A stretch of DNA of 64,000 nucleotides. It comes from Nitrospiraceae bacterium (lineage in GTDB: Bacteria; Nitrospirota; Thermodesulfovibrionia; UBA6902). The DNA lies in the NCBI GenBank assembly GCA_020356065.1, contig CP070632.1, positions 620,490 through 684,489 on the forward strand. The letters run 5' to 3'. The position numbers were made by a program, and so were the translations under genes. Shown here piece after piece: positions 1 to 64,000 of the stretch. The first letter of the stretch is position 1; every line of letters begins with the position of its first letter. The notes under the pieces are model-generated. The model was not told the DNA's origin, did not search any database, and worked only from the letters and a program-made list of their open reading frames with translations.

Positions 1-1549
1 TAAGATAGTTTCTGGCAATACCGACTTTTTCCTCGGCAGTATAACCGGACAGACTGAGCACCTCCATCCGGTCTCTCAAAGGAGACGGGATGGGATCCAT
101 CAGGTTTGCTGTTGTTATGAACATGACATTGCTCAGGTCATACGGCACCCCCAGATAATGGTCGGCAAATGAAAAGTTCTGCTCCGGATCGAGCACTTCG
201 AGAAGTGCTGACGCAGGATCACCTCTGAAATCCATGCCTATTTTGTCTACTTCATCGAGCATGAAAACCGGATTGTTTGTTCCTGCTGTTTTAATGCCCT
301 GAACGATTCTGCCGGGCATGGCTCCCACGTATGTCCTTCTGTGACCCCTTATCTCTGCTTCATCACGCATGCCGCCAAGCGACATTCTGTAAAACTCTCT
401 TCCCAGGGCACGGGCAATTGATTTGCCAAGAGACGTTTTGCCGACTCCGGGAGGTCCGGTAAAACACAGAATGGGTCCTTTCATTTTTGCTTTCAGTTTT
501 CTGACCCCAAGATACTCCAGGATACGCTCTTTTATTTTCTCCAGATCATAGTGGTCATCATCAAGTACTTTTTTTGCTTTTTTGAGGTCAAGGTTGTCTT
601 TTGTGCTTTTTGACCAGGGGATTTCCACCAGCCAGTCAATATATGTTCTGATCGTGCCTGCCTCAGCGCTGTCCTGGTGCATTTTTTCAAGGCGGTTAAT
701 CTGCTTCATCGCCTCTTTCTCAACTTTTTCCGGCATTTTTGCCTTTTTTATCTTGTCTCTCAGATCAAGTATCTCTTCTGTTTTCTCATCTATTTCACCC
801 AGCTCCTTCTGAATGGCCTTTAACTGCTCTCTCAGAAAGTATTCCCTCTGGGTCTTGTCTATTTCCCCCTTCACATCAGACTGGATTTTCTGCTGAACCA
901 GTAACAGCTCCACTTCCCTGTTAAGGATATCGCTTATTTTCTTCAGTCGAATAAGGGGGTCTGTTTCCTCGAGCAGTTCCTGTGCCAGATCAGATTTTAA
1001 TCCGAGATTGGAGGCAACCAGGTCAGCCAGTCTGCCCGGTTCTTCAATATTTTCAATGAGTACAATAATATCGGGCAGGAATGATTTTCCCAGAGCCAGG
1101 GACTTATCCACCAGTTCCTTTACATTGCGCATAAGCGCTTCCACTTCAACTGTTATCTCAGGCTGCTGCTGGTCAGTGATTTTTTCTATCTCACCTATGT
1201 AATAAGGATCTGTTTGCGAAAATTCAGTGATTTTGGCTTTTGTAAGGCCCTGGATAAGAATTTTCAATCTTCCGTCAGGGAGTTTCAGCATGCGCAGTAT
1301 TGTCCCCACGGTACCCACAGTATAAAGATCGTCTATGACAGGGGTTTCTACATTCACGTCCTTCTGGGAGACAAGCAATATGAGCTTGTTACTTTCCATA
1401 GCCTGCTCAATGGCGTTTATCGAAATGTCTCTCCCCACAAAAAGAGGGAGAATCATATACGGAAAAATAACAACGTCTCTTACCGGCAGTATCGGCAGCG
1501 ATTCAGGTATTTCTATTTCATGATCCTCTTTTATATCAAATTCAGTCAT
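1..1549 (-). CDS. lon: Lon ATP-dependent protease (partial, C-terminal part beyond window)
   Basis: Lon degrades misfolded and regulatory proteins in the cytoplasm as an AAA+ serine protease. About 516 N-terminal residues are visible on the minus strand, and the reading frame stays open at base 1. They cover the LonN substrate-binding domain (starting [19 protein letters not shown]), the coiled-coil linker and the first part of the AAA+ module. The Walker A loop reads [13 protein letters not shown], followed by the family signature [20 protein letters not shown] and Walker B FMLDEVDK. The Ser-Lys protease domain lies outside the window. The ATG at 1549 has an AAGGAG Shine-Dalgarno about 6 nt upstream. 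galU ends 12 nt upstream on the same strand, so the two are probably co-transcribed. Identity is secure; completeness cannot be judged. Confidence 0.96.
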
Positions 1550-1561
1550 TATTTCTCCTTG

Positions 1562-2437
1562 TTATGTTATTGAGGAGACCCGGGATAACAGGTATTCCTT
1601 GAATTCATCTTTTACCCCCTTATTTTTCAGGGCCAGTTCAACGGTTGCCTTCAGGTAGCCTACCTTGTCACCGCCGTCATACCTTTTTCCCTCAAAAAGA
1701 TAGCCATACACAGGTTTTCTTTTTAACAGGATCTTTAACGCGTCAGTCAGCTGGATCTCTCCGCCCTTTCCAGGGGGAGTTTTCTGGATAATGTTAAAAA
1801 TATCCGGCGTTAATATGTATCTTCCTATGATGGCAAGGTCTGACGGGGCGGCTGATGCCTTTGGTTTTTCTACCATATCACTTATTTTATACACATTCCT
1901 TCTGACTTCTTTACCGGCTATGACACCGTAGCGGTGTATTTCCGATTTTGGGACACGCTGAAGTGCCAGAACAGTTGCATTGTGCCTGTTATAAATTTTG
2001 ATCATATCTCCAAGGAGATTGTCATCAGGATCAATTATATCATCACTCAGGATAACTGCAAACGGTTCATCCTTGACAAAAGGCTGTGAACAGAGGATTG
2101 CATGTCCGAGCCCAAGGGGTTCTCCCTGTCTGATGTAAGCAAACTGGTGCTGTGCAAGCTGCTGGATCTCTTTGAGAATGGCATTCTTGCCTTTGCTCTT
2201 CAGGTTTTCTTCGAGTTCCCATGCAACGTCAAAGTGGTCCTCGATGGCCCGTTTTGATTTCCCGGTAATCACAATATATTCCTTAATCTTGCATGCCTCG
2301 GCTTCCTCAACAGCATACTGTATCATCGGTTTATCTACAATAGGGAGCATTTCCTTCGGCGATGCTTTCGTGGCCGGTAAAAACCTCGTTCCGAGGCCGG
2401 CTGCCGGAAAGACCGCTTTCCTTACTTTCTTGACCAT
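1562..2437 (-). CDS. galU: UTP--glucose-1-phosphate uridylyltransferase
   Basis: Makes UDP-glucose from UTP and glucose-1-phosphate, feeding polysaccharide and LPS synthesis in the cytoplasm. The 291-residue length is normal for GalU. The N-terminal nucleotidyltransferase signature is intact (VFPAAGLGTRFLPATKASPK), as are the downstream GLGHAILC and ILSDDIID motifs that place the nucleotide and metal. A GTG six bases further upstream (2443) is in frame, but it overlaps the Shine-Dalgarno AAGGAG. The ATG at 2437, with about 6 nt spacing, is the better start. The stop lies 12 nt before lon on the same strand. Confidence 0.95.
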   Translation of the reverse strand: MVKKVRKAVFPAAGLGTRFLPATKASPKEMLPIVDKPMIQYAVEEAEACKIKEYIVITGKSKRAIEDHFDVAWELEENLKSKGKNAILKEIQQLAQHQFAYIRQGEPLGLGHAILCSQPFVKDEPFAVILSDDIIDPDDNLLGDMIKIYNRHNATVLALQRVPKSEIHRYGVIAGKEVRRNVYKISDMVEKPKASAAPSDLAIIGRYILTPDIFNIIQKTPPGKGGEIQLTDALKILLKRKPVYGYLFEGKRYDGGDKVGYLKATVELALKNKGVKDEFKEYLLSRVSSIT

Positions 2438-2651
2438 CGTCACTCCTTTATAATCAGAAGAAATAAAGACAAAGGTAAAAAATCAAAACATATTCTACCA
2501 TGTTGCCTTAGTTATTGAAAGTGGTAACCCGACTTGATTTTTGTGTAAATGGAATTATTGCTGAGAAGCGGTAATGTACAAAAAATATGCTATCGAACAA
2601 GGCGCATCATTACACGATATCAGACCGTATTTGTTCGGATAAAGAGAATTA

Positions 2652-2680
2652 TTGACAAAATATATATAATGGCTTACAGT
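2652..2680 (+). promoter_or_regulatory. Candidate sigma-70 promoter for the OsmC gene
   Basis: TTGACA at 2652-2657 is a perfect -35. It is followed after 17 bp by TACAGT at 2675-2680, a 4/6 match to the -10 consensus. Transcription would start about 30 bp before the ATG at 2716. It is a motif match only. Confidence 0.45.
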
Positions 2681-2715
2681 CTTACGATCATACGATAATT
2701 TCACGGAGGTAGGAT

Positions 2716-3144
2716 ATGTTCAACAGTAAAGTGAAGCTAGTTGATAATATGCAATTTATCGCAACCGCTGATTCCGGTCATGCGGTTGTAATGGACGGAC
2801 CGCCGAACGTAGGAGGGAATAATACAGGGTCAAAACCTTCAGAACTGCTGCTCATGGCGTTTGGGGGCTGTTCAGGAATGGATGTAATCTCCATACTTCG
2901 AAAGAAGAAGCAGGACGTAACCGGATTAGAAATGAATGTCAGCGGAGATACGTCCGGAGGCCACCCCAGATCTTTTGAGAAAATGCATATTGAATACATT
3001 GTGACCGGCAGAAATATCTCTGATGATGCGGTAAAGAGCTCGATCGAGCTCTCTCTGGGTAAATACTGTCTTGTCGGAGCGACTATTGGAAAGAGTGCTG
3101 AGATTACTCATTCATATAAGATCGTGCAGGAATCGGGGCAGTAA
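2716..3144 (+). CDS. OsmC/Ohr family peroxidase-like protein
   Basis: A 142-residue OsmC-superfamily protein. Family members reduce organic hydroperoxides with a reactive cysteine pair in a homodimer. Two cysteines sit where expected: one in GGCSGMDV (about residue 54) and one in KYCLVGAT (about residue 115). The N-terminal half carries the typical GGNNTGSKPSELLLMAFGGC segment. The divergent YhfA/COG1765 subgroup fits better than Ohr proper, because there is no Ohr-like N-terminus. The start is supported by CGGAGG just upstream of ATG 2716. The gene is single and divergent from galU. Its substrate is unknown. Confidence 0.88.
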   Translation: MFNSKVKLVDNMQFIATADSGHAVVMDGPPNVGGNNTGSKPSELLLMAFGGCSGMDVISILRKKKQDVTGLEMNVSGDTSGGHPRSFEKMHIEYIVTGRNISDDAVKSSIELSLGKYCLVGATIGKSAEITHSYKIVQESGQ

Positions 3145-3157
3145 AGGGAACAAAAAC

Positions 3158-3314
3158 TGTCCAATGTCAAAGTTCAAATGCCAAACGAATGTCCACTGAC
3201 TTAATATCAGAAAAGAACCGTAAATTAAATGCCCTATCAGATTAACCTTCTGTGTCTTGTTAACTGTAAGTCACTCAGAACGTTATCTGGCTATTTGAAC
3301 TTTGACATTGGACA
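3158..3314. repeat. 157-bp element bounded by a perfect 22-bp inverted repeat
   Basis: Bases 3158-3179 and 3293-3314 are exact reverse complements (ends read TGTCCAATGTCAAAG...), with 113 bp between them. The unit fills the gap between the OsmC gene and pgpA. A weaker pair of the same end sequence occurs at about 12755-12763 and 12899-12907, enclosing a unit of almost the same size. That suggests a small non-coding dispersed element. Confidence 0.6.
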
Positions 3315-3329
3315 TTCATTTAACGAATT

Positions 3330-3779
3330 TTGCTTAACCATGTTTATCATATAATCGCGACCCTCGGATTTACCGGATATATCCCATATGCGCCTGGAAC
3401 GTTTGCGACTGCTATCGGTTTTTTTATTATCTTATTGATCAGACCGTCAGATGCAGTTCTCCTGTTACTTACTGTTCCTGTTATTATTGCTGGAACAGTC
3501 TCAGCCCATCAGAGCGAAAAGGTCCTTGGCAAAGACAGCGGACATATAGTTATCGATGAGTTTTGCGGATATCTGGTGTCTGTCATACTGATCCCAAAAA
3601 GCCCGGGCTATCTTATTGCTGCTTTTATTTTATTCCGGCTGTTTGATATATATAAACCCTCTCCGATACACCGTATAGAGAGTACAATATCAGGAGGGGC
3701 GGGGATCATGCTTGATGATCTGCTGGCAGGAGTTTTTACAAATATCTGTCTTCAGGTATGGAGGGCGGTGTCCGGGTAA
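3330..3779 (+). CDS. pgpA: Phosphatidylglycerophosphatase A family protein
   Basis: Dephosphorylates phosphatidylglycerol phosphate to phosphatidylglycerol at the inner membrane. The 149-residue length is typical. Family landmarks are present: GYIPYAPGTFATAIGF near the N-terminus, a central acidic segment VIDEFCGYLVS and RLFDIYKPSPI about residue 108. Most of the chain is hydrophobic, with three to four membrane segments. The start is TTG at 3330, because an in-frame stop lies at 3321-3323 and no ATG lies nearby. No clear Shine-Dalgarno precedes it. The inverted-repeat element ends only 15 bp upstream, so the promoter may lie inside that element. Confidence 0.88.
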   Translation: MLNHVYHIIATLGFTGYIPYAPGTFATAIGFFIILLIRPSDAVLLLLTVPVIIAGTVSAHQSEKVLGKDSGHIVIDEFCGYLVSVILIPKSPGYLIAAFILFRLFDIYKPSPIHRIESTISGGAGIMLDDLLAGVFTNICLQVWRAVSG

Positions 3780-4120
3780 TGCTTGAGATCCCAGAACTGT
3801 GGATGTTTTCTTGTAACGTCACTGAAAATATAAGATTAAAGATCATAGATTGAACATTAAATGACAAATGAAAAAGAAAAAATGATGAAAAGTGTCAAAT
3901 TCTCACTCATATTCTTTGAACAAATGAAAGATTCCTTTTTTTGTTTTTACGCTGTGGTTTTTATTTCTTATCTTTATTATTTAAATTAAGAAATATATGT
4001 ATTTATTAAAACCTTGTTAACCGTGAATTGCCAGGAGATGACTGTCAGGTTTATTCATTTTATGGTATCCTATAACACGTGTGATCAGGGCGGAGTACTG
4101 ACTGACCTGTTATCGGAAAT
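3780..4120. other. AT-rich intergenic stretch, nothing coding
   Basis: 341 bp between pgpA and thpR with many A and T runs. TATCCTATAAC around 4067-4077 could be a -10 region for thpR, but no convincing -35 accompanies it. No open frame or hairpin of note was seen. Confidence 0.5.
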
Positions 4121-4678
4121 TTGAGATGTTTTATTGCCATAGAATTACCTGAAGAAGTTAAGACGCATCTTGCCGGGCTTCAGCAGAGTCTGAAGAAAAG
4201 CAGGGCTGACGTAAGATGGGTTAACATTAATAATATACATCTTACCCTTAAATTTCTCGGGGATATCGAAGAGAAGAGCGTAAACAGCATTATCAGGGCG
4301 GTCAGGGGGACATGCAAGAACCATAAATCAATCAATATTGATATCAGGGGGATTGGTACATTTCCTGCCGGAAGATCACCAAGGGTGCTCTGGGCGGGTG
4401 TCAGTAACAACGGGGAATTGTTACATCTTCAGAAAGAGATAGATAAGGAAATGGCTTCACTGGGATTTGCTCCTGAAAAAAGGGGGTTTTCTCCTCACCT
4501 GACTCTCGGAAGATTCAGAAGTTCACGCGGCAGAGACGAGCTTATGGCCACTATTGATATGATTACGCATGACAGTTTTGGACAATTTGATGTAAGATCA
4601 GTATATTTAATAAAGAGTGATCTGAAACCATCAGGGGCAGTATATTCCAGGATCGCGGAATTTCACCTGGACGCATAG
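4121..4678 (+). CDS. thpR: RNA 2',3'-cyclic phosphodiesterase (2'-5' RNA ligase family)
   Basis: A 185-residue 2H phosphoesterase. ThpR opens 2',3'-cyclic phosphate ends of RNA and can join half-tRNAs in vitro. Both catalytic HxTx motifs are present: HLTLKFLGD about residue 42 and HLTLGRFR about residue 126. The N-terminus MRCFIAIELP matches the family's usual beginning exactly when the TTG at 4121 is the initiator, so that start is preferred despite a weak ribosome site. It ends 62 bp before recA on the same strand. Confidence 0.92.
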   Translation: MRCFIAIELPEEVKTHLAGLQQSLKKSRADVRWVNINNIHLTLKFLGDIEEKSVNSIIRAVRGTCKNHKSINIDIRGIGTFPAGRSPRVLWAGVSNNGELLHLQKEIDKEMASLGFAPEKRGFSPHLTLGRFRSSRGRDELMATIDMITHDSFGQFDVRSVYLIKSDLKPSGAVYSRIAEFHLDA

Positions 4679-4740
4679 TATTGTATAAATAACATGATTC
4701 AACGAATTATTAACTGAATAAAAGATTGGAGGAATGATAG

Positions 4741-5760
4741 ATGCGCAGCAAGGAGGACGTTAAGGTGGCGGACAAGGATCGTACAAAGGCGCTTGAAGTT
4801 GCCATATCACAAATAGAAAAGCAGTTTGGCAAGGGGGCCATCATGAGACTCGGCTCGGATGGCATCGTTGAAATTCCTGCCATATCGACCGGATCGATAG
4901 GCCTTGATACTGCCCTCGGAATAGGCGGATTTCCAAGGGGCAGGGTGATCGAGATCTACGGCCCGGAATCTTCCGGTAAAACAACGCTTGCTCTCAGTGC
5001 AGTTGCGCAGGCGCAAAAAGCAGGCGGATCAGCCGCCTTCATAGATGCGGAGCATGCACTGGATGTTGGCTATGCTGAAAAACTGGGTGTAAATATAAAT
5101 GATCTTCTTATTAGTCAGCCCGATACGGGAGAGCAGGCGCTTGAAGTAACAGAAACTCTTGTCAGGAGCGGTGCCCTTGATATTGTTGTCATCGATTCTG
5201 TTGCAGCCCTTGTTCCGCGGGCAGAGATAGAAGGTGACATGGGAGACAGTCTGCCGGGTCTGCAGGCAAGGCTTATGAGCCAGGCATTGAGAAAGCTGAC
5301 CTCGGCCATTGCGAAGAGTAATACAGCAGTGATTTTTATTAACCAGATACGAATGAAAATTGGTGTCATGTTCGGTAATCCGGAAACAACTACCGGAGGG
5401 AACGCCCTGAAATTTTACTCCTCAGTCAGGCTGGACATACGAAGGATTGAACAGCTCAAGACAGCCCAGGAATCGATTGGAAACAGGGTCAGGGTAAAGG
5501 TGGTCAAGAACAAAGTCGCCCCTCCATTCAAGCAGGCTGAATTTGACATATTCTTTAATGAGGGTATTTCACGGACCGGCGAGCTGATCGACATGGGACT
5601 TGCAAAAAATATTATCGAAAGGGCTGGTTCATGGTATTCTTATGATGGCAACAGGATCGGTCAGGGACGGGAGAATGCTAAGCAGTATTTAATGTCAAAC
5701 CCTGAAGCGGCTCTGGAAGTTGAATCAAAAATCCTTGAGGCCTATAACTTTAAGAGGTAA
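4741..5760 (+). CDS. recA: Recombinase RecA
   Basis: Forms filaments on single-stranded DNA for homologous recombination and stimulates LexA-type self-cleavage. The core is canonical: Walker [13 protein letters not shown] (about residue 74), Walker [19 protein letters not shown], and loop L2 around the [18 protein letters not shown] segment. Two starts are equally well served. ATG 4741 has GGAGG 8 nt upstream. The in-frame GTG at 4765 has AAGGAGG (4750-4756), also 8 nt upstream, and gives an N-terminus ([11 protein letters not shown]) closer to the usual RecA length. A shorter product is therefore possible. pilT follows after 3 nt, then recX: a recA-pilT-recX unit. Confidence 0.97.
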
Positions 5761-5763
5761 ATC

Positions 5764-6924
5764 ATGACGGTAGACATAAATTCACTCCTTGAAAAAGCTG
5801 TTAGTATGAAAGCATCAGACCTTCATATCAGGGCAGGTACCTTCCCTGTTGTGCGAATAAACGGGGTGCTTTCACCATTGCCCGGAGAGGACAGAATCAC
5901 ATCAGATAATACAGCGCGTATAGCTGATGTGGTCATGGGCGATATCCATAAAGATCAGTTTAATAAGGACCTTGACATTGACGTTTCTTACAGTGTTCCG
6001 GGGCTCGGCAGGTTCAGATGTAACTGTTTTATACAGCGGGGGACAGTCGGCATTGTCTTCAGGGTCATTCCTTTAACAATTCTGAAGCTGGAACAACTGT
6101 ATTTGCCGGAGGTTCTTAAAAAAGTAGCACTTGAACCAAGAGGTCTTGTACTGGTCACCGGGACTACGGGAAGCGGTAAGACGACGACCCTGTCCTCCAT
6201 GATTGATTATATAAATGCTAACAAATCAAACAACATCATCACTATTGAAGACCCCGTGGAGTTCCTTCACAAGGACAACAAAAGTATTGTGAGCCAACGT
6301 GAAATCGGAAATGATGCTGTCTCATTTGCAAAGGCCCTGAGAGCAGCCCTGAGGCAGGACCCTGACGTGATACTGGTAGGAGAAATGAGGGACTTTGAGA
6401 CGATAAAGACCGCACTGGATGCCGCAGAAACAGGGCACCTTGTGTTAAGTACGCTTCATACGATTGATGCCGTTGAGACCATTAACAGGATTATATCTGT
6501 TTTTCCTCCCTACCAGCAGAGTCAGGTCAGAGCACAGCTTGCATCAGTACTTAAATCCATTATCTCAATGAGACTTGTTCAGCGGGCAGACATGAAAGGG
6601 GTAGTGCCGGCAGTTGAGGTGTTAATAGCAACAGCAACTATCAGGGGATGTATAGAAGATCCTGATAAGACAAAGAATATCGGTGACCATATTGCAGAAG
6701 GGGGAAGTCAGTACGGCATGCAGACATTTGATCAATCTTTGCTCGCATTGTACAGAAGCGAGTTGATTACGTATGAGAGTGCGGTAAGCATTGCCACGAA
6801 CCCTGATGATTTTGCACTTAAGGTTAAGGGTATCCAGTCAACAAGTGATGTATGGAGTTCAGGGAGCAGATCGGAAGATTCTGAATTTGGCGGCGGTCAG
6901 GATATTGAAAGGTTCACTCGCTGA
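5764..6924 (+). CDS. pilT: Type IV pilus retraction ATPase PilT-like
   Basis: A hexameric AAA+ motor that depolymerises pili for twitching. In the 386 residues I see an N-terminal PAS-like fold, Walker A GTTGSGKTTTLSSM (about residue 136), the Asp box with IEDPVEFLH, Walker B DPDVILVGEMRD and the HLVLSTLHTIDA histidine box. The C-terminal AIRNLIRE motif of classical PilT is not conserved: the equivalent stretch reads TIRGCIEDPDKTKNIGDHIA, followed by an intact GMQTFDQSL. This could be a PilT/PilU variant. The C-terminus ends in a Ser/Gly-rich tail. It sits between recA and recX, away from the other pil genes at 29-41 kb. Confidence 0.92.
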   Translation: MTVDINSLLEKAVSMKASDLHIRAGTFPVVRINGVLSPLPGEDRITSDNTARIADVVMGDIHKDQFNKDLDIDVSYSVPGLGRFRCNCFIQRGTVGIVFRVIPLTILKLEQLYLPEVLKKVALEPRGLVLVTGTTGSGKTTTLSSMIDYINANKSNNIITIEDPVEFLHKDNKSIVSQREIGNDAVSFAKALRAALRQDPDVILVGEMRDFETIKTALDAAETGHLVLSTLHTIDAVETINRIISVFPPYQQSQVRAQLASVLKSIISMRLVQRADMKGVVPAVEVLIATATIRGCIEDPDKTKNIGDHIAEGGSQYGMQTFDQSLLALYRSELITYESAVSIATNPDDFALKVKGIQSTSDVWSSGSRSEDSEFGGGQDIERFTR

Positions 6925-7366
6925 AGTCAGGCGCTACGCATTAAGGCTTCTCAATTACCGGTCCCGAAGCAGGAAAGAGATGCTTGAAAGACTGGGGAAA
7001 AAAGGTTTTGATCAGGACCATATCACGCATGTCATGGATTTCCTTGAAAAGGCGGATCTCCTTAACGATGAAATCCTTGCTTCAGACCTTTTCAGACAAT
7101 CTACAGAGAGAAGATATCTTGGCAGCAGAGGTGTCAGGATGTTTCTTGCAAAACGGGGGATTCCCAAAGACCTGATTGATAAAACCATGTCAGACCACAC
7201 AACTGAAATGGAAGAAGTGTCTGCCCTCAAATGTATAGAGAAAAAAATAGGCTCGCTCATCAGGAAACCCGATCATGTGAAAAAAAGAAGGTTGTGGGGA
7301 ATGCTTGAGCGAAGAGGCTATTCCGGTTCAGTTATTAACAGGGCCCTCCGGAAGGTAAATCTCTGA
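6905..7366 (+). CDS. recX: Regulatory protein RecX
   Basis: RecX binds RecA filaments and limits their activity. The RecX signature runs from YALRLLNYRSRSRKEMLERL through a long helical three-repeat body ending in RRGYSGSVINRALRKV. The open frame extends back to 6791, but its first ~38 residues are the other-frame shadow of the pilT end. The TTG at 6905 gives an N-terminus (LKGSLAEVRRYALRLL) of normal family length, about 153 residues, and is preferred. It then overlaps pilT by 20 bp, implying translational coupling with recA-pilT. ATG 6848 is the main alternative. Confidence 0.82.
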   Translation: MKGSLAEVRRYALRLLNYRSRSRKEMLERLGKKGFDQDHITHVMDFLEKADLLNDEILASDLFRQSTERRYLGSRGVRMFLAKRGIPKDLIDKTMSDHTTEMEEVSALKCIEKKIGSLIRKPDHVKKRRLWGMLERRGYSGSVINRALRKVNL

Positions 7367-7510
7367 ATTTTTTTGTCTGATCTGTCGTGAGATCAGGTCC
7401 GTTCAGAACAACACAGATTTTCGCTGTCTTACATGTGCTGACACAGGTGCTGATTCAGACTCATGAACAAAGTACTCCTCCTTTGCATTTCGAGCTGTTT
7501 CTTCTTCTGG

Positions 7511-9532
7511 TTACAGTCTTATGTCTGTTTTCATATCTGCGTTATCAGAGTTGTCGCTGCTTTCCTTTTCCGGAGTCGGATAAATATCAACATCAGTCGT
7601 GATGTCACCGTCAATATCAGGAATTTCAGATTCCCTGACAGGGAGTGTTAATATCCCCTGATCAATCACTTGTATACCTTCAGTTTTGTCGACGGATTCT
7701 GTATCAGGTTTTTGATTTATTTCAGCTTCAGCTTCAGTGTTGTCTGAGGTGCTGTCGTTTTCCTGAACCGGTACTGTTTCGGTATTGCTGTCAATCATTA
7801 TCTTATTATCAATACCCGGGACGTCAGTTTCATTATGGGGAATGGTCAATTCCTCATGATCAGTCACTTGTATGCCCTCTGTATCATCAACGGTATCCGT
7901 GTCGGATTTCAGTGTTAATTCAGTTCCAGCTTCCGTGTTGTCGTTCTTGCTATTGCTTTCCTGATCAGGTGCTGTATGGATATCTCGCTCAATCATGATC
8001 TCACTGTCGTTATCGGAGGTCTCATTTTCCTTTAAAGGGAGCATTGATTCCTCCTGATCAATAATCTGAGGCGGTTCCACGGTTTGAGTTGTTGATTTTT
8101 CTATCGGGAGCTCCTCATCTGCATGGAATTCATCGGTTTCATACTGTTTGTCAATGCTGTCCACAGCCTGCTCTTCATCATTGATGGAATGATCCTGAGT
8201 CATGACAGGTTCTGTAGTTTCAACGTCAACAGTGTGCGAATTTTTAATAAAATTAAAGGTGATGAAAAAAGATATAGCCGTTACAGAAACAAAAAACAAT
8301 ATGAACAGGACATGAATCCAATTGGTTTTGACCCGATGTTTTAATCGCCTCACATCCTTTACAGATGTGTATCGGGAAGGTTCCTCAGGTACTGTGTTAC
8401 ATTCATCTGCGTTGCGATCATATTCAGCTTCGACCGGTTTCTTTTGACTGAAGGTTTTTAATGTATCATCGTGTATCGAATCATCTGTTTTGAGATGTGA
8501 CTGTTCTTCGAGCAGACGTTCATCGTGAATTTCATGCTGTTCAACCACCTGAATTTCATGATTATCAGCTGATTCCGTCTCGTTTATTTCCGCATAGCCG
8601 GATCCTGTCGATTCAATATGCATTGAGGGTGTTGAAGTTGATTCCGGCTTAACGGCCCGCGTTATTTCTGCTGTGTTGTCATCTGACACGTTCAGGTTTT
8701 CGCGAGATATATGTATGTTTTTATTTTCATTCATTGCTTCAGGAATGCTTATTGTCTCCTGATTATTTTTTAGATCATCAGATATTTCTCTGCTGATTTT
8801 GGCTGAAAGACTGTCATATTCAAACCTGACATCTCTATTGTCCGGGGCAAGTGCCGCGGCTTTTGATATATACGTAAAGGCGAGCTCAAGGTCCTGATCA
8901 TCTTCAGCCAGTCTGCTCAGGTGTATTAATGACTGTAAGTTATCAGGATCCAGGGCAATAACTCTTTTATACATTTTTTCCGCATTAACTGATTCTGCGT
9001 TCTTTTCGTATTGAGTTGCTATTGCCAGATACATCTTCAGAGCAGTATTAATATGATTTGTCTCGACCTGAAGGTCGGCCATCCTGATCTTCAGGTCCAT
9101 ATTTGATGGGACAAGTTTAATTGCTTTTTTATAAATATTGATGGCCTTAACAGGAAGCCCTTTTATTCTATAGGCTTCTGCAGTTTTAATCAGATCATCA
9201 ACAGACTGTTTGATAAAGCCTTTCTGCGCATTTAATTCAGCCAATTCAATAACAACACTGTGCTGCTCGGGATCAAGAGTAAGTATTTTATGACAAAGAG
9301 CGATAGCCTTGGAATGTGCACCTTCTCTTTTGAACATATCAGCAGCATTTCTGTAATGCTTTATTGCTGTCTCAGTATCCTCATTTTTCAGATATAAGTC
9401 TCCGATAGTGTTATGGATGTTCCCATCGTTGCTGTAGGGAAGGATCTTAAGATATTCTTTAATTGCATCATCAATCTGCCCCTTTGAAATATACTTATAA
9501 GCTTCATTTATTATTTCATCTCTGTCTATCAT
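7511..9532 (-). CDS. Membrane-anchored TPR protein with acidic 66-residue repeat tail
   Basis: No specific family name is recognised. Residues 1 to about 250 are tandem TPR-like helices (for example LKILPYSNDGNIHNTIGDLY), a protein-binding scaffold. Residues ~250-400 are polar and probably disordered. One membrane segment at about 403-428 (WIHVLFILFFVSVTAISFF) follows a basic stretch, so the TPR half is predicted cytoplasmic. The remainder, outside the membrane, is very acidic and contains two full 66-residue repeats (about 489-554 and 555-620) and a partial third (621-673), each starting QxxD(Q/H). It is transcribed towards recX and divergently from alaS. The ATG at 9532 lacks a clear Shine-Dalgarno. 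A role in envelope or cell-pole organisation is only a guess. Confidence 0.8.
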   Translation of the reverse strand: MIDRDEIINEAYKYISKGQIDDAIKEYLKILPYSNDGNIHNTIGDLYLKNEDTETAIKHYRNAADMFKREGAHSKAIALCHKILTLDPEQHSVVIELAELNAQKGFIKQSVDDLIKTAEAYRIKGLPVKAINIYKKAIKLVPSNMDLKIRMADLQVETNHINTALKMYLAIATQYEKNAESVNAEKMYKRVIALDPDNLQSLIHLSRLAEDDQDLELAFTYISKAAALAPDNRDVRFEYDSLSAKISREISDDLKNNQETISIPEAMNENKNIHISRENLNVSDDNTAEITRAVKPESTSTPSMHIESTGSGYAEINETESADNHEIQVVEQHEIHDERLLEEQSHLKTDDSIHDDTLKTFSQKKPVEAEYDRNADECNTVPEEPSRYTSVKDVRRLKHRVKTNWIHVLFILFFVSVTAISFFITFNFIKNSHTVDVETTEPVMTQDHSINDEEQAVDSIDKQYETDEFHADEELPIEKSTTQTVEPPQIIDQEESMLPLKENETSDNDSEIMIERDIHTAPDQESNSKNDNTEAGTELTLKSDTDTVDDTEGIQVTDHEELTIPHNETDVPGIDNKIMIDSNTETVPVQENDSTSDNTEAEAEINQKPDTESVDKTEGIQVIDQGILTLPVRESEIPDIDGDITTDVDIYPTPEKESSDNSDNADMKTDIRL
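7514..8068 (-). repeat. In-gene tandem repeat, 198-bp period (about 2.8 units)
   Basis: Encodes residues 489-673 of the TPR protein. Units 1 and 2 are exactly 66 codons long and share EIMI/KIMI, a DNTEA segment and an endpoint (D/K)TEGI. Unit 3 is truncated to about 53 codons by the stop. Divergence between units shows an old duplication. Confidence 0.7.
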
Positions 9533-9721
9533 TTTGCAGATCTATCCTGTGTATATGCATATGAAGTCATATATGCAAGCTTACATAATTCTCATTCCCA
9601 TCTTTATAATCGGGAGAACAGATCATTTTCTTAACCGCAGACTCTGGATTACCTGAATGCCGGAACCGGTTTTTTTACAGATCGACATCGCTCAGACACT
9701 TATAAATATATCTCCTAATTC

Positions 9722-9730
9722 TGATATAAT
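9722..9730 (+). promoter_or_regulatory. Extended -10 promoter element for alaS
   Basis: TGATATAAT matches the extended -10 pattern TGnTATAAT exactly, which can work without a good -35; none is seen. Transcription would begin about 9737, leaving a ~43-nt leader before the ATG at 9780. Confidence 0.5.
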
Positions 9731-9779
9731 ACGGATTGTATAGTCCAAGCCCTTTAATTTAAGACATTTTTGCTCATAC

Positions 9780-12404
9780 ATGGAAAGTAAAAAAATAAGA
9801 CAGTTATTTATCGATTTTTTCAGAGAAAAAGATCATGAGCCGGTCTCAAGTTCCGGTTTATTGCCAGAAGATGATCAAACCCTCCTTTTTACGAATGCAG
9901 GCATGGTGCAGTTTAAATCGGTTTTTCTCGGTGATCAGTCAAGACCGTACAGGCGGGCAGTCACTGTCCAGAAATGTCTCAGGGCAGGAGGAAAACACAA
10001 TGACCTTGAAAATGTGGGCAGAACAGCCAGACACCACACCTTTTTTGAGATGCTTGGAAATTTTTCCTTTGGAGACTATTTTAAAAAAGAGGCAACCGAG
10101 TGGGCATGGGAGTTTCTTACCGATCGGGTGAAGCTCCCCGGTGAAAGACTGCTGATAACAGTCTTTGAAGAGGACGATGAGGCCGAAAAATTATGGCATG
10201 AGCATGTCGGGATCCCGAAGGAACAGATATTCAGGCTCGGTGCAAAAGACAATTTCTGGCAGATGGGTGACACAGGACCCTGCGGACCATGCTCTGAAAT
10301 ATTGATTGATCAGGGACCGGAATTGAGCTGCGGCAGTCCGGACTGCAAGGTGGGGTGTGACTGTGACAGGTATCTTGAAATATGGAACCTTGTGTTCATG
10401 CAGTTTAACAGGGATGCTGCCGGAAAGCTCACGCCCCTGCCGAAACCGAGTATAGATACCGGTATGGGACTGGAGCGGCTGGCTGCAGTGTTGCAGGGAA
10501 AGCACAATAACTTTAACACTGACCTCTTCATGCCGATAATAAAGTATGTTGAAGGATTGTGCGGCAAAACTTACGGTTCAGATCCTGCAACAGATGTTTC
10601 ATTACGTGTCATTGCTGACCATATACGGGCTTCAGCCTTTGTTCTGTCTGAAGGTCTGACACCATCGAATGAAGGAAGAGGGTATGTGCTGAGGAGAATC
10701 ATCAGGAGAGCCGCCAGACATGGGTTTATGCTTGGACTTGAAGACCCTTTTTTATTCAATGTGCTTGATGTGGTTTATAAACGTATGTCAGAGCCGTATC
10801 CCGATATCACAGAAAATATGGATATATGCAGGAACGTTCTCAAACTGGAAGAGGAGAGGTTTGCCCACACACTATCAGCAGGAATGGGCATACTGGATAA
10901 AGTAATGGATGAAGTACGGCAATCGGGGAAGGATATTATTCCGGGCAGCGAACTATTTAAACTTTATGACACGTATGGTTTTCCCCTTGACCTCGCACAG
11001 GATATTGCTGAAGACAGTAAGCTCAGAATAGACGAGCAGGGATTCCAAAATGCCATGGAGGAGCAGAAGAACAGGGCACGGGCCTCATGGGTCGGGGAAG
11101 AGGAGATATCCGGTGTATACAGGGAGGTATTTAAGAAATCAGGGGCCACGGAGTTTGTTGGATATGAGAATATGAATTCGGACGCTCATGTTATTGCCCT
11201 GATAAAGGATGGGAAACTTGTAGACGAGGCATCTGAAGGTGAACATGTTGAGATTGTCCTTGACAGGACTTCTTTTTATGGTGAATCAGGGGGGCAGGTA
11301 GGAGATACGGGGATGATTAAGGCGGACGGTCTTACAGTTTCAGTGCATGATACAAAGAAATATCAGAACCTGATTCTTCATATGTCAGAAGTTAAACAAG
11401 GGACCATAAAAATCGGAGTGACAGTTTCAGCACATGTTTCAGCGGGCAACAGGGAGTCCATCAAGCGTAACCATACGGCTACCCATTTGCTTCATGCAGC
11501 GCTGAAAACAGTGCTTGGAGACCATATTAAACAGGCTGGATCGTTAGTTGCTCCTGACAGACTCAGGTTTGACTTTAACCACTTTTATGCTGTTAATGAA
11601 AAAGAAATTGGCGAAATTGAAGATATAGTTAACGAGAAAGTAATAGCAAATTCTCCCGTCGCTGTGACTGAATCAGATCTTGATGATGCAATCGCACAGG
11701 GCGCTGTCGCGCTCTTCGGTGAAAAATACGGAGAAAAGGTGCGGGTTGTAAAAGCCGGAAATTTTTCAGCTGAACTCTGCGGAGGTACGCATTGTAATGC
11801 AACAGGCGATATAGGACCTTTTAAGATAATTTCAGAGGGAAGCGTTGCAGCGGGCATCAGAAGGATCGAGGCTGTCACAGGATTTGAAGCGTTTAACTAC
11901 TTTAAGTCCAGAGAGACGGAACTGAAAAAAGCTGCAGGTCTGCTCAAAGTGAATGAGTTAGGTATCTCCAGTAAACTTGAAAAGGTCATGAATGATTTAA
12001 AGGCGAGTGAAAAAGAGCTTGATAAAGCTAGACAAAAAGCGGTCACGGGAAGTGTTGATACAATTCTTGATAATATCACGGAAATAAATGGCGTAAAAGT
12101 CCTTGCCTGCAAAACTAATGGTATGGACATGAAGGGGCTTCGAAGCCTTACTGATTCACTGAGAGATAAAATAGGTTCAGGAGTTATTGTTCTGGGGTCT
12201 GCACGTGAAGGACAGGCATATTACGTGTCTGCGGTAACAAGGGACCTGGTATCCAGGCTGAATGCAGGAGATATTCTGAAGGCGGTGACAGGGGGAAAAG
12301 GCGGCGGAAGGCCTGATATGGCTCAGGGTGGTACAAAGGATCCGGAAGGTCTGGACATAGCGATTTCATCCGTAGGTGATATAATTAAGGAAAGATTGAA
12401 TTAG
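9780..12404 (+). CDS. alaS: Alanine--tRNA ligase
   Basis: Charges tRNA-Ala and edits mischarged Ser/Gly. All parts of the 874-residue enzyme are present. The class II core begins IRQLFIDFFREKDH and includes GMVQFK and MGDTGPCGPCSEI; the tRNA-recognition region follows. The editing domain has zinc ligands HTATHLLHA (about residue 562) and CGGTHC (about 666), and the C-Ala domain ends with the glycine-rich GGKGGGRPDMAQGG. A short Cys-rich insertion (SCGSPDCKVGCDCDRY, about residue 182) is a known variant in many bacteria. There is no visible Shine-Dalgarno before ATG 9780. A recA-recX-alaS neighbourhood is common in bacteria. Confidence 0.97.
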   Translation: MESKKIRQLFIDFFREKDHEPVSSSGLLPEDDQTLLFTNAGMVQFKSVFLGDQSRPYRRAVTVQKCLRAGGKHNDLENVGRTARHHTFFEMLGNFSFGDYFKKEATEWAWEFLTDRVKLPGERLLITVFEEDDEAEKLWHEHVGIPKEQIFRLGAKDNFWQMGDTGPCGPCSEILIDQGPELSCGSPDCKVGCDCDRYLEIWNLVFMQFNRDAAGKLTPLPKPSIDTGMGLERLAAVLQGKHNNFNTDLFMPIIKYVEGLCGKTYGSDPATDVSLRVIADHIRASAFVLSEGLTPSNEGRGYVLRRIIRRAARHGFMLGLEDPFLFNVLDVVYKRMSEPYPDITENMDICRNVLKLEEERFAHTLSAGMGILDKVMDEVRQSGKDIIPGSELFKLYDTYGFPLDLAQDIAEDSKLRIDEQGFQNAMEEQKNRARASWVGEEEISGVYREVFKKSGATEFVGYENMNSDAHVIALIKDGKLVDEASEGEHVEIVLDRTSFYGESGGQVGDTGMIKADGLTVSVHDTKKYQNLILHMSEVKQGTIKIGVTVSAHVSAGNRESIKRNHTATHLLHAALKTVLGDHIKQAGSLVAPDRLRFDFNHFYAVNEKEIGEIEDIVNEKVIANSPVAVTESDLDDAIAQGAVALFGEKYGEKVRVVKAGNFSAELCGGTHCNATGDIGPFKIISEGSVAAGIRRIEAVTGFEAFNYFKSRETELKKAAGLLKVNELGISSKLEKVMNDLKASEKELDKARQKAVTGSVDTILDNITEINGVKVLACKTNGMDMKGLRSLTDSLRDKIGSGVIVLGSAREGQAYYVSAVTRDLVSRLNAGDILKAVTGGKGGGRPDMAQGGTKDPEGLDIAISSVGDIIKERLN

Positions 12405-12431
12405 GTAACCTGTACTCACCGGGAGGTGATC

Positions 12432-12746
12432 ATGACTATTAACGAAATGATTCATAAGACTTTAATGGCAGGACTTGGGGTCCCTGAAAAAATCAGTGAA
12501 GTTGTTGATGACCTTGTGACAAAAGGGGAACTGAGTGAGTCACAGGGCGCAAAACTCCTCAGGGAGTTCACAGAAAAGGTCAGCAGGGCAGGAGATGATA
12601 TCAACAAAACCATCTCTGACCTGATCAACAAGACCCTGGAAAAAATGAATATACCCACAAGAGAAGAGGTGGACAGGCTTAACAAGAAAATCATGTCTCT
12701 ATCTTCAAAAGTCAAAAAGCTTGAAGAATCAGGTAAATCCGGATGA
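12432..12746 (+). CDS. Phasin-like / PhaF-type coiled-coil protein
   Basis: A 104-residue, almost entirely helical and charged protein. The N-terminal ~55 residues (HKTLMAGLGVPEKISEVVDD) resemble polyhydroxyalkanoate granule-associated (phasin-like) helices, and residues 75-100 form a heptad coiled coil (EEVDRLNKKIMSLSSKVKKL). Without a PHA synthase gene nearby, a granule role is not supported. A general scaffold or stress role is equally possible. The ATG at 12432 is chosen over the upstream GTG 12426, because GGGAGG at 12421-12426 is then 5 nt away. It follows alaS by 27 bp and may share its transcript. Confidence 0.7.
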   Translation: MTINEMIHKTLMAGLGVPEKISEVVDDLVTKGELSESQGAKLLREFTEKVSRAGDDINKTISDLINKTLEKMNIPTREEVDRLNKKIMSLSSKVKKLEESGKSG

Positions 12747-12750
12747 TAAT

Positions 12751-12907
12751 TTCCAATGTCAAAGAAAGCTTAATGACTCAAATGGATATATGAAAGACGG
12801 ATTCAGGGTCGATCTGGATTTCCTTTTTTAATTTAAAATTATATAATCTGGAATTTATTTAACATTTGCCTGTCTGCCGGTAGGCAGGGACTTTGGAATT
12901 TGACATT
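12751..12907. repeat. Intergenic unit with inverted ends and an inner palindrome
   Basis: AATGTCAAA at 12755-12763 is mirrored by TTTGACATT at 12899-12907. The outer span and end sequence resemble the perfect inverted-repeat unit at 3158-3314. Inside, 12868-12890 holds a short GC-rich palindrome (CTGCC-GGTA-GGCAG) in otherwise AT-rich DNA. It may be a decayed copy of the same element. Confidence 0.35.
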
Positions 12908-12924
12908 TTACTTGTAATTATCGA

Positions 12925-14631
12925 ATGGGCATAAAAGGTTTCCTGAGATTCTGGCAGACATATAAGAGTATTACCCGCATCCGACAGATCGTCAATGTTT
13001 TCCTCAAACACGGCTTTGGACAGTTTATCCAGCAGGTCAATCTCCAGCGTTTCATTCCCTTAAGAAAACGGATAAAGGTCTTTGCCAAGTGGCATGATAT
13101 TGAACGGCATACCATCCCTGAAAGGCTGCGCATGACCTTCAGTGAGCTTGGCCCTTCTTTTATCAAGCTGGCCCAGATTCTTTCATCAAGACCTGATCTC
13201 ATAACCATCGAATACGCTGAAGAATTTAAAAAACTGCAGGACAAAGTGCCGCCTTTTCCCTCATTCGAAGCAAAGCGGATATTTAAAGAAGACTTTAATG
13301 CCGATGCGGAAGACGTCTTTTCTGAATTTGAAGACAGGCCTGTTGCTGCGGCCTCAATTGCACAGGTGCATTATGCCATACTCAGGAGCGGTGAAAAGGT
13401 AATCGTCAAAATTCAGAGGCCGGACATTGCCGAAATTATAGATACGGACATCGTGATTTTGGGTGTCATTGCCAGGCTCATGCTCAAGTACATTCCGGAA
13501 AGCCGGCTCTTTGAACCTGAAGGAATCGTGAATGAATTTGCGCGGTCTGTGAAGAAGGAGCTGGATTTCATAGCTGAGGCAAAAAATGCCCAACGGTTTA
13601 AACGGAACTTCAAGGGGAATGACGACATCTGTATCCCTGAAGTCTATTCAGAATATCTCTCGTCCCGGGTAATTGTGATGGAAAGGATTGAAGGCATACG
13701 CATTGATGATATTAAGGGCATTGATGAACTGGGGATTGACAGGGTCGAGCTTGCAAAAAAGGGAGTGGACGGATATTTCAAGATGATTTTTGATGACGGT
13801 TTTTTTCATGCAGACCCCCATCCCGGAAATATTTTTGTTTTGTCTGACGGCAGAATAGGACTTATGGACTATGGTATCGTGGGCTGGCTGACTCCTGACC
13901 TGATGGAGAATATTGCGAGCGCGTTTCTCGCTGTGCTGTCAAAGAATTATGACCGTCTTGTAGACCTGTATATAGACCTTGGGCTTGTGTCGGACCATAT
14001 AGACATGGATACGTTCAGGAGAGAGTTCAGGTCTGACATTATTTATCTTCTGGAACCCTTGTATGACCTGTCAATTTCCGAAGTAAACTTTCCCGAGTAC
14101 CTTGAAGCATTGACTCACCTTGTTATTAAACACGGACTGAAAGTGCCGTCAGAACTGCTTCTGATGAATAAGACAATGCTTATACTTGATAATATTGGCA
14201 GACAACTTGATCCTGATTTTAATCTGATGTCAGCGGCAGAACCCTATGCAAGGAGACTTGTGCAGAAACGTATGAGTCCGCAGAGAGTGCTGGAAAAGTC
14301 AAAGGAAAACATCACAGAGATAGGAGACCTGATTGTTGATACGCCGAGGCAGATGAACCGCCTCCTGAGAAAGACACTCAGGGACGAGCTCAGTTTTAAA
14401 ATAGATCCTGCGGGAATGGACAAGCTGATCAAGGATATTGACCGATCGAGCAATAGAATCGCTTTCAGTCTGATTGTGGCCTCAATTATTGTAGGTTCAT
14501 CAATGTTGATACAGTCAGACATCGGAGGCAGAGTCTTTGGATTTCCAACCATAGGCGCTATCGGCTTTCTGGTTGCTATTCTTCTGGGCATACGACTTCT
14601 TATATCAATCCTGCGTTCAGGGCGTCTTTAG
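12925..14631 (+). CDS. ubiB: UbiB/ABC1/ADCK-family atypical kinase-like ATPase
   Basis: A membrane-tethered atypical kinase family, linked in other bacteria to quinone biosynthesis. In the 568 residues I see the N-terminal family extension ELGPSFIKLAQILSSRPDL (residues ~75-93), the alanine-rich nucleotide loop PVAAASIAQVH, the lysine in KVIVKIQRPDI, the catalytic loop FFHADPHPGN and the metal-binding LMDYGIVG. Two C-terminal membrane helices (~505-565) close the protein. The usual KxGQ motif reads KLAQ here (81-84), a conservative departure. The start ATG 12925 has no strong Shine-Dalgarno. Whether it serves ubiquinone or menaquinone cannot be told from the window. Confidence 0.88.
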   Translation: MGIKGFLRFWQTYKSITRIRQIVNVFLKHGFGQFIQQVNLQRFIPLRKRIKVFAKWHDIERHTIPERLRMTFSELGPSFIKLAQILSSRPDLITIEYAEEFKKLQDKVPPFPSFEAKRIFKEDFNADAEDVFSEFEDRPVAAASIAQVHYAILRSGEKVIVKIQRPDIAEIIDTDIVILGVIARLMLKYIPESRLFEPEGIVNEFARSVKKELDFIAEAKNAQRFKRNFKGNDDICIPEVYSEYLSSRVIVMERIEGIRIDDIKGIDELGIDRVELAKKGVDGYFKMIFDDGFFHADPHPGNIFVLSDGRIGLMDYGIVGWLTPDLMENIASAFLAVLSKNYDRLVDLYIDLGLVSDHIDMDTFRREFRSDIIYLLEPLYDLSISEVNFPEYLEALTHLVIKHGLKVPSELLLMNKTMLILDNIGRQLDPDFNLMSAAEPYARRLVQKRMSPQRVLEKSKENITEIGDLIVDTPRQMNRLLRKTLRDELSFKIDPAGMDKLIKDIDRSSNRIAFSLIVASIIVGSSMLIQSDIGGRVFGFPTIGAIGFLVAILLGIRLLISILRSGRL

Positions 14632-14713
14632 ATGAAAAATAAGAAGCGAGTGAATGAAGAATTATTAACATGCATACATTAATATTAAGACTTCAATTCA
14701 GGAGGTATATCTC

Positions 14714-15151
14714 ATGACCATTGATGAGCTGAAAAAATACTGTGATGGAGAGTTCATTCATATTAAACGGATTGTGGATGAGCTGTACACGGTTTATATA
14801 CCGGACAAGGCAGAGTATCCGATTACCGACAAGGCGGCAATGGCAGCCCTTCTGGTTAATATGTACAGCGGAATAGAGGGAATTTTGAAACAGATGCTCA
14901 AGTTTGATAAACTTGATGTCGATGATTCTCCGGGCTGGCATGAGATGGTATTGAGAAAATCGGCTGAGATCGCCATATTGCCGCCTGATCTTATTCAGCT
15001 TTTATCTAAGTACCTTGCCTTTAGAAATTTTTTTCTATACACCTACGTTTTCAATATTAATTGGGACGATATGAAATCCATGATAGATGCGGCGCGGGAT
15101 GTTGTCTCAGGTGTACATTCCGAGGTTGAGGATTATATCAAGTCGATTTAA
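14714..15151 (+). CDS. HepT-like (HEPN fold) protein with degenerate active site
   Basis: 145 residues, helical. The C-terminal half resembles HepT-type HEPN RNases, whose motif Rx4H(x)Y sits in a stretch like RHFFRHAY. Here the equivalent segment is RNFFLYTYVFNINWDDM (about residue 106): the arginine and last tyrosine are kept, but the histidine is tyrosine. RNase activity is therefore doubtful. No MntA-type nucleotidyltransferase antitoxin lies next to it, so a classical toxin-antitoxin pair is not supported. The start is firm: AGGAGG lies about 9 nt before ATG 14714. It could act as a regulatory or solitary HEPN protein. Confidence 0.6.
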   Translation: MTIDELKKYCDGEFIHIKRIVDELYTVYIPDKAEYPITDKAAMAALLVNMYSGIEGILKQMLKFDKLDVDDSPGWHEMVLRKSAEIAILPPDLIQLLSKYLAFRNFFLYTYVFNINWDDMKSMIDAARDVVSGVHSEVEDYIKSI

Positions 15152-15258
15152 GAAGGTTGGTGGTCGAATCCTATTCCGTTTTATCAACATGGATAAATAT
15201 TCATATTAGTTCTATAATACAAGCCTTGCAATTTGATATTTAAAACTGAGGAGGAAAC

Positions 15259-15948
15259 ATGAAGATCTTAACTGTAGTAATCGGTTTGCTGATAATGACG
15301 TATCCTGTATATGCTGAACAGGACACACTCCTGAAAAACAAAAAAGACAAAGTAAGTTACGCAATTGGTATGGATATTGGCAAAAACCTGAAGAAACAGC
15401 CGATCGAAATTAATCCGGAAGCTCTTTCTCAGGGACTCTGGGACTCATTGACGGATGAAAAGACATTGATGACCGATCAGGAGTATAGCGACACCATGAA
15501 CGCCTTCAGAACTGAAATGAATCAGAAACAGACAGAGCAGATGAAAGAGATCAGCGACAGGAATAAAAAGGATGGAGAAAAATTTCTTGCAGAAAACAGG
15601 AAAAAAGAGGGTGTAGTCACAACAGAGAGCGGCCTTCAGTATAAGATCGTCACCGAGGGGACCGGGGCGTCTCCAAAATCGACCGATACCGTTACTGTTC
15701 ATTATAAGGGCACATTGATAGACGGAAAAGAATTTGATAGTTCACACAAACGCGGACAGCCAGCCACGTTCCCGGTGAATGGAGTAATTAAAGGCTGGAC
15801 TGAAGCCCTTCAGCTTATGAAAACCGGTGCAAAATGGCAGCTTTTTATCCCTTCAGAGCTGGCTTACGGCGAGCGCGGGGCAGGACGAAATATAGGACCG
15901 AATTCAACGCTCATATTTGATGTAGAACTGATCTCGATCAAAGAGTAA
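15259..15948 (+). CDS. Periplasmic FKBP-type peptidyl-prolyl isomerase (FkpA/Mip-like)
   Basis: Catalyses cis-trans isomerisation of Xaa-Pro bonds and chaperones envelope proteins. A signal peptide (MKILTVVIGLLIMTYPVYA) is followed by an N-terminal dimerisation domain (KVSYAIGMDIGKNLKKQ, to about residue 120) and a complete FKBP domain. The latter includes TVTVHYKGTLIDGKEFDSS, VIKGWTEALQLMKTGAKWQL, and IPSELAYGERGAG, ending STLIFDVELI. The 229-residue length and two-domain order are standard for Mip/FkpA. A perfect GAGGAGG precedes ATG 15259. The next gene begins 21 bp downstream. Confidence 0.93.
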   Translation: MKILTVVIGLLIMTYPVYAEQDTLLKNKKDKVSYAIGMDIGKNLKKQPIEINPEALSQGLWDSLTDEKTLMTDQEYSDTMNAFRTEMNQKQTEQMKEISDRNKKDGEKFLAENRKKEGVVTTESGLQYKIVTEGTGASPKSTDTVTVHYKGTLIDGKEFDSSHKRGQPATFPVNGVIKGWTEALQLMKTGAKWQLFIPSELAYGERGAGRNIGPNSTLIFDVELISIKE

Positions 15949-15969
15949 TTGCTGGAAAGGAGGATAGTA

Positions 15970-16239
15970 ATGTCAGAAAAAGAACACATCCCTTTACCTA
16001 AGAATACAAAAGCTTATTTCTGTGCTGACTGCGGAGCTGTTGCTCTTGATGCCAATAATATCTGCAAGGTCATGGGCCAGGGAACAAAAGCTGAGTGGTG
16101 TGGCATCAAGGGATCAAAACCGCCGTCATTCTGTCATAACAAGACACATACTGACCGATGGCAATGTGATAATTGTGGACAGATATCGGTGAATCCGGAA
16201 CTTCTGTGTAAACCAGAGAAAATGCCGGAATCCGAATAG
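15970..16239 (+). CDS. Small zinc-ribbon-like protein
   Basis: 89 residues with two CxxC centres: AYFCADCGAVALDANNICK (from residue ~16) and WQCDNCGQISVNPELLCKP (from ~60), with further Cys/His between. Each centre looks like a half of a treble-clef or zinc-ribbon site. The same YFC-x2-CG...LCKP pattern occurs in the protein at 19034, so the two are paralogues. AAAGGAGG 6 nt upstream fixes ATG 15970 rather than the TTG at 15949. It follows the FKBP gene closely and may be co-transcribed. Function is unknown; metal binding is inferred. Confidence 0.72.
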   Translation: MSEKEHIPLPKNTKAYFCADCGAVALDANNICKVMGQGTKAEWCGIKGSKPPSFCHNKTHTDRWQCDNCGQISVNPELLCKPEKMPESE

Positions 16240-16355
16240 TCCTATCCAGAGAGATTCAGTCGTTCTGAAAAGCGAGAATTAAACATATTATTTTACAGTC
16301 GTATGATTTTATTACTGACGGGAAACTCTCACTTTCCCATCTTATAAAAAATCTC

Positions 16356-16376
16356 TATCGAAGTTGAACTTCGATA
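16356..16376. repeat. REP-like palindrome, copy A
   Basis: Arms TATCGAAGTT and AACTTCGATA around a single G, 21 bp. It immediately follows the restored stop codon (16378-16380) of the transposase-like pseudogene, which reads out of this palindrome's flank. Confidence 0.85.
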
Positions 16377-16377
16377 A

Positions 16378-17072
16378 TTACTCGATTATCACTTCCCTGA
16401 CCTCATTCAGCAGATGTTCACTGTCGATCTGCTTTAACCGTTCGAGCATATATTTCCTGTATTTTTCATGTCCACCAAAGATATCAAGAATAAACCCCTT
16501 ATTGTCACAGATGGAAAATTTCTCTTTCCCACATAATCGGGAAAACTGCTCCATCTATACCTCTCAAGAAAATCTATCGAAGTTGAACTTCGATAATTCA
16601 GATACAGAGGATTTGTGTGGATGTAAAAGGGCAGGTGTATGAAGTGTGATTCCCTGTTTACCAGAACAGCTTTGAACCTGCCCTGAAAAAGCCCGCCCAC
16701 GCGATCATATTTCTTGTTGAAATAATTGGTATAACCAGTGCCGAGTTTCTGCATAAATTTAACAATACCGTTGTCCCTCGTCTGCCTGACAATCAGGTGG
16801 TAATGGTTGGGCATCAGGCTAAAGACCAGAACTTCCACGAGCAGCTTTCTCGGTCCTGTGTCTCTATTGACACACAGTCTCTCAACGCTCTGGCTTTTTG
16901 AATTGAAATAATAATTAAGGTTGGCGACCTGTTCTTCGTTATTAAACTCGTAAAGACAGTGAACAAAGCGGAAGTAGTCCTTCTTATCCATAAAAATATG
17001 CCGCTTCTCTACCCCCCGATTGAAGATATGATAAATATGATCATTTATAAACACAGGTTTCTTCATGATCAT
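16378..17072 (-). pseudogene. REP-associated tyrosine transposase (Y1_Tnp/RAYT), frameshifted
   Basis: RAYTs are single-copy HUH-type transposases that act on REP palindromes. Residues are typical: start KKPVFINDHIYHIFNRGV, catalytic-site segment LMPNHYHLIVRQ with the HxH pair, and GTGYTNYFNKKYDRVGGLFQ with the nucleophile tyrosine region. The intact frame breaks near 16520-16530: after PDYVGK the frame runs into FPSVTIRG and stops at 16434. A -1 shift restores EKFSICDNKGFILDIFGG, HEKYRKYMLERLKQ and onwards to a stop at 16378-16380. A lost G in a GGG run explains it; an assembly error cannot be excluded. ATG 17072 or 17066 could start it. Palindrome C lies 5 bp upstream and palindrome B lies within the coding region. 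Confidence 0.85.
16575..16595. repeat. REP-like palindrome, copy B (inside the transposase gene)
   Basis: The same 21-bp palindrome as copy A, here translated as part of the transposase (NYRSSTSID), between the conserved IHTNPLYL and RYRWSSFPDY segments. Confidence 0.85.
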
Positions 17073-17077
17073 AGTCC

Positions 17078-17098
17078 TATCGAAGTTGAACTTCGATA
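17078..17098. repeat. REP-like palindrome, copy C
   Basis: The third identical 21-bp palindrome, 5 bp upstream of the transposase ATG. Copies A and C bracket the gene almost exactly. Confidence 0.85.
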
Positions 17099-17490
17099 GT
17101 TCCGGTGAGTCTGATTATGTCTGTCCGAATTATTGGCAATAAACCATGTCCCCATAAGCGTTGAAAAAGTATAGCATATTTATTCTGTTATCTGCATAAC
17201 ATAAGCATTGCTTGTGATACCCTTGTAATTTATTGAGATAAGGCAGGGATTCTCAACTTTTTAAACTGCAACTGGATGCTAATAAATTAATAAAATACTC
17301 ACTTCATCATTGATAAATGAGATAAGTGTTAATCTGAAAACCTCATCCGATCTGAAGGGTTGTCGGTAAATCCTTAACCTGAACACAACTACAGATAAAA
17401 AACTTTCAACGTTCTGGCTGATCAGTAATCATTGTGTGCAAAGGGCATGATACTTAAAGCGTTATATGTTGTTAATCAACTTCTCGATCC
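17099..17490. other. Non-coding gap between the transposase and the TauE gene
   Basis: About 390 bp of AT-rich sequence. I see no conserved reading frame, strong hairpin or promoter worth naming. Confidence 0.5.
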
Positions 17491-18213
17491 TTATATGGCC
17501 GTAAGACACATCATCCCTCCGAGTAATATCAGAAGCATATGTATGACCCTGAGGTATCTGTCTCTGCTTATTCTGCGGTAAAGTTTTATTCCTGTAGTAA
17601 CCCCGATCAGTACAAACAGGGAAGAGACGAGAAAGTATTTTCCTACCAGTGCTGTTGTCAACCCCGTGGCTGCATGAACTACGGCCGTAATCACGGCGCT
17701 TGTCAGAAAGAAACCGGTAAGGGTCGCTTTTATGTGGTCTTTTGACCAGCCGGTTAAGCTCGTGTAGATAATGGCCGGGGGGCCGCCAGCACTGAATGCG
17801 GACCCTATAAAGCCGGTCCCGAAACCGGCGATATATGCCCATATGTTATGCAATCTCTTTGGCTGCGGGTTAAAGGACAGTGAGTAAACACTGTAAACGA
17901 TTATAAGTATGCCCAGCAGCAGTTTTATGAGATCAGATTCAACATGTTTAAGAAATGTAACTCCGAAATATATTCCGGGGAGGCTCCCGAGGAGAAGAGG
18001 CAGGATTTTTTTCTTTTCCATATGATCTTTCAAGGTAAAGGAGATGTATGATGTCATGAGTACACTGTGAAGAATGCATAACGGCACCGCAGTCTTAACA
18101 TCGATAAACAGCGTGAGAAGAGGCATTGCGATGAGGGCTGAACCAAAACCGGAAATACCCTGAATTATGCCGGATACAAGAAAGATAAATGATATGAGTA
18201 TTAATGTAATCAT
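17491..18213 (-). CDS. Sulfite exporter TauE/SafE-family membrane protein
   Basis: 240 residues with about eight membrane segments and the duplicated TauE/SafE pattern. The first half has the motif GIIQGISGFGSALIAMPLLT and the second half GFGTGFIGSAFSAGGPPAII, the paired loops typical of the family. Members export sulfite, sulfoacetate or similar anions, or act in cytochrome assembly; substrate cannot be assigned. ATG 18213 is the first possible start and has no clear Shine-Dalgarno. The gene stands alone, with repeats upstream and the transposase remnant downstream. Confidence 0.85.
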   Translation of the reverse strand: MITLILISFIFLVSGIIQGISGFGSALIAMPLLTLFIDVKTAVPLCILHSVLMTSYISFTLKDHMEKKKILPLLLGSLPGIYFGVTFLKHVESDLIKLLLGILIIVYSVYSLSFNPQPKRLHNIWAYIAGFGTGFIGSAFSAGGPPAIIYTSLTGWSKDHIKATLTGFFLTSAVITAVVHAATGLTTALVGKYFLVSSLFVLIGVTTGIKLYRRISRDRYLRVIHMLLILLGGMMCLTAI

Positions 18214-18330
18214 TTATTGCGGTTGCTAAAAAAAGCAAACATATATATAGTCAAAATATTATTTACTTTCTCTACATAGGGGCCATGGATTCCAGGATCC
18301 AAGGTCTCAAGTGAAAGTATGAAAGACAAC

Positions 18331-18412
18331 CTCCCCAGCTCCTCCTTACTAGGGAGGGGATTATTATTCTCCCCTTTATACGTCGGTACGGCTCGATTCC
18401 GAGGGGAGAAAC
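18331..18412. repeat. Dispersed GC-rich palindromic repeats
   Basis: Two adjoining units: CCTCCCC...GGAGGGG at about 18331-18359, and TTCTCCCCT...AGGGGAGAA at about 18366-18412. The second encloses a near-palindrome CGGTACGGCTCGATTCCGAG. Closely related units occur at about 34997-35160 and 36207-36252 and at the window end. The 73-codon frame over this area (18319-18540) is judged non-coding. Confidence 0.55.
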
Positions 18413-18538
18413 AGAGGAAAATTGATAAATATTTTATCTGTTCACTTGAATCCTTAAGATTAGATTATAGCAACTTTTGGGGAGTTGACCCTGAATTTCT
18501 TACAATATGGAGCAGGAATAAGAAGAAATTGTGGAAAT

Positions 18539-18570
18539 AAAAAAAGCCCCCTGCTCAGCAGGGGGCTTTT
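18539..18570 (-). terminator. Intrinsic terminator of the cold-shock gene
   Basis: Perfect stem AGCCCCCTGC / GCAGGGGGCT with a 3-nt loop, followed on the minus strand by a run of seven T. It lies 10 bp past the stop of the csp gene. Confidence 0.9.
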
Positions 18571-18579
18571 CAGAGTTGG

Positions 18580-18780
18580 TTAATTTTTAACTACATTAAT
18601 AGCCTTGGGACCTTTTGGACCATCTTCGATCTCAAAGCTGACAGAGTCGCCTTCAATAAGGCTCTTGAATCCATCGCCAGATATGGAAGAATAGTGAACG
18701 AACACATCGCTACCTTCAGCTCTTGAAATAAATCCAAATCCTTTGGATTCGTTGAACCACTTGACTGTTCCGTTGATCAT
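18580..18780 (-). CDS. Cold-shock domain protein (CspA family)
   Basis: A 66-residue single-OB-fold RNA/DNA chaperone. RNP1 is KGFGFI and RNP2 is VFVHYS; the start [13 protein letters not shown] and end [10 protein letters not shown] are typical. CspA-family proteins melt RNA hairpins and act as antiterminators. AGGAGG is present about 11 nt before the ATG. The gene has its own promoter (18909-18937), a ~120-nt leader containing a terminator-like hairpin (18840-18874) and a strong terminator downstream. This arrangement suggests leader-level control. Confidence 0.97.
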
Positions 18781-18839
18781 TTCCAGATTAACCTCCTAAC
18801 TTTAAACTAAAGTATCAGAACGACGACCCTGTAAAGATA

Positions 18840-18874
18840 AAAAAAGACCACAAAGCTGAAAGTCTTTGAGGTCT
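18840..18874 (-). terminator. Terminator-like hairpin in the csp leader (candidate attenuator)
   Basis: On the minus strand, an 11-bp stem with one mismatch (AGACCTCAAAG / CTTTGTGGTCT) and an 8-nt loop is followed directly by six T. It begins about 28 nt after the predicted transcription start and ends ~60 nt before the csp ATG. It has the form of an intrinsic terminator, yet sits upstream of the gene. Confidence 0.65.
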
Positions 18875-18908
18875 GGTCTGCTACAAAAACTTCTGAAACT
18901 TCATTTAA

Positions 18909-18937
18909 ATCCTAACATTAAGAAGATTAATTGTCAA
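18909..18937 (-). promoter_or_regulatory. Sigma-70 promoter of the csp gene
   Basis: Reading the minus strand: TTGACA (18937-18932), a 17-bp spacer, then TAGGAT (18914-18909). The -35 is perfect and the -10 is 4/6. The predicted start is near 18902. Confidence 0.65.
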
Positions 18938-19033
18938 GATATTTTATACGGATTCATAGTGTAATAAAACATTTTTATTCAAACATTTTGGAGCTATAAT
19001 AAAACAGAGTCATAACAGCAGGAGGAGAATTAA

Positions 19034-19225
19034 ATGATTAATAAATATGATCAGCAATGTATGGGTGGTGATGACTGTAAAGAAGAGGAGCATCTCTGCA
19101 AATTAGCCAGAAGATGCGAGCCTGACCAGATCCGGGAGATCATTAGAGATGCGAGATATTTTTGCAGAAAATGCGGCAGGTCAGCACATGAAGCAGATAA
19201 CCTGTGCAAGCCGGTTGATTTGTAG
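19034..19225 (+). CDS. Small CxxC protein, paralogue of the 15970 gene
   Basis: 63 residues. The C-terminal half, YFCRKCGRSAHEADNLCKP, repeats the YFC-x2-CG...LCKP pattern seen twice in the protein at 15970. The N-terminus adds C-x5-C and further acidic/Cys residues (QQCMGGDDCKEEEHLCK), so one zinc or iron-sulfur site is likely. GGAGGAG stands about 7 nt before the ATG. A TATAAT at 18995-19000 may be its -10. It is divergent from csp. Function is unknown. Confidence 0.72.
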   Translation: MINKYDQQCMGGDDCKEEEHLCKLARRCEPDQIREIIRDARYFCRKCGRSAHEADNLCKPVDL

Positions 19226-19233
19226 AAAAAATA

Positions 19234-19704
19234 TTATTTTCGTAACGCTGTACTGATAATGAGTAATACAACGCCATCAGCCAGCAGAAGAAGATTAAGA
19301 CCTGCGCTTATGCCATGGAGTTTTGCAAACCGTTTTCTCAACGATGAATCCTCTGCTTCACTTTCAAAGGAATGGATCTGATTTTTTACCTCTTTCACAT
19401 CAGGGTGAAGTTTAAATGTCACGAATATATTTATAATCAGGGCGAGCACAATCAGGAGCAGAGAAAATCTATGTCCCGATTTTGCGAAAGATAATCCCGC
19501 CAGGAGCACAAGTAAAAGGGCAATTACAGACAGGATCAGATTAAACCAGAAATAGCCGGGGAATAATACACCGACAATATTGCCTGCCATGTCCCTGCTG
19601 AATGACTTGAAAATAACAGGGGTTATAATGAATGTATAAATGGTTATCCCGCCTATCCAGAACGACAGGACCAGGTTATATATGATGTGCATGGTAGTAT
19701 TCAT
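19234..19704 (-). CDS. DUF4149/TMEM205-like membrane protein
   Basis: 156 residues with four predicted membrane segments: residues ~8-30 (NLVLSFWIGGITIYTFIITP), ~45-67, ~75-95 and ~130-150. The pattern and the conserved polar loop HPDVKEVKNQI between helices 3 and 4 fit DUF4149. No catalytic motif is visible and no function is known for the family in bacteria. It faces the 19034 gene tail-to-tail, 8 bp apart. Confidence 0.75.
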   Translation of the reverse strand: MNTTMHIIYNLVLSFWIGGITIYTFIITPVIFKSFSRDMAGNIVGVLFPGYFWFNLILSVIALLLVLLAGLSFAKSGHRFSLLLIVLALIINIFVTFKLHPDVKEVKNQIHSFESEAEDSSLRKRFAKLHGISAGLNLLLLADGVVLLIISTALRK

Positions 19705-19832
19705 GGTTTGTAATCAGGATTCATGGATTAAGGGTTCAAGTTAATAATATCTTATCATGCTGGATTTTTCATAGGAACTGCAACATCTTACGATAAGACA
19801 AAGCTCATTGCTCCTGACTTTTGACTCATAAC

Positions 19833-21047
19833 TCATAGCTTTAAAATCGATGGTTTTATACAAATGACCGATATCGTTCCTAACAGACAAAAACCTGCAG
19901 CAGCAGCCAGGGCATTCTGGGTGCCGGTATAATGAGCCAGAGTGCCGACTGTAAAATTTCCAAGAGGCGCCATTCCAAGAAACATGGCAGTGAAGGAACT
20001 CATTACCCGACCCCTTAACGCATCCGGAACAGAGAGCTGTATGATACTGTTCGCTGTAGCTATCATGTTAACGCCGCTGACTCCTACGAGATAGAGCATT
20101 CCATATGAAAGCCAGAGAGATGTGGATTGAGCGAAAATCAGGAGTGACGATGCATACGTGACTCCCGCTGCTGCCATTATCATCCCTTTCCTGGATGCAT
20201 CACCCCTTGCGGCAAGCATTATGGCGCCCGTAAACGCTCCTGCCCCGGCACATCCCATAAGCATTCCCAGACCCGTTGCACCTACCTTGAGTATGACCTC
20301 AGCATATACCGGCAGAAATGAGATGTAGGGAAACCCAAAAAAGCTTATGATGCCTACAGCAATAAGAATGGTATATACGTCAGGATTATGAAAAATATAT
20401 TTTAGACCTTCCCTGAATGATTTTTTTATGTCGTGGCTGCTGGAATGTTTTTCATCCTCTGGTTTGAAACGCATTTTTAGCAACGCAGTGATAATGGCAA
20501 GGAAACTTAAACTGTTCAGAAAGAAACAGTACCCGAGCCCGATTGATCCTATTATAAAACCTGCGATAGCAGGTCCGATCATTCTTGCGGCATGAAAGGC
20601 AGATGAATTAAGAGCGATGGCATTCAGAAGACTTTCCTTCCCTACCATCTCTATGATAATTGACTGTCTTGCCGGAATTTCAAAGGCATGAACAGTCCCG
20701 ATCATAAAGGCAAGAGCCAGCACAAACCATACATTTACAGTATCTGTTACTACCAGAACAGTGAGAATCAGGGCAAGAATCATCAGAAGTATATGGGCAG
20801 AGAGCAATATGTATCTCTTGGGATGTCTGTCAGCCATGACACCTCCTGCGAGGGTAAATAGCAGAATGGGCGATGAGGCGGCTGTTCCGGCAAGACCGAG
20901 AAAGAAAGGCGATTCTGTCAGCTGGAAAACGAGCCAGCCCTGGGCTGCCTGATGCATCCAGGTCCCGGTAAGAGATATAAGCTGGCCAAACCAGAACATC
21001 CTGAAGTTTCTGTGCCTGAGGGATTCCAGAGGATTAACAGAGTTCAT
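19833..21047 (-). CDS. MFS transporter, EntS-like exporter family
   Basis: About 404 residues and 12 membrane helices. Family clues are the N-terminus NPLESLRHRNFRMFWFGQLIS, the loop 2-3 motif GGVMADRHPKRYILL and IGSIGLGYCFFLNSLSFLAII in the middle. Relatives export siderophores or drugs, so a small-molecule exporter is likely, but the substrate is open. The frame continues to 21089, but that would overlap the divergent metal-transport gene. ATG 21047 gives a standard N-terminus. It shares its upstream region with znuA, where palindromic sites lie, so metal-linked control is possible. Confidence 0.86.
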   Translation of the reverse strand: MNSVNPLESLRHRNFRMFWFGQLISLTGTWMHQAAQGWLVFQLTESPFFLGLAGTAASSPILLFTLAGGVMADRHPKRYILLSAHILLMILALILTVLVVTDTVNVWFVLALAFMIGTVHAFEIPARQSIIIEMVGKESLLNAIALNSSAFHAARMIGPAIAGFIIGSIGLGYCFFLNSLSFLAIITALLKMRFKPEDEKHSSSHDIKKSFREGLKYIFHNPDVYTILIAVGIISFFGFPYISFLPVYAEVILKVGATGLGMLMGCAGAGAFTGAIMLAARGDASRKGMIMAAAGVTYASSLLIFAQSTSLWLSYGMLYLVGVSGVNMIATANSIIQLSVPDALRGRVMSSFTAMFLGMAPLGNFTVGTLAHYTGTQNALAAAAGFCLLGTISVICIKPSILKL

Positions 21048-21074
21048 AACCTGTAATGATAACATAACGATACA

Positions 21075-21129
21075 GTTTGAACGGTTCAAACCGCCTGATC
21101 AGTTCAAACCGTTATTATTATGTTATAAT
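21075..21129. promoter_or_regulatory. Palindromic operator and -10 in the MFS/znuA divergent region
   Basis: A perfect 17-bp palindrome GTTTGAAC-G-GTTCAAAC (21075-21091) is followed by a direct repeat of its right half, GTTCAAACCG (21084-21093 and 21102-21111), 18 bp apart. TATAAT at 21124-21129 lies just downstream, 14 bp before the znuA ATG. The layout suits a repressor controlling metal uptake, but the motif is not a Zur box I recognise. Confidence 0.5.
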
Positions 21130-21142
21130 TTTATCCGTGAAC

Positions 21143-22027
21143 ATGCTCTTGAGGAAGGGAATTTTTATTTTACTTTGCATGGCGGTTTTCATGCAGGCCT
21201 GTGAGACCAAATCCGATATATCTGATGTCAGACTGACCATCCTTACAACCATTCCTCCCCTTTACAGTTTTACAAAGAACATCACCGGGGACATTGCCAA
21301 TGTTGAAAATCTTCTTCCAAACGGGGCAGATCCACATGATTACTCTTTTGGACCGGCGGACATCAAGAAGGTCTCCAAGGCACAGGTCATCGTAAAAAGC
21401 GGTCTTGGTCTTGAAACATGGCTGGATACATTACTCGCCTCTGCCGCAGAGAATGCGGCCGCAAGGGGACAGGAGCTTTTTGTCGTTGATTCAGCTTCCG
21501 GAGTTGATGTGATCAACAACGACCCGCATATATGGCTGTCACCTGTGAGAGCGGTTACACAGGTGAAAAATATCAGGGACGCCCTGATCAGGGTAGATCC
21601 TGAAAATGCTGAAACGTATTCACTGAACGCATCCTCTTATATAAACCGCCTTATGGAACTACATGGTGAGATTAAAGCTGAAGCAGATAAATTTAAAACA
21701 AAAGAATTTGTTGCCTTTCATTCGGCTTTCAGATATTTTGCAGATGATTATGGACTTGATCAGGTAGCTGTTATCCAGGAATCTCCCGGAGTTGAACCTT
21801 CTCCATCTGCAATCACCAGGGTAATAGACATGATAAGAGATAGAAACATCAGGGTCATATTTTCGGAAGTTGGTTCTTCCCACAAAATTGTCAATTCAAT
21901 TGCGGGCGATCTCGGGCTTGAGGTGTACGGTCTTGATACACTTGAGAAGGGCATGCAGTCAAAAGAGTGGTATGAAAATAAAATGAGATTCAACATTGAG
22001 ATCATGAAGGAAGCGTTCAGTAAATAA
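21143..22027 (+). CDS. znuA: Zinc/manganese ABC transporter substrate-binding lipoprotein
   Basis: Cluster A-1 metal-binding protein that delivers Zn or Mn to the ABC importer. It begins with a lipoprotein signal (lipobox VFMQAC, Cys about residue 18). Probable ligands are His in GADPHDYSFG, His in NDPHIWLSP, His in VAFHSAFRYFA and the acidic residue in IFSEVGSS. The His-rich loop of many ZnuA proteins is absent, so Mn or Fe cannot be excluded. The frame is open from 21077, but ATG 21143 places the signal peptide correctly. ATPase and permease genes follow on the same strand. Confidence 0.9.
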   Translation: MLLRKGIFILLCMAVFMQACETKSDISDVRLTILTTIPPLYSFTKNITGDIANVENLLPNGADPHDYSFGPADIKKVSKAQVIVKSGLGLETWLDTLLASAAENAAARGQELFVVDSASGVDVINNDPHIWLSPVRAVTQVKNIRDALIRVDPENAETYSLNASSYINRLMELHGEIKAEADKFKTKEFVAFHSAFRYFADDYGLDQVAVIQESPGVEPSPSAITRVIDMIRDRNIRVIFSEVGSSHKIVNSIAGDLGLEVYGLDTLEKGMQSKEWYENKMRFNIEIMKEAFSK

Positions 22028-22071
22028 TGGCCTGTTTTATTGGATTAATACGGATTTATTTCTGGTGAGAC

Positions 22072-22824
22072 ATGGATGCATTAAGTGTAGACAATCTGTG
22101 CGTTACGGTCAGTGGACGACATCTTCTTGAAAACATTACATTCTCGGTCAAGCAGGGAAGGGTAGTCGCAATCATAGGTCCAAACGGTGCCGGCAAGACC
22201 ACACTGGTCAGGGCGATTCTTGGCCTGATTCCCTATCAGCAGGGATCGGTATTGATCTATGGACTTCCTGCCGGTGATGGTGAACTCTCTTCCCGGGTGG
22301 GCTATGTACCCCAGAAGCTTGAGTTTGACAGATCTTTTCCTCTGACCGTTTCAGAGCTTCTTCATTTTACGGTTCCTCCGGCCTTTTCCTTTCCGTTTCA
22401 CAAGAGGAAACATGAAGATGAGCATATTGTCCGTCTGCTTGAAATTGTCGGTGCACAGGACTTGAAGGACAGAAACATAGGCGGACTGTCAGGCGGTGAG
22501 CTTCAGAGGGTGATGATTGCAAAGGCCATTGTTAATGATCCGGGCATTCTCTTTCTTGACGAACCTTCGTCCGGGGTTGACATCGAGGGGCAGGAGCGGT
22601 TTCATGATCTTGTTATGAGACTGAATAAGGAACATGACCTGACGGTTATTCTTATATCCCATGATTTAAACGTTGTGTATCGCTTTGCCGATGATGTGCT
22701 TTGCCTTAACCGAAAGCTGGTCTGCAGCGGAAAACCTGCTGAAACGCTCACTGATGAGGTTATCAAGAGTATTTATGGTGAAATGATGGGGGGATATATC
22801 CACAGCTGTCATGACCATGATTAG
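22072..22824 (+). CDS. znuC: Metal ABC transporter ATP-binding protein
   Basis: 250-residue ABC ATPase energising the znu importer. Walker A is GPNGAGKTTLVRAI (~residue 34), the signature LSGGELQRVMIAKAI, Walker B GILFLDEPSSGVD, and the switch His in LISHDLNVVY. The length fits ZnuC/MntB-type subunits. The C-terminus ends with a His-rich tail, HSCHDHD, which may sense or bind metal. It overlaps the permease gene by 14 bp. Confidence 0.94.
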   Translation: MDALSVDNLCVTVSGRHLLENITFSVKQGRVVAIIGPNGAGKTTLVRAILGLIPYQQGSVLIYGLPAGDGELSSRVGYVPQKLEFDRSFPLTVSELLHFTVPPAFSFPFHKRKHEDEHIVRLLEIVGAQDLKDRNIGGLSGGELQRVMIAKAIVNDPGILFLDEPSSGVDIEGQERFHDLVMRLNKEHDLTVILISHDLNVVYRFADDVLCLNRKLVCSGKPAETLTDEVIKSIYGEMMGGYIHSCHDHD

Positions 22825-23620
22825 TGAGTACATTTCATATCCTTTTATCCAGAGGGCATTGATAGCATCTGTCATGGTCGGAATCCTTTGTCCGTTTATC
22901 GGCAACTTTGTTGTGCTCCGCAGGATGTCTTTTTTCTCTGATGCAATTTCACACTCAGCTTTCGCAGGAATAGCAGTGGGAGCCTTGCTCGGCATTGACC
23001 TTTCAATGTCTTCTATCTTAATGGCTGTCATCATATCCTTTGTCATCGCATTTCTTTCTGAAAGGACAAGTCTGTCCCATGATACAGTTATCGGTGTCGC
23101 GTTTTCAGGTTCGATCGCTTCCGGTATGCTGATCATGGGAATGATGAAAGGTTACAGGGCCGACCTTTTTTCATATCTTTTTGGAGATATTCTTGCGATT
23201 ACCCAGAGGGACCTCTACATTATTCTGTCTGTGGCCATACTGGCAATAGTCACAATGCTCGTTTTTTTCAAGTCATTTCTTCAGATTACGTTCAACAGGG
23301 AACTGGCCCGCGTAGAGGGCATTAATGTAAGGCTGTTTGAGTATCTACTTTTTTTCATTATAGCCATTGTGGTCACAGTCAGTCTGAAGATCGTCGGAAT
23401 CATACTTGTCACCTCGCTGATAATCGTCCCAGCGGCTGCGGCAAAAAATGTTGCCTCCAATATGAGGCAATTATTCAGCTTTTCAAGTCTGTTCGGTGTT
23501 CTCTCGGGTATCGCAGGGCTTGCCGGATCTGTGTATCTTGACACTGCTTCAGGACCGACCATCGTTATGATAAGCATAGGGATATTTATATTGACCCTGT
23601 TCAGGGGACGAGCGGTATAG
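22811..23620 (+). CDS. znuB: Metal ABC transporter permease
   Basis: 269 residues, about eight membrane helices, ABC-3 permease family (ZnuB/MntC). Family features are CPFIGNFVVLRRMSFFSDAI near the N-terminus and the coupling stretch GINVRLFEYLLFF. ATG 22811 overlaps znuC by 14 bp; ATG 22817 is an alternative two codons later. It completes a znuA-znuC-znuB operon. No Zur-type regulator is in the window. Confidence 0.94.
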   Translation: MTMISEYISYPFIQRALIASVMVGILCPFIGNFVVLRRMSFFSDAISHSAFAGIAVGALLGIDLSMSSILMAVIISFVIAFLSERTSLSHDTVIGVAFSGSIASGMLIMGMMKGYRADLFSYLFGDILAITQRDLYIILSVAILAIVTMLVFFKSFLQITFNRELARVEGINVRLFEYLLFFIIAIVVTVSLKIVGIILVTSLIIVPAAAAKNVASNMRQLFSFSSLFGVLSGIAGLAGSVYLDTASGPTIVMISIGIFILTLFRGRAV

Positions 23621-23732
23621 TATTTCAGGTCGGGACTCTTCATGAAAACCAAGCAAATCGAATGCTGTCTCTTTTATCGATGTTAATAATTTCAAGAAAA
23701 TAAAACCTCATAATTTCTTAATGAAAAGAATT

Positions 23733-23753
23733 CCTCGCAGCTCTGCTGCGGGG
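23733..23753 (+). terminator. Hairpin after the znu operon
   Basis: A 9-bp GC-rich stem CCTCGCAGC / GCTGCGGGG with a TCT loop, in the 357-bp gap before the diguanylate cyclase gene. The following sequence is only moderately T-rich, so termination is uncertain. The rest of the gap holds AT-rich sequence without a recognised feature. Confidence 0.4.
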
Positions 23754-23977
23754 TTGTTCATCAACGGCTTCCTGAGGCCACATGCAATTTTGTGGATATG
23801 TAGGCTTGTAAATGTCTGCCTGAAATGAAATTTTCTGCGATATACCCATTTTTTTGGTATTTTTTGCTTATGCATACATCTCACTTTTTCTGCTAAAGTT
23901 ACCGACAGCTTTATCCGATGATAATGTATATAAATGAAACTTGTATAGGGAATTATTGCGTCCATGGATCATACAAA

Positions 23978-25129
23978 ATGAAGAACCTATTAACCAGGAT
24001 TAACATAAGCTCTCCTTTTCAGATAAAGGAGGAAAAGATTTTCCAGAGGATCGGCGTTACGTTCTTAGGAGTTTCGCTGGTCGTCATATTGATAATCATG
24101 TCTTTATTCTTCTTGTATGCGAAAGAGAAAATTAAAAAAAATCTTATTGCTGACGGAACAGTTTTAACCAGTGTTGTTGCGCGTTATTCTCTGAGTGACC
24201 TGAAAAAGAAGGATGCGAACAGACTTTTTGAGATTATCAATTATTCAGGAATGAGGAGTGGTCTGATTTATAGCTTCGTTATGGACAACAACAAGAACAC
24301 AATTGTAAAGAACGTCAAGAAATATGTTCATAATGAGCATATTGCCACACGGTCTCTCTCTTCAATAAACCCTCTCATGCAGACATATAAAGACAACAAA
24401 ACAGACTATACGATATATGAATTTTCCCATCCCCTTTTCATTAACGGGATAAAGGAAGGGACTGTGAGGCTGGGGTTCTCCCCTGATATAAATCCTCTCT
24501 TCTCTGACAGTGATATGAGGGGGATGCTGTTAATCGGGACTTTATTCTTTACCCTCGTTCCCACTTTCTATTATATGGTAAGAGGTTTTATACGGCTGCA
24601 TATATTATCTATTACAGATGAACTCACGGGTCTGTATAACAGGCGGGGATTTTTTAAACTCGCGGAAAACCGCCTGATGCCTGCCAAACGAACTGAGAAA
24701 AAGCTCATGCTCCTTTATGCAGACCTGGATAACATGAAGGAGATAAACGACGAGTATGGTCATAATGAAGGGGACAGGATGTTAATAAAAACTGCTAACA
24801 TTCTTAAAATAACATACCGTGAATCTGATATCATAGCCCGCATCGGGGGCGATGAGTTTGTAGTATTCCCGGTGGGAAGCAGTGAAGACCATGTGGATAT
24901 CATTGTCAATCGTCTTAAGGAAAACATCGATAAATATAACAAAAAAAATAATAACACATATTCATTGAACATAAGTACCGGGGTAGCCACGTATGACCCG
25001 CATTCAGTGAAGTCGCTCGAAGAGCTTATTTCTCAGGCTGACAGGATAATGTATGAAAACAAGAAAAGGAGGAAAAATACATTTAACAGCAGCAATAGTG
25101 ATATAAAAGGCTACGCCTGTTCCGGATGA
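23978..25129 (+). CDS. Membrane diguanylate cyclase (GGDEF) with extracytoplasmic sensor
   Basis: Makes c-di-GMP from GTP. Two membrane helices (about residues 28-49 and 185-205) flank a ~130-residue extracytoplasmic sensor. The GGDEF domain starts at SITDELTGLYNRRGFF. The active site reads IGGDEFVVFP, and the inhibitory I-site RESD lies exactly five residues before it. The enzyme is thus predicted active and product-inhibited. The sensor half is closely similar to that of the next gene. ATG 23978 gives an N-terminus aligned with that paralogue and is preferred to the frame's first start at 23918. It opens the signalling/pilus block. Confidence 0.9.
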   Translation: MKNLLTRINISSPFQIKEEKIFQRIGVTFLGVSLVVILIIMSLFFLYAKEKIKKNLIADGTVLTSVVARYSLSDLKKKDANRLFEIINYSGMRSGLIYSFVMDNNKNTIVKNVKKYVHNEHIATRSLSSINPLMQTYKDNKTDYTIYEFSHPLFINGIKEGTVRLGFSPDINPLFSDSDMRGMLLIGTLFFTLVPTFYYMVRGFIRLHILSITDELTGLYNRRGFFKLAENRLMPAKRTEKKLMLLYADLDNMKEINDEYGHNEGDRMLIKTANILKITYRESDIIARIGGDEFVVFPVGSSEDHVDIIVNRLKENIDKYNKKNNNTYSLNISTGVATYDPHSVKSLEELISQADRIMYENKKRRKNTFNSSNSDIKGYACSG

Positions 25130-25138
25130 TATAACGAT

Positions 25139-27061
25139 ATGACAAACTTCACATCATTACTGAGGAAGACCCCACCCATTAAGCTAAAAGAGGATACATT
25201 TATTCAAAGGATAGGGCTGATTTCCATTGGGGTGTCGTTGATTATTATATTATCCATCATGTCTTTATTTGTCCTGTATGCGAAACAGAAGAACCAGAAA
25301 GAGATAACTACGTATGGATATGCCCTGACTGATATGGTGTCAAATTATTTTGTGAAAGGGCCGGATGGAGCAGATGCCAAAAACATTATAGACATAGTAG
25401 AAATGCTGGGCGGGAAAAGCGGTCTTGTCTATGCCATGGTCATGGATCGGGACAGAAAAATTACTGCCCATACAAATAGTAATAACGCAGGTCGCATACT
25501 CAATGATGCACTTAGTGTACAGATTGCTTCCTCAACTAACCCCCTGAAACAGACATACCGCGATCCGGATACGCAACTTGAAATTCTCGAATTTTCCCGC
25601 CCCCTCTATAGTGGAGGGGAAAAAATCGGGGCGGTGCGCCTGGGGTTTTCACAGGATGCATTTCCCCTTTTTTCTGATAATGAAATCCGGGGGCTCTTAC
25701 TGATTGCTACTCTTATTTTTTCACTTGTTCCCGTTTTTTACTATCTGGTTCGCAGGTCTCCAAAACTCCTGACCTCCTTTGATGAAGAACTTAATCAGCT
25801 GCTTTCCAGGAATCATATGGAGACGGTAACAGATGTTGCTGGAAAGTCCAGCGGGTCTGTGTCTGACAGGTTCAACCATATCATGTCACGCTATAAGAAC
25901 CAATATCATAATTTAAAAACATCCTGTGAAGATATGGAAGTTGCAAACGGTATCCTGTCATATGAAAAGGAGCGAATTGAATCTGTAATCGAGAACATAG
26001 AAGACGGGGTTCTGGTGAGAGATTTAGTTGGAAATATTATATTCGCTAACAGGGCCATGACCAACCTGCTGAAATTATCCAGAGAACAGGTTATTGGTAA
26101 AACAATACAGGACTGCATTGATAACGAGGATATCATATCCTTTATTGAAAGGAATCAACTGAACAAAAATTCTTTCACTCAGAAGAACCAGGAAATTGTT
26201 TTGAAGCAGGCAGGCGAAGATAAAATTGTGCTTATCTCATATCTGCCGTTATTCAGCGCTGATGAAAATGCACTCGGTAATATCATTATTGGCAGAGACA
26301 TCACAGAATCAAAGATTATGCAGAAGAACCAATCAGACTTTATCGCTCATGTTTCCCACGAACTGAGAACACCGTTGACTACCATAAAGAGTTATATTGA
26401 AATGCTGATGGATGATGAAGTGAGCGACAAGGATACCAAGATCGACTTTTACAATACCATAAACGATGAGGTAAACCGCCTTTCAAGGCTTGTCAATAAC
26501 CTGCTCAATATTTCACAGATCGAAACAGGCAATCTGATTATGGATAAAAGTATGATTAAAACGCATGAGTTTTTTAAAGATATCATCCGGTCCATAGAAT
26601 CCCAGGCCAACAGCAGGAATATACACTTTAAGACGGTCCTGCCTGATAAGTTATCAGCAATGATGGGGGAGAAGGATATGCTCCGTGTTTCTATCCTGAA
26701 CATTCTGAACAATGCTCTTAAATATACTCCCTCAGGAGAATCTGTCAAATTTTCGGCAGAAGAAAGTGACAGTGAGATTAAAGTACATATTTCTGATTCA
26801 GGATTTGGTATTTCAGAAGATGAACTCCCTCATATATTTGATAAATTCTTCAGATCCTCAGATGAAAACATAAAAAAACACACGGGCAATGGCCTGGGTC
26901 TTTCATTAAGCAGGGAAATAATAAAGCTGCACAATGGAAAGATCGAGGTAGAAAGTGAACTTGGGAAGGGGACACACTTTACTCTCATATTCTCCAAAGA
27001 GGAAAGCCCCAGAATAGGTAACCATAACGGGAGCATGAGTTCTCTGATGGATAATAAATGA
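25139..27061 (+). CDS. Sensor histidine kinase with PAS domain, paralogous sensor to the cyclase
   Basis: 640 residues. Residues 1-210 match the neighbouring cyclase: FIQRIGLISIGVSL in helix 1, a sensor containing the shared SSTNPLKQTYRDP element, and GGEKIGAVRLGFS before helix 2. A PAS domain follows (IEDGVLVRDLVGNIIF, ~288), then HisKA with the phospho-His in FIAHVSHELRTPLT (~403). The HATPase domain has N-box NILNNALKYTP, G1 DSGFGISEDELP and G2 GNGLGLSLS. It sits 9 bp after the cyclase and 18 bp before a single-domain response regulator, its likely partner. The signal is unknown. Confidence 0.92.
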   Translation: MTNFTSLLRKTPPIKLKEDTFIQRIGLISIGVSLIIILSIMSLFVLYAKQKNQKEITTYGYALTDMVSNYFVKGPDGADAKNIIDIVEMLGGKSGLVYAMVMDRDRKITAHTNSNNAGRILNDALSVQIASSTNPLKQTYRDPDTQLEILEFSRPLYSGGEKIGAVRLGFSQDAFPLFSDNEIRGLLLIATLIFSLVPVFYYLVRRSPKLLTSFDEELNQLLSRNHMETVTDVAGKSSGSVSDRFNHIMSRYKNQYHNLKTSCEDMEVANGILSYEKERIESVIENIEDGVLVRDLVGNIIFANRAMTNLLKLSREQVIGKTIQDCIDNEDIISFIERNQLNKNSFTQKNQEIVLKQAGEDKIVLISYLPLFSADENALGNIIIGRDITESKIMQKNQSDFIAHVSHELRTPLTTIKSYIEMLMDDEVSDKDTKIDFYNTINDEVNRLSRLVNNLLNISQIETGNLIMDKSMIKTHEFFKDIIRSIESQANSRNIHFKTVLPDKLSAMMGEKDMLRVSILNILNNALKYTPSGESVKFSAEESDSEIKVHISDSGFGISEDELPHIFDKFFRSSDENIKKHTGNGLGLSLSREIIKLHNGKIEVESELGKGTHFTLIFSKEESPRIGNHNGSMSSLMDNK

Positions 27062-27079
27062 CCGGGAAACGAATAGTGC

Positions 27080-27493
27080 ATGGAAGGAATTGACTCTGCA
27101 TATACAAAAAAAGTACTTATCGTAGATGATGAGCCATATATTGTGCGCGTGCTGAAATTAAAACTTGAACATGCAGGATATGAGGTGCTAACTGCTGTTA
27201 ATGGTATCGATGGGATGGAGAAGTTTGTCAGGGAAAAACCGGCAGTAGTCATTTCGGACATAAAAATGCCGCTCGTCGATGGTCAGGAACTGTATAACAT
27301 GATGATGCATCATAAGAGTAAAGAGCCCTATTTTGTCATAGCGATGACATCATCAGTAGATAACAGCTTACAAAAGTGGGCCAGTGAGTTATCGAATGTT
27401 CAATTTGTTGAAAAACCGTTCAGTCCGAGCAATATTCTGAAGGTCGTCAATGAATATTTTTCAAAACTGCAGGAGTCAAATGCCGCACGATAA
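27080..27493 (+). CDS. Single-domain response regulator (CheY/PilG-like receiver)
   Basis: 137 residues, receiver only. Acidic pocket VDDEP, phospho-acceptor Asp in VISDIKMP (~61), Ser/Thr at MTSS and Lys in VEKPFSP are all present. There is no output domain, so it must act by protein contact, as CheY or PilG/PilH do. Position after the kinase suggests it is the phosphoryl target and passes the signal to the HD-GYP, STAS or pilus motor proteins downstream. Confidence 0.9.
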   Translation: MEGIDSAYTKKVLIVDDEPYIVRVLKLKLEHAGYEVLTAVNGIDGMEKFVREKPAVVISDIKMPLVDGQELYNMMMHHKSKEPYFVIAMTSSVDNSLQKWASELSNVQFVEKPFSPSNILKVVNEYFSKLQESNAAR

Positions 27494-27545
27494 TCCCTGA
27501 GATATTTGGTGCCTATCAGAAGGGTATTGAACGTTTCTCATATAA

Positions 27546-29066
27546 GTGGAGTGCATGGTGCATATAGTTCAACAGAGCAGAAAAATGAATATAGATGCAG
27601 AGGGGATCGAGAGGCTGCTGTCGCACCTGTCCGGGTTACTTGATATTTCTATTGATATAAAGAATCCATACGGGGATTCCCTGTTTGGCAGTTGTGATAC
27701 CTCTCGTGGATTACATTGTCATAAGATGGTATCAGCGCCGCGCACCTGCAGTGCAGACATGCATACCCTGTTTAAAAAACTGGCCACAACCAGAAGCAGA
27801 ATGGCACAGATAGAACGTGACAACATCCATATCACAGGATATCCACTTTACTGTAATAAGGAAGTGGTCGGCATGCTATGTTCCTGCTGGTCTGCAGATA
27901 TAAGAAGATTGCATCACAGTCCTGAAGCATTGCTGGAGGAGATTGCAAACAGAATTTCCTTCGAGATCCAGGCCCAGTTTGAAACAGATAATCTCACAAA
28001 AGAGCTGTCTCACCGATATGAAGAACTATATCTTGTATATGAAATCGGGAAAAAGCTCGGCAACATAGATTCCATTAATGATGCTGTTACATTGATTGCC
28101 GAGCATGCACAGGATGCCATTGAGTCAGATGTGCTCATCGTTTCTTTACCTGGAAGAAATATTCATGAAATCTTATACCACTCCCCGTCGAGCGTTCCTT
28201 TTGAGATAAACGACACCTGTGTTTTGAAAATAATAAATGAACGTATTACAAAGAAACTGGCATCTGCTCATACATATCCTGTACATATCTTTTCAGAAGA
28301 ATTATGTAATGATCGGTTCCCCGAACACTTCCGAAATGTTTCTCTGGAAATAATGGCTGCACCGATAAAGGGGAAGACGACCATGGAGGGGATAATATAC
28401 TTCATCAACATTGGTAAAGATAACGCATTTGAAACGGGAGACATGAGTCTGATCAATTCCCTTGCTGAACAGATGTCTTTGCTCATTACAAATAAAGAAC
28501 TCTATGATAATTTGAAAGATTTCCTGTTGGATGTGATCAAGGCACTGGTACACACGATAGAAGCTAAAGACTCCTATACAAGTGGTCATTCTGAGAGGGT
28601 GAGTACCATAGCAATGATGATTGCTGAAGGCATGGGTTTTTCAGAGGAAGAAAAAGAAACACTTAAATGGGCTTCCATGCTGCATGATATCGGCAAGATC
28701 GGGGTTCCCGGAAAGGTACTTAAAAAGGAGGGAAAGCTGACACAGGAGGAGTTCTCATATATTCGTGATCACCCTGGAAAGGGGTACTCAATATTACAGC
28801 CGATACATCAGCTCAATGGTTCTTTAGAAGCGATTCTGCATCATCATGAGAAATATGACGGGACCGGGTATCCATCAGGATTGCAGGGGAGCGAGATCCC
28901 TGTAATATCCCGGATCATTGCGGTGGCAGATGCATACGATGCAATGACCAGCGCTCGTTCCTATAGGCCTAAGATCTCCCATGAGGAGGCTGTTGCCGAA
29001 TTGGAGCGTGTCAAAGGAAGACAACTGGATCCTGAAATCGTGAGTATCTTTGTCAACCTGGTCTAA
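27546..29066 (+). CDS. HD-GYP phosphodiesterase with PocR-like and GAF-like sensor regions
   Basis: Degrades c-di-GMP. Residues ~15-150 form a cysteine-rich PocR-like sensory domain (GLHCHKMVSAPRTCSADMH). Residues ~170-330 look like GAF. The C-terminal HD-GYP domain is complete: SGHSERVSTIAMMIAEGMG, MLHDIGKIGVPG, and the HHHEKYDGTGYPSGL signature, so it is predicted active. ATG 27555 or GTG 27558 could also start it; GGAG overlaps this region, so the exact start is uncertain. With the cyclase at 23978, the pilus block carries both synthesis and breakdown of c-di-GMP. Confidence 0.9.
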   Translation: MECMVHIVQQSRKMNIDAEGIERLLSHLSGLLDISIDIKNPYGDSLFGSCDTSRGLHCHKMVSAPRTCSADMHTLFKKLATTRSRMAQIERDNIHITGYPLYCNKEVVGMLCSCWSADIRRLHHSPEALLEEIANRISFEIQAQFETDNLTKELSHRYEELYLVYEIGKKLGNIDSINDAVTLIAEHAQDAIESDVLIVSLPGRNIHEILYHSPSSVPFEINDTCVLKIINERITKKLASAHTYPVHIFSEELCNDRFPEHFRNVSLEIMAAPIKGKTTMEGIIYFINIGKDNAFETGDMSLINSLAEQMSLLITNKELYDNLKDFLLDVIKALVHTIEAKDSYTSGHSERVSTIAMMIAEGMGFSEEEKETLKWASMLHDIGKIGVPGKVLKKEGKLTQEEFSYIRDHPGKGYSILQPIHQLNGSLEAILHHHEKYDGTGYPSGLQGSEIPVISRIIAVADAYDAMTSARSYRPKISHEEAVAELERVKGRQLDPEIVSIFVNLV

Positions 29067-29229
29067 CCTTCAGCCTTCAGGGAGACATAAAGATATCAAA
29101 CCATGATATCCAGCTCCGGATGTACCTCAAAAAAAATTAAGTTTTCTCTAATTATACCGATATATATAATAGGGGACCATATTTATGGTTCCAGGAAGTC
29201 TGATGCAGGCTGAGGATAGAGGAGAATAT

Positions 29230-29592
29230 ATGCCTGATAACGTGGTGAGACGCAATAAGTCCGGGATGAAGATTTTTTTAATCCCTGAATTTGCACTTAT
29301 CGGTGAAAACATGGAGTCGTTGAACAGGGAGATTGATGAATGTATAGGCAGCAACGACCTGCGTCTGGTTATTGATTGTGAATTCGTGCCATACATAGAC
29401 AGTGAAGGTTTGGAGAAGCTGCTGGAATACTACCATCAGGTCCGTAAAAAAGGTGGGAGTCTGGAAATTTTCAACCCCAATCCCCTCTGCAATGAAATTT
29501 TAAACTTAACCCGTATCACTGATTATATCGATATATTTTTTAACCTGGAGAAAGTAGGAGGAACATCATATGAGGGTCGCTCACCCAACTGA
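29230..29592 (+). CDS. STAS-domain protein (anti-sigma-factor antagonist-like)
   Basis: 120 residues. The STAS fold is shown by NDLRLVIDCEFVPYIDSEG, where the Ser in DSEG is the position phosphorylated in SpoIIAA-type proteins. The rest, KKGGSLEIFNPNPLCNEIL, is typical. ATG 29230 has GAGGAG 5 nt upstream and is preferred over the frame's first ATG at 29185. The stop overlaps the pilB start by 23 bp. No anti-sigma kinase is adjacent. A partner-switch role next to pilB is inferred from position only. Confidence 0.83.
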   Translation: MPDNVVRRNKSGMKIFLIPEFALIGENMESLNREIDECIGSNDLRLVIDCEFVPYIDSEGLEKLLEYYHQVRKKGGSLEIFNPNPLCNEILNLTRITDYIDIFFNLEKVGGTSYEGRSPN

Positions 29593-31273
29593 AAAGAAAA
29601 AACTGGGTGAACTCCTGGTTGAGCTGGATTTACTGACTGAAGAACAGTTACAGGCAGCTTTGATGATTCATAGAAAAACTGCCAAGCGGCTGGGTCAGAT
29701 ATTTGTTGAGGAGAACATGATCTCCGAAGATGACCTCATTGAGGTGCTGAGCAAGCAGCTGGGATACACCCATGTCTGGCTCCGCAAAGGACTTGTCGAC
29801 CCCAAAATAGTCAGGATAATCCAGAAGGACAAGGCAAAACTTTACCGGGTCATCCCAATGTTCAAGGTAAACAATGATCTGTTTATTGCCACTGCTGATC
29901 CCCAGGCTGTATTTGTCTTTGATGAACTGTCCAAACTGACCAAATGTAACATTAACCCGATTCTGTCCCGCGCCTCAGATATTCTTCAGGCGATAGACAC
30001 TTATTATGACGAGGAAATCATGTTCGATGATTTTCTTGAAGAGCTGAATGAAAACGAACTCCAGCTTGTGGCCTACAGTTATGACCAGGCTTTCCAGGAG
30101 CTTGGTGACATGGCAGAGGGAAGCCCCATCATAAACCTGGTGAATCTCATCATCCTTAAAGCCATTAAAGACCGAGCCAGTGATATACACATCGAACCGG
30201 ACAGGGGCATATTCAGGGTGCGTTACCGTATCGACGGCATCCTCTATGAAGTCATGACGCCGAAACCTGAAGTGTATCCGGCTGTTATTTCCCGTTTAAA
30301 GATAATGGCAAAGCTGGATATCACCGAGAGAAGGATGCCTCAGGATGGAAGAATACAGGTCTACCTTGAAGGAAGAACCGTGGACCTGCGGTTTTCCTCT
30401 CTTCCGGGGATTCTCAGTGAAAAAGTGGTACTCAGGGTGCTGGATAAAAAGAATGCCGTGCTGGATCTGAACATGCTCGGGTTTAATAAAGACACCCTCG
30501 TCGGATTCAGAAATCTGCTTCAGAAGCCTTTTGGCCTGATACTTGTAACCGGTCCCACAGGAAGCGGAAAAAGTACCACGCTGTATTCGGCAATCAACTT
30601 CCTGAACAGCATTGAAAAAAATATCGTCACCATCGAGGATCCGGTTGAATATCAAATGGAAATAATAAACCAGAATGAGGTGAATGACAGCCTCGGTCTG
30701 ACCTTTGCCAAAATTCTGAAGCATGTGCTCCGTCAGGACCCCGATATTGTAATGGTCGGAGAAATCAGGGAGAAGGAGACAGCTGAAATAGCAATCCGTG
30801 CCTCCCTGACCGGTCACCTCGTCCTGTCCACATTACATACCAATGACAGTGCCAGCGCCATTTCACGACTGCTCGATATGGGCATCCCGCCCTACCTTAT
30901 CTCCTCGTCACTGGCAGGGGTTATAGCCCAGAGGTTAATACGAACCGTATGTAAAGAGTGCAAGACGAGTTATTATCCTTCCCAGACCCTTCTTGATCAG
31001 CTGGGATGGACAGAAGATAAAGGCATTCGTCTCGTAAAAGGGAAGGGATGCCCCTCCTGCTACGATTCGGGATATAAAGGAAGGGCAGGAATATTTGAAT
31101 TCATGGAAGTAGATACAGAGCTTAAGGCCCTGATTCTGGAGAATCCTTCCGTGGACGAGATACGGAAATTCAATGAGTCAAAATACTCCACACTGAAAAT
31201 GGAAGGGTATAAAAAAGTGAAAGATGGACTGACCTCAATAACAGAAATATCAAGGGCAGTGTACACAGACTGA
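29570..31273 (+). CDS. pilB: Type IV pilus assembly ATPase PilB/MshE-like
   Basis: 567-residue hexameric motor that drives pilus extension. The N-terminal MshEN domain begins KKLGELLVELDLLTEEQLQA; related domains bind c-di-GMP, which would suit the neighbouring cyclase and HD-GYP genes. The core has Walker A GPTGSGKSTTLYSAI (~328), the Asp box IEDPVEYQ, Walker B DPDIVMVGEIRE and the His box LVLSTLHTND. A zinc tetracysteine motif (CKECKTS ... CPSCYDSG) is present near the C-terminus, as in PilB/GspE. AGGAGG lies 8 nt before ATG 29570. Confidence 0.94.
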   Translation: MRVAHPTEKKKLGELLVELDLLTEEQLQAALMIHRKTAKRLGQIFVEENMISEDDLIEVLSKQLGYTHVWLRKGLVDPKIVRIIQKDKAKLYRVIPMFKVNNDLFIATADPQAVFVFDELSKLTKCNINPILSRASDILQAIDTYYDEEIMFDDFLEELNENELQLVAYSYDQAFQELGDMAEGSPIINLVNLIILKAIKDRASDIHIEPDRGIFRVRYRIDGILYEVMTPKPEVYPAVISRLKIMAKLDITERRMPQDGRIQVYLEGRTVDLRFSSLPGILSEKVVLRVLDKKNAVLDLNMLGFNKDTLVGFRNLLQKPFGLILVTGPTGSGKSTTLYSAINFLNSIEKNIVTIEDPVEYQMEIINQNEVNDSLGLTFAKILKHVLRQDPDIVMVGEIREKETAEIAIRASLTGHLVLSTLHTNDSASAISRLLDMGIPPYLISSSLAGVIAQRLIRTVCKECKTSYYPSQTLLDQLGWTEDKGIRLVKGKGCPSCYDSGYKGRAGIFEFMEVDTELKALILENPSVDEIRKFNESKYSTLKMEGYKKVKDGLTSITEISRAVYTD

Positions 31274-31331
31274 TGCAGGTATATGGAACCGAATATGCTC
31301 TCTTCATTGGAAGGACAATTGAGATATAACC

Positions 31332-32468
31332 ATGGCAATTGCGGCTGTTAATAAAAAGATAAATAAACCAGCGGGTAACAGCTCTGTGCTTGAGAAGATC
31401 AAGGGCCTGGACATGAATGTCAGTTTTTCAAGGGGCATTTCCACCCGGGAATTGATCTTCTTCAGCAGCCAGTTATCTCTTATGATCGAGATCGGAACAC
31501 CGTTGAACGAAAGTCTGACCAGTATCGCGAGACAGATAAAAAATCCGGTGTTTAAAAAAGCGATAACAGGTCTTGTTGAAGATGTAGAGGCAGGGAATCT
31601 GTTATCCACTTCAATGGAGAATTATCCCAATCTGTTTTCAGAAGTGTATGTAAGCCTGATCAAGGCCGGAGAAAACTCCGGAGAACTGAAGGAGATGGTG
31701 GACAGGGCAGTAATGGTACAGGAGAAGCAGGAAAAGTTTATTGCAACATTGAAGAAGGCCATGACCTACCCCCTGATACTCTGCTGTGTGTCAGTTGCGG
31801 TTGTCGTATTTCTGCTCACATTTGTATTTCCCAGATTTGCCGTTCTCTTTGAAGATATCAAGGACATACTGCCGGCATCCACAAAATTCTTATTATACGT
31901 CAGTAATTCCATACGGACCTCATGGATCTATCCTGTCCTTTTTGTTGGCATAATCGCGGCCGGGGCGTATGCTTTTGCAAAGAGTACAAAAGGGAGGCTT
32001 ATTATCGATACACTGAAGATGAGCCTTCCCGGAATAAATCAGATTTTTGTAAGAGTGTATCTTGTACAGATGATGAGAACGCTCGGATTTCTGATGATCT
32101 GTAATGTTCCCCTGATGGATGCCCTGCTGATTACCCGGAGAGGGGTAAATAATCTGGTGTTCGTTAAATTTATTGATAAGACGGCGAGAAATCTCGAGGA
32201 AGGACAGGGGATGTCGCTTTCTTTTACCGAGTCCGCATTTATCCCGGAAAGCGCCAAGCAGATCGTCAAGACCGGTGAGGATACGCAGAATATTTCTAAA
32301 GTAATGCTCAAATTGTCCGATTATTATGAAAACGAGATAGATGATCAGATGAGAAAGTTTACCACCATTATCGAGCCGCTCCTGCTCATTTTCATGGGAG
32401 TGGTCGTTGGTGTAATTGTAATGTCATTGATATTACCGATATTTAAGCTGTCAAAGATGGTCCATTAA
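31332..32468 (+). CDS. pilC: Type IV pilus inner-membrane platform protein PilC
   Basis: 378 residues with two T2SSF domains (about 48-170 and 250-375) and three membrane helices. Hallmarks are FSSQLSLMIEIGTPL, KAGENSGELKEMVDRA in repeat one and VKTGEDTQNISKVMLKLSDYYENE in repeat two, then the closing LLLIFMGVVVGVIVMSLILP. It connects the PilB motor to the pilin pool. It follows pilB by 58 bp and precedes the pilin genes. Confidence 0.94.
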   Translation: MAIAAVNKKINKPAGNSSVLEKIKGLDMNVSFSRGISTRELIFFSSQLSLMIEIGTPLNESLTSIARQIKNPVFKKAITGLVEDVEAGNLLSTSMENYPNLFSEVYVSLIKAGENSGELKEMVDRAVMVQEKQEKFIATLKKAMTYPLILCCVSVAVVVFLLTFVFPRFAVLFEDIKDILPASTKFLLYVSNSIRTSWIYPVLFVGIIAAGAYAFAKSTKGRLIIDTLKMSLPGINQIFVRVYLVQMMRTLGFLMICNVPLMDALLITRRGVNNLVFVKFIDKTARNLEEGQGMSLSFTESAFIPESAKQIVKTGEDTQNISKVMLKLSDYYENEIDDQMRKFTTIIEPLLLIFMGVVVGVIVMSLILPIFKLSKMVH

Positions 32469-32532
32469 AGAAAGGAGGAGATGTAACGTGAAAAAAATGA
32501 TTATCAATCACACAGAAAGGAGGAGTAATGAA

Positions 32533-33051
32533 ATGAGAGAAGTAATGAGAAAGGAAGAGGGGTTTACCCTGGTCGAGCTGCTGATCGTTGTTATCATCCT
32601 TGGGATTCTGGCAGCGGTTGCCATCCCTCAGTTTGGGAGTTCCACCGATGACGCTAAACTATCGACCCTGCAGTCAAACCTGAGCAGCCTGCGTAATGCT
32701 GTCGAGCTGTACAAGCAGGAGCATGATAACACCTATCCGGGCGCTGTGCTTGAAACTGACGGCTCTACTGCCACGACCGCATTGACATGCCCGAACGCAT
32801 TTGAAAAACAGCTCACCCTGTATTCTGATGAATACGGTGTTACAGCCGTTGGTTCGAGCGCCGGAGCAAGAGGTCCATATGTGAAGAAAGTCGCCCTGCC
32901 TGAAAATCCGTTTAACAAGCTGAGTACTGTTAAATGTGATATCACAACCAATGATATTACCTCTGTGACAACAGACGGTACAACAGGCTGGCTGTTTTAC
33001 GTGCTTACGGGCAGGTTCGTGGCCAATGACGGCGCCCACGATACACTGTAA
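32533..33051 (+). CDS. pilA: Major type IV pilin / type II pseudopilin (GspG-like)
   Basis: A prepilin of about 172 residues with leader MREVMRKEEG, cleaved before Phe in GFTLVELLIVVIILGILAA; Glu5 is conserved. The C-terminal half resembles GspG-type globular domains. Two starts with strong ribosome sites exist: GTG 32488 (AAAGGAGGAG upstream) and ATG 32533 (AAGGAGG at 32517-32523, spacing about 9). The second gives a normal 10-residue leader and is chosen. As the first pilin after pilC it is the best candidate for the main fibre subunit. A long hairpin follows directly. Confidence 0.88.
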   Translation: MREVMRKEEGFTLVELLIVVIILGILAAVAIPQFGSSTDDAKLSTLQSNLSSLRNAVELYKQEHDNTYPGAVLETDGSTATTALTCPNAFEKQLTLYSDEYGVTAVGSSAGARGPYVKKVALPENPFNKLSTVKCDITTNDITSVTTDGTTGWLFYVLTGRFVANDGAHDTL

Positions 33052-33057
33052 ACATAA

Positions 33058-33096
33058 CGCATAGATGCAGAGACGCTGTATCTCTGTATCTATGCG
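33058..33096 (+). promoter_or_regulatory. Strong intercistronic hairpin after the pilin gene
   Basis: A 16-bp stem with one mismatch (arms 33058-33073 and 33081-33096, CGCATAGAT ... ATCTATGCG) and a 7-nt loop. No T-run follows, so it is not a typical terminator. It lies 7 nt after the pilA stop and could protect or partly end the pilin transcript, lowering minor-pilin expression. Confidence 0.6.
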
Positions 33097-33114
33097 GGTT
33101 TGTCAGGAAAACCA

Positions 33115-33600
33115 ATGATCAGAGACACCCATGGGTTTACCATGGTGGAGGTGATGATTGTGCTCATTATTCTGGGCACTATATCAGCCGTGGCTATTCC
33201 CTCTATCAGGAGCAATCTGGATGAGATAAAGCTCGACGGGGCTGTCAGGGAAGTTGTGTTCGCGATCCAGTACACCCAGAGTCTTGCCATAAAAGAGGGG
33301 ATTGCTTACACAATAAATTTTGATAAGACTCAAGAAAAATTCAGGTGTTTTGAGCCGATATCTGACGTGACGATCATCCATCCAGTAGATAAAAAACCTT
33401 ATGAAATAGATTTTACAGCAGCTGGACACTTTCAGGGGGTGGATATACAAAGTGCATTATTTTCACCGGGGAATAAAAGTTTAATAACGTTCAATAGTCT
33501 TGGCGAGCCTGATAGATATGGGGATGTTATCATCGATTACCGGGGGTACCAGAAGACGATAAATGTCTCGAGATTAACGGGAGAGATAAGTATCAATTAG
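33115..33600 (+). CDS. Minor pilin, GspH/FimT-like
   Basis: About 161 residues. The prepilin leader MIRDTHG is cut before FTMVEVMIVLIILGTISA, with Glu5 kept; then comes a beta-rich GspH-type domain (QSLAIKEGIAYTINFD ... VIIDYRGYQKTINVSR). ATG 33115 with AGGA upstream is preferred to TTG 33100. The first of four minor pilins in the order FimT-, PilV-, PilW-, PilX-like; such sets form the priming complex at the pilus tip. Confidence 0.86.
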   Translation: MIRDTHGFTMVEVMIVLIILGTISAVAIPSIRSNLDEIKLDGAVREVVFAIQYTQSLAIKEGIAYTINFDKTQEKFRCFEPISDVTIIHPVDKKPYEIDFTAAGHFQGVDIQSALFSPGNKSLITFNSLGEPDRYGDVIIDYRGYQKTINVSRLTGEISIN

Positions 33601-33634
33601 AATAGATCATATGTATGTGACTGAATGAATTGTC

Positions 33635-34108
33635 ATGAATAGTGTTAAACCATCAACGGCTTTCTTTATTTCTTTTGTTTCTGCTTTCAGATTCCCAGAC
33701 AGCAGAAAACAGTCAACAGACAATGGACAAAACGGCTTCTCTCTTTTAGAGCTGCTGATTGCCGTGGTCATTCTAGTTATTGCCATTGTCCCTCTCATGG
33801 ATTCCATAACTGCCTCCTTCCAATACGCTCAGGCAGGGAAAGAGAATACCATCATTCTCAACTATGCGCGACAGAAGATGGAAGATGTCCTTGCCATGCA
33901 TTTTGATACTGTTCCTGTAAGCGCTTCTCCCGGTACTCCCACCGCCCTCTCCGATACCATTACCATAGCAGGCCAAACCGTAAACCGACTTGTTCTGGTT
34001 GATCTCTACGACGGTGATGGTGATGCGGTTCCGGACAGTGATCTGAAAAAGGTAACCGTCATTATTCAGGGTTTACAGTATGAGAGCCTGATGGCCTATA
34101 TGTATTAG
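33635..34108 (+). CDS. Minor pilin, PilV/GspI-like, with unusually long leader
   Basis: 157 residues. The prepilin site NGFSLLELLIAVVILVIAIV lies about 34 residues in, rather than the usual 6-15. No other in-frame start lies closer. The extra leader (TAFFISFVSAFRFPDS) is hydrophobic, and its DNA resembles low-complexity CAACAGACAATGG repeats found in intergenic regions, so an insertion may have lengthened it. The body AGKENTIILNYARQKMEDVL is PilV-like. Confidence 0.8.
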   Translation: MNSVKPSTAFFISFVSAFRFPDSRKQSTDNGQNGFSLLELLIAVVILVIAIVPLMDSITASFQYAQAGKENTIILNYARQKMEDVLAMHFDTVPVSASPGTPTALSDTITIAGQTVNRLVLVDLYDGDGDAVPDSDLKKVTVIIQGLQYESLMAYMY

Positions 34109-34116
34109 AGGTACTG

Positions 34117-34935
34117 GTGATCTGCACACAGACCATATTGAAATCGGAACGTGGCCTGACCCTTGTGGAACTCTTGATCTCTATTACGATTATTTCTCTG
34201 ATAGCAGGGGTGAGCGCACAGATGGTCGGAGGCGCCTTTGATTCCTGGGAACATCAAAGGGGGAAGGGATACCTCTTGAACGCCGGCCGTCTTGCCATGG
34301 ATAGGATGGTTTCAGGGATACGGACTACAACATGGGTCCTGCTGCCCCTTATGATTTCTGATCCCACCGATCCCGGTTATCCGGCCAGTTCATATTATCC
34401 TCGCAATATTCTCGCATTCTCCTACATGATCGACAACGACGGTGACGGTCTGGCAGATGAAGATCCCTATTACGACATAGTCTGGAATAATAAGTCAGGT
34501 CTCAAGGGGATTGATGACAACAATGATGGACTCATTGACAACGGATTTGCCGGTGCGGATGATGACGAGGACGGTGTGAAAAATGAGGATCCTATTGACG
34601 GAGTGGACAATGACGGTGACGGCAGGATTGATGAAGACCCGGGTAGTCAATTTTACACATCGGTGGATGACGATGATGGTGACGGACCATGGGATGAAGA
34701 TGTATTCGATCCAGTTATTTACTACCTTAATGGAACTGATTTGCGTGAGAGGCGTGATGAATATAATTTTACCATTTCTGATTTTGTTCTTGCCTCAAAT
34801 GTTACTGAATTCATAGTCCTGCGCCGACGCGTTAATGGAAATACCCTGATCGATCTATACCTGAAACTGGACAACGGGACATACTCGGTGGAACTGAGCA
34901 CTACCACCGTTGCCCGGGCGATGTTCAAACCATAG
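34117..34935 (+). CDS. Minor pilin, PilW-like, with calcium-loop repeats
   Basis: 272 residues, GTG start. The leader ends SERG before LTLVELLISITIISLIAGV. In the middle (about 107-205) are five Asp-rich loops of the DxDxDG type: DNDGDGLADED, DDNNDGLIDN, DDDEDGVKNED, DNDGDGRIDED and DDDDGDGPWDED. These resemble EF-hand or thrombospondin type-3 calcium sites. A beta-rich C-terminal part follows. Calcium-dependent folding or adhesion of the pilus tip is inferred; calcium control is known for PilY1, which is absent from this window. Confidence 0.84.
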   Translation: MICTQTILKSERGLTLVELLISITIISLIAGVSAQMVGGAFDSWEHQRGKGYLLNAGRLAMDRMVSGIRTTTWVLLPLMISDPTDPGYPASSYYPRNILAFSYMIDNDGDGLADEDPYYDIVWNNKSGLKGIDDNNDGLIDNGFAGADDDEDGVKNEDPIDGVDNDGDGRIDEDPGSQFYTSVDDDDGDGPWDEDVFDPVIYYLNGTDLRERRDEYNFTISDFVLASNVTEFIVLRRRVNGNTLIDLYLKLDNGTYSVELSTTTVARAMFKP

Positions 34936-34996
34936 GAAAAGATAATCATTATGGAAGAGTATGGGTGAAATTATCGTAAGAGGATATGTTCTGTAT

Positions 34997-35160
34997 TATC
35001 CCCCTTTAGAAAAAGGGGCGCACGGAGGATTTGAAAATGCCTTATGTGAACCATCAGAGAAATGCTGGGAATATTGTTGCCGGAGAGGAAAAAAATTGGA
35101 GACAATTATAATTAAAAAATCTCCCCTCACCCCTCTTTTTCAAAGAGGGGAATCCACCGG
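34997..35160. repeat. Pair of inverted GC-rich repeat units
   Basis: CCCCCTTTAGAAAAAGGGG at about 34999-35017 and CCCCTCTTTTTCAAAGAGGGG at about 35129-35149 are each palindromic and lie in opposite orientation, like a BIME. Both belong to the family seen at 18331-18412 and 36207-36235. The 76-codon frame across this area is judged non-coding. Confidence 0.55.
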
Positions 35161-35187
35161 TTTCACGGAGACTGGGAAAAGAGAATT

Positions 35188-36186
35188 ATGAGCAGAAAGA
35201 GTTCCAGGAAAGGCATATCTAAGAATATAATCAGCCATTCAGATGGTGGTTTTGCGCTGATAACGGTGCTGCTCCTGGTGAGCCTGCTTGCGGTCATCGG
35301 CGTCACGCTCAATCGATCCAGTGGTATGCAGGCCATGGTATCGCATAACCTGAATTATGGTGAAGAGGCCTACTATATAGCCAATGCCGGTCTTCAGCAC
35401 GCCGTCTTTTTGCTCAACGGTACTCTCACTCTGACAGGAACAATATTTACAGATGTCCCGTTCGGTGACGGCTCGTACACTGTGTCCATCACATCTGATT
35501 TTACACCCATGGGACAGGTATTGATCTCATCAACAGGGAAAACGGGAACAGCCGAGAGGACAATCGAGAAGAGACTTTTTCCGACTGCCATTGCATATCC
35601 ACCGCTCATACAGGACACGACCATCACAAAGGAGGATAAGAACTTCAACTTTGGTGTGTCAACCTATATCAAGCTAGGCATTACGTCTACTGACAGACAG
35701 AAAAGGGCATTATTAGCTTTTGATCTCACATCCCTGCCTGCCGGCATTGTGATTAGATCTGCATTTCTTGAGTTATACATGTATGACCATGAAAGGACAG
35801 TTATCGGTAATAATGTTATAAGATCTGTTATTTATAAAATGAATAATGCATGGGATGAAGGGGTGCAGGATGGGGCAGCATGCATCACGGAAGGAGCAAC
35901 CTGGCAGACTAAAGATTGCACTAATAACTGGGGAGGAACTGATATTGATACGACAATTCAAACGAATGCAGTCATTGATTATGACGACATAAATACATGG
36001 CACAGTTGGAACATTACAAATCTTGTGCAGTACTGGTATGACAACCCATCCAGTAATTATGGAATTGTCATTCAGGATGAAATGGAAATAGGCAATCAGG
36101 AAACTTTTATCAGTCATTATGCTTCAGGTGAATACAGTGACGTAAACCTGAGGCCAAGAATGATTGTCTATTACCGGCTGCCATAG
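35188..36186 (+). CDS. PilX-like minor pilin fused to a DNRLRE/CBM96-like domain
   Basis: 332 residues. The prepilin-like N-terminus DGGFALITVLLLVSLLAVIG lacks Glu5, as PilX proteins do, and the PilX motif QAMVSHNLNYGEEAYYIANA follows. From about residue 140 the protein changes to a DNRLRE-type beta-sandwich: NFGVSTYIKLG, RALLAFDLTSLPAGIVIRSA, AFLELYMYD, TWHSWNITNLVQYWYDNP, NYGIVIQDE and a closing RPRMIVYY. DNRLRE/CBM96 domains in other proteins bind polysaccharide or mediate surface attachment. This may be a tip adhesin. It is isolated by repeat blocks on both sides. Confidence 0.8.
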   Translation: MSRKSSRKGISKNIISHSDGGFALITVLLLVSLLAVIGVTLNRSSGMQAMVSHNLNYGEEAYYIANAGLQHAVFLLNGTLTLTGTIFTDVPFGDGSYTVSITSDFTPMGQVLISSTGKTGTAERTIEKRLFPTAIAYPPLIQDTTITKEDKNFNFGVSTYIKLGITSTDRQKRALLAFDLTSLPAGIVIRSAFLELYMYDHERTVIGNNVIRSVIYKMNNAWDEGVQDGAACITEGATWQTKDCTNNWGGTDIDTTIQTNAVIDYDDINTWHSWNITNLVQYWYDNPSSNYGIVIQDEMEIGNQETFISHYASGEYSDVNLRPRMIVYYRLP

Positions 36187-36206
36187 GGTGTTTGCGGTAT
36201 GATACT

Positions 36207-36320
36207 TTAGATTTCCCCCTTTGAAAAAGATCGGTACGACTCGTTCCGAGACTCACATCGAGAATCCACTTCCTTATTAAAAGACCCTGGATTCCCGCTC
36301 AAAAGAATGCGGGAATGACT
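36207..36320. repeat. Repeat cluster between the minor pilins and pilM
   Basis: TTCCCCCTTTGAAAAAGA is followed by the near-palindrome TCGGTACGACTCGTTCCGA (about 36227-36245), which also occurs inside the 18366-18412 unit. A hairpin ATTCCCGC...GCGGGAAT follows at about 36291-36316. The remaining sequence up to pilM (36483) shows no gene; a separate promoter for pilMNOPQ is possible here. Confidence 0.5.
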
Positions 36321-36482
36321 GACTATAGAGTATATAACTGACCCGAAGCAGATTTTAGAGGACTTCTTTCGACTAAAGCTCACATTCATGAGTATCAATT
36401 ACAGTTCCCACTCTCATATACCGATATATACATATACAAATATTTGGAGACAGGTGTGTTCTGAAAGGGTATGCTGTAATTC

Positions 36483-37616
36483 ATGAAAAAAACAGGGTTA
36501 ACAGGATTTGGAAAGAGCAGGTACTCTCCCATTGGCCTTGACATTGGCTCAACATCCGTAAAGATGGCCCAATTAAAAAAGAAGGACACGGGCTGGGAGA
36601 TCAGTGGCCTGGCGGTAAAAGAGATTGACATCCCAAAGGATGAAAACGGACAGCACAGCAATGAAGACGTAGCAGACGTCATAAAGGAATGCATGAAGGG
36701 ATCATCCTTTTCAGGCAAGTCAGTGGTGTCTGTCATGCCCGGGTCCCAGCTTGATATCTTTCCTGTCAAGTTTTCGCTGGCAAAGGATGAGAGCGTGGAG
36801 GATGCCATTCTTGAAAAGGCAAGGGCCCACTTGTCCTATGATGTGAAAAACGCTGTCATTGATTATATTCCCTTTGAAGACAGTGAACATGAGCCGGGGA
36901 CAGATCATCCGTTACGGTCTCTCCTGATATCGGCACGCAGGGAAGATGTGGACAATCAGTTGGCCATTCTCAAACGGGCAAAACTGAAACCGGCAGCCCT
37001 GGATATTTCCGCCTGTGCCCTTGCCAGACTCATCAGATTGTCCAGAACTGACAGGAACAGGAACGTGCTTGTTGTCAATACGAACAACAGGCACACATCA
37101 CTCACATTGATCTGGAAAAACAATATACTCCTTGACAGGACCATTTTATGGGGCAGGGAAAATGTCGTGGAAAGCCTGATGAACAGATTAAAACTGGACC
37201 GGCAGAATGCGGACGGGCTCCTTGTCAGGAAAGGCCTTGACCCGGAGCAGGGCAATGAAACTGAGCAGGATAATGAGCGCAACATGCAGGGTAAAGCACC
37301 TGACGTCGTGTATCCGATTATTGCAAACCAGATTGGAGAACTGACTGCAGAGATAGATAAAATGCTGCGGTATTTCTCATCAGAAATGAGAGGAGCTGTC
37401 GTTAATCAGCTGTACTTAATGGGAACAGCCAGCATGATACAGGGCCTGAATACCTATATGGAAAAGAGGATCGGAATAGTAACAGATTACTATCATCCCT
37501 CGGATAAGCTCCACATGGGAACAGATGACATGTCAGACGACAGCAATGGAGTGGTGTCTTTTTTTGGTGTTCCTGTCGGACTTGCCATACGGGAAATACC
37601 TGAATTGAATGTGTAG
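36483..37616 (+). CDS. pilM: Type IV pilus assembly protein PilM
   Basis: Cytoplasmic actin-like ATPase that holds the N-terminus of PilN and links the alignment complex to the motor. 377 residues. The phosphate loop is GLDIGSTSVKMAQL at residue ~18; SVVSVMPGSQLDIFPVKF and VLVVNTNNRHTSLTLIW are typical of the family. A low-complexity acidic insert (EQGNETEQDNERN, ~255) breaks the second half. pilN starts 18 bp downstream. First of the pilMNOPQ operon, after a repeat-rich gap. Confidence 0.9.
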   Translation: MKKTGLTGFGKSRYSPIGLDIGSTSVKMAQLKKKDTGWEISGLAVKEIDIPKDENGQHSNEDVADVIKECMKGSSFSGKSVVSVMPGSQLDIFPVKFSLAKDESVEDAILEKARAHLSYDVKNAVIDYIPFEDSEHEPGTDHPLRSLLISARREDVDNQLAILKRAKLKPAALDISACALARLIRLSRTDRNRNVLVVNTNNRHTSLTLIWKNNILLDRTILWGRENVVESLMNRLKLDRQNADGLLVRKGLDPEQGNETEQDNERNMQGKAPDVVYPIIANQIGELTAEIDKMLRYFSSEMRGAVVNQLYLMGTASMIQGLNTYMEKRIGIVTDYYHPSDKLHMGTDDMSDDSNGVVSFFGVPVGLAIREIPELNV

Positions 37617-37634
37617 ACGGAAAGAAATTAGTAC

Positions 37635-38315
37635 ATGTTAAGAAAAAGAGAGATAAACCTGATCCCCCCGGATGTGATACTGAGGGAACATGTGCAAAAA
37701 CGGATATGGATGTGGAGCGGCATCATTGTTCTGGTCATCATGTTCCTGGCAGGTATGTATGTATATGAACAGAGAGAGATCAGCGCAGTCAATGAAGCAA
37801 TCGCTCATTTATCGATAAAGAAGAATGAAATAGAAGATATGATGAAGCAGGTGAAGATTCTTCAGGAAAAGAGAGACCGTTTGGCCAGAAAAGAGCGGGT
37901 GATTAACATGCTTCTTCACAAGCGGTCAATAAGCCTTCTCTTCGCTGAACTGGAGAGGGACATGAATGAAAACGTGTGGCTTACCTCATTTGAATTTAAG
38001 GATCCCTCCTCAGCCGCAAACACGACAGGGGAGGGACAGAATGATGACGATTGGGTGGAGACTGGATATTTTATCGTCAGGAAAAATAATAAGGCAAAGA
38101 AAAAAGATGCTGAGAATGAACGGCCGGTAGTAACGGCTGAGCTGCGCGGCATGGCCCTGTCGAACAAGGACCTGGCCCGTTTCCTCGAGAAGTTATCAGC
38201 ATCAAACATGTTTTCTGACGTGAATCTGCAGTATTCACGGGAAGACACATCCGGGGATGGCGGTCTTGTGGAGTTTGCCATTGAAACAAAACTTAAGGAC
38301 ATGAGGCGCGCCTGA
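37635..38315 (+). CDS. pilN: Type IV pilus assembly protein PilN
   Basis: Bitopic inner-membrane protein of the alignment subcomplex. The cytoplasmic N-terminal motif REINLIPPDVI binds PilM. One membrane helix (~residues 26-46) is followed by a periplasmic coiled coil and a ferredoxin-like domain with the usual LAELERDMNENVWL-type signature (here FAELERDMNENVWLTSF). 226 residues. Its TGA overlaps the pilO ATG (TGATG), so translation is coupled. Confidence 0.9.
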   Translation: MLRKREINLIPPDVILREHVQKRIWMWSGIIVLVIMFLAGMYVYEQREISAVNEAIAHLSIKKNEIEDMMKQVKILQEKRDRLARKERVINMLLHKRSISLLFAELERDMNENVWLTSFEFKDPSSAANTTGEGQNDDDWVETGYFIVRKNNKAKKKDAENERPVVTAELRGMALSNKDLARFLEKLSASNMFSDVNLQYSREDTSGDGGLVEFAIETKLKDMRRA

Positions 38316-38848
38316 TGATTCTGGAGACAAAGAAAATTGATTTTATATCAATTGGGATTATTGTCCTGCTCATTGTCTTTGGGTATCTGTTCTTTATAAA
38401 AGACGGATGGGCAACGCTCTCTGTGTTAAAGGAGCAGGAAGCAGTGCTTTCAGAAAATGTAAGTGCACAGAATGAAATGGCCATCGAAATGGAGAGGATT
38501 GGCGATGAGATAAATGACATCCAGAAAAACCTTGAACTTTTTGACAGACAGTTACCGAAAGAAAAACGCATTCACGATTTCCTGGTCGAGATTGATAATC
38601 TTGCTCAAAAAAATAAGGTTCAGCTTGAGGGAATAACTCCTGGCAATATGCAGAAAGGAGCATTGTACCGGAAGCTCCCGATATCGATCAAGGCAGTTTC
38701 CGGATTCAGGGACTTCTACACCTTTCTGTTTCAGCTGGAAAATATTCCCCGTATCACCATGACAGAGGGTCTAAGTGTGACGCGGTTTTCAAAAGACAAA
38801 AGCTGTACCATTGAATTAAATCTGGCCGTATTCGTGGGAAGCGCATAA
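38315..38848 (+). CDS. pilO: Type IV pilus assembly protein PilO
   Basis: 177 residues; partner of PilN in the periplasm. A short cytoplasmic N-terminus, one membrane helix (FISIGIIVLLIVFGYLFFI), a coiled coil to about residue 75, then a PilO domain containing LPKEKRIHDFLVEIDNLAQ and FRDFYTFLFQLENIPRI. Starts within the pilN stop. Confidence 0.9.
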   Translation: MILETKKIDFISIGIIVLLIVFGYLFFIKDGWATLSVLKEQEAVLSENVSAQNEMAIEMERIGDEINDIQKNLELFDRQLPKEKRIHDFLVEIDNLAQKNKVQLEGITPGNMQKGALYRKLPISIKAVSGFRDFYTFLFQLENIPRITMTEGLSVTRFSKDKSCTIELNLAVFVGSA

Positions 38849-38851
38849 GAT

Positions 38852-39370
38852 ATGGAACATATCAAGAAGTGGTGTTCTGACAAAGAAAACGTAAAGCTCC
38901 TGTTTATGATTTTCATGGCCATCGTCCTTGTGGTTATCCTGAAAATCCGTTTCGCAGGAACGTCTGAACACAGTGAGGTTTCGCCGTCAGCAGCGCAAAA
39001 AATAGAGGTTACTGCAATACCACAGAGTCCAAGCAGCGACATCAGCCGGAATAAGATGGTAAGGTCACCGGTACAAACCGGGAGAGGGACATTTCAGGGC
39101 ACGAAAGCCCCCCCCCTTCTGGAGCGTGATCTTTTTTCCTCCAGTAAATCACCGTCTGTACCGACAAGAAAGGGAGAGCATGCGGAGCAGGTGGAGCTGG
39201 AACTGACCGCTACCATTATTGACAGCCAGGGTGCTCTCGCCATAATCGGTGATGATGTGCTTGCCATTGGTGATATGGTGCAGGGATTGCAGGTGACATC
39301 GATAAAGAAAAATGAAGTGGTCCTGTCAAAGGGTAACAAGCAGTATATATTTAAGCTCAACGAGGACTGA
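38852..39370 (+). CDS. pilP: PilP-like pilus assembly protein
   Basis: 172 residues. One N-terminal membrane helix (LLFMIFMAIVLVVILKI), a Ser/Pro-rich linker, then a HR/GspC-like beta domain (ELTATIIDSQGALAIIGDDV ... VTSIKKNEVVLSKGNKQYIF). PilP normally is a lipoprotein; no lipobox is seen here, so anchoring is by the helix, more like GspC. It connects PilNO to the secretin. A run of nine C (39108-39116) lies in the coding region and could slip. Confidence 0.82.
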   Translation: MEHIKKWCSDKENVKLLFMIFMAIVLVVILKIRFAGTSEHSEVSPSAAQKIEVTAIPQSPSSDISRNKMVRSPVQTGRGTFQGTKAPPLLERDLFSSSKSPSVPTRKGEHAEQVELELTATIIDSQGALAIIGDDVLAIGDMVQGLQVTSIKKNEVVLSKGNKQYIFKLNED

Positions 39371-39420
39371 TGCAATTAATAATCAAGTATATACAAAAAA
39401 ATATATAAGGGATAGAGCAT

Positions 39421-41214
39421 ATGCACACGAGTCAGTTTAAATTACCTGCATCAATAATACACTGTCTTTTCCTGCTTCTTGCACTGATCATGCTGCTCTC
39501 CGGCCGCTCACATGCATCCGAGCTGGTGTATACCATCCAGTCGGGAAGTTTCGAGGATATGGAACTTGCTAACATGCAGTTTGACACTATCGCGGGCACA
39601 TTGCAGGAAAGCGAGATTCAGCACCTCAGAATAGAGCGTATAGAACCGTATTATTGTGTGCGGTTGGGAAAATTTGAAACAGCAGCTGATGCCTGGAATG
39701 TCCTTGAGCAGCTTCAGCCCCGTCAGCCCCTCCTGTATGAGGCAATAGTACTTGAAGCATATATTACTGATGAACGCATTAAAAGGAGGTATCCTGATAC
39801 AGGAGAAAACTCAGACCTCACTGAGGAACCTGAGACAGAGAATGAAACTGTACAGGCCGAACATGCGCAGCGGAATGCGGAACCGGCTGAGGAGGTGGCA
39901 GAGCCGGAACAACATGAGAAGAAAGCTGAGAATAAACAGGAAAACAGGGCAGAACCGGTCAAGACATCAGTGACTGTGAAAAAAGATGACGGCAGAATAA
40001 GCCTGAGCGTTCAGGATGCTGATATACGGAAGGTATTAAAGGGGCTGGCCATCAAAAAGAACTTAAACATTGTTATCAGTCAGGGAGTGCAGGGAAAGGT
40101 TTCTGTTAATGTCAATAACCTTAAACTCCATGAGGTGCTGGATGCCATTGTAACCATTAATGGATTCAACTACATGAAGAAAGATAATATCATTTTCGTG
40201 ACAAAGGGTAAGGATGGGGAAGGAGAGAAGTTATTCGATGCAGAGGTGAGAGTTTTCAGATTAAAGTATGCTGAAGTTGAGGAAGCGGAAAGCGTGGTAA
40301 AGGAGCTTGTGTCAGAAGCAGCACACATAACGCTGTATAAACCCGAGAAAACTCTTATCATTGAGGACGAGTCCAGGAATCTCGACTCTATAGCAAAGGT
40401 ATTAAAGGCCTTGGACGTTCCCCCGCGGCAGGTCCTTATAGAAACCAAGATATTGCAGGTCCGGCTTAATGATGATAACTCCCTTGGCATCGACTGGAGC
40501 CGGTCTTTCAGCGATTATTTCGGATCGTCAGGCCAGGTTTACACGCAGGGCTTTACCGGTGCTTCCCAGGGTTTCTTCTTTAATATCATGAATGGTCAAT
40601 TTAACCTTTTTTTAGAGGCACTCAATAACGTAACAGAGGTAGACACGCTTTCTTCTCCGAGCCTGCTGGCCCTTGACAACAAGGAAGCTACAATAATTAT
40701 TGGAGAGAAGCTCGGGTATTACGTCACTACTGCGACGGAAGCCACGGTGCTGCAAAGCGTAGAATTTCTTGATACGGGCACGCAATTAATTTTGACCCCG
40801 CACATTATCGATGATGACAGGGTCATCATGAAGATTCATCCCGAAGTAAGTGACGGAATCGTCATCGATGGTTTACCGTCAAAGAATACAGCAGAGGTCA
40901 CGACAAACCTGATAGCACCCAATGGAGGAACCATTTTTATCGGAGGGCTGCTTCGGGACAGGAAGGAAGACATCAAAAATCGCGTTCCCCTTTTGGGTAA
41001 GATTCCCATATTAGGTGCATTGTTCAGCAAAACTACAAACATAACCTCAAGAACAGAAATAGTCGTACTGATCACGCCCCATATAATTACCAAAGAAAAT
41101 AAAGATATTTTGGCACGGAATAACCAGAAGGTGAACACCATTGAGCAGGATCTTAGGCAGGAGAGATCAGTACTTGAGTTGCTTCCGGGCACAAAATTAA
41201 AAAAACCTGATTAG
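39421..41214 (+). CDS. pilQ: PilQ secretin with N-terminal SPOR-like domain
   Basis: Outer-membrane pore for the pilus, 597 residues. Signal peptide to about residue 33 (RSHA/SE). Residues ~36-115 look like a SPOR peptidoglycan-binding domain (YTIQSGSFEDMELANMQFD ... YYCVRLGKFETAADAWNVL). An acidic Glu-rich linker (~125-180) follows, then the N0/STN domain (ISLSVQDADIRKVLKGLA), N1 (VFRLKYAEVEEAESVVKEL) and the secretin core with VDTLSSPSLLALDNKEATI and the C-terminal GGTIFIGGLLRDR ... VPLLGKIPILGALF. AMIN domains of usual PilQ are replaced by SPOR, presumably for the same anchoring purpose. Confidence 0.92.
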   Translation: MHTSQFKLPASIIHCLFLLLALIMLLSGRSHASELVYTIQSGSFEDMELANMQFDTIAGTLQESEIQHLRIERIEPYYCVRLGKFETAADAWNVLEQLQPRQPLLYEAIVLEAYITDERIKRRYPDTGENSDLTEEPETENETVQAEHAQRNAEPAEEVAEPEQHEKKAENKQENRAEPVKTSVTVKKDDGRISLSVQDADIRKVLKGLAIKKNLNIVISQGVQGKVSVNVNNLKLHEVLDAIVTINGFNYMKKDNIIFVTKGKDGEGEKLFDAEVRVFRLKYAEVEEAESVVKELVSEAAHITLYKPEKTLIIEDESRNLDSIAKVLKALDVPPRQVLIETKILQVRLNDDNSLGIDWSRSFSDYFGSSGQVYTQGFTGASQGFFFNIMNGQFNLFLEALNNVTEVDTLSSPSLLALDNKEATIIIGEKLGYYVTTATEATVLQSVEFLDTGTQLILTPHIIDDDRVIMKIHPEVSDGIVIDGLPSKNTAEVTTNLIAPNGGTIFIGGLLRDRKEDIKNRVPLLGKIPILGALFSKTTNITSRTEIVVLITPHIITKENKDILARNNQKVNTIEQDLRQERSVLELLPGTKLKKPD

Positions 41215-41260
41215 ATCCTGCCAGCATTGACGAAGTAAAAACTCTTTACTCGTTTATCTC

Positions 41261-42880
41261 CTATTCTCCGAGGATAATACCACGACGTTCCAGCAAGCTC
41301 CCCTCTGCAAGGTATAGATTAACAAGTGCGATGCGGTAACTTACAACAGCTTCAACTTCTGCAATGAGGCTTACGACGAGGTCCCGCTGTGCTTGGGCAA
41401 CCAGGAGGGCGGTACTCGCCCCGACATTAAACCGTTCTTTTTCAGCCTGCAGTTTTTCCTCCTCAAGCAATCGTGTGACCCTGCTTGCCGAGATCTGTTT
41501 GCCCGCACGTTCCACTTCGTTTACGGCAAGACGGACATCAAGCCGAACGAGCTGCTGAAGATTATCTACGGCATCAATTGCCTGTCTCCTTGTAGCACGG
41601 GCAGACAGGTTGAGTCCCTCAGCGGTCCGGTTTCCGAGAAAATGGCTTAACCGGACGCCCGCAGTGAAATCATATGTGTCACCATCCAGCTCCCTGAAGG
41701 AACCGGAAAATGTATCAGCAAAGCCTGTCTTGCCGAGGGCTATAAAAAGGTCCAGACGCGGCAGCAGACCATTACGGGTTACTATGGTTTCAAGGCGGTT
41801 CTGCTGAAGTCGCAGTCGTGCTTCATTTAAATCAGGACGTATTTGTTCTGCAAGACGAATCCTGTCTGACAGATCTGTGATGGCTTCAAGATCGGGATCA
41901 GGGCTGCTTGTAGCGTTGATAATGCTGTCAAGACGGCCATCAGGTGAAAGATTAATCAGCTGAAGGAGACGAAGCCTGCTCTCTTCCAGAAGACTGTGGG
42001 CTTCGATCAGGGCCTGTTCACGCCGGGCAACTTCTGCACGGGCGGCAGCCGCTTCGATTTCCGGAAGTATCCCCACCTCTATACGCAGTTCCACTTCGTC
42101 CCGCTGCTGCTGCGCTACAGAGAGTGATTGTTCAAAAATGTCGATCTCCTGCTTCGCAAGTACGAAATTCCAGTATGCTGTTTCCGTCTCGGCAAGTAAC
42201 GCCTCGATATACCCCCTCAATTCGTATGTGCTGGCCAGGGTGCCCAGTTCAGCCTGCCGAACGCTTGCAAGATTGACAGCAGGGCCGAATCCCCGTAAAA
42301 GTGACTGTGTGATACTGAGCCCCAATCGTGCTTCCTGCTGCTCGGGAGATCTGTTGGATATACTGCGGTCATGGCCGATCACAGCTTCAAGTGTGGTGCC
42401 TGTGGGAAGTTTCTGGCGAATTCCTGCGACTGAAGATGTCTCACTTCCTTCCACACTGAATTGTGTTCCCGTGGAACGGGACGTCTCACTTGACTGTTCT
42501 TTCTGGTAGTCAAGTTCTGCAAACAGCTCGGGATCGTATACACCGCGCTCAATCTGCTCGAATGTTCCGGCGATGACAGGATTAAGCTCCTGGACATGAA
42601 GATCTTTATTATTTTTCAGAACAAGCATGGTGACCTGTTCGATAGAGAGATCAATCGGTCCTTCTGCAGGCAGGGTAAATGCAGGTTCCGGTGTCAACTG
42701 GGGGTGTACTGCTTCAGGGAACTTAACCGGGGCAGAATGGTTTTGTGTTTCAGACGTTTCATGAGCATCGAGACTGTTGAACGTCGTCCATCGGTCCGGC
42801 GACACGCATCCAGCAGTCAGGAAAAGCATCGCGAGGATAAAGTTGAATATCGATGTCCTGATGCTGCTGCAGTGCTTCAA
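41261..42880 (-). CDS. TolC-family outer-membrane efflux lipoprotein
   Basis: 539 residues, the outer-membrane channel of the RND pump encoded upstream. A lipobox LTAGC (Cys about residue 25) follows a short signal sequence, so it is a lipoprotein of the OprM/NodT type. Two OEP repeats are visible, with long helices such as [23 protein letters not shown] and ending [18 protein letters not shown]. The TTG at 42880 is the only possible start; its TTGA overlaps the RND gene's stop, with AGGA about 9 nt before. Tail-to-tail with pilQ. Confidence 0.9.
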
Positions 42881-45800
42881 CGTTTCTGTTCCTTTCTTTC
42901 AGGGTGAAACAGTGAGTAGACAGCCGGAATGAGCACAAGCGTAATCAGGGTAGATCCGGTAAGACCTCCTACGACTGCGCGTGCAAGAGGTGCCTGGGCA
43001 TCGGCACCTTCTCCAATGCCGAATGCCAGCGGCAGGAGCGCAAGGATTGTTGTGAGCGTTGTCATCAGGATAGGTCGAAGCCGGCGACGGCCTGCTTCGG
43101 CCACAGCCTCATAAACGCTCATGTTGTCCCGACTCAGACGGCCTGCCTGGTCTACCAGAAGAATCGCGTTGTTCACAACAATGCCGCCCAGCATGATGCA
43201 TCCAATATAGGACTGCAGATTCAGCGTGGTATGTGTCAAAAACAGCATGACCAGCACCCCTACCGCTGCCAGAGGCACTGACGTCATGACAATAACGGGA
43301 TCGCGGAGAGACTCATACTGGCAGGCCAGTACCATATAAACAAGGATGAGAGCAAGAATAAGGGAGATCATCAGTTCATTAAAGGACTTCTGCTGCTCTT
43401 CATAATTTCCGGCAATGATAAGGTCGTAGCCCACAGGACGGGGGATTCCATTAAGGATGTTTTGCACATCCCTGGCAACGGAGCCGAGATCACGCCCTGC
43501 AATATTTGCGGTAACCGTTGCAAGCCGCTGCTGGTCTTTCCGGTCGATCAGGATGGGGCCTCTGCTTTTCTCGGTCATAACAAGATTGCGGAGCGCCACC
43601 TGCTCACCCGAGGCTGTGGCCAATGTGAGGTTGAGGATCTCATCAAGGGAGCGCTTCTCCGCATCTTTCAGTTGCACGAGAATACGGTAAGAATTGCCCT
43701 GCGTCCTGAACTCTCCGGCCTTTGTGCCGGCTATTGCGGTCTCCAGAATTTCGGTGACATTGCGCACGCTCATACCGAGATCAGCCACTTTATCGCGGTC
43801 TACCCGGATTTCCTGCTGCGGGATACCTGCTTCGCGGCTTGTATCGACGTCAGTGATACCCGGCACGTCAGTAATTGAGGTTGCGACACGGTTGGCCAGC
43901 GAATCAAGAATCTGGAGATCAAAACCGCGGACCTCAATAGTCAGCCCTTCATCGCCGCCAAGAATACGATCAAGGAGAAACTGCCCCTGGGGTGCCCGTG
44001 TCTTTACACTCATGCCCGGAATCTGACCGTTTAATCGACGCCGGAGATCATCAGCAATTTCGACATTGGAACGTTTCCTCTCAGTTGCAGGAGTTAGTGA
44101 CATGCGAATATCTCCCTGTGCTGCAGCGTCAGGCCTCCATCCCGAAGCACCGACACTTGCAACTGATGAAACAGTTTCCGGGACTGCGTCGTATACGATC
44201 TGTTCCATTCGCCTGGTCTGCTCATCAACCAGATCCAGTCGTGTCCCTACTTCCATTTCTCCTGTAACACGCACTTCACCTTCATCGCTGGGAGGGAGAA
44301 ATTCAGTCCCGATCAATGGGAGCAGCAACAGGCTGGCAGCGAGGACCGCTGCTGCCATAAAGACGGTTGACAGTCGATGATGCAGTACCCAACGGATCAG
44401 TTCCATGTACCTGTTGTCGAGTTTTCTGAACAACTCACTGGAAGCACTGGTCAGCTGCACGATCCGTTTCGACCCTGTGCCGGGGACTTCTTCATGTTTT
44501 CGCAGAATATTTGAGGCAAGCATCGGGACAAGGCTAAGCGAGACCATGAGGGAGCAGGCCAGTGCAAAGATAATTACATATGCCAGTTCCTGGAACAGGA
44601 TCCCCGACACTCCCCTGACAAAGACGAGGGGAAGAAAAATGACCAGAGTAGTGATCGTGCTTGCAATAATTGCTGTTGCCACTTCCTGAGTTCCTTCAAC
44701 TGATGCATTCTCCGGAGACTCCCTGTTCTCACTGCGACGCCGGTATATATTTTCCAGTACGACAATGGAATTGTCGACCATCATACCAACACCGAGCGCC
44801 AGCCCTCCGAGCGTCATAAGGTTTAATGTGAACCCTCCAAAGTAGATCAGGGCAAACGTAGCAATTACAGAGATGGGGATTGCGAGCGATATGACAATGG
44901 TGCTGCGGAGATTGCGCAGAAAAAAGAGCAATACGATAACCGCCAGCACGCCTCCGTACAGGACAGACCGTGCAACATTGGCGATTGACCGTTCAATAAA
45001 GTTCCCCTGGTTTATGACCGGGATGATATTAATCTGCGGAATGGCTTTATTTACCGCATCGATCTCTGCAAGCACCCTTTTAGAGACCTCTACCGTATTT
45101 GCATCTGCCTGCTTACGGATAGCCACGCGAATACCCCGGCCGCCATTGACGCGGATAATACGCGACAGCTTCTCATAAGTGTCCGTGACCTCTGCAATCT
45201 GGCCCAGCGTGACCGCAGCTCCCCCACGCTCCACGATTACGGTGTTCCTGATCTGGTTGAGGTTTGCAAACTCTGAAGGGGCCCGAAGTGTTACCTCGTA
45301 TCTGCCCTCCTCAATTTTACCAGCAGGCAGATCGATATTGGCATCGCGCACAGCACGAAGTATCTGGTCCATGGGTAATCCGAGGGCATTGATGCGGTCA
45401 GGGTCAAGTTCAATCCTGACCTCCCGGTTGTATCCTCCCCAGAGATCGACCTGGGCAACACCGGGTATGCGGCCAAATCGATAGCGGATCTGGTCCTCGA
45501 TTAAATTTGTAAGTTCCACCGGATCAAGCGTGCTGGAGATACCCAGTATGACAACAGGAAAACTGGCGATATCAAATTTACTGACCCTCGGACGAACAAT
45601 GTCTTCGGGCAGCTCGTTGATCTCATCTTCCAGTGTTGCCTGGACATCCAGTGCGGCCGCGTCTATATCCGTCCCCCACACAAAGCTGACCCGCACTCTG
45701 CTGTTGCCTTCTGATGACTGTGAGGTCATCTCTTCCACCCCCGGGACAGTACCCACGATCTCTTCAATTATCTGCGTGACCAGCCGCTCCATTACCTCAG

Positions 45801-45966
45801 GACTTGCACCCTCATACTGTGTGCGGATGGAAAGCGTGGGCAATTCAATATTGGGGAGGAGGTCAATCCGCAAACGGCTCAGGGAGACGATTCCGATGAT
45901 GACAACGATCATGGTCACCATAGAGATAAAGATCGGCCTCTTGACGCTGAATTTTGATAAGCTCAT
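42877..45966 (-). CDS. RND efflux transporter, HAE1/AcrB-like
   Basis: 1029 residues, the proton-driven pump of a tripartite exporter. It has 12 membrane helices with two large periplasmic loops. Landmarks are the N-terminus [20 protein letters not shown], the TM4 proton-relay region [19 protein letters not shown] with one essential Asp, and [20 protein letters not shown] near the C-terminus. The second Asp of the AcrB DD pair is Asn, common in this branch. Overlaps both neighbours by 4 bp. Substrates are probably drugs, dyes or other hydrophobic compounds. Confidence 0.94.
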
Positions 45967-47171
45967 TTTCTGTCTGCTGATGTACCGGATGAACGGGGCG
46001 TTTCCATATCATCGGGGATAGTGATAGGGGAACCATCGTCCAAAAGCTGCTGACCAAGAGTAACGACCCGTCCGGAAAGCCCCTGACCTTTCACCTGTAC
46101 CCGGTTGCCCTCACGTATTCCCACTTTTACGGGAAGCCATGTAACTGTCATGCCTTCCTCATTGATAACAAAGACTCCTGTTTCGTCATTACGGGTAGTC
46201 AAAGACTTGTCAGGCACTATGGTGGCGTCAGCCACACGATCGAGCTCTACCTCAGCCCTGATGAACATGCCGGGCTTCAGCCGTTGCTGCGGATTGTCTA
46301 TCCTCAGCTCAATTCTGGCCTGCCGAGTGGTCTCGCGGAATACAGGTGAGATACGGTTGATCTGACCCGTAAATACGTCTTCCGGAAAGGTATCAGTTGT
46401 AAGCGTGACTGACTGGTCGGGATGCACACGGGCATAGTCTTTTTCAGTAACATAAATGACACCGGTGATAGGATTGAGCTCTACTATCAGCAGAAGAGGA
46501 GTATTGGCTGAGACGGTTTCGCCCTGGTCAACATAACGTTCAGCAACAACCCGCTGGCCGCTGTCCGGCGGCCAGTCAGTCTTGATCTTTGTGTATCCCA
46601 GCCTGATATTTGCTGATTCAAGTACTGCTTCAGCCCGCGTAACCTGGGCTTCGGCCACCTCGAGCTGCACCTGCTTTGCAAGCTGCTCTGCCTTTGCCGT
46701 ATCTAACTGGGACTCTGACGCAACGCCCCTGCTGCGGAGTGTCTCGATGCGTTCAAGGTCCCGGGTTGAGATTTTCAATGCGCTTTTTGCTTCAGCAAGG
46801 TTTGCCCGGCTCACTGCAAGATCAGCTTTTGCCTGTGCAACAGCCTGAACATATTCATCATTGTCCAGTTCGGCTACAACCTGTCCACGTTTTACGATAT
46901 CGGCAAGATCTACACTCAGACGCTCGATCCTTCCACTCACTTTTGGTGCAATGACAAACTTTGACGTGGCCTCGAGGGTGCCGCTGAATGTCCGTTTCAA
47001 TACAATCAGTCCCTGCTGGACCTGAACCGCTTCAACCGGTGCTGCACCGGCTTCCTTTCTCTTCCCGCTGGCACTGTCCTTTTCCTGAAGGCGGTTTATC
47101 ACTGTCCACCCCAGGCCAATTACGACAATGATAATCACGGCTATGAGATATCTATAACGTGCTGTTTTCAT
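45963..47171 (-). CDS. RND periplasmic adaptor subunit
   Basis: 402 residues, membrane-fusion protein linking the RND pump to TolC. An N-terminal membrane anchor ([18 protein letters not shown]), a lipoyl half-motif ([20 protein letters not shown]), a helical hairpin (~95-165) with repeated Ala/Gln/Glu, then [19 protein letters not shown] and the beta-barrel and membrane-proximal domains. First gene of the adaptor-pump-channel operon. No regulator is adjacent. Confidence 0.93.
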
Positions 47172-47434
47172 AACAAACTATATTATGTCCGTGAAGATAG
47201 TTATACCCTTATGTATTGAGGGTAAAGCAGTCAGTTATATTATACCTGTTAATGCTGGCTTTTCCTCTTCACATTAATTCCATAAAAAGTCATAATCTGT
47301 ATCCTTACGACGCTCCCTTGTGCGATCAGTCTTCTTCCTTCAGTCTTAACTGATCTTTTGCGCAATGACAGGTAATGATACGTATGAAGATCCGATCTAA
47401 AACAATGCCATTGACGAACCCGCATTCATCACAC

Positions 47435-47583
47435 AACCATGGAGGTAAGCCTAAAAAAGTTTTGAATATGGCTCAATGCATGGGATAAGATAAATCTAAG
47501 CACGTCACCTGTGCTCAAAGTGTATTCTGGAGTACTGCTGCAGAGGCCGCTCCCAAAACTTTTTTAGGCTTACCTCCATGGTT
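47435..47583. mobile_element. 149-bp MITE-like element with 30-bp perfect terminal inverted repeats
   Basis: Bases 47435-47464 and 47554-47583 are exact reverse complements (starting AACCATGGAGGTAAGCC) with 89 bp between them and no coding capacity. No clear target duplication is seen, so it could also be a large hairpin. It lies in the 493-bp gap between the efflux operon and the hydrolase gene. Nothing else was recognised in that gap. Confidence 0.6.
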
Positions 47584-47664
47584 CTATTACTTATGAATAA
47601 TGAGGGCTAACATACATGAAACATGACCAGTCTCACGCTAAAACAAAAAATGAATATGCGGGTA

Positions 47665-48216
47665 TTATTTGATCCTTTTGGAAATGGCCTTAAACTCCGG
47701 TGTTCCCGCTTTTTCAAGCAGCTGAAACAGGGCGGTTTCCGTGCATGTGATAACAGCACCTGCATCACGCATGGTTTCTATAGCGGTCTTGAAGTCCTGT
47801 TTTTTTCTCGAGCAGACCGCATCACGTACAAGGTGAACAAAATATCCTTCCCTGAGAAGACTCAGACATGTCTGAAGAACACATATATGTGTTTCCATAC
47901 CCGTAATAATAATGTGTGTTTTTTTCAGCGATGCGATTTTATCCAGGAATCCTTCACCCCTGCAGCAGTCAAACGTGACTTTCTCCAGAGGTTCATACGA
48001 TGGAAGAACATCTTTGATTTCCGGAACAGTAGGTCCAAGCCCTTTTGGATACTGCTCAGTCAGTACAACAGGCACATTAATCAGTTTTGCAAGCTCGATC
48101 AGGTGGCCGCAGTTGTCATATACCTGGTCTCTTTTCTTCATCGCAGGGACCAGCTTCTCCTGAATGTCTATAACTGCAAGAGCAGCAGATTCCTTATGCA
48201 GAATAAATTTGTCCAT
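47665..48216 (-). CDS. Isochorismatase-family cysteine hydrolase (YcaC-like)
   Basis: 183 residues. The catalytic triad of the family is visible: Asp in LAVIDIQEKLVPAM (~16), Lys in PLEKVTFDC (~79) and Cys in METHICVLQTCL (~111). Relatives hydrolyse small amides or ester-like substrates; the substrate here is unknown. The start at 48216 has no Shine-Dalgarno and lies 8 bp after a large palindrome (48224-48277), which may affect its translation. acs lies upstream on the same strand. Confidence 0.87.
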   Translation of the reverse strand: MDKFILHKESAALAVIDIQEKLVPAMKKRDQVYDNCGHLIELAKLINVPVVLTEQYPKGLGPTVPEIKDVLPSYEPLEKVTFDCCRGEGFLDKIASLKKTHIIITGMETHICVLQTCLSLLREGYFVHLVRDAVCSRKKQDFKTAIETMRDAGAVITCTETALFQLLEKAGTPEFKAISKRIK

Positions 48217-48223
48217 AATTGTA

Positions 48224-48277
48224 TCAGAGGCTATCCTTCACCTCATGCCTGGGCATGTGGTGAAGGATAGCCTCTGA
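48224..48277 (-). promoter_or_regulatory. 54-nt near-perfect palindrome between acs and the hydrolase
   Basis: Nineteen perfect base pairs, one T-T mismatch, six more pairs and a 2-nt loop (arms start TCAGAGGCTATCC). No T-run follows on either strand. It sits between acs (ends 48306) and the hydrolase start (48216), so it may protect the 3' end of acs mRNA or hide the downstream start region. Confidence 0.6.
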
Positions 48278-48305
48278 GTAAGGGCAGCCATCAAGACTGC
48301 CAGTC

Positions 48306-50279
48306 TTATAATCTTTCTTTTACAAGGTTATCAACAACAGAAGGATCAGCAAGAGTCGAAGTGTCACCAAGTTCATCCACAGCTCCCTGTGCTATCTTCC
48401 TCAGGATTCGTCTCATGATCTTGCCGCTTCTGGTCTTTGGCAGACCGGGTGCAAACTGCATCTTGTCAGGAGTTGCAATAGGACCGATCTCTGTTCTGAT
48501 ATGTCCGATCAAAATTTTCTTCAGGTCATCGGACGGTTCCTTCCCTTCTTTCAGCGTGACATATACATAAATGCCCTCACCCTTAATGTCATGAGGGAAT
48601 CCAACAACAGCTGCTTCCGCAACAGCATCGTGACTGACGAGGGCTGATTCCACCTCGGCTGTGCCGAGCCTGTGTCCCGATATGTTGATGACGTCATCGA
48701 TTCTTCCCATGAGCCAGTAGTCACCATCCTTATCAATTCTTGCACCGTCTCCGGACATATAATGACCGGGGAACTGGGAGTAATAAACTTCCTTGACGCG
48801 CTTGTGCTCAGGATCGCCGTACGTACCCCGGAGCATGCCGGGCCATGGCTTTTCAATGAGCAGGTATCCGCCCTCATTAACACCGGCAGGAGAACCGTCC
48901 TGCTTTACAATCTTGGGAACAACACCGAAGAAGGGCCTGTTTGCAGAGCCCGGCTTCAGGGTCATAGCGCCCGGGAGCGGGGTAATGAGAATGCCTCCGG
49001 TCTCTGTCTGCCACCAGGTGTCCACAATCGGCAGTTTGCCCCTCCCGACGTGCGTGTGGTACCACATCCACGCTTCAGGATTAATGGGTTCACCCACTGA
49101 ACCAAGAAGTTTGAGCGAAGAGAGGTCATACTTCTTCGGCCACTCTTCTCCTGACCGCATAAGGGCCCTGATAACGGTAGGCGCGGTATAGATCTGGTTA
49201 ACCTGGTGCTTGTCGCATATGTCCCAGAAGCGCCCGGGATTCGGATAAGTGGGGACTCCCTCAAACATCAGGCTCGTTGCGCCATAGGAAAGGGGGCCGT
49301 ACACAATATAGCTGTGTCCCGTGACCCAGCCGATATCTGCCGTGCAGAACCATGTGTCTTCTTCATGGTAATCAAAAATATACTTGAATGTCTGGTTTGT
49401 ATACACCATATAGCCGCCGGTCGTGTGCAGAACGCCCTTGGGTTTTCCTGTTGACCCTGATGTGTAGAGAATGAAGAGGGGGTCTTCGGCATCCATCTGC
49501 TCCGGTTCGCATGTATTGGAGATGTCATCAGCAGCCATTTCTTCATGCCACCAGAGGTCTCGGCCCTGTTTCATTTCTGTGCCGTCAGTCCTGTTGACGA
49601 CGATCATCTTTTCAATGGTGGGGCACTCCTCAACGGCCAGGTCAGCGTTTGACTTCAGGGGAACGCTCTTGCCTCCCCTGACTCCATGATCAGCTGTAAT
49701 GACAATTTTTGCCTTGCAGTCCTGTATGCGGTCACGAAGGGCCTGGGCGCTGAATCCCCCGAAGACGATACTGTGTATGGCGCCGATACGGGCGCTGGCA
49801 AGCATTGCTATTGCGAGCTCGGGAATCATGGGAAGGTAAATGGATATTCTGTCTCCCTTTCCGACGCCGTTTTTCTTCAATACATTGGCAAAGCGGTTTA
49901 CTTCAAGGTGGAGCTGCCCATAGGTATATGTTTTGTATGATCCGTCGTCAGCCTCCCAGATAAGAGCTGCTTTATTTCTCCTGCCTTCTTCGAGATGACG
50001 GTCCAGACAGTTGACAGACGCGTTGAGCTTGCCGCCGACAAACCATTTGATTTCCGGTTTATGAAAGTCATATTCCAGGACCTTGTCCCATTTTTTATAC
50101 CATGATATGTTCTTTTCTGCTATATCACTCCAGAAACCTTCCGGGTCATCAACAGATTTTTTGTACATCTCTTCATACTGCTGAATACTGCCGATATGGG
50201 CCTTGCTGCTGAATTCCGCGGAAGGGGCAAAGGTTCTCTGTTCTGAGCTTAAGACTTGAATGGATTCTTTTTCAGACAT
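48306..50279 (-). CDS. acs: Acetyl-CoA synthetase
   Basis: Converts acetate, ATP and CoA into acetyl-CoA via acetyl-AMP, for growth on low acetate. 657 residues, full length. The P-loop is [17 protein letters not shown] and the acetate-pocket region is [17 protein letters not shown]. The hinge [20 protein letters not shown] is followed by the C-terminal acetylation site [11 protein letters not shown], whose Lys is the usual control point. ATG 50279 has AGGAGG 8 nt upstream. Sigma-54 promoter elements and paired operator boxes lie in the 333-bp upstream region shared with the DUF294 gene. Confidence 0.97.
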
Positions 50280-50341
50280 ATGGACTTCCTCCTATTCATT
50301 AATATTTGTATTGTATTAATAAGATGACAGACCGGTTAAGT

Positions 50342-50357
50342 TGGAACATTTTTTGCA
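50342..50357 (+). promoter_or_regulatory. Candidate sigma-54 promoter towards the DUF294 gene
   Basis: TGGAAC-N5-TTGCA: GG and GC are exactly 10 bp apart and 10 of 11 consensus positions match. It is about 255 bp before the ATG at 50613. It overlaps the opposite-strand acs promoter through a shared TTGCAA palindrome. Confidence 0.5.
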
Positions 50358-50369
50358 AAAACAATGCCT
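50354..50369 (-). promoter_or_regulatory. Candidate sigma-54 promoter of acs
   Basis: On the minus strand AGGCAT-N5-TTGCA, with GG-N10-GC spacing intact, 9 of 11 consensus positions. The predicted start is near 50343, giving a ~64-nt leader to acs. Paired GTTAC-type boxes lie 110-160 bp upstream. Confidence 0.6.
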
Positions 50370-50462
50370 GTAAAGGTTATTCATATTAAGTCATGATGGT
50401 ATAAAAAACAACAGGTTAATAATATCACCAATGAACTGTTATTGCATAACAATAATGTGTAT

Positions 50463-50507
50463 GTTACAAATTGTAAAGCGTCCGGACAAAGCGCTACATA
50501 AAGTAAC
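50463..50507. promoter_or_regulatory. Paired enhancer-like boxes upstream of acs
   Basis: Box 1: GTTAC-AAATT-GTAAA (50463-50477). Box 2: GCTAC-ATAAA-GTAAC (50493-50507). They are 30 bp apart (about three helical turns) and centred roughly 127 and 157 bp upstream of the predicted acs start. The same paired boxes stand before the sigma-54 promoter at 58722. A further imperfect palindrome TGTTAT-TGC-ATAACA lies at 50437-50451. Confidence 0.55.
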
Positions 50508-50612
50508 ATTAAAATGTAATGATCAATCCATTAATGAATAGTTACCGTATCTTAAACATTTACATTCAGGTACAATGGATTGACGGGTTAAAGCATTCAG
50601 GAGTGGTCTGGC

Positions 50613-52130
50613 ATGGCGGATAAAACAGAACATCTCATAGAAGAAAATAACATTCTTCAGGAAAGCAGTGTTTTATTTAAGATCTCCTCGTTTAGTTACA
50701 GTGAAAACATTGGGCATCTCATGAACAGGGATTTGTTTCTTTGCAGCCCGGAAGACAACGTACAGTTTGTGGCAAAAGAAATGGCCGGCAGGGGGATCTC
50801 GTCTGTGATAGCTACGGACAGTGAAGGTGCACCTGTAGGAATAGTGACCGAAAGGGACATGGTCCGAAAGGTTGTTGCAGACGGTGAAGTATGTGATATA
50901 GGGAAAAAAATCTCCGAGATCATGACATCAGATCCTGTATGCCTGTCTCCTGCTGATTCCCTGTTTGATGCACTTTATGCCTTTTCCTCCAATAATATAA
51001 AGCACCTTCCAGTGGTCAGGGACAGTAAAGTGTTAGGTATTGTCTCACTGAGGCAGATCATGAAACTGCGGTACTCTGAGCCATTTGTGCTGATTGGAGA
51101 ACTTGAGCAGGCCCGGTCCCTGGCGGAATATAAAAAAATTCGGGAGGACCTGATTGACCTGGTACATGAAAAACTGTCATCACGGGTTGATCCGGTTGAT
51201 GTGGTGAATATGCTTTCGCTTATAAATTTCCATATACACAAGAAATTATTAATCAGCGTGATTGATGAACAGAAGAGCCGGCCGCCTGTTGACTACTGCT
51301 TTTTTGTCACCGGAAGTCATGGAAGAAGAGAGAACCTTCTCTTTCCCGACCAGGACTTTTGTGTGATTACAGAAGATTATGACGAAAGCAGACGGCAGGA
51401 GATCGACACATACTTTGAGAAGGTGTCACAGGAATTTTCAACTGCGCTGAATGATGTGGGATTTGACTTCTGTCCCGGTAATGTCATGGGTCAGAACCCT
51501 GAATGGCGAAAGCCGCTGTCTCAGTGGAAGCGGTTTATATGGGAGGTATTTAACAGGGAAGGTCCATACACAATAAGATACATGACCCTGATTTTTGATT
51601 CTGCTCTTCTGTATGGCAATGAGATGCTTTTTAGTCAGTATGTAGATCATGCATTCGATGGTCTTTCCAAAAACAATAATGTGCTCAGGCAGATGCATGA
51701 TGAGGAAGCAGGGCGGCATAAAGTACCCCTTGGAATTTTTCATACATTTGTCACAGAGAAAGATAAAGAACATAAAAAAGAGATCGATATGAAGAAAAGC
51801 GGTCTCATCTTTCTGATCGAATCAGCGCGCATACTTGCACTGAAACACGGGATCAGGGAGACCTCAACCCTTGCAAGGCTTAAGGCCCTGGTGAGAAAGG
51901 CAGTCATTCACAGCGATGATTCAGAATATTTTGAAAACGCCTACCGGGTCATTCTTCACCATACCCTGATGGCCCAGACCGACAACTACCTTCATAAAGG
52001 GACGGCTGATTACTATCTTAATCCGTACGAGCTTTCCGAAAGGAGCCAGGAAATGCTGAAGCAGGCATTCAAGGCCATATCAAGGCTTCAGGAACTGGTT
52101 GGAAGTGATTTCGGTGAGCTGATTCTGTGA
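50613..52130 (+). CDS. CBS-domain and DUF294 nucleotidyltransferase-like protein
   Basis: 505 residues. CBS pair at about 30-155 (YSENIGHLMNRDLFLCSPED, VGIVTERDMVRKV, LPVVRDSKVLGIVSLRQIMK), typical adenylate sensors. Then a GlnD-like nucleotidyltransferase domain with an intact site, GSHGRRENLLFPDQDF (from ~231), and the DUF294 C-terminal helical domain. DUF294 proteins accompany acs/actP in many proteobacteria; their target is not established. AGGAG lies about 9 nt before the ATG. Divergent from acs across the operator region, hence likely co-regulated. Confidence 0.88.
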   Translation: MADKTEHLIEENNILQESSVLFKISSFSYSENIGHLMNRDLFLCSPEDNVQFVAKEMAGRGISSVIATDSEGAPVGIVTERDMVRKVVADGEVCDIGKKISEIMTSDPVCLSPADSLFDALYAFSSNNIKHLPVVRDSKVLGIVSLRQIMKLRYSEPFVLIGELEQARSLAEYKKIREDLIDLVHEKLSSRVDPVDVVNMLSLINFHIHKKLLISVIDEQKSRPPVDYCFFVTGSHGRRENLLFPDQDFCVITEDYDESRRQEIDTYFEKVSQEFSTALNDVGFDFCPGNVMGQNPEWRKPLSQWKRFIWEVFNREGPYTIRYMTLIFDSALLYGNEMLFSQYVDHAFDGLSKNNNVLRQMHDEEAGRHKVPLGIFHTFVTEKDKEHKKEIDMKKSGLIFLIESARILALKHGIRETSTLARLKALVRKAVIHSDDSEYFENAYRVILHHTLMAQTDNYLHKGTADYYLNPYELSERSQEMLKQAFKAISRLQELVGSDFGELIL

Positions 52131-52172
52131 TCAGGTCAAAGATGAAGGGGAGGACACTGAAACGTCAGCCCT

Positions 52173-52883
52173 TTATCTATCTGCATGTCCCAGTCTTTTC
52201 TTCCTGTTCTGCTCATATCGAAGTTGTAATATTTCAACAAAAAGCGCAAACCCCATGGGTAAATAAATATATGCTTTTGGGATATGCTTGTGCATTCCTT
52301 CCATGAATATTGTAATGCCAATAGTGATGAGAAATGAAAGTGCGAGTATCTTAAGCGATGGTCTTTGTAAAATGAAATCCCCGACAGGTTTAGCGAATAT
52401 CAGAATTGCCAGGAATGATACGATAACCGATGTAATGATTATCCAGATTTTATCTGTTAAGCCGATTGCTGTAATAACCGAATCTACTGAAAATACGATG
52501 TCCAATAAAACGATTTGAGTAACGACGCTGAAAAAAGATTTGTAACCGGCATTATCTGAGAGGTTCAGTTCGTGCTTCAGTTCTATGGTGTTATGAATTT
52601 CTCTTACGGCCTTCCATAAAAGAAACATCCCTCCCGCAAGAAGGATCATATCCCGGACTGAAAATGAAAATACGATGTTATTTGTATAATTAGCGAGCTT
52701 TAGCAGGATTATAAGCATCAGAATTCTTGCAATGAGGGCCATTGCCAATCCGAATACTCTTGCCTTGTTTCTTTGTGACTCCGACAGTCTCTCGACAAAT
52801 ATGGAGATGACAAGTATGTTATCAACACCGAGTACCAGTTCTAGGGAAATGAGTAGTGATAATAATGCAATTGAATCAGCCAT
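52173..52883 (-). CDS. TerC-family integral membrane protein
   Basis: 236 residues, seven to eight helices. The two inverted halves show LISLELVLGVDNILVISIF and IVLLDIVFSVDSVITAIGL, whose acidic residues probably bind a cation. TerC relatives include tellurite-resistance proteins and manganese exporters that metallate secreted proteins; its role here is open. Convergent with the DUF294 gene; TPR gene upstream on the same strand. Confidence 0.9.
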   Translation of the reverse strand: MADSIALLSLLISLELVLGVDNILVISIFVERLSESQRNKARVFGLAMALIARILMLIILLKLANYTNNIVFSFSVRDMILLAGGMFLLWKAVREIHNTIELKHELNLSDNAGYKSFFSVVTQIVLLDIVFSVDSVITAIGLTDKIWIIITSVIVSFLAILIFAKPVGDFILQRPSLKILALSFLITIGITIFMEGMHKHIPKAYIYLPMGFALFVEILQLRYEQNRKKRLGHADR

Positions 52884-53007
52884 AATTAATAATAACTGAG
52901 GTCAGGGCTTTAAAGTGCTAATTTCTTTTTATTATGAAGAAGCAGATTCCGGACAATCCGGAATGCTATTACATTTAAATGGAATGGCAAAAAATGGATT
53001 ATGAATA

Positions 53008-53050
53008 ATGTATAAGAAGTAACAATCAACGTTTGTTACTTCTTATACAT
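53008..53050 (-). terminator. 18-bp perfect hairpin overlapping the TPR gene stop
   Basis: Arms 53008-53025 and 53033-53050 (ATGTATAAGAAGTAACAA and its complement) with a 7-nt loop. The upstream arm encodes the last codons and stop of the TPR gene. The sequence after it is AT-rich without a clean T-run, so it may end or stabilise the transcript. Confidence 0.5.
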
Positions 53051-53605
53051 TCTCTGCTGCTCATCCAGTTCAGGGACCCTTAACAGACGTTCTGCTTCCG
53101 GTTTCTTTAATTCAGCTTCGATATACACAGCCCTGTCAGCAATTGTGGGCGGTCGTTCAGACACATTATGCAGGAACCTCCAGAGGTATCCCGGCCCTTC
53201 GGTGAGTTCCGGGTTTAACGTAATGGCCTTTTTATAGTCAGTGACAGCTTCTTCATAATTGCCTGTCCTGTCATTCAGTATTCCCCTGTTGGCATAGGCC
53301 TGTGCAAAATCGGCATCAAGTTCTATGGCCTTATCAAAAGACGGTCTGGAATCCTCCAGCGCACCCATCTGCATCAGAGTAATTGCCCTGCCGAGATGTG
53401 CCTCTTTATAGTCCGGATATTGCGCCAATACATCATCAAACGTACGCAGTGCCTCCTCATAATTACCGTCTTCAAGGTGTTTGTTTGCAAGTCTGTAGGT
53501 GTTCTCCCCGGGGGTATTTTCAATACGGTTGTATTGAAAGAAAAAGTAGGCGAATGCAAACAGAATTGTAAGCCCTATAACAGCGGTCGTTGTATTTTTA
53601 TTCAT
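53036..53605 (-). CDS. Membrane-anchored TPR protein
   Basis: 189 residues. An N-terminal membrane helix (TAVIGLTILFAFAYFFFQY) and then at least two full TPR units (YEEALRTFDDVLAQYPDYKE, FAQAYANRGILNDRTGNYEE) plus a C-terminal helical tail. It would lie outside the inner membrane. ATG overlaps the stop of the preceding small membrane protein by 4 bp (ATGA), so the two are translated together. Function unknown; probably an assembly or binding factor linked with that small protein. Confidence 0.8.
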   Translation of the reverse strand: MNKNTTTAVIGLTILFAFAYFFFQYNRIENTPGENTYRLANKHLEDGNYEEALRTFDDVLAQYPDYKEAHLGRAITLMQMGALEDSRPSFDKAIELDADFAQAYANRGILNDRTGNYEEAVTDYKKAITLNPELTEGPGYLWRFLHNVSERPPTIADRAVYIEAELKKPEAERLLRVPELDEQQRMYKK

Positions 53606-53844
53606 CTGTAATATTTACCCATGAGTACCCCATTGAACAGGAGGGCAAACGATAAGACAATAACAGCTGTTATTGGTTTGGTCCTCTTTTCAAGGTCCTC
53701 TCTTTCTTCTATGGTCAGGTCTCTTTTAAGTTTGCGCTCTGCCTTTCTGACGCGTTGCACAAAAATCAGTTTCTTTGTCGGTTTGAATAAAATAATGGCG
53801 AGGAATATGGATGATATCCAGTACCAGGCAGTGGTTGCGTCCAA
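53602..53844 (-). CDS. Small two-helix membrane protein, unknown
   Basis: 80 residues. Helix 1 at about residues 5-22 (WYWISSIFLAIILFKPT), a basic-acidic cytoplasmic-type loop (RKAERKLKRDLTIEEREDLE) and helix 2 at about 56-75. No family is recognised; it is not clearly a DUF485 protein, though that family often accompanies ActP. TTG start supported by GGGAGG about 9 nt upstream. It lies 180 bp beyond the symporter, after a terminator, and is coupled to the TPR gene. Confidence 0.68.
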   Translation of the reverse strand: MDATTAWYWISSIFLAIILFKPTKKLIFVQRVRKAERKLKRDLTIEEREDLEKRTKPITAVIVLSFALLFNGVLMGKYYR

Positions 53845-53972
53845 CCCTGATGTCCTCCCTTCAAGCTAATGTTCCGGTTTTTGCAATTGTCAACTTTATT
53901 ATGGATACACGTGACGATAACGTCGGACTGACACTCAGCGCCAACACTTCATTATAGCGATTGATGAGAATT

Positions 53973-54006
53973 AAAAAAAGGGGGAGAGAAATCCCTCCCC
54001 CCTTTT
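53973..54006 (-). terminator. Intrinsic terminator after the SSS symporter gene
   Basis: On the minus strand GGGGGGAG pairs with CTCCCCC around an A/T loop, followed by seven T. It begins about 18 bp after the symporter stop and separates it from the small membrane protein gene. Confidence 0.88.
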
Positions 54007-54023
54007 CAGAGAATTAACCCGTA

Positions 54024-55976
54024 TTAAGGTTTATCCACGTCAAGACGTGCTTTTCGAGCGTCACCAATGTCTTCAACAAGAACTTCGATCTCTTTTTCCG
54101 GAATGGTCGACATGTTCATCTTATAGGCGAGGAACCACATCATACCGACACCAAGCGCCCACCAGATGATCTGCCATGCCCAGATCGAGGGCATACCAAA
54201 CGTCCATGTTGATGAGTCTGTGGGATTGCCGAAAAGTGTATTTCCCAATACAGCTCCGGGACCCTGTGCAAAGAGAAACCACACAAGTACGATGATCCAG
54301 GCAAGAGGGACAAGGCTCTTCTTGTCAGCAGGAATGCCTGCATGCTCCTGCAGATAATCATGGAATTTCTGCCTGTGAGCACGGGACTCTGAGTCCTGTG
54401 TGACTGCAGAGACAAGAATTGCTATGCCGAAATTGAAAATAATACCCCATCCGGCTGAGTGCAGGGTCCAGGGCCAGCGTCCCCATGCGGTTATGCCGAA
54501 CCATGTTGTTCCGATCGTTTCCGTACAGGTGACCGCAACGAGACCTGCAATGAGTCCGAGGGTTATCCCCCGCCTTGTGAGAAACGGCCAGTAGCAGATG
54601 CCGATCAGGGCGGGCCACATCTGAAACCCATAGGCAACAGCAAGACCACCCAGCAGCACGAGCGCGTCTTTTGACGTTGTGGCAACGATAAGGGCAGAAC
54701 CAACAATGATACCGACACCGATTCTTCCAAACAGTTTCTGGGTTGCGTGAGATGCTTCCTTGTTCAGGAAGTTCTTGTAAAGGTCCCGTGTTAGCATGCC
54801 GCCTGCTGTAGACATGTATGCTGCACCGGTTGACTGCATTGCTGCAAGGGCACAGACTGCTAAAAGGCCTACGAGCCATGGAGCGGTGTCAGACATGAGG
54901 TTGATCAGGGCCGGAACTATCATACCCTGCTTACCCTCCATTTCCATAATATCTTTGCCTAACTGCAGTTTGTCCACAGCAAAGCCGGCTTCCAGCATCT
55001 GTGTGTCAGCACCGATCAGGTGACCGGAAAATGCCTGCATGGCGGTAAAGAAAATCAGGATTCCGCCGATACCGAATGAAGATGCCCAAACCTGCTGGGG
55101 GGCAAAAGGTTTTGGGTTCTTGTTTGAGAAGGACCACATTGAGAATGCGGGTGAGGACTGGATTCCCATTAGGGCAAAGGCATAGGTAAGGATCATCATG
55201 CCTGTCCAGGCACCGCCCACGGCCTTTGGCCCGGATGGGACGAACTGGATTACCCCGGGAATGGCGATATAATGGCTGTATCCATCTGCTGTGAGTTTTG
55301 TATCCAAGGTTGTGAGGTTGGCAATGCCCTGGTTCAGTGCTGTCCAGCCTCCTGCGGCATTAATGCCGATGATACCTATGATAACGATACCACCGGCAAG
55401 AAGTATACACTGAACCGTGTCAACGTAGGCAACAGCACGCAGACCACCGGATGCAACATAGATAAAAACAACTGCAGACAGCATCCACATTCCTGCTTCA
55501 ACAGAGAACATACCGTTTGTCAGAACATTGAATAGGAAACCGGATGCTCTGAGCTGTACTCCGAGATACGGGATGGAGAAAACCAGGGCAACAACAACGG
55601 TCAGGACCCTGATCGCATCTGATTTAAAGTAATCATGGAACATCTCCCCCGGAGTAACATATCCGAAGCGTTTGCCGAGTATCCACTGTCTCTTCAGAAA
55701 TATAACACCTGTAAACGGGATGGTGATAGCATAAAACGACGCGTATGCATACTGAAAACCATCCCGATACAGCAGCCCCGGATGTCCCATGAATGTCCAT
55801 CCGGAGAAAGACGTTGCCGTTGCAGCAAGCACGAATACCCAGATAGGGATTGCGCGTCCTGCAATGAAATAGTCTGAAGCGGTCTTGGACATCCTTGCAC
55901 CCTTGATACCCCAGAAAATACAGTAGGCCCAGTAGGCCAGAACAAAAATGAATAACCACATTACACTTGCTTGCAC
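54024..55976 (-). CDS. Sodium:solute symporter (SSS family), acetate/monocarboxylate candidate
   Basis: 650 residues with about 13-14 membrane helices of the LeuT fold. Typical segments: FVLAATATSFSGWTFMGHPG near the substrate/sodium site, TVQCILLAGGIVIIGIIG and VCALAAMQSTGAAYMSTAGG. It is longer than ActP, with an extra C-terminal helix and a charged tail. GTG start with GGGGGT upstream. Context (acs, DUF294, exonuclease, CrbS-like kinase) points to acetate or a related short carboxylate, as in the Pseudomonas/Vibrio clusters; substrate is inferred, not shown. Confidence 0.85.
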   Translation of the reverse strand: MQASVMWLFIFVLAYWAYCIFWGIKGARMSKTASDYFIAGRAIPIWVFVLAATATSFSGWTFMGHPGLLYRDGFQYAYASFYAITIPFTGVIFLKRQWILGKRFGYVTPGEMFHDYFKSDAIRVLTVVVALVFSIPYLGVQLRASGFLFNVLTNGMFSVEAGMWMLSAVVFIYVASGGLRAVAYVDTVQCILLAGGIVIIGIIGINAAGGWTALNQGIANLTTLDTKLTADGYSHYIAIPGVIQFVPSGPKAVGGAWTGMMILTYAFALMGIQSSPAFSMWSFSNKNPKPFAPQQVWASSFGIGGILIFFTAMQAFSGHLIGADTQMLEAGFAVDKLQLGKDIMEMEGKQGMIVPALINLMSDTAPWLVGLLAVCALAAMQSTGAAYMSTAGGMLTRDLYKNFLNKEASHATQKLFGRIGVGIIVGSALIVATTSKDALVLLGGLAVAYGFQMWPALIGICYWPFLTRRGITLGLIAGLVAVTCTETIGTTWFGITAWGRWPWTLHSAGWGIIFNFGIAILVSAVTQDSESRAHRQKFHDYLQEHAGIPADKKSLVPLAWIIVLVWFLFAQGPGAVLGNTLFGNPTDSSTWTFGMPSIWAWQIIWWALGVGMMWFLAYKMNMSTIPEKEIEVLVEDIGDARKARLDVDKP

Positions 55977-56076
55977 TAAACTTACCCCCTTTCAGATCAA
56001 TGTCCAGATTGGACGTTAACAATATGGTTTTTTAAAAGAATGCTGTATCACCTCCTTTTTTGATTGATTGGCATAA

Positions 56077-56784
56077 TTATGCCCTGGCAATATCCAGTAA
56101 GTCATTTAAAGTCCTTATTCCTTCAGGCCTTAGAAAGTGTAAAAACTTCTGCAGCAGCTGGGCTGTTATAAACGCATCATTTAATGCATTATGTGCGGTG
56201 TACACAGAAATGCCATATTTCTGAGATATTGAAAAAAGGTCTGTCTTGCCTGAAGCACCTCTGTAATGCCTCTTAAACTCCCCTCCATGCTTATACAGCC
56301 AGTCATGAAGAAAATGTGTATCTACAGCCGGGTTAGTCAACCTGCCTTTATTCAGTTTTTTCAGTGATGCATTTATAAAATCAATATCGATGTTGATAAA
56401 ATGCCCCACAAGAACAGAATCAGTTATAAACTCAAGAAAGTCAGGGAGGACTGTCTCCATGCTCTCCTTTTTTTCAAGTTCTCCGGGGGTTATGCCGTGT
56501 ATTTCAACGCTCTTTCTCGACATATCTCCTTCCGGTTTGAGAAGCCTGTAAAATTCCCTGCTCACATGAATTTTAGAACCGGACATTTTTATCGCGCCGA
56601 TAGATACAATAAAATCTTTCTTAGGGTCCAGCCCGCTCAGTTCAGTATCAAATACAACAAACGGGATCTCACTTAAAGGTGTCTCTTTTCTGACAGAACC
56701 TGACCATTTTTTTGCATCACTGCCGCCCTTTTCACATTTTGTAAGACCGGTAACTTTATGCATACAAGTTGAAATAATTCCCAT
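56077..56784 (-). CDS. DEDDh 3'-5' exonuclease (DnaQ-like)
   Basis: About 235 residues. DEDDh residues are visible: DTE in VVFDTELSGLDPKKDF (~43), Asp in VGHFINIDIDFI and the HNALNDAFITA His-Asp pair near the C-terminus. The ~35-residue N-terminal extension is basic and Cys-containing. ATG 56784 overlaps the DUF294 stop (TGATG), so the start one codon upstream (GTG 56787) is less likely. Such exonucleases recur in acs/actP-DUF294 clusters; whether the substrate is RNA, DNA or a nucleotide signal is unknown. Confidence 0.9.
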   Translation of the reverse strand: MGIISTCMHKVTGLTKCEKGGSDAKKWSGSVRKETPLSEIPFVVFDTELSGLDPKKDFIVSIGAIKMSGSKIHVSREFYRLLKPEGDMSRKSVEIHGITPGELEKKESMETVLPDFLEFITDSVLVGHFINIDIDFINASLKKLNKGRLTNPAVDTHFLHDWLYKHGGEFKRHYRGASGKTDLFSISQKYGISVYTAHNALNDAFITAQLLQKFLHFLRPEGIRTLNDLLDIARA

Positions 56785-58685
56785 CACACGCCTGCGTTCT
56801 CTTTTCTGAATGAACGTTCCGCAGCATTTTGCAGAGGTTCAATTATCTGAAAAGTTTCTTTCAATGTTCTTTTTTCCAGCAATGAAAGTTTTTCCGGCTC
56901 GATACAATTGTCTATTTTCTGGTGCAGTTCTTTTTTCTTGAGCTGGGACTGCATAAGAATATGGAGCAGGAATTCAAGGGCTGCGACAGAATTGTTCATA
57001 AGCTCTTGGTTTATAAACTCTCTTTTTGCAAGTATGCCCAGTCTCTCGATCGTGGAAGTCTCCTTGATGTTATGGGCAATGGCCATCGCACGAACCGATG
57101 CAACGATATGAGATGATCCCTTTTCCTTTGCATCGAGTTTTTCCATTTTTTCACCCTGATTATCAACAACAAATTTTTTAAAGAAGCCGACAGGAGATTT
57201 CTGTTTTGCTTTTTGACCCATGAGATGAGCCCGGTATTTTTCATTTTCTCGTATCTGTTTGTATACCCGGTCCTTCAGTGATTCTACAATGGATGAATCC
57301 CCGTATATTGTTCTGGCATCCAGCATCTTTATTACTGTATCGATGTGGGCACTGTTTTCAGAGCGGAATGCCTTGATAATCTTTGATTCCCACTCCGAAA
57401 TATCACCGTAGATGGGAACTACGCTGCCGAGAGGTTCCGTGTCAAACTCGGGAAGACCGCATTTCCTGATCATCTCCTGAAGATTGTCTGTCAACTGCCG
57501 GCAGAACTCCTCGATATCCCTTTTATTACAGAATGTCTTTTCATCATCATAAGCAAAGGCACAATGCAGGACAGTCTTGAACGTTTCTTCCCTTCTCCCT
57601 TCACTGCCGTAAACAAAGAACGCAAAGGGGCAGTGGGGACTTCCCATTTTGCCGATGCACAGTTCGATTATCTTGATAATGAGCCTGTCATGAAGCTCGG
57701 TTATTATTCGCAGAATGTAACTTGCCCTCACTCCTTCCTGCAGAAGGATAGATATGGTCTGGTCGATCCTGTCACGGATAGGCGCAAGGTCTTCAGCACT
57801 GTTCTGCCGGTCAATATTTTTTAAAATAGAGAGCGGGGAAATACCCTGAAGGAGCATGAAGTCGTGGTTTGTAACTACTCCTGTGATATTTTGACCATCA
57901 GTAACAAGCAGGTGGTGTATATTGAGCCTGATCATGGTTGAAAGTGCGTCAAAACAGGTACTTCCAGAGTCAATGGTTACCAGTTTGGAACTCATTATCT
58001 CTCTGGCGGGAGCTGATGCGTCAATGCCTGATGCAACCACCCTGTCCCTGAGGTCTGTATCCGTGATAATTCCCGCCGGAAGTTCCTGTTCTCCAGTAAG
58101 AACGAGAGAGCTGATCTTGTTCTGTGACATGATTGCTGCCGCATCTTTTATGGATGTTGTCTGCGGGGCTTTTATGACATCACACGAGGCGATGTTCATC
58201 ACAGGGGTGGTATAAAGAAGTTTTTCTCCCTCTTTAAACAGGAGATTCTTATTGCGCATTTCCCGGTACGTCTTGTCCATGTAATTTCTGAAAAAGGATT
58301 TCATGAAATATTCACCAAACAGGGGCTCTTTTTTTACGATGTTCAAAACGGTTTCCCGGGGGATCTGGTAGCAGAGCGTGTCTTCAATCGCCTGAATGTT
58401 TGTCCTGGTTTTGTCTCCACTTATGAGTGAAAGGTAGCCGAATGAGTCACCTTCACTTTTGTAATCCAGCACAATATCATCATCATTGGAAAGATATACT
58501 TTTACGCCGCCTTTTTTGATGACCCTGAGGCAATCGCTTGCCGGGCCGTCCTGGGTAAGAATAAGCGAGTTCTTTGGTGAAAACTCAAGTGACAGGTTTT
58601 CCACAATATCCCTGAGGGTTGATTCGTCCAGAAACTGGAACGGCGGTATATCTCTGAAAAAATTTATACTGTCTTCAGTGATCAT
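56784..58685 (-). CDS. cNMP-binding, CBS and DUF294 protein with altered nucleotidyltransferase site
   Basis: 633 residues. Order: cyclic-nucleotide-binding-like domain (~8-125), CBS pair (~165-285, with SKLVTIDSGSTCFDALSTMI), DUF294 nucleotidyltransferase-like domain (~300-430) and the DUF294 C-terminal domain. At the expected catalytic segment the sequence is GSEGRREETFKTVLHCAFAY: the GS and E are kept but the D-Q-D is V-L-H. It is therefore probably catalytically dead, unlike the 50613 paralogue. First gene of a coupled DUF294-exonuclease-symporter operon, with a consensus sigma-54 promoter 37 bp upstream. Confidence 0.87.
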   Translation of the reverse strand: MITEDSINFFRDIPPFQFLDESTLRDIVENLSLEFSPKNSLILTQDGPASDCLRVIKKGGVKVYLSNDDDIVLDYKSEGDSFGYLSLISGDKTRTNIQAIEDTLCYQIPRETVLNIVKKEPLFGEYFMKSFFRNYMDKTYREMRNKNLLFKEGEKLLYTTPVMNIASCDVIKAPQTTSIKDAAAIMSQNKISSLVLTGEQELPAGIITDTDLRDRVVASGIDASAPAREIMSSKLVTIDSGSTCFDALSTMIRLNIHHLLVTDGQNITGVVTNHDFMLLQGISPLSILKNIDRQNSAEDLAPIRDRIDQTISILLQEGVRASYILRIITELHDRLIIKIIELCIGKMGSPHCPFAFFVYGSEGRREETFKTVLHCAFAYDDEKTFCNKRDIEEFCRQLTDNLQEMIRKCGLPEFDTEPLGSVVPIYGDISEWESKIIKAFRSENSAHIDTVIKMLDARTIYGDSSIVESLKDRVYKQIRENEKYRAHLMGQKAKQKSPVGFFKKFVVDNQGEKMEKLDAKEKGSSHIVASVRAMAIAHNIKETSTIERLGILAKREFINQELMNNSVAALEFLLHILMQSQLKKKELHQKIDNCIEPEKLSLLEKRTLKETFQIIEPLQNAAERSFRKENAGV

Positions 58686-58721
58686 ATTTTAGGATATAAG
58701 AATAATAACTAATCATTTGAA

Positions 58722-58737
58722 AGCAAATAAAGTGCCA
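58722..58737 (-). promoter_or_regulatory. Consensus sigma-54 promoter of the DUF294-exonuclease-symporter operon
   Basis: On the minus strand TGGCAC-N5-TTGCT matches the sigma-54 -24/-12 consensus at all 11 positions, with GG-N10-GC spacing. The predicted start is near 58711, 26 nt before the ATG at 58685. Confidence 0.82.
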
Positions 58738-58807
58738 CTGTATATGTGATATTAACTTAATAAAATCAGAGGGTTATATACAAAAAAAAAGGCCGGAAAT
58801 GAGACAT

Positions 58808-58853
58808 GTTACGAAAAGTAACTCAGTATTTATTTCAGGTTACTATAAGTAAT
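58808..58853. promoter_or_regulatory. Paired enhancer-like boxes (GTTAC-N5-GTAAY)
   Basis: GTTAC-GAAAA-GTAAC (58808-58822) and GTTAC-TATAA-GTAAT (58839-58853), 31 bp apart, centred about 104 and 135 bp upstream of the sigma-54 transcription start. They lie between the regulator gene (ends 58882) and the promoter. Similar boxes with 30-bp spacing stand upstream of acs. Confidence 0.7.
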
Positions 58854-58881
58854 ATAGGGAGTGGCAAACGGGGGAATCAGA

Positions 58882-60228
58882 TCAGGGCTTTTCAACGCCC
58901 CATTTCTTTCTTTTTTCCCACAATGATTTTCTCGTAATTCCAAGCATGGTGGCGAGCTGCTGCTCATTATACGCTGTCTGATATTCCATGATAAAGGCCT
59001 TTGTGTAATCTTCAATGGAAAGATGAGCATCAAGAGAATTTTTTACAAACGAATCACCGGTTTTCATTGACAGCGGGAGATGGTCAGGTTTTATCGTGTC
59101 TGTATCAGCAATGAGAATGGCCCTTTCAATGACATTCTGCAGCTCTCTTACATTACCCGGCCATCTGCTTTTTGTCATCATTGCCATTGCTTGATCAGAC
59201 ATATCAGTCACTTTTTTCTGAAATTCGACAGCATACAGTTTAAGAAAGTGTCTGGCCAGGATGGCTATATCAGTTTTTCTTTCCCTCAAAGAAGGGAGTG
59301 TGAGAGATATCGTATTGACCCGGTAGTAAAGGTCTTCACGGAAGGTGTTGTTTCTGACCGCTGACTCCAGGTCCTTGTTGGTAGCAACAATGAGGCGCAC
59401 GTCTATCTTCAGGGCCTTATTGCTGCCGACCGGTCTGATCATCTGGTCTTCAAGGACCCGCAGCAGTTTGATCTGAAAGTAGGGTGTTATGTCACCGATT
59501 TCATCAAGAAAAATCGTACCTCCGTCCGCCTCCTCAAACAGTCCTTTCTTGAATGCTATCGCCCCGGTAAAGGCCCCCTTTACATGACCGAAGAGCTCAC
59601 TTTCGAGGAGGTTTTCCGGAATGACAGAACAGTTGATCGGTATGAACGGCATGTCTTTTCGTGCACTGTTATTGTGGATGACCCGTGCAAACAGTTCCTT
59701 GCCGGTACCTGTTTCTCCAATAAGCAGTACATTGCTTTTAGTATCAGCAATTTTTTTGGCTTCATCTATGATTGACAGCAGCAGGGGACTTTCACCAATG
59801 ATACTGCTGAAGTCGTATGTCTTTCCGATTTCCCGTTTGAGGAGAATATTTTCAATTTTAAGCCGCTTCTGCGTCAGCGCATTTTTTACGACCTGCTTTA
59901 TCTCTTCATGCATTATGGGCTTCATTATATAATCATATGCACCTGCCCTGAGTGCCTTTACTGCTGTTTCAAGAGAGGCATAAGCGGTCATGACAATAAA
60001 TATCTGGTCAGGAAGCTCTTCCTTGACTTCAGTCAGCATCTCTATGCCGTCTTTTCCGGGAAGAATAATGTCTGATATGATCACATCGTAGATATACTTG
60101 TCCATGAGTTGAAGTCCATTTTCAACAGAATCAGCTGTGCTGACATTGTATCCCTCACGGGTAAACATCCGCTTCAGTGAATCACGCAGTGTCTCTTCAT
60201 CTTCAACTATTAATAATTTTGTCGCCAT
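58882..60228 (-). CDS. NtrC-family sigma-54 response regulator
   Basis: 448 residues. The receiver domain has the acidic pair VEDEE, phospho-Asp in VIISDIILPGKDG (~54) and Lys in IMKPI. The AAA+ domain has Walker A GETGTGKELFARVIH, the sigma-54-contacting GAFTGA loop, Walker B FEEADGGTIFLDE and arginine fingers in REDLYYRVN. The Fis-type helix-turn-helix is at the end (EQQLATMLGITRKSLWEKRK). It follows the SSS-kinase by 113 bp and precedes the GTTAC boxes and the sigma-54 promoter, so it is the likely activator of both promoters. Confidence 0.94.
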   Translation of the reverse strand: MATKLLIVEDEETLRDSLKRMFTREGYNVSTADSVENGLQLMDKYIYDVIISDIILPGKDGIEMLTEVKEELPDQIFIVMTAYASLETAVKALRAGAYDYIMKPIMHEEIKQVVKNALTQKRLKIENILLKREIGKTYDFSSIIGESPLLLSIIDEAKKIADTKSNVLLIGETGTGKELFARVIHNNSARKDMPFIPINCSVIPENLLESELFGHVKGAFTGAIAFKKGLFEEADGGTIFLDEIGDITPYFQIKLLRVLEDQMIRPVGSNKALKIDVRLIVATNKDLESAVRNNTFREDLYYRVNTISLTLPSLRERKTDIAILARHFLKLYAVEFQKKVTDMSDQAMAMMTKSRWPGNVRELQNVIERAILIADTDTIKPDHLPLSMKTGDSFVKNSLDAHLSIEDYTKAFIMEYQTAYNEQQLATMLGITRKSLWEKRKKWGVEKP

Positions 60229-60341
60229 ATGTTACGTGTATTTCCGAAGATGTTAACGATAAACAGCTAATGTGTGTTAATAATAAGAGAGTTTATACTG
60301 AGAATGCAATATGTACGTAATCTTCTGCCCGTTCCGAATGA

Positions 60342-63293
60342 TTACGGCGTAACCGGAATTTTGATAATAAATCTGGTGCCTCCGTTATGAGAGTCATCAA
60401 TTTCAATTGTTCCGCCGTGGTCTTTAATAATGCTGTAGCAGATGCTTAATCCCAGACCTGTGCCCTTGACCGGTCCCTTGGTTGTGAAAAAAGGGTCGAA
60501 TATTTTATCCATGTTTTCATGACCTATACCGGTTCCTGTGTCTGAAAAAACCGTCTCGACGTAACCATTATTCTGCTTGATCGAAATGGAAAGCCGGCCC
60601 CCGTCAGGCATTGCGTCTCTCGAATTAAGCAGAAAGTTAAGAAAGACCTGCTGCATCTGATCAGAGTCTATCTTAAGGTCAGGCGCCTCATTGATGTCCG
60701 TGACGATTTCGATTTTTTTGAAGTTCTTGTCATACTTGACCAGGTTTAGCGTTTTTTCCAGTATGTCCTTAAGGTTGGACCTGATTTTCTGCCGGGGATA
60801 GAGTCTCGCAAAGTCCCCCAGGTTTCTCACAATTCTTGCGATCCGGTCAATATGCGTATTGATCGTGTTCAGAGAGTCTGAAACAAAAGGGGTGAGGTTT
60901 TCCGAGTACAGTTCCTGAACCAGAGATGAAATGGATGCCAGCGGATTTCCTATTTCATGGGAAACCCCTGCAGCCAGCCTCCCGATACCGGCATGCTTGG
61001 TTGTTCTGAAGAGTTCCTCCTCGATTTTTTTGTTTTCAGTAATGTCCTCCATAACAAGGACATATCCTTTCTGCTTTCCGGTGAGTTTGCTCAAATGCAC
61101 TTTTAAAACCATCTGGGGCATATTTTCGAGGTTTCGTCTGCATATGGTTTCCCCTTCCTTTATCAGGGGTTCAAAAAGGTCTGACTCAAAACAGGTAAGC
61201 AGATAGTTTGCCTGAATACTGAGGGCATCATCCTTTCGTATGTCAGTGATTTTTTCCATCGCATGATTCCAGTACCTGACATGTAGTGTTTCATCAAGGG
61301 TAGCGATACCAAGGGGAATACTTTCAATAATGTTCTCACTGAACTCCTTTAACAGCGCGAGCTGCCTGTTTTTGTCAGCGAGTTCCTGTCTTGATAAACG
61401 TAAGCTGCTGGAAATCTTCTGTACTGAATCAGATATCTCAGCCTTTTCTTCTTTAGTCAGAACAGTCCTGTTCTGGAATATAAGGCTGCTGATTGAAGGA
61501 CCCAGCGTGCCTGAGAGCAGAATTTCTGCTTCTCCTCTGAGTTTTTGAAGCCATTCCACAGTCACTGTCCCGGAGGTCAATCCGTTCCTCTTCAGAAACT
61601 CATTAACGTACTGGATGGCCTCGCTCTGGCCGATGTAAGCCGACAGAATTTTCGTAATTTCATCAAGACTCCTGGGCGTGCTCGAAATCCCCAGCTGGAT
61701 CGGCGAATAAGATTCTACAAAGATTATGGTCTGCTTTGTTTCATAATCTGACTGTTTGGTAAAAAGCGACACAGTGATATAGAGAAACAGGTTCAGCAGA
61801 AGCCCCCAGAACAATGAATGACTCCATTTGTCCAGCCCCTTAAGTCCGAAAAGAGCGGTGGGATTGAGAAATGTAGAACTGAATACTGTAGCAAGAATAC
61901 CTTCTCCGGAAATGATGCCTGCCTTTAACAGTGCGGGGATCATCAGCGTATAAGTCCATACCGAAAAACCCGCTATAATGCCGGCAATGGCGCCTTTTTT
62001 GTTCCCTCCTTTCCAGTACATTCCGAGCAGAAAAGCAGGGGCAAAAATGGTAACTGCTTCAAATGATTTCAAACCTATATTGACAAGGCTGTAAAACTCA
62101 CCAATAGAGACGGCAAAAATATAACCAAGAAATACCAGTCCCACGATAACTATTCGTCTCGTGTTAAGAATCATAACGTAAAAACCCTTCATTGCATTAA
62201 GGCCCCATACCGCAGGCATGACAAAACTGTTCATAACCATGGTGCTGAGTGCCAGTGATTCTACGATGATCATTGCGGTTGCTGCTGAGAAGCCCCCGAT
62301 AAAAGCCAGCAAAGCCAACATCGGCGCTCCCTGATTCAACGGGATACTCAGAACAAAATAATCAGCCATTTCTTTTGGCTCCCCAAGGAGAAGACCACCG
62401 TACGCGATGGGAAGAACAAAAATATTGATAAGAATCAGATACAGGGGAAACAGCCACATCGCCTTTTTTATATGGTCATAGGAGGAGTTCTCAACAACAG
62501 AGACCTGGAACTGCCTGGGAAGGAACAGTATGGCCATCATGGACAGGAACGTAAGCGATGTCCATTCCAGAAAACTGACATGCGAATCATTGCCGAGCGT
62601 CATATGAGACGTAAACTGAGAGTTTTTTATCTGATCAAAAATATCCGTGAAACCGTTAAACAGACCATATGTGACACAAATACCTACTGACAGGAAGGCT
62701 ATCAGTTTAATTGCTGATTCAAAGGCTATGGCAAATACCAGACCGCTGTGTCTTTCAGACACATCAGTCTTTCTTGCTCCGAAAAATATTGCGAATACTC
62801 CCAGAATTATTGCAATGACCCACCCCATAAAATGACTGGCTTCAGGTTTCCCGGCCATAATCGAAAAGGTGGTCATGATGGCCTTAAGCTGAAGTCCAAG
62901 ATAAGGGGTGATCCCTACCACAGCAACAAGGGTAACAAGGGCGGAGAGAAACAGGGAATTACCATAACGCAATGCAATAAAATCAGAAATCGTTGTAATT
63001 CTGTTTTCCTTGCAGATATACACTATTTTTCTCAACACGATCCACCAGAGAACAGCCATGAGGGTGGGGCCGATATAAATGGTGAGAAAGCTTAGTCCAG
63101 AGTTTGCTGCTTTTCCCACACTGCCGTAAAAAGTCCATGATGTGCAATACACAGCCAAAGATAAAGAGTATATATATGGATTTGATACGAGTTTACTTCC
63201 TGCACGTTCTTTTTTTTCTGCATAATGAGCAATCAAAAAAAGGATTGCCAGATAGATAAAAATAATTGAGAATAATACTGGCGCAGAAAACAC
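60342..63293 (-). CDS. CrbS-like SSS-domain sensor histidine kinase
   Basis: 983 residues. Residues 1 to ~500 form an SSS-type symporter domain of about 13 helices (NPYIYSLSLAVYCTSWTFYG, QGAPMLALLAFIGGFSAATA). A linker resembling the STAC domain follows (~520-620), then a PAS domain (ESIPLGIATLDETLHVRYWN). HisKA carries the phospho-His in GVSHEIGNPLASISSL, and the HATPase domain has FLLNSRDAMPDGGRL and the G-boxes DTGTGIGHEN and GTGLGLSI. The architecture is that of CrbS/MxtR, which controls acs in Vibrio and Pseudomonas. GTG start immediately after the stop of the small upstream gene. Partner: the downstream NtrC-type regulator rather than a LuxR-type CrbR. Confidence 0.93.
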   Translation of the reverse strand: MFSAPVLFSIIFIYLAILFLIAHYAEKKERAGSKLVSNPYIYSLSLAVYCTSWTFYGSVGKAANSGLSFLTIYIGPTLMAVLWWIVLRKIVYICKENRITTISDFIALRYGNSLFLSALVTLVAVVGITPYLGLQLKAIMTTFSIMAGKPEASHFMGWVIAIILGVFAIFFGARKTDVSERHSGLVFAIAFESAIKLIAFLSVGICVTYGLFNGFTDIFDQIKNSQFTSHMTLGNDSHVSFLEWTSLTFLSMMAILFLPRQFQVSVVENSSYDHIKKAMWLFPLYLILINIFVLPIAYGGLLLGEPKEMADYFVLSIPLNQGAPMLALLAFIGGFSAATAMIIVESLALSTMVMNSFVMPAVWGLNAMKGFYVMILNTRRIVIVGLVFLGYIFAVSIGEFYSLVNIGLKSFEAVTIFAPAFLLGMYWKGGNKKGAIAGIIAGFSVWTYTLMIPALLKAGIISGEGILATVFSSTFLNPTALFGLKGLDKWSHSLFWGLLLNLFLYITVSLFTKQSDYETKQTIIFVESYSPIQLGISSTPRSLDEITKILSAYIGQSEAIQYVNEFLKRNGLTSGTVTVEWLQKLRGEAEILLSGTLGPSISSLIFQNRTVLTKEEKAEISDSVQKISSSLRLSRQELADKNRQLALLKEFSENIIESIPLGIATLDETLHVRYWNHAMEKITDIRKDDALSIQANYLLTCFESDLFEPLIKEGETICRRNLENMPQMVLKVHLSKLTGKQKGYVLVMEDITENKKIEEELFRTTKHAGIGRLAAGVSHEIGNPLASISSLVQELYSENLTPFVSDSLNTINTHIDRIARIVRNLGDFARLYPRQKIRSNLKDILEKTLNLVKYDKNFKKIEIVTDINEAPDLKIDSDQMQQVFLNFLLNSRDAMPDGGRLSISIKQNNGYVETVFSDTGTGIGHENMDKIFDPFFTTKGPVKGTGLGLSICYSIIKDHGGTIEIDDSHNGGTRFIIKIPVTP

Positions 63294-63467
63294 TTATCCC
63301 CCGTTGTCTATTTTTGAGCTATACCGCGTGGCGAGAAATATGAGAATGATAAAAATTGCCCAGGCTATAAAAAGATATATTGAAAGGTTGTATTTGAAGA
63401 TGCTGAGAATGGGCCAGTTAAATATAATGACACCAAGAGCAAATAGAAATATCCATATCTCTCTCAT
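63294..63467 (-). CDS. 57-residue two-helix membrane protein upstream of the CrbS-like kinase
   Basis: A short frame: MREIWIFLFALGVIIFNWPI at the start, a short KYN loop, a second helix (YLFIAWAIFIILIFLA) and the tail TRYSSKIDNGG. Its TAA is followed without a gap by the kinase's GTG, so the two are coupled. A TATAAT on the minus strand (63476-63481) lies ~8 bp upstream, making the transcript almost leaderless. No family is recognised; the position suggests an accessory subunit of the sensor. Coding status rests on hydrophobic pattern and gapless junction. Confidence 0.62.
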   Translation of the reverse strand: MREIWIFLFALGVIIFNWPILSIFKYNLSIYLFIAWAIFIILIFLATRYSSKIDNGG

Positions 63468-63597
63468 AGATGCATATTATAATAAATCAGAGGCAAGATA
63501 TACAGATTTTTTTAAAACAGTGACGGGTGATGGGTAATGATAATATAATACATAGCAGCAACAACCTATGACCAATGACTTATAACCTGTGTTATTC

Positions 63598-63921
63598 ATG
63601 AAAAAAAAGGTTAAAGAGGCGGTTATCCCGAAGGGCAGGGAAGAAACGGTGAGACAGAACATTGTCTCGGTTCTGAGAGGACAAATCCTTTCGGCACGAG
63701 AGATTTCAGGAGAGGTACATGTATCAGAAAAAGAGGTCCTTAATAATCTGTTCTACATCCAGAAAACCCTGGCAAAAAATAAAAATCATCTCATAATCAT
63801 TCCAGCGGAGTGCAGAAAATGCGGTTTTGTCTTTAAGAAACGCGAAAGATTTAACAAGCCCGGGAAATGCCCAGTCTGCAGAAGCGAGATGATTAAGGAA
63901 CCATTCTTCACGATAAAATAG
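63598..63921 (+). CDS. Small HTH / zinc-ribbon regulator-like protein
   Basis: 107 residues. N-terminal helical part (EETVRQNIVSVLRGQILSAR, EISGEVHVSEKEVLNNLFYI) looks like a winged HTH. The C-terminal part is a zinc ribbon with CRKCGFVFKK and CPVCRSEMI. This pairing occurs in predicted archaeal/bacterial regulators of the COG3357 type. ATG 63598 is preferred over GTG 63589; no Shine-Dalgarno is visible. Divergent from the sensor operon; targets unknown. Confidence 0.75.
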   Translation: MKKKVKEAVIPKGREETVRQNIVSVLRGQILSAREISGEVHVSEKEVLNNLFYIQKTLAKNKNHLIIIPAECRKCGFVFKKRERFNKPGKCPVCRSEMIKEPFFTIK

Positions 63922-63980
63922 TGAGAACATTCCTTGATATCCAGGGAGTATTCTGTCATCCTTGCAAATTACCGCTCCCC

Positions 63981-64000
63981 TGGCAGGAGAGGGTTGGGGT
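63981..64000. repeat. Edge of a dispersed GC-rich repeat
   Basis: CTCCCCTGGCAGGAGAGGG near the window end resembles the CTCCCC...GGGGAG palindromic units at 18331-18412 and 34997-35160. It runs out of the window. Confidence 0.35.

Follow-up and report, generated by a model that had tools for sequence, protein, structure and literature searches.

A conserved leader RNA with a terminator hairpin and a long-range helix precedes csp genes of Nitrospirota: a candidate transcription attenuator

In the stretch of DNA analysed here (the window, 64,000 nucleotides), a terminator-like hairpin lies between the promoter and the start codon of a cold-shock (csp) gene, raising the question of what such a signal does ahead of the gene. 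The csp gene (18580..18780, ATG at 18780) encodes a 66-aa cold-shock domain protein (PF00313, 102.6 bits), and it is preceded by a Shine-Dalgarno sequence, AGGAGG (SD; 18792..18797), and followed by a strong intrinsic terminator of 14 pairs (18541..18571). These features, like all those of the leader described below, are on the minus strand. The sigma-70-like promoter (18909..18937) is composed of TTGACA (18937..18932), a 17-nt spacer and TAGGAT (18914..18909), with a TG upstream of the -10, and matches 10 of the 12 consensus positions. Transcription probably starts at about 18902, where the 5' element of the leader begins (GAAGUUUCAGAAGUUUUUG, 18884..18902). A start at this element is suggested by the promoter position, since 6-9 nt separate the best -10 from the element in 59 of the 96 leaders from relatives. 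The 5' element is an imperfect direct repeat, GAAGUUU-CA-GAAGUUU, whose left half is the 5' strand of a long-range helix (P1) and whose right half is the 5' strand of a proposed antiterminator (AT). Next come the terminator hairpin (T; 18845..18874), in which the arms AGACC-U-CAAAG and CUUUG-U-GGUCU enclose an 8-nt loop (ACUUUCAG), and a U-run of six T directly after it (18839..18844). The last part of the leader is a 3' element (UUCUGAUACUUUAG, 18807..18820), the 3' strand of P1. The next minus-strand gene upstream of the leader ends at 19234.

The first-pass annotation had described an 11-bp hairpin followed by six T between a promoter and csp. The layout, the promoter and the six T were all found as described, and the stem was corrected to 10 bp, its 11 stacked positions including one U.U mismatch. 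Neither the two conserved elements flanking the hairpin nor P1 formed part of that description. A simple terminator scan of the window did not list this hairpin (18874..18845), probably because the mismatch breaks the stem rule of the scan. The folding energy of the 68-nt window leader was ordinary (z -0.95, with 27 of 200 shuffles as good), and another fold of the leader gave z -0.53; since neither value is significant, folding energy was dropped as evidence for the leader.

Homologues of csp were detected in 60 of the 61 genomes searched (the window's own and 60 relatives). Upstream of the fetched csp copies a common layout was found, which consists of a promoter, GAAGUUUCAGAAGUUUUUG, 10-20 nt, a hairpin (GGCCaCAAAGACUUUUAGCUUUGuGGCC) with its U-run, a further ~20-25 nt, UUCUGAgACUUUAGUUUA and AAGGAGG. 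From 28 csp leaders a covariance model (R1) was made, with the hairpin as its sole structure. It matched 183/230 genomes of the class Thermodesulfovibrionia (Nitrospirota), belonging to 99 of 115 genera, and this conservation indicates that the hairpin did not arise by chance. In a phylum sample that included other classes, 158 of 395 genomes were matched, and in two further phyla R1 matched 3/4 genomes (phylum of genome G458) and 12/198 (phylum of genome G460). In a pattern scan of named species genomes, nearly all of the matches listed were Nitrospirota. The others among the matches listed were a Schekmanbacteria record (L101) and two records labelled Deltaproteobacteria (L094 and L121), with the leader ahead of their csp genes; the two further phyla named above were examined around these records. 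Four R1 matches (E <= 0.001) are present in the window's own genome, corresponding to three csp genes, out of six cold-shock domain genes, and to a gene for a ~125-aa protein, here named the csp-partner gene. Over the window's family as a whole (37 genomes), separate totals of 201 matches from the csp search and 143 from R1 were obtained.

The hairpin and its U-run, scored by a script that demanded a minimum of 5 T among the 9 bases following the stem, were found in all of the 105 non-redundant leaders (109 representatives minus 4 low-score or reverse-strand copies). The T at alignment columns 86-89, within the U-run, is conserved at 95-100%. The lower stem of T varies freely, and its upper stem and loop are invariant; changes on both sides were observed in 7 of the 11 pairs, with 96.1% of cells paired. 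A stable stem is thus found directly before the U-run, as in intrinsic terminators, and a conserved terminator stem in the leader is backed by covariation, as in attenuators. The proposal that an intrinsic terminator stands ahead of csp, where it would probably control read-through, is strongly supported by this conservation and covariation.

The second helix, P1, connects the 5' end of the transcript with the 3' element just upstream of the SD; in the window 18902..18891 pairs with 18807..18820, and the helix is also part of the minimum free energy (MFE) fold of the window leader. It was evaluated in alignment A4 (102 leaders, 101 of them distinct), made with R1, a model blind to P1. With P1 and T drawn on A4, 85.8% of cells were paired and both-side changes were found in 15 of 24 pairs, the covariation score being 0.255, as compared with 0.193 for shuffled alignments (0/500 reach the observed value) and 0.08-0.13 when the structure was slid. 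For P1 alone, 8 of 13 pairs showed changes on both sides. An alignment-independent swap test, covering the 97 of 105 leaders with a usable 3' region, gave a mean of -9.44 kcal/mol with the own partner and -7.36 kcal/mol with swapped partners (0/1000 permutations). Of the 94 full-length leaders, 82 contain P1 in their MFE fold. The predicted T stem and P1 are therefore both supported by compensatory changes.

Two leaders have lost the terminator and retained P1. In the first (L008, from genome G002 of the same genus, 1710-1773, minus strand), which precedes a csp gene whose protein is 98% identical, T is deleted and the 5' and 3' elements are kept. In the second (L225, from genome G008), P1 is kept with compensated changes (AAGUUUCGGGA/UCCCUGAGACUU). 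These two losses indicate that attenuation is not indispensable and that P1 serves a separate function.

The proposed antiterminator would be formed by the right-hand half of the 5' element together with the left-arm and loop region of T. In the consensus the two are complementary over 12 consecutive pairs, a length attained by 24 of 100,000 shuffles. In the window this helix has 10 bp, between 18893..18884 and 18868..18859, the latter segment being CAAAGACUUU. The 5' block (columns 12-23) is 91-100% conserved in the 101 distinct leaders. This block and the second invariant one (columns 57-69) have the same extent as the complementary segments, and conservation falls at both borders. Overall covariation was absent, with 92.6% of cells paired as compared with 93.1% in shuffled alignments, and 2 double-changed cells as compared with 11.1; the swap test showed no own-partner effect for AT (107/1000 permutations). 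Covariation was seen at one position only, because the helix is nearly invariant and its rare changes are seldom compensated. This position links U2 of the 5' element with A8 of the hairpin segment, located in the loop. Among the 180 of 183 leaders that could be parsed, U2 was present in 6 of the 9 leaders with A8 and in 1 of the 171 others (Fisher p 1e-8, uncorrected for relatedness). Five of the six U2/A8 leaders belong to one Nitrospirota family and the sixth (L263) to another phylum, so that the link may reflect only two evolutionary events, and a pseudoknot, in which only the loop is paired, would give the same signal.

The relative strength of AT and T was evaluated in 83 leaders, the other 22 of the 105 having been skipped as their sequence did not fit the script anchors. 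As long as the right arm of T is absent, AT is predicted to form in 81 of the 83. Once the right arm is present, the mean probability of T is 0.87-0.89 and that of AT is 0.03-0.09 from 10 to 50 C. When each structure was forced in six leaders (the window's being taken twice), T was more stable at every temperature from 5 to 60 C. AT being the weaker structure at all temperatures, it would form only transiently or with assistance, and a partner or kinetics would be needed for it to prevail.

We consider, with a probability of roughly 0.6, that the ~110-120-nt leader acts in cis as a conserved regulatory RNA and attenuates csp transcription, involving both the competition between AT and T and the helix P1. 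According to this model, AT would form first in the nascent RNA, by pairing of the right-hand half of the 5' element with the left-arm and loop region of T. When the right arm emerges, T would displace AT and transcription would end after ~63 nt, or T would fail to do so and csp would be transcribed. After read-through P1 would form and tie up the 5' end, and T could refold harmlessly within the leader; P1 may also protect the csp mRNA or tune its translation. The weakest step of the model is the trigger. Cold, or the cellular RNA-folding state, could set the balance, and the most likely agent would be free Csp protein that acts on U-rich elements. Either cold or a Csp protein, as suggested in the first-pass annotation, is a plausible trigger.

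Naming this trigger gives a special case of the attenuator explanation, in which Csp bound to a single-stranded GUUUUUG heptamer (or to the loop) would prevent AT and terminate transcription of its own gene, and the titration of Csp by misfolded RNA in the cold would allow AT and read-through. We regard such an autogenous sensor as possible, although clearly less probable than attenuation as such. The heptamer GUUUUUG is an invariant U-rich part of the 5' element and is one position off the B. subtilis CspB consensus d(GTCTTTG/C), given in a portion of PMC7825780, which also describes the sequence selectivity of Csp proteins as limited. The divergent leaders L203, L205 and L212 have an exact GUCUUUG, and the genes downstream of the leader encode RNA-binding proteins, with few exceptions. 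Against the specificity of such a site, AT-rich leaders commonly hold U-rich stretches. CspB and CspD of B. subtilis favoured termination at some terminators (in sections of PMC8307031), which agrees with the sensor, whereas Csp proteins of E. coli are described as antiterminators. The sign of a Csp effect on the csp leader thus cannot be assumed, and either is possible. A broader version of the same idea, which we hold somewhat more tentatively, is that the leader could be a phylum-scale switch that reads the free RNA-chaperone capacity of the cell, in which Csp, bound to the U-rich 5' end of the nascent leader, would block AT and its own gene, and in the cold structured RNA would titrate Csp, so that AT prevails, turning on csp, the partner gene and occasionally rpsU and a gene for an RRM protein together.

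The strongest rival to attenuation is an element for mRNA stability or translation, in which P1 would lock the 5' end against 5'-end-dependent decay and set the access to the SD, and the U-run terminator would be a partial, unregulated brake. Outside T, P1 has the best covariation of the leader, its presence in most MFE folds and in the two leaders that lack the terminator would be accounted for, and a 5' stem-loop governs the stability of the E. coli cspA mRNA (according to parts of PMC6239172). What this explanation leaves unaccounted for is the complementarity of the invariant upper stem and loop to an invariant 5' block, together with the strict conservation of the U-run. Access to the SD also lacks a consistent pattern, since over 94 leaders the mean probability of its being unpaired was 0.42 at 10 C and 0.53 at 50 C, and values of at least 0.5 were found in 46 of the 94 at 37 C, giving no clear sign of temperature control. 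The stability element is rather unlikely; protection of the mRNA by P1 need not exclude attenuation.

Cold-shock genes are classic cold-regulated genes and the AT helix is rich in A and U, which would suit an RNA thermometer in which temperature itself shifts the balance between T and AT. The forced folds (six leaders, the window's included) and the 83-leader calculation described above both favour T over the whole range of temperatures, and temperature did not flip the two structures in this model, which covers the equilibrium of the RNA alone; a thermometer is accordingly improbable. Slightly less probable still is that the terminated ~63-nt leader acts as a small RNA, whose free 5' half would pair in trans with 3' elements in the mRNAs of other csp genes. 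The four leaders of the window's own genome, all of them short and with a terminator, would provide such a set, but P1 pairing is leader-specific and swapped partners fit worse, which argues for action in cis. A chance hairpin, or a terminator of the upstream minus-strand gene, would be compatible with the ordinary folding energy, and is refuted by the cross-genome comparison, since a promoter intervenes and the layout is kept in at least three phyla at different loci, leaving this explanation a negligible probability.

The genes behind the leader were inspected in 168 distinct leaders, which were found by the RNA model or by pattern and not via csp. By motif, 152 of them are directly before csp, 5 run off the locus, 3 precede the csp-partner gene, 1 precedes rpsU, 1 precedes a gene for an RRM protein, and 6 were classed as other. 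Reading these six by eye showed a csp with a masked start (L174), a broken csp followed by rpsU (L096), the csp-partner gene in two cases (L069 and L190, the latter from the window's own genome), a csp-partner gene further downstream (L155) and a PhoU-like gene (L161). The leader is therefore almost always located before csp, and rarely before rpsU, a gene for an RRM protein or the csp-partner gene. At one locus (L063, 1501-2084, minus strand), two leaders on the same strand lie within 600 bases, one before csp and the other before rpsU.

The csp-partner gene is often found immediately 3' of csp or directly behind a leader; examples are L190 1611-2027 (plus strand), L004 1072-1440 (minus strand) and L173 3978-4364 (minus strand), among many more. 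Its protein family has invariant cysteines (C68 and C73, C101), and an N-terminal helix followed by mostly beta structure. Nothing above the Pfam cut-off was detected for this protein (the best was DUF7398, E 0.089), and neither an NCBIfam family nor a PDB sequence match was found. Its predicted model (pLDDT 84) gave no confident fold match, the best Foldseek E being 0.046 and the VIA Z at most 5.8. The leader would mark a candidate regulon, small in size, to which this conserved partner protein belongs.

No Rfam 15 family matched the leader. The cspA family in particular gave no match at the gathering threshold over the whole window and was absent from the 9 hits that 18760..18960 gave at E <= 10, so that the leader is not assigned to it. 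No description of the csp leader was found in the literature searched, outside of which lies a 2017 study of 224 candidate RNAs, and in a term search, the main texts of PMC8632094, PMC2864571 and PMC6429828 contained neither csp nor cold shock nor Nitrospirota. Judging from sequence comparison, we rate the leader as a probable RNA family absent from Rfam 15, of a known attenuator kind, found before the gene family that the cspA 5' UTR also serves. The E. coli cspA UTR has long-range pairing. The Rfam cspA family, to which the cspA of Agrobacterium is also assigned (in a part of PMC3738593), resembles our leader in being a long structured csp 5' UTR with control after initiation. Our leader differs in being shorter, in having a conserved intrinsic terminator with a U-run before the gene and in its unrelated sequence elements, the E. 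coli UTR being described as a thermosensor of translation and stability (in portions of the sources, PMC6239172 among them). With attenuators controlled by riboswitches or proteins it shares a promoter, a short leader, an intrinsic terminator and a competing complementary segment upstream; it departs from them in that AT is nearly invariant and predicted to be weaker than T, and in having an extra helix, P1, that can form only after read-through. Antitermination by the CspA family of E. coli and Csp-dependent termination in B. subtilis are also comparable, since in both a Csp protein alters the read-through of terminator hairpins (for B. subtilis, in sections of PMC8307031), a role that is a candidate one here. 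Those terminators are in other operons, whereas here a dedicated conserved leader stands before csp itself. The sensing of cold and RNA-folding stress is poorly known outside the classic model bacteria, and a short conserved leader before hundreds of csp genes, mostly of uncultured Nitrospirota, offers a handle whose terminator, antiterminator and closing helix can each be put to the test.

Within the class, the family f13 departs from this picture, since the nine genomes fetched have one csp each, with an unrelated leader that lacks the terminator. Upstream of these genes (L231-L234, L227-L230 and L236) is a different conserved leader, whose short hairpin is CCUGCCGUAGGUGG-like and lacks a U-run. 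A probe for thermophily in this family gave a tRNA G+C of 0.61-0.63 in four of its genomes and of 0.58-0.60 in six others, values too close to decide with 3-10 tRNAs each; 16S was found in just 4 of 18 genomes.

Elsewhere in the window, two small Cys-rich ORFs, alike in look, are located on the plus strand at 19034-19225 and 15949-16239, the former without a Pfam match. On the minus strand, the ORF at 16434-17072 is presumably a REP-associated (IS200-like) transposase, judging by its motif.

Follow-up and report, generated by a model that had tools for sequence, protein, structure and literature searches.

The window analysed here is a 64-kb stretch within the 3.17-Mb genome of a Nitrospiraceae bacterium (GCA_020356065.1, CP070632.1). 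Read from right to left, the locus comprises genes for a sensor kinase and a response regulator, a pair of GTTAC-N5-GTAAC boxes (the CNB pair), an operon with the genes for CNB, an exonuclease and a symporter, a divergent CBS/DUF294 gene, a second box pair (the acs pair) and acs:

60342-63293, minus strand: SLC5/SSF-domain sensor histidine kinase, the proposed partner kinase (Pfam: SSF-PAS-HisKA-HATPase)
58882-60228, minus strand: NtrC-type response regulator, the proposed box-binding protein (Pfam/NCBIfam: REC, Sigma54_activat, Fis-type HTH)
56784-58685, minus strand: CNB, a cNMP-binding/CBS/DUF294 nucleotidyltransferase-like protein, first gene of the CNB operon (Pfam)
56077-56787, minus strand: DnaQ-like (DEDDh) exonuclease, CNB operon (Pfam RNase_T)
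54024-55976, minus strand: sodium:solute symporter (SSF), CNB operon, probably a carboxylate transporter (Pfam)
50613-52130, divergent: CBS/DUF294 gene (Pfam/NCBIfam)
48306-50279, minus strand: acs, acetate--CoA ligase (TIGR02188, 993 bits against a cut-off of 725)

The kinase, which adjoins the regulator gene, has an N-terminal SLC5/SSF transporter domain and lacks a receiver domain according to Pfam; the STAC model was absent among its Pfam matches. The regulator matched Sigma54_activat with 231 bits, and its recognition segment, LGITRKSLWEKRK[KR]W, is invariant across the regulators compared. None of the regulator, the kinase and the symporter reached the cut-off of an NCBIfam equivalog. 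The host genome encodes RpoN, as indicated by a Sigma54_DBD match, and three HU/IHF-family genes. Because the gene set combines the kinase, the regulator, the CNB operon with its symporter and acs, it is plausible that both promoters serve one pathway, the uptake and activation of acetate.

Both promoters face left, on the minus strand. Their elements are as follows, with mismatches counted against GTTAC-N5-GTAAC:

50463-50477, minus strand: acs proximal box, GTTACAAATTGTAAA on the plus strand, one mismatch, centre 102 bp upstream of the -24 GG
50493-50507, minus strand: acs distal box, GCTACATAAAGTAAC on the plus strand, one mismatch, 30 bp from the proximal box
58808-58822, minus strand: CNB-operon proximal box, GTTACGAAAAGTAAC, perfect, centre 79 bp upstream of the -24 GG
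58839-58853, minus strand: CNB-operon distal box, GTTACTATAAGTAAT on the plus strand, one mismatch, 31 bp from the proximal box
50354-50369, minus strand: acs sigma-54 -24/-12 element, AGGCATTGTTTTTGCA
58722-58737, minus strand: CNB-operon sigma-54 -24/-12 element, TGGCACTTTATTTGCT
50406-50418, minus strand: IHF-like block between the acs enhancer and promoter, AAACAACAGGTTA, one mismatch to WATCAANNNNTTR, putatively assigned to IHF
58764-58776, minus strand: IHF-like block of the CNB promoter, AATCAGAGGGTTA, one mismatch

These four boxes are the sole sites in the window with at most one mismatch, and only six sites in the window reach at least 10 of 12 positions of the -24/-12 consensus. No sigma-54 promoter toward the divergent CBS gene at 50613 was found between the boxes and that gene. 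The first-pass annotation had placed the four boxes correctly, with starts 30 bp (acs) and 31 bp (CNB) apart. It had also described their half-sites as the same, which holds for the shared motif but not for the exact sequence, one box being perfect and three deviating at one position. Both pairs do lie upstream of sigma-54 elements; since their distances of 79 and 102 bp are about two helical turns apart, however, the claimed "same position" is only approximate.

A scan of the host genome for box pairs with a start-to-start spacing of 23-38 bp returned two matches in 3.17 Mb, those at the acs and CNB promoters, and none in the reversed control. A looser half-site pattern yielded no extra pairs, with 7 and 3 in the reversed controls. 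The expectation that such pairs would be few and each upstream of a sigma-54 promoter was thus borne out, as was the view that the repeated arrangement is unlikely to be accidental. Single boxes with at most one mismatch occur 64 times genome-wide, more rarely than in the reversed control (146), which means that a single box by itself carries no information; single boxes were therefore rejected as a regulon marker. Hence the motif proved frequent and uninformative as a single box, but confined to the two sigma-54 promoters as a pair. The three further perfect boxes (L002-L004) are probably not targets: within 250 bp of them there is no good sigma-54 element, the sites at L002 and L004 being weak (9 of 12 positions).

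Of 37 genomes of the family, 18 have an orthologue of the kinase; in the order, an orthologue of the regulator is present in 18 of 47 genomes. Eleven of the latter, from eight genera of two families, carry close orthologues (about 67% identity or more), including G004, whose regulator gene is split over two contigs. In all 11, a box pair with a spacing of 30-32 bp and then TGGCAY-N5-TTTGC directly follow the regulator gene, and both the proximal and the distal box of the CNB promoter are kept. The consensus over these 11 promoters is RTTAC-N5-GTARC for the distal and GYTAC-N5-GTWAC for the proximal box, and the overall box consensus in relatives is approximately RYTAC-N5-GTWRC. The arms carry 1.0-2.0 bits per position and the outer flanks 0.0-1.1 bits, and the spacer between the paired boxes is unconserved in the alignment. 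Across the window and the orthologous promoters, the box arms are 10 bp apart and the paired boxes 30-32 bp apart, lying 79-134 bp upstream of the -24 element; a GG-N10-GC element was present downstream of the boxes at both promoters and at all orthologous ones examined.

Five further acs promoters have the 30-bp arrangement. The proximal box is conserved in all of them (L067, L069, L071, L072 and L073), whereas the distal box is conserved in two (L067 and L069) and decayed in three (L071-L073). RGGCAT-N6-TTGC is conserved across six acs promoters. Between box and promoter, most CNB promoters retain an AACYC-YTGATTT block, and an AAC-N4-6-TTT block is conserved in the acs alignment. In most promoters the conserved block matches an IHF site at all positions or at all but one; the IHF-like sites are imperfect and, by the same criterion, missing from some promoters.

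The pairs might in principle be chance matches picked by eye in AT-rich intergenic DNA, given that the motif was chosen after the data had been viewed and that single boxes at one mismatch or fewer are numerous. Against this stand the uniqueness of the pairs in the genome and their retention in eight genera while the spacers diverged. Moreover, in 16 of 17 promoters tested, including each of the 11 CNB-type promoters, the observed match was reached by none of 1000 shuffles, the exception being the acs promoter L073 (6 of 1000 as good). Such a footprint in independent genomes contradicts chance, and we regard this explanation as extremely improbable.

The distribution of the pair was then compared with that of the regulator by scanning 47 genomes of the order for the 31-bp pair with at most two mismatches. 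The pair was present in nine genomes, always directly after the regulator gene, and all nine carry a close regulator orthologue; the remaining two of the 11 carriers (G008 and G009) have spacings of 30 and 32 bp. In the 36 genomes without a close orthologue, the 31-bp pair was never found. The hypergeometric chance of the nine-genome overlap is about 4e-8, a value that ignores kinship. The pair also remains beside the regulator when the downstream operon is swapped (L055), as in G017, where the pair and sigma-54 element that follow the regulator precede an MFS metabolite:H+ symporter gene, two other genes and acs. The transporter has been replaced there, but the promoter has kept its association with the regulator and with acs.

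These data bear on the possibility that another dimeric or enhancer-binding regulator of acetate genes binds the boxes and that the NtrC-type gene is a mere neighbour. Enhancer-binding proteins within one genome can have similar sites, and this particular regulator is a putative binder. However, the presence of the pair follows the regulator gene across the 47 genomes and persists beside it through the operon exchange, which makes a different binding protein unlikely, though it is the most serious of the alternatives that we considered.

More distant regulators gave a less uniform picture. In the g14 and g15 genera, whose regulators are about 60% identical, CNB-promoter boxes, mostly three, lie right after a second, full-length regulator, with GGGCAY...TTGC downstream, but acs itself lacks a box. 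In L058, L059 and L062, acs lies downstream of the CNB promoter in the same direction, and thus may be read from it. No box was found within 700 bp of the regulators L108 and L110, and the L041 locus has no pair.

On the acs side, no box was found within 450 bp of 16 acs genes from genomes without the kinase and regulator. G005, a congener of the host, has an intact acs pair and no assembled regulator gene. Loss of the regulator in this genome was considered and rejected: a run of N interrupts the kinase gene, which indicates that the region is not assembled and that the absence is only apparent. It could still be proposed that the CNB pair serves autoregulation or the CNB operon only, while the acs pair answers to a separate regulator and resembles the CNB pair partly by coincidence. 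The different box-to-promoter distances (79 versus 102 bp) and the weaker acs boxes of some relatives would fit such a division. Yet the arms, the three-turn spacing and the sigma-54 class are the same at both promoters, their IHF-like blocks are similar, and only genomes carrying the system have the acs pair (with the regulator region of G005 unassembled). Separate regulators are therefore very unlikely in our judgement. The genome scan, the conservation footprint and the co-distribution with the regulator together support the original proposal that two sigma-54 promoters within a single pathway share a regulatory box pair.

Given the sequences observed, how well they are conserved and how they occur alongside the regulator and the sigma-54 elements, we consider it highly probable that both box pairs serve as upstream activating sequences for the regulator encoded at 58882-60228, with the kinase encoded at 60342-63293 as its partner, and that they place acs and the CNB operon under joint control. 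For signal, binding, bending and activation we infer the following sequence of events. The kinase would sense a carboxylate, probably acetate, as its target genes suggest. Each 15-bp box, with its arms one helical turn apart, would take one regulator dimer via the Fis-type HTH, and the spacing of 30-32 bp, or three turns, would set two dimers on the same face of the DNA, so that the phosphorylated regulator could build its AAA+ ring. Through a bend at the IHF-like site, probably introduced by a bending protein, this ring would reach the sigma-54 RNA polymerase on the -24/-12 element. The assembled ring and the bent DNA would then open the sigma-54 complex, leading to joint transcription of acs and the CNB-exonuclease-symporter operon, presumably so that acetate or a similar carboxylate can be taken up and activated.

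NtrC-type enhancers such as that of glnA consist of a pair of inverted repeats, each the site of one dimer, which are separated by about three helical turns and precede a sigma-54 promoter by roughly 100-150 bp. The Nitrospirota promoters have the same paired layout upstream of a sigma-54 promoter, but with another half-site sequence and in another pathway. Judged by its sequence-level features, all of which were found, the arrangement was classed as a putative NtrC-type sigma-54 enhancer.

In design, the nearest known system is CbrA/CbrB of Pseudomonas, which consists of an SLC5-domain kinase without a receiver and a sigma-54 enhancer-binding response regulator (PMC6296734, PMC8871633). CbrB recognizes the subsites TGTTAC-N12-14-GTAACA-N15-19-GTAACA, described as non-palindromic, and its promoters have an IHF site between the enhancer and a GG-N10-GC promoter (PMC6296734, PMC8871633). 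Common to both systems are the SLC5 kinase without a receiver, the NtrC-type regulator, the GTTAC/GTAAC half-site core and an IHF or IHF-like site before the sigma-54 promoter. The geometry differs, however: in the Nitrospirota each box is an inverted repeat with an N5 spacer, and two such boxes are paired at a distance of 30-32 bp. CbrAB acts as a global regulator of carbon use and is said to occur exclusively in pseudomonads and Azotobacter (PMC8871633), whereas the Nitrospirota system covers two promoters of one pathway. Because of its different site geometry, the system was not classed as CbrAB, the likeness being one of design and half-site core. A search of a plasmid collection with the regulator returned only AtoC and other regulators, at less than 44% identity.

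In targets (acs and actP), the nearest system appears to be CrbS/CrbR (MxtR/ErdR) of Vibrio and Pseudomonas, in which an SLC5-domain kinase controls acs and an acetate/solute symporter gene (PMC5715377). CrbR is a LuxR-type regulator acting via an imperfect palindrome (the ACTU motif), and CrbS, a hybrid kinase, includes a receiver domain (PMC5715377). The likeness lies in the SLC5 kinase and, as proposed targets, in acs and a symporter operon that share the boxes, the symporter here having no NCBIfam match above the cut-off. The regulator type, the palindrome and the kinase receiver all differ from the NtrC-type regulator and sigma-54 promoters of the Nitrospirota; since the regulator is NtrC-type and not LuxR-type, the system was not classed as CrbSR. 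By analogy, it would join the wiring of CbrAB with the targets of CrbSR. A comparable set of acetate genes occurs at a Desulfarculaceae locus (L048), where it is accompanied by a HisKA_3 kinase and a LuxR-type regulator. In the open-access literature, we found no account of sigma-54 control of acs, or of Nitrospirota or NtrC-linked SLC5 kinases.

The mechanism class is ordinary, and it is this wiring that is new. We lean toward the interpretation that the locus represents a Nitrospirota acetate switch run by an SLC5 kinase and a sigma-54 regulator; the two would resemble CbrAB but occur beyond the pseudomonads and use palindromic, paired GTTAC half-sites. If true, this would place an SLC5-kinase/sigma-54 pair beyond the limit stated for CbrAB (PMC8871633). 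It would specify precisely the cis-regulatory code by which these mostly uncultured Nitrospirota control acetate use, and connect the sensor kinase with proposed targets. It also suggests that SLC5-kinase systems have swapped regulator class, LuxR-type versus sigma-54 type, around one acetate gene set.

In the more distant genera g14 and g15, the regulator adjoining the SLC5-domain sensor kinase either has lost its HTH or consists of a bare receiver domain, as at the following two loci:

L058, 5394-6461: HTH-less regulator adjoining the SLC5 kinase (355 aa, REC and AAA+ only)
L061, 13202-13615: bare receiver domain adjoining the SLC5 kinase (137 aa)

A second, full-length regulator was found elsewhere in these genera, away from the SLC5 kinase, and at L058 it adjoins the boxes.

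Two further features were found around acs in the window:

50342-50357, + strand: second sigma-54-like element, TGGAACATTTTTTGCA, overlapping the acs -24/-12 element of the - strand
47665-48216, - strand: isochorismatase-like hydrolase gene, directly downstream of acs

The TGGAACATTTTTTGCA element is oriented towards the boxes and the divergent CBS/DUF294 gene. Such a + strand element was likewise found in the congener locus L069 and is absent from L071-L073. The position of the isochorismatase-like gene right after acs is retained in many relatives.

In genome G017, the operon driven by the conserved promoter behind the regulator is a different one (L055, 1480-7800). It starts with the gene of an MFS metabolite:H+ symporter and continues with a phosphoesterase-like gene, the gene of a protein kinase-Usp fusion, acs and an isochorismatase-like gene. 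The kinase and cNMP-binding/CBS/DUF294 (CNB) genes of the G006 MAG are each split by frame into two pieces (L046, 5536-8414 and 10101-11875), possibly because of sequencing errors.

A similar acetate gene set, consisting of kinase, symporter, CNB, acs and exonuclease, was found in a Desulfarculaceae MAG (L048, 10001-23111). Its kinase is of the HisKA_3 type and its regulator is LuxR-type, which suggests that the regulator class has been exchanged between lineages around the acetate gene set.
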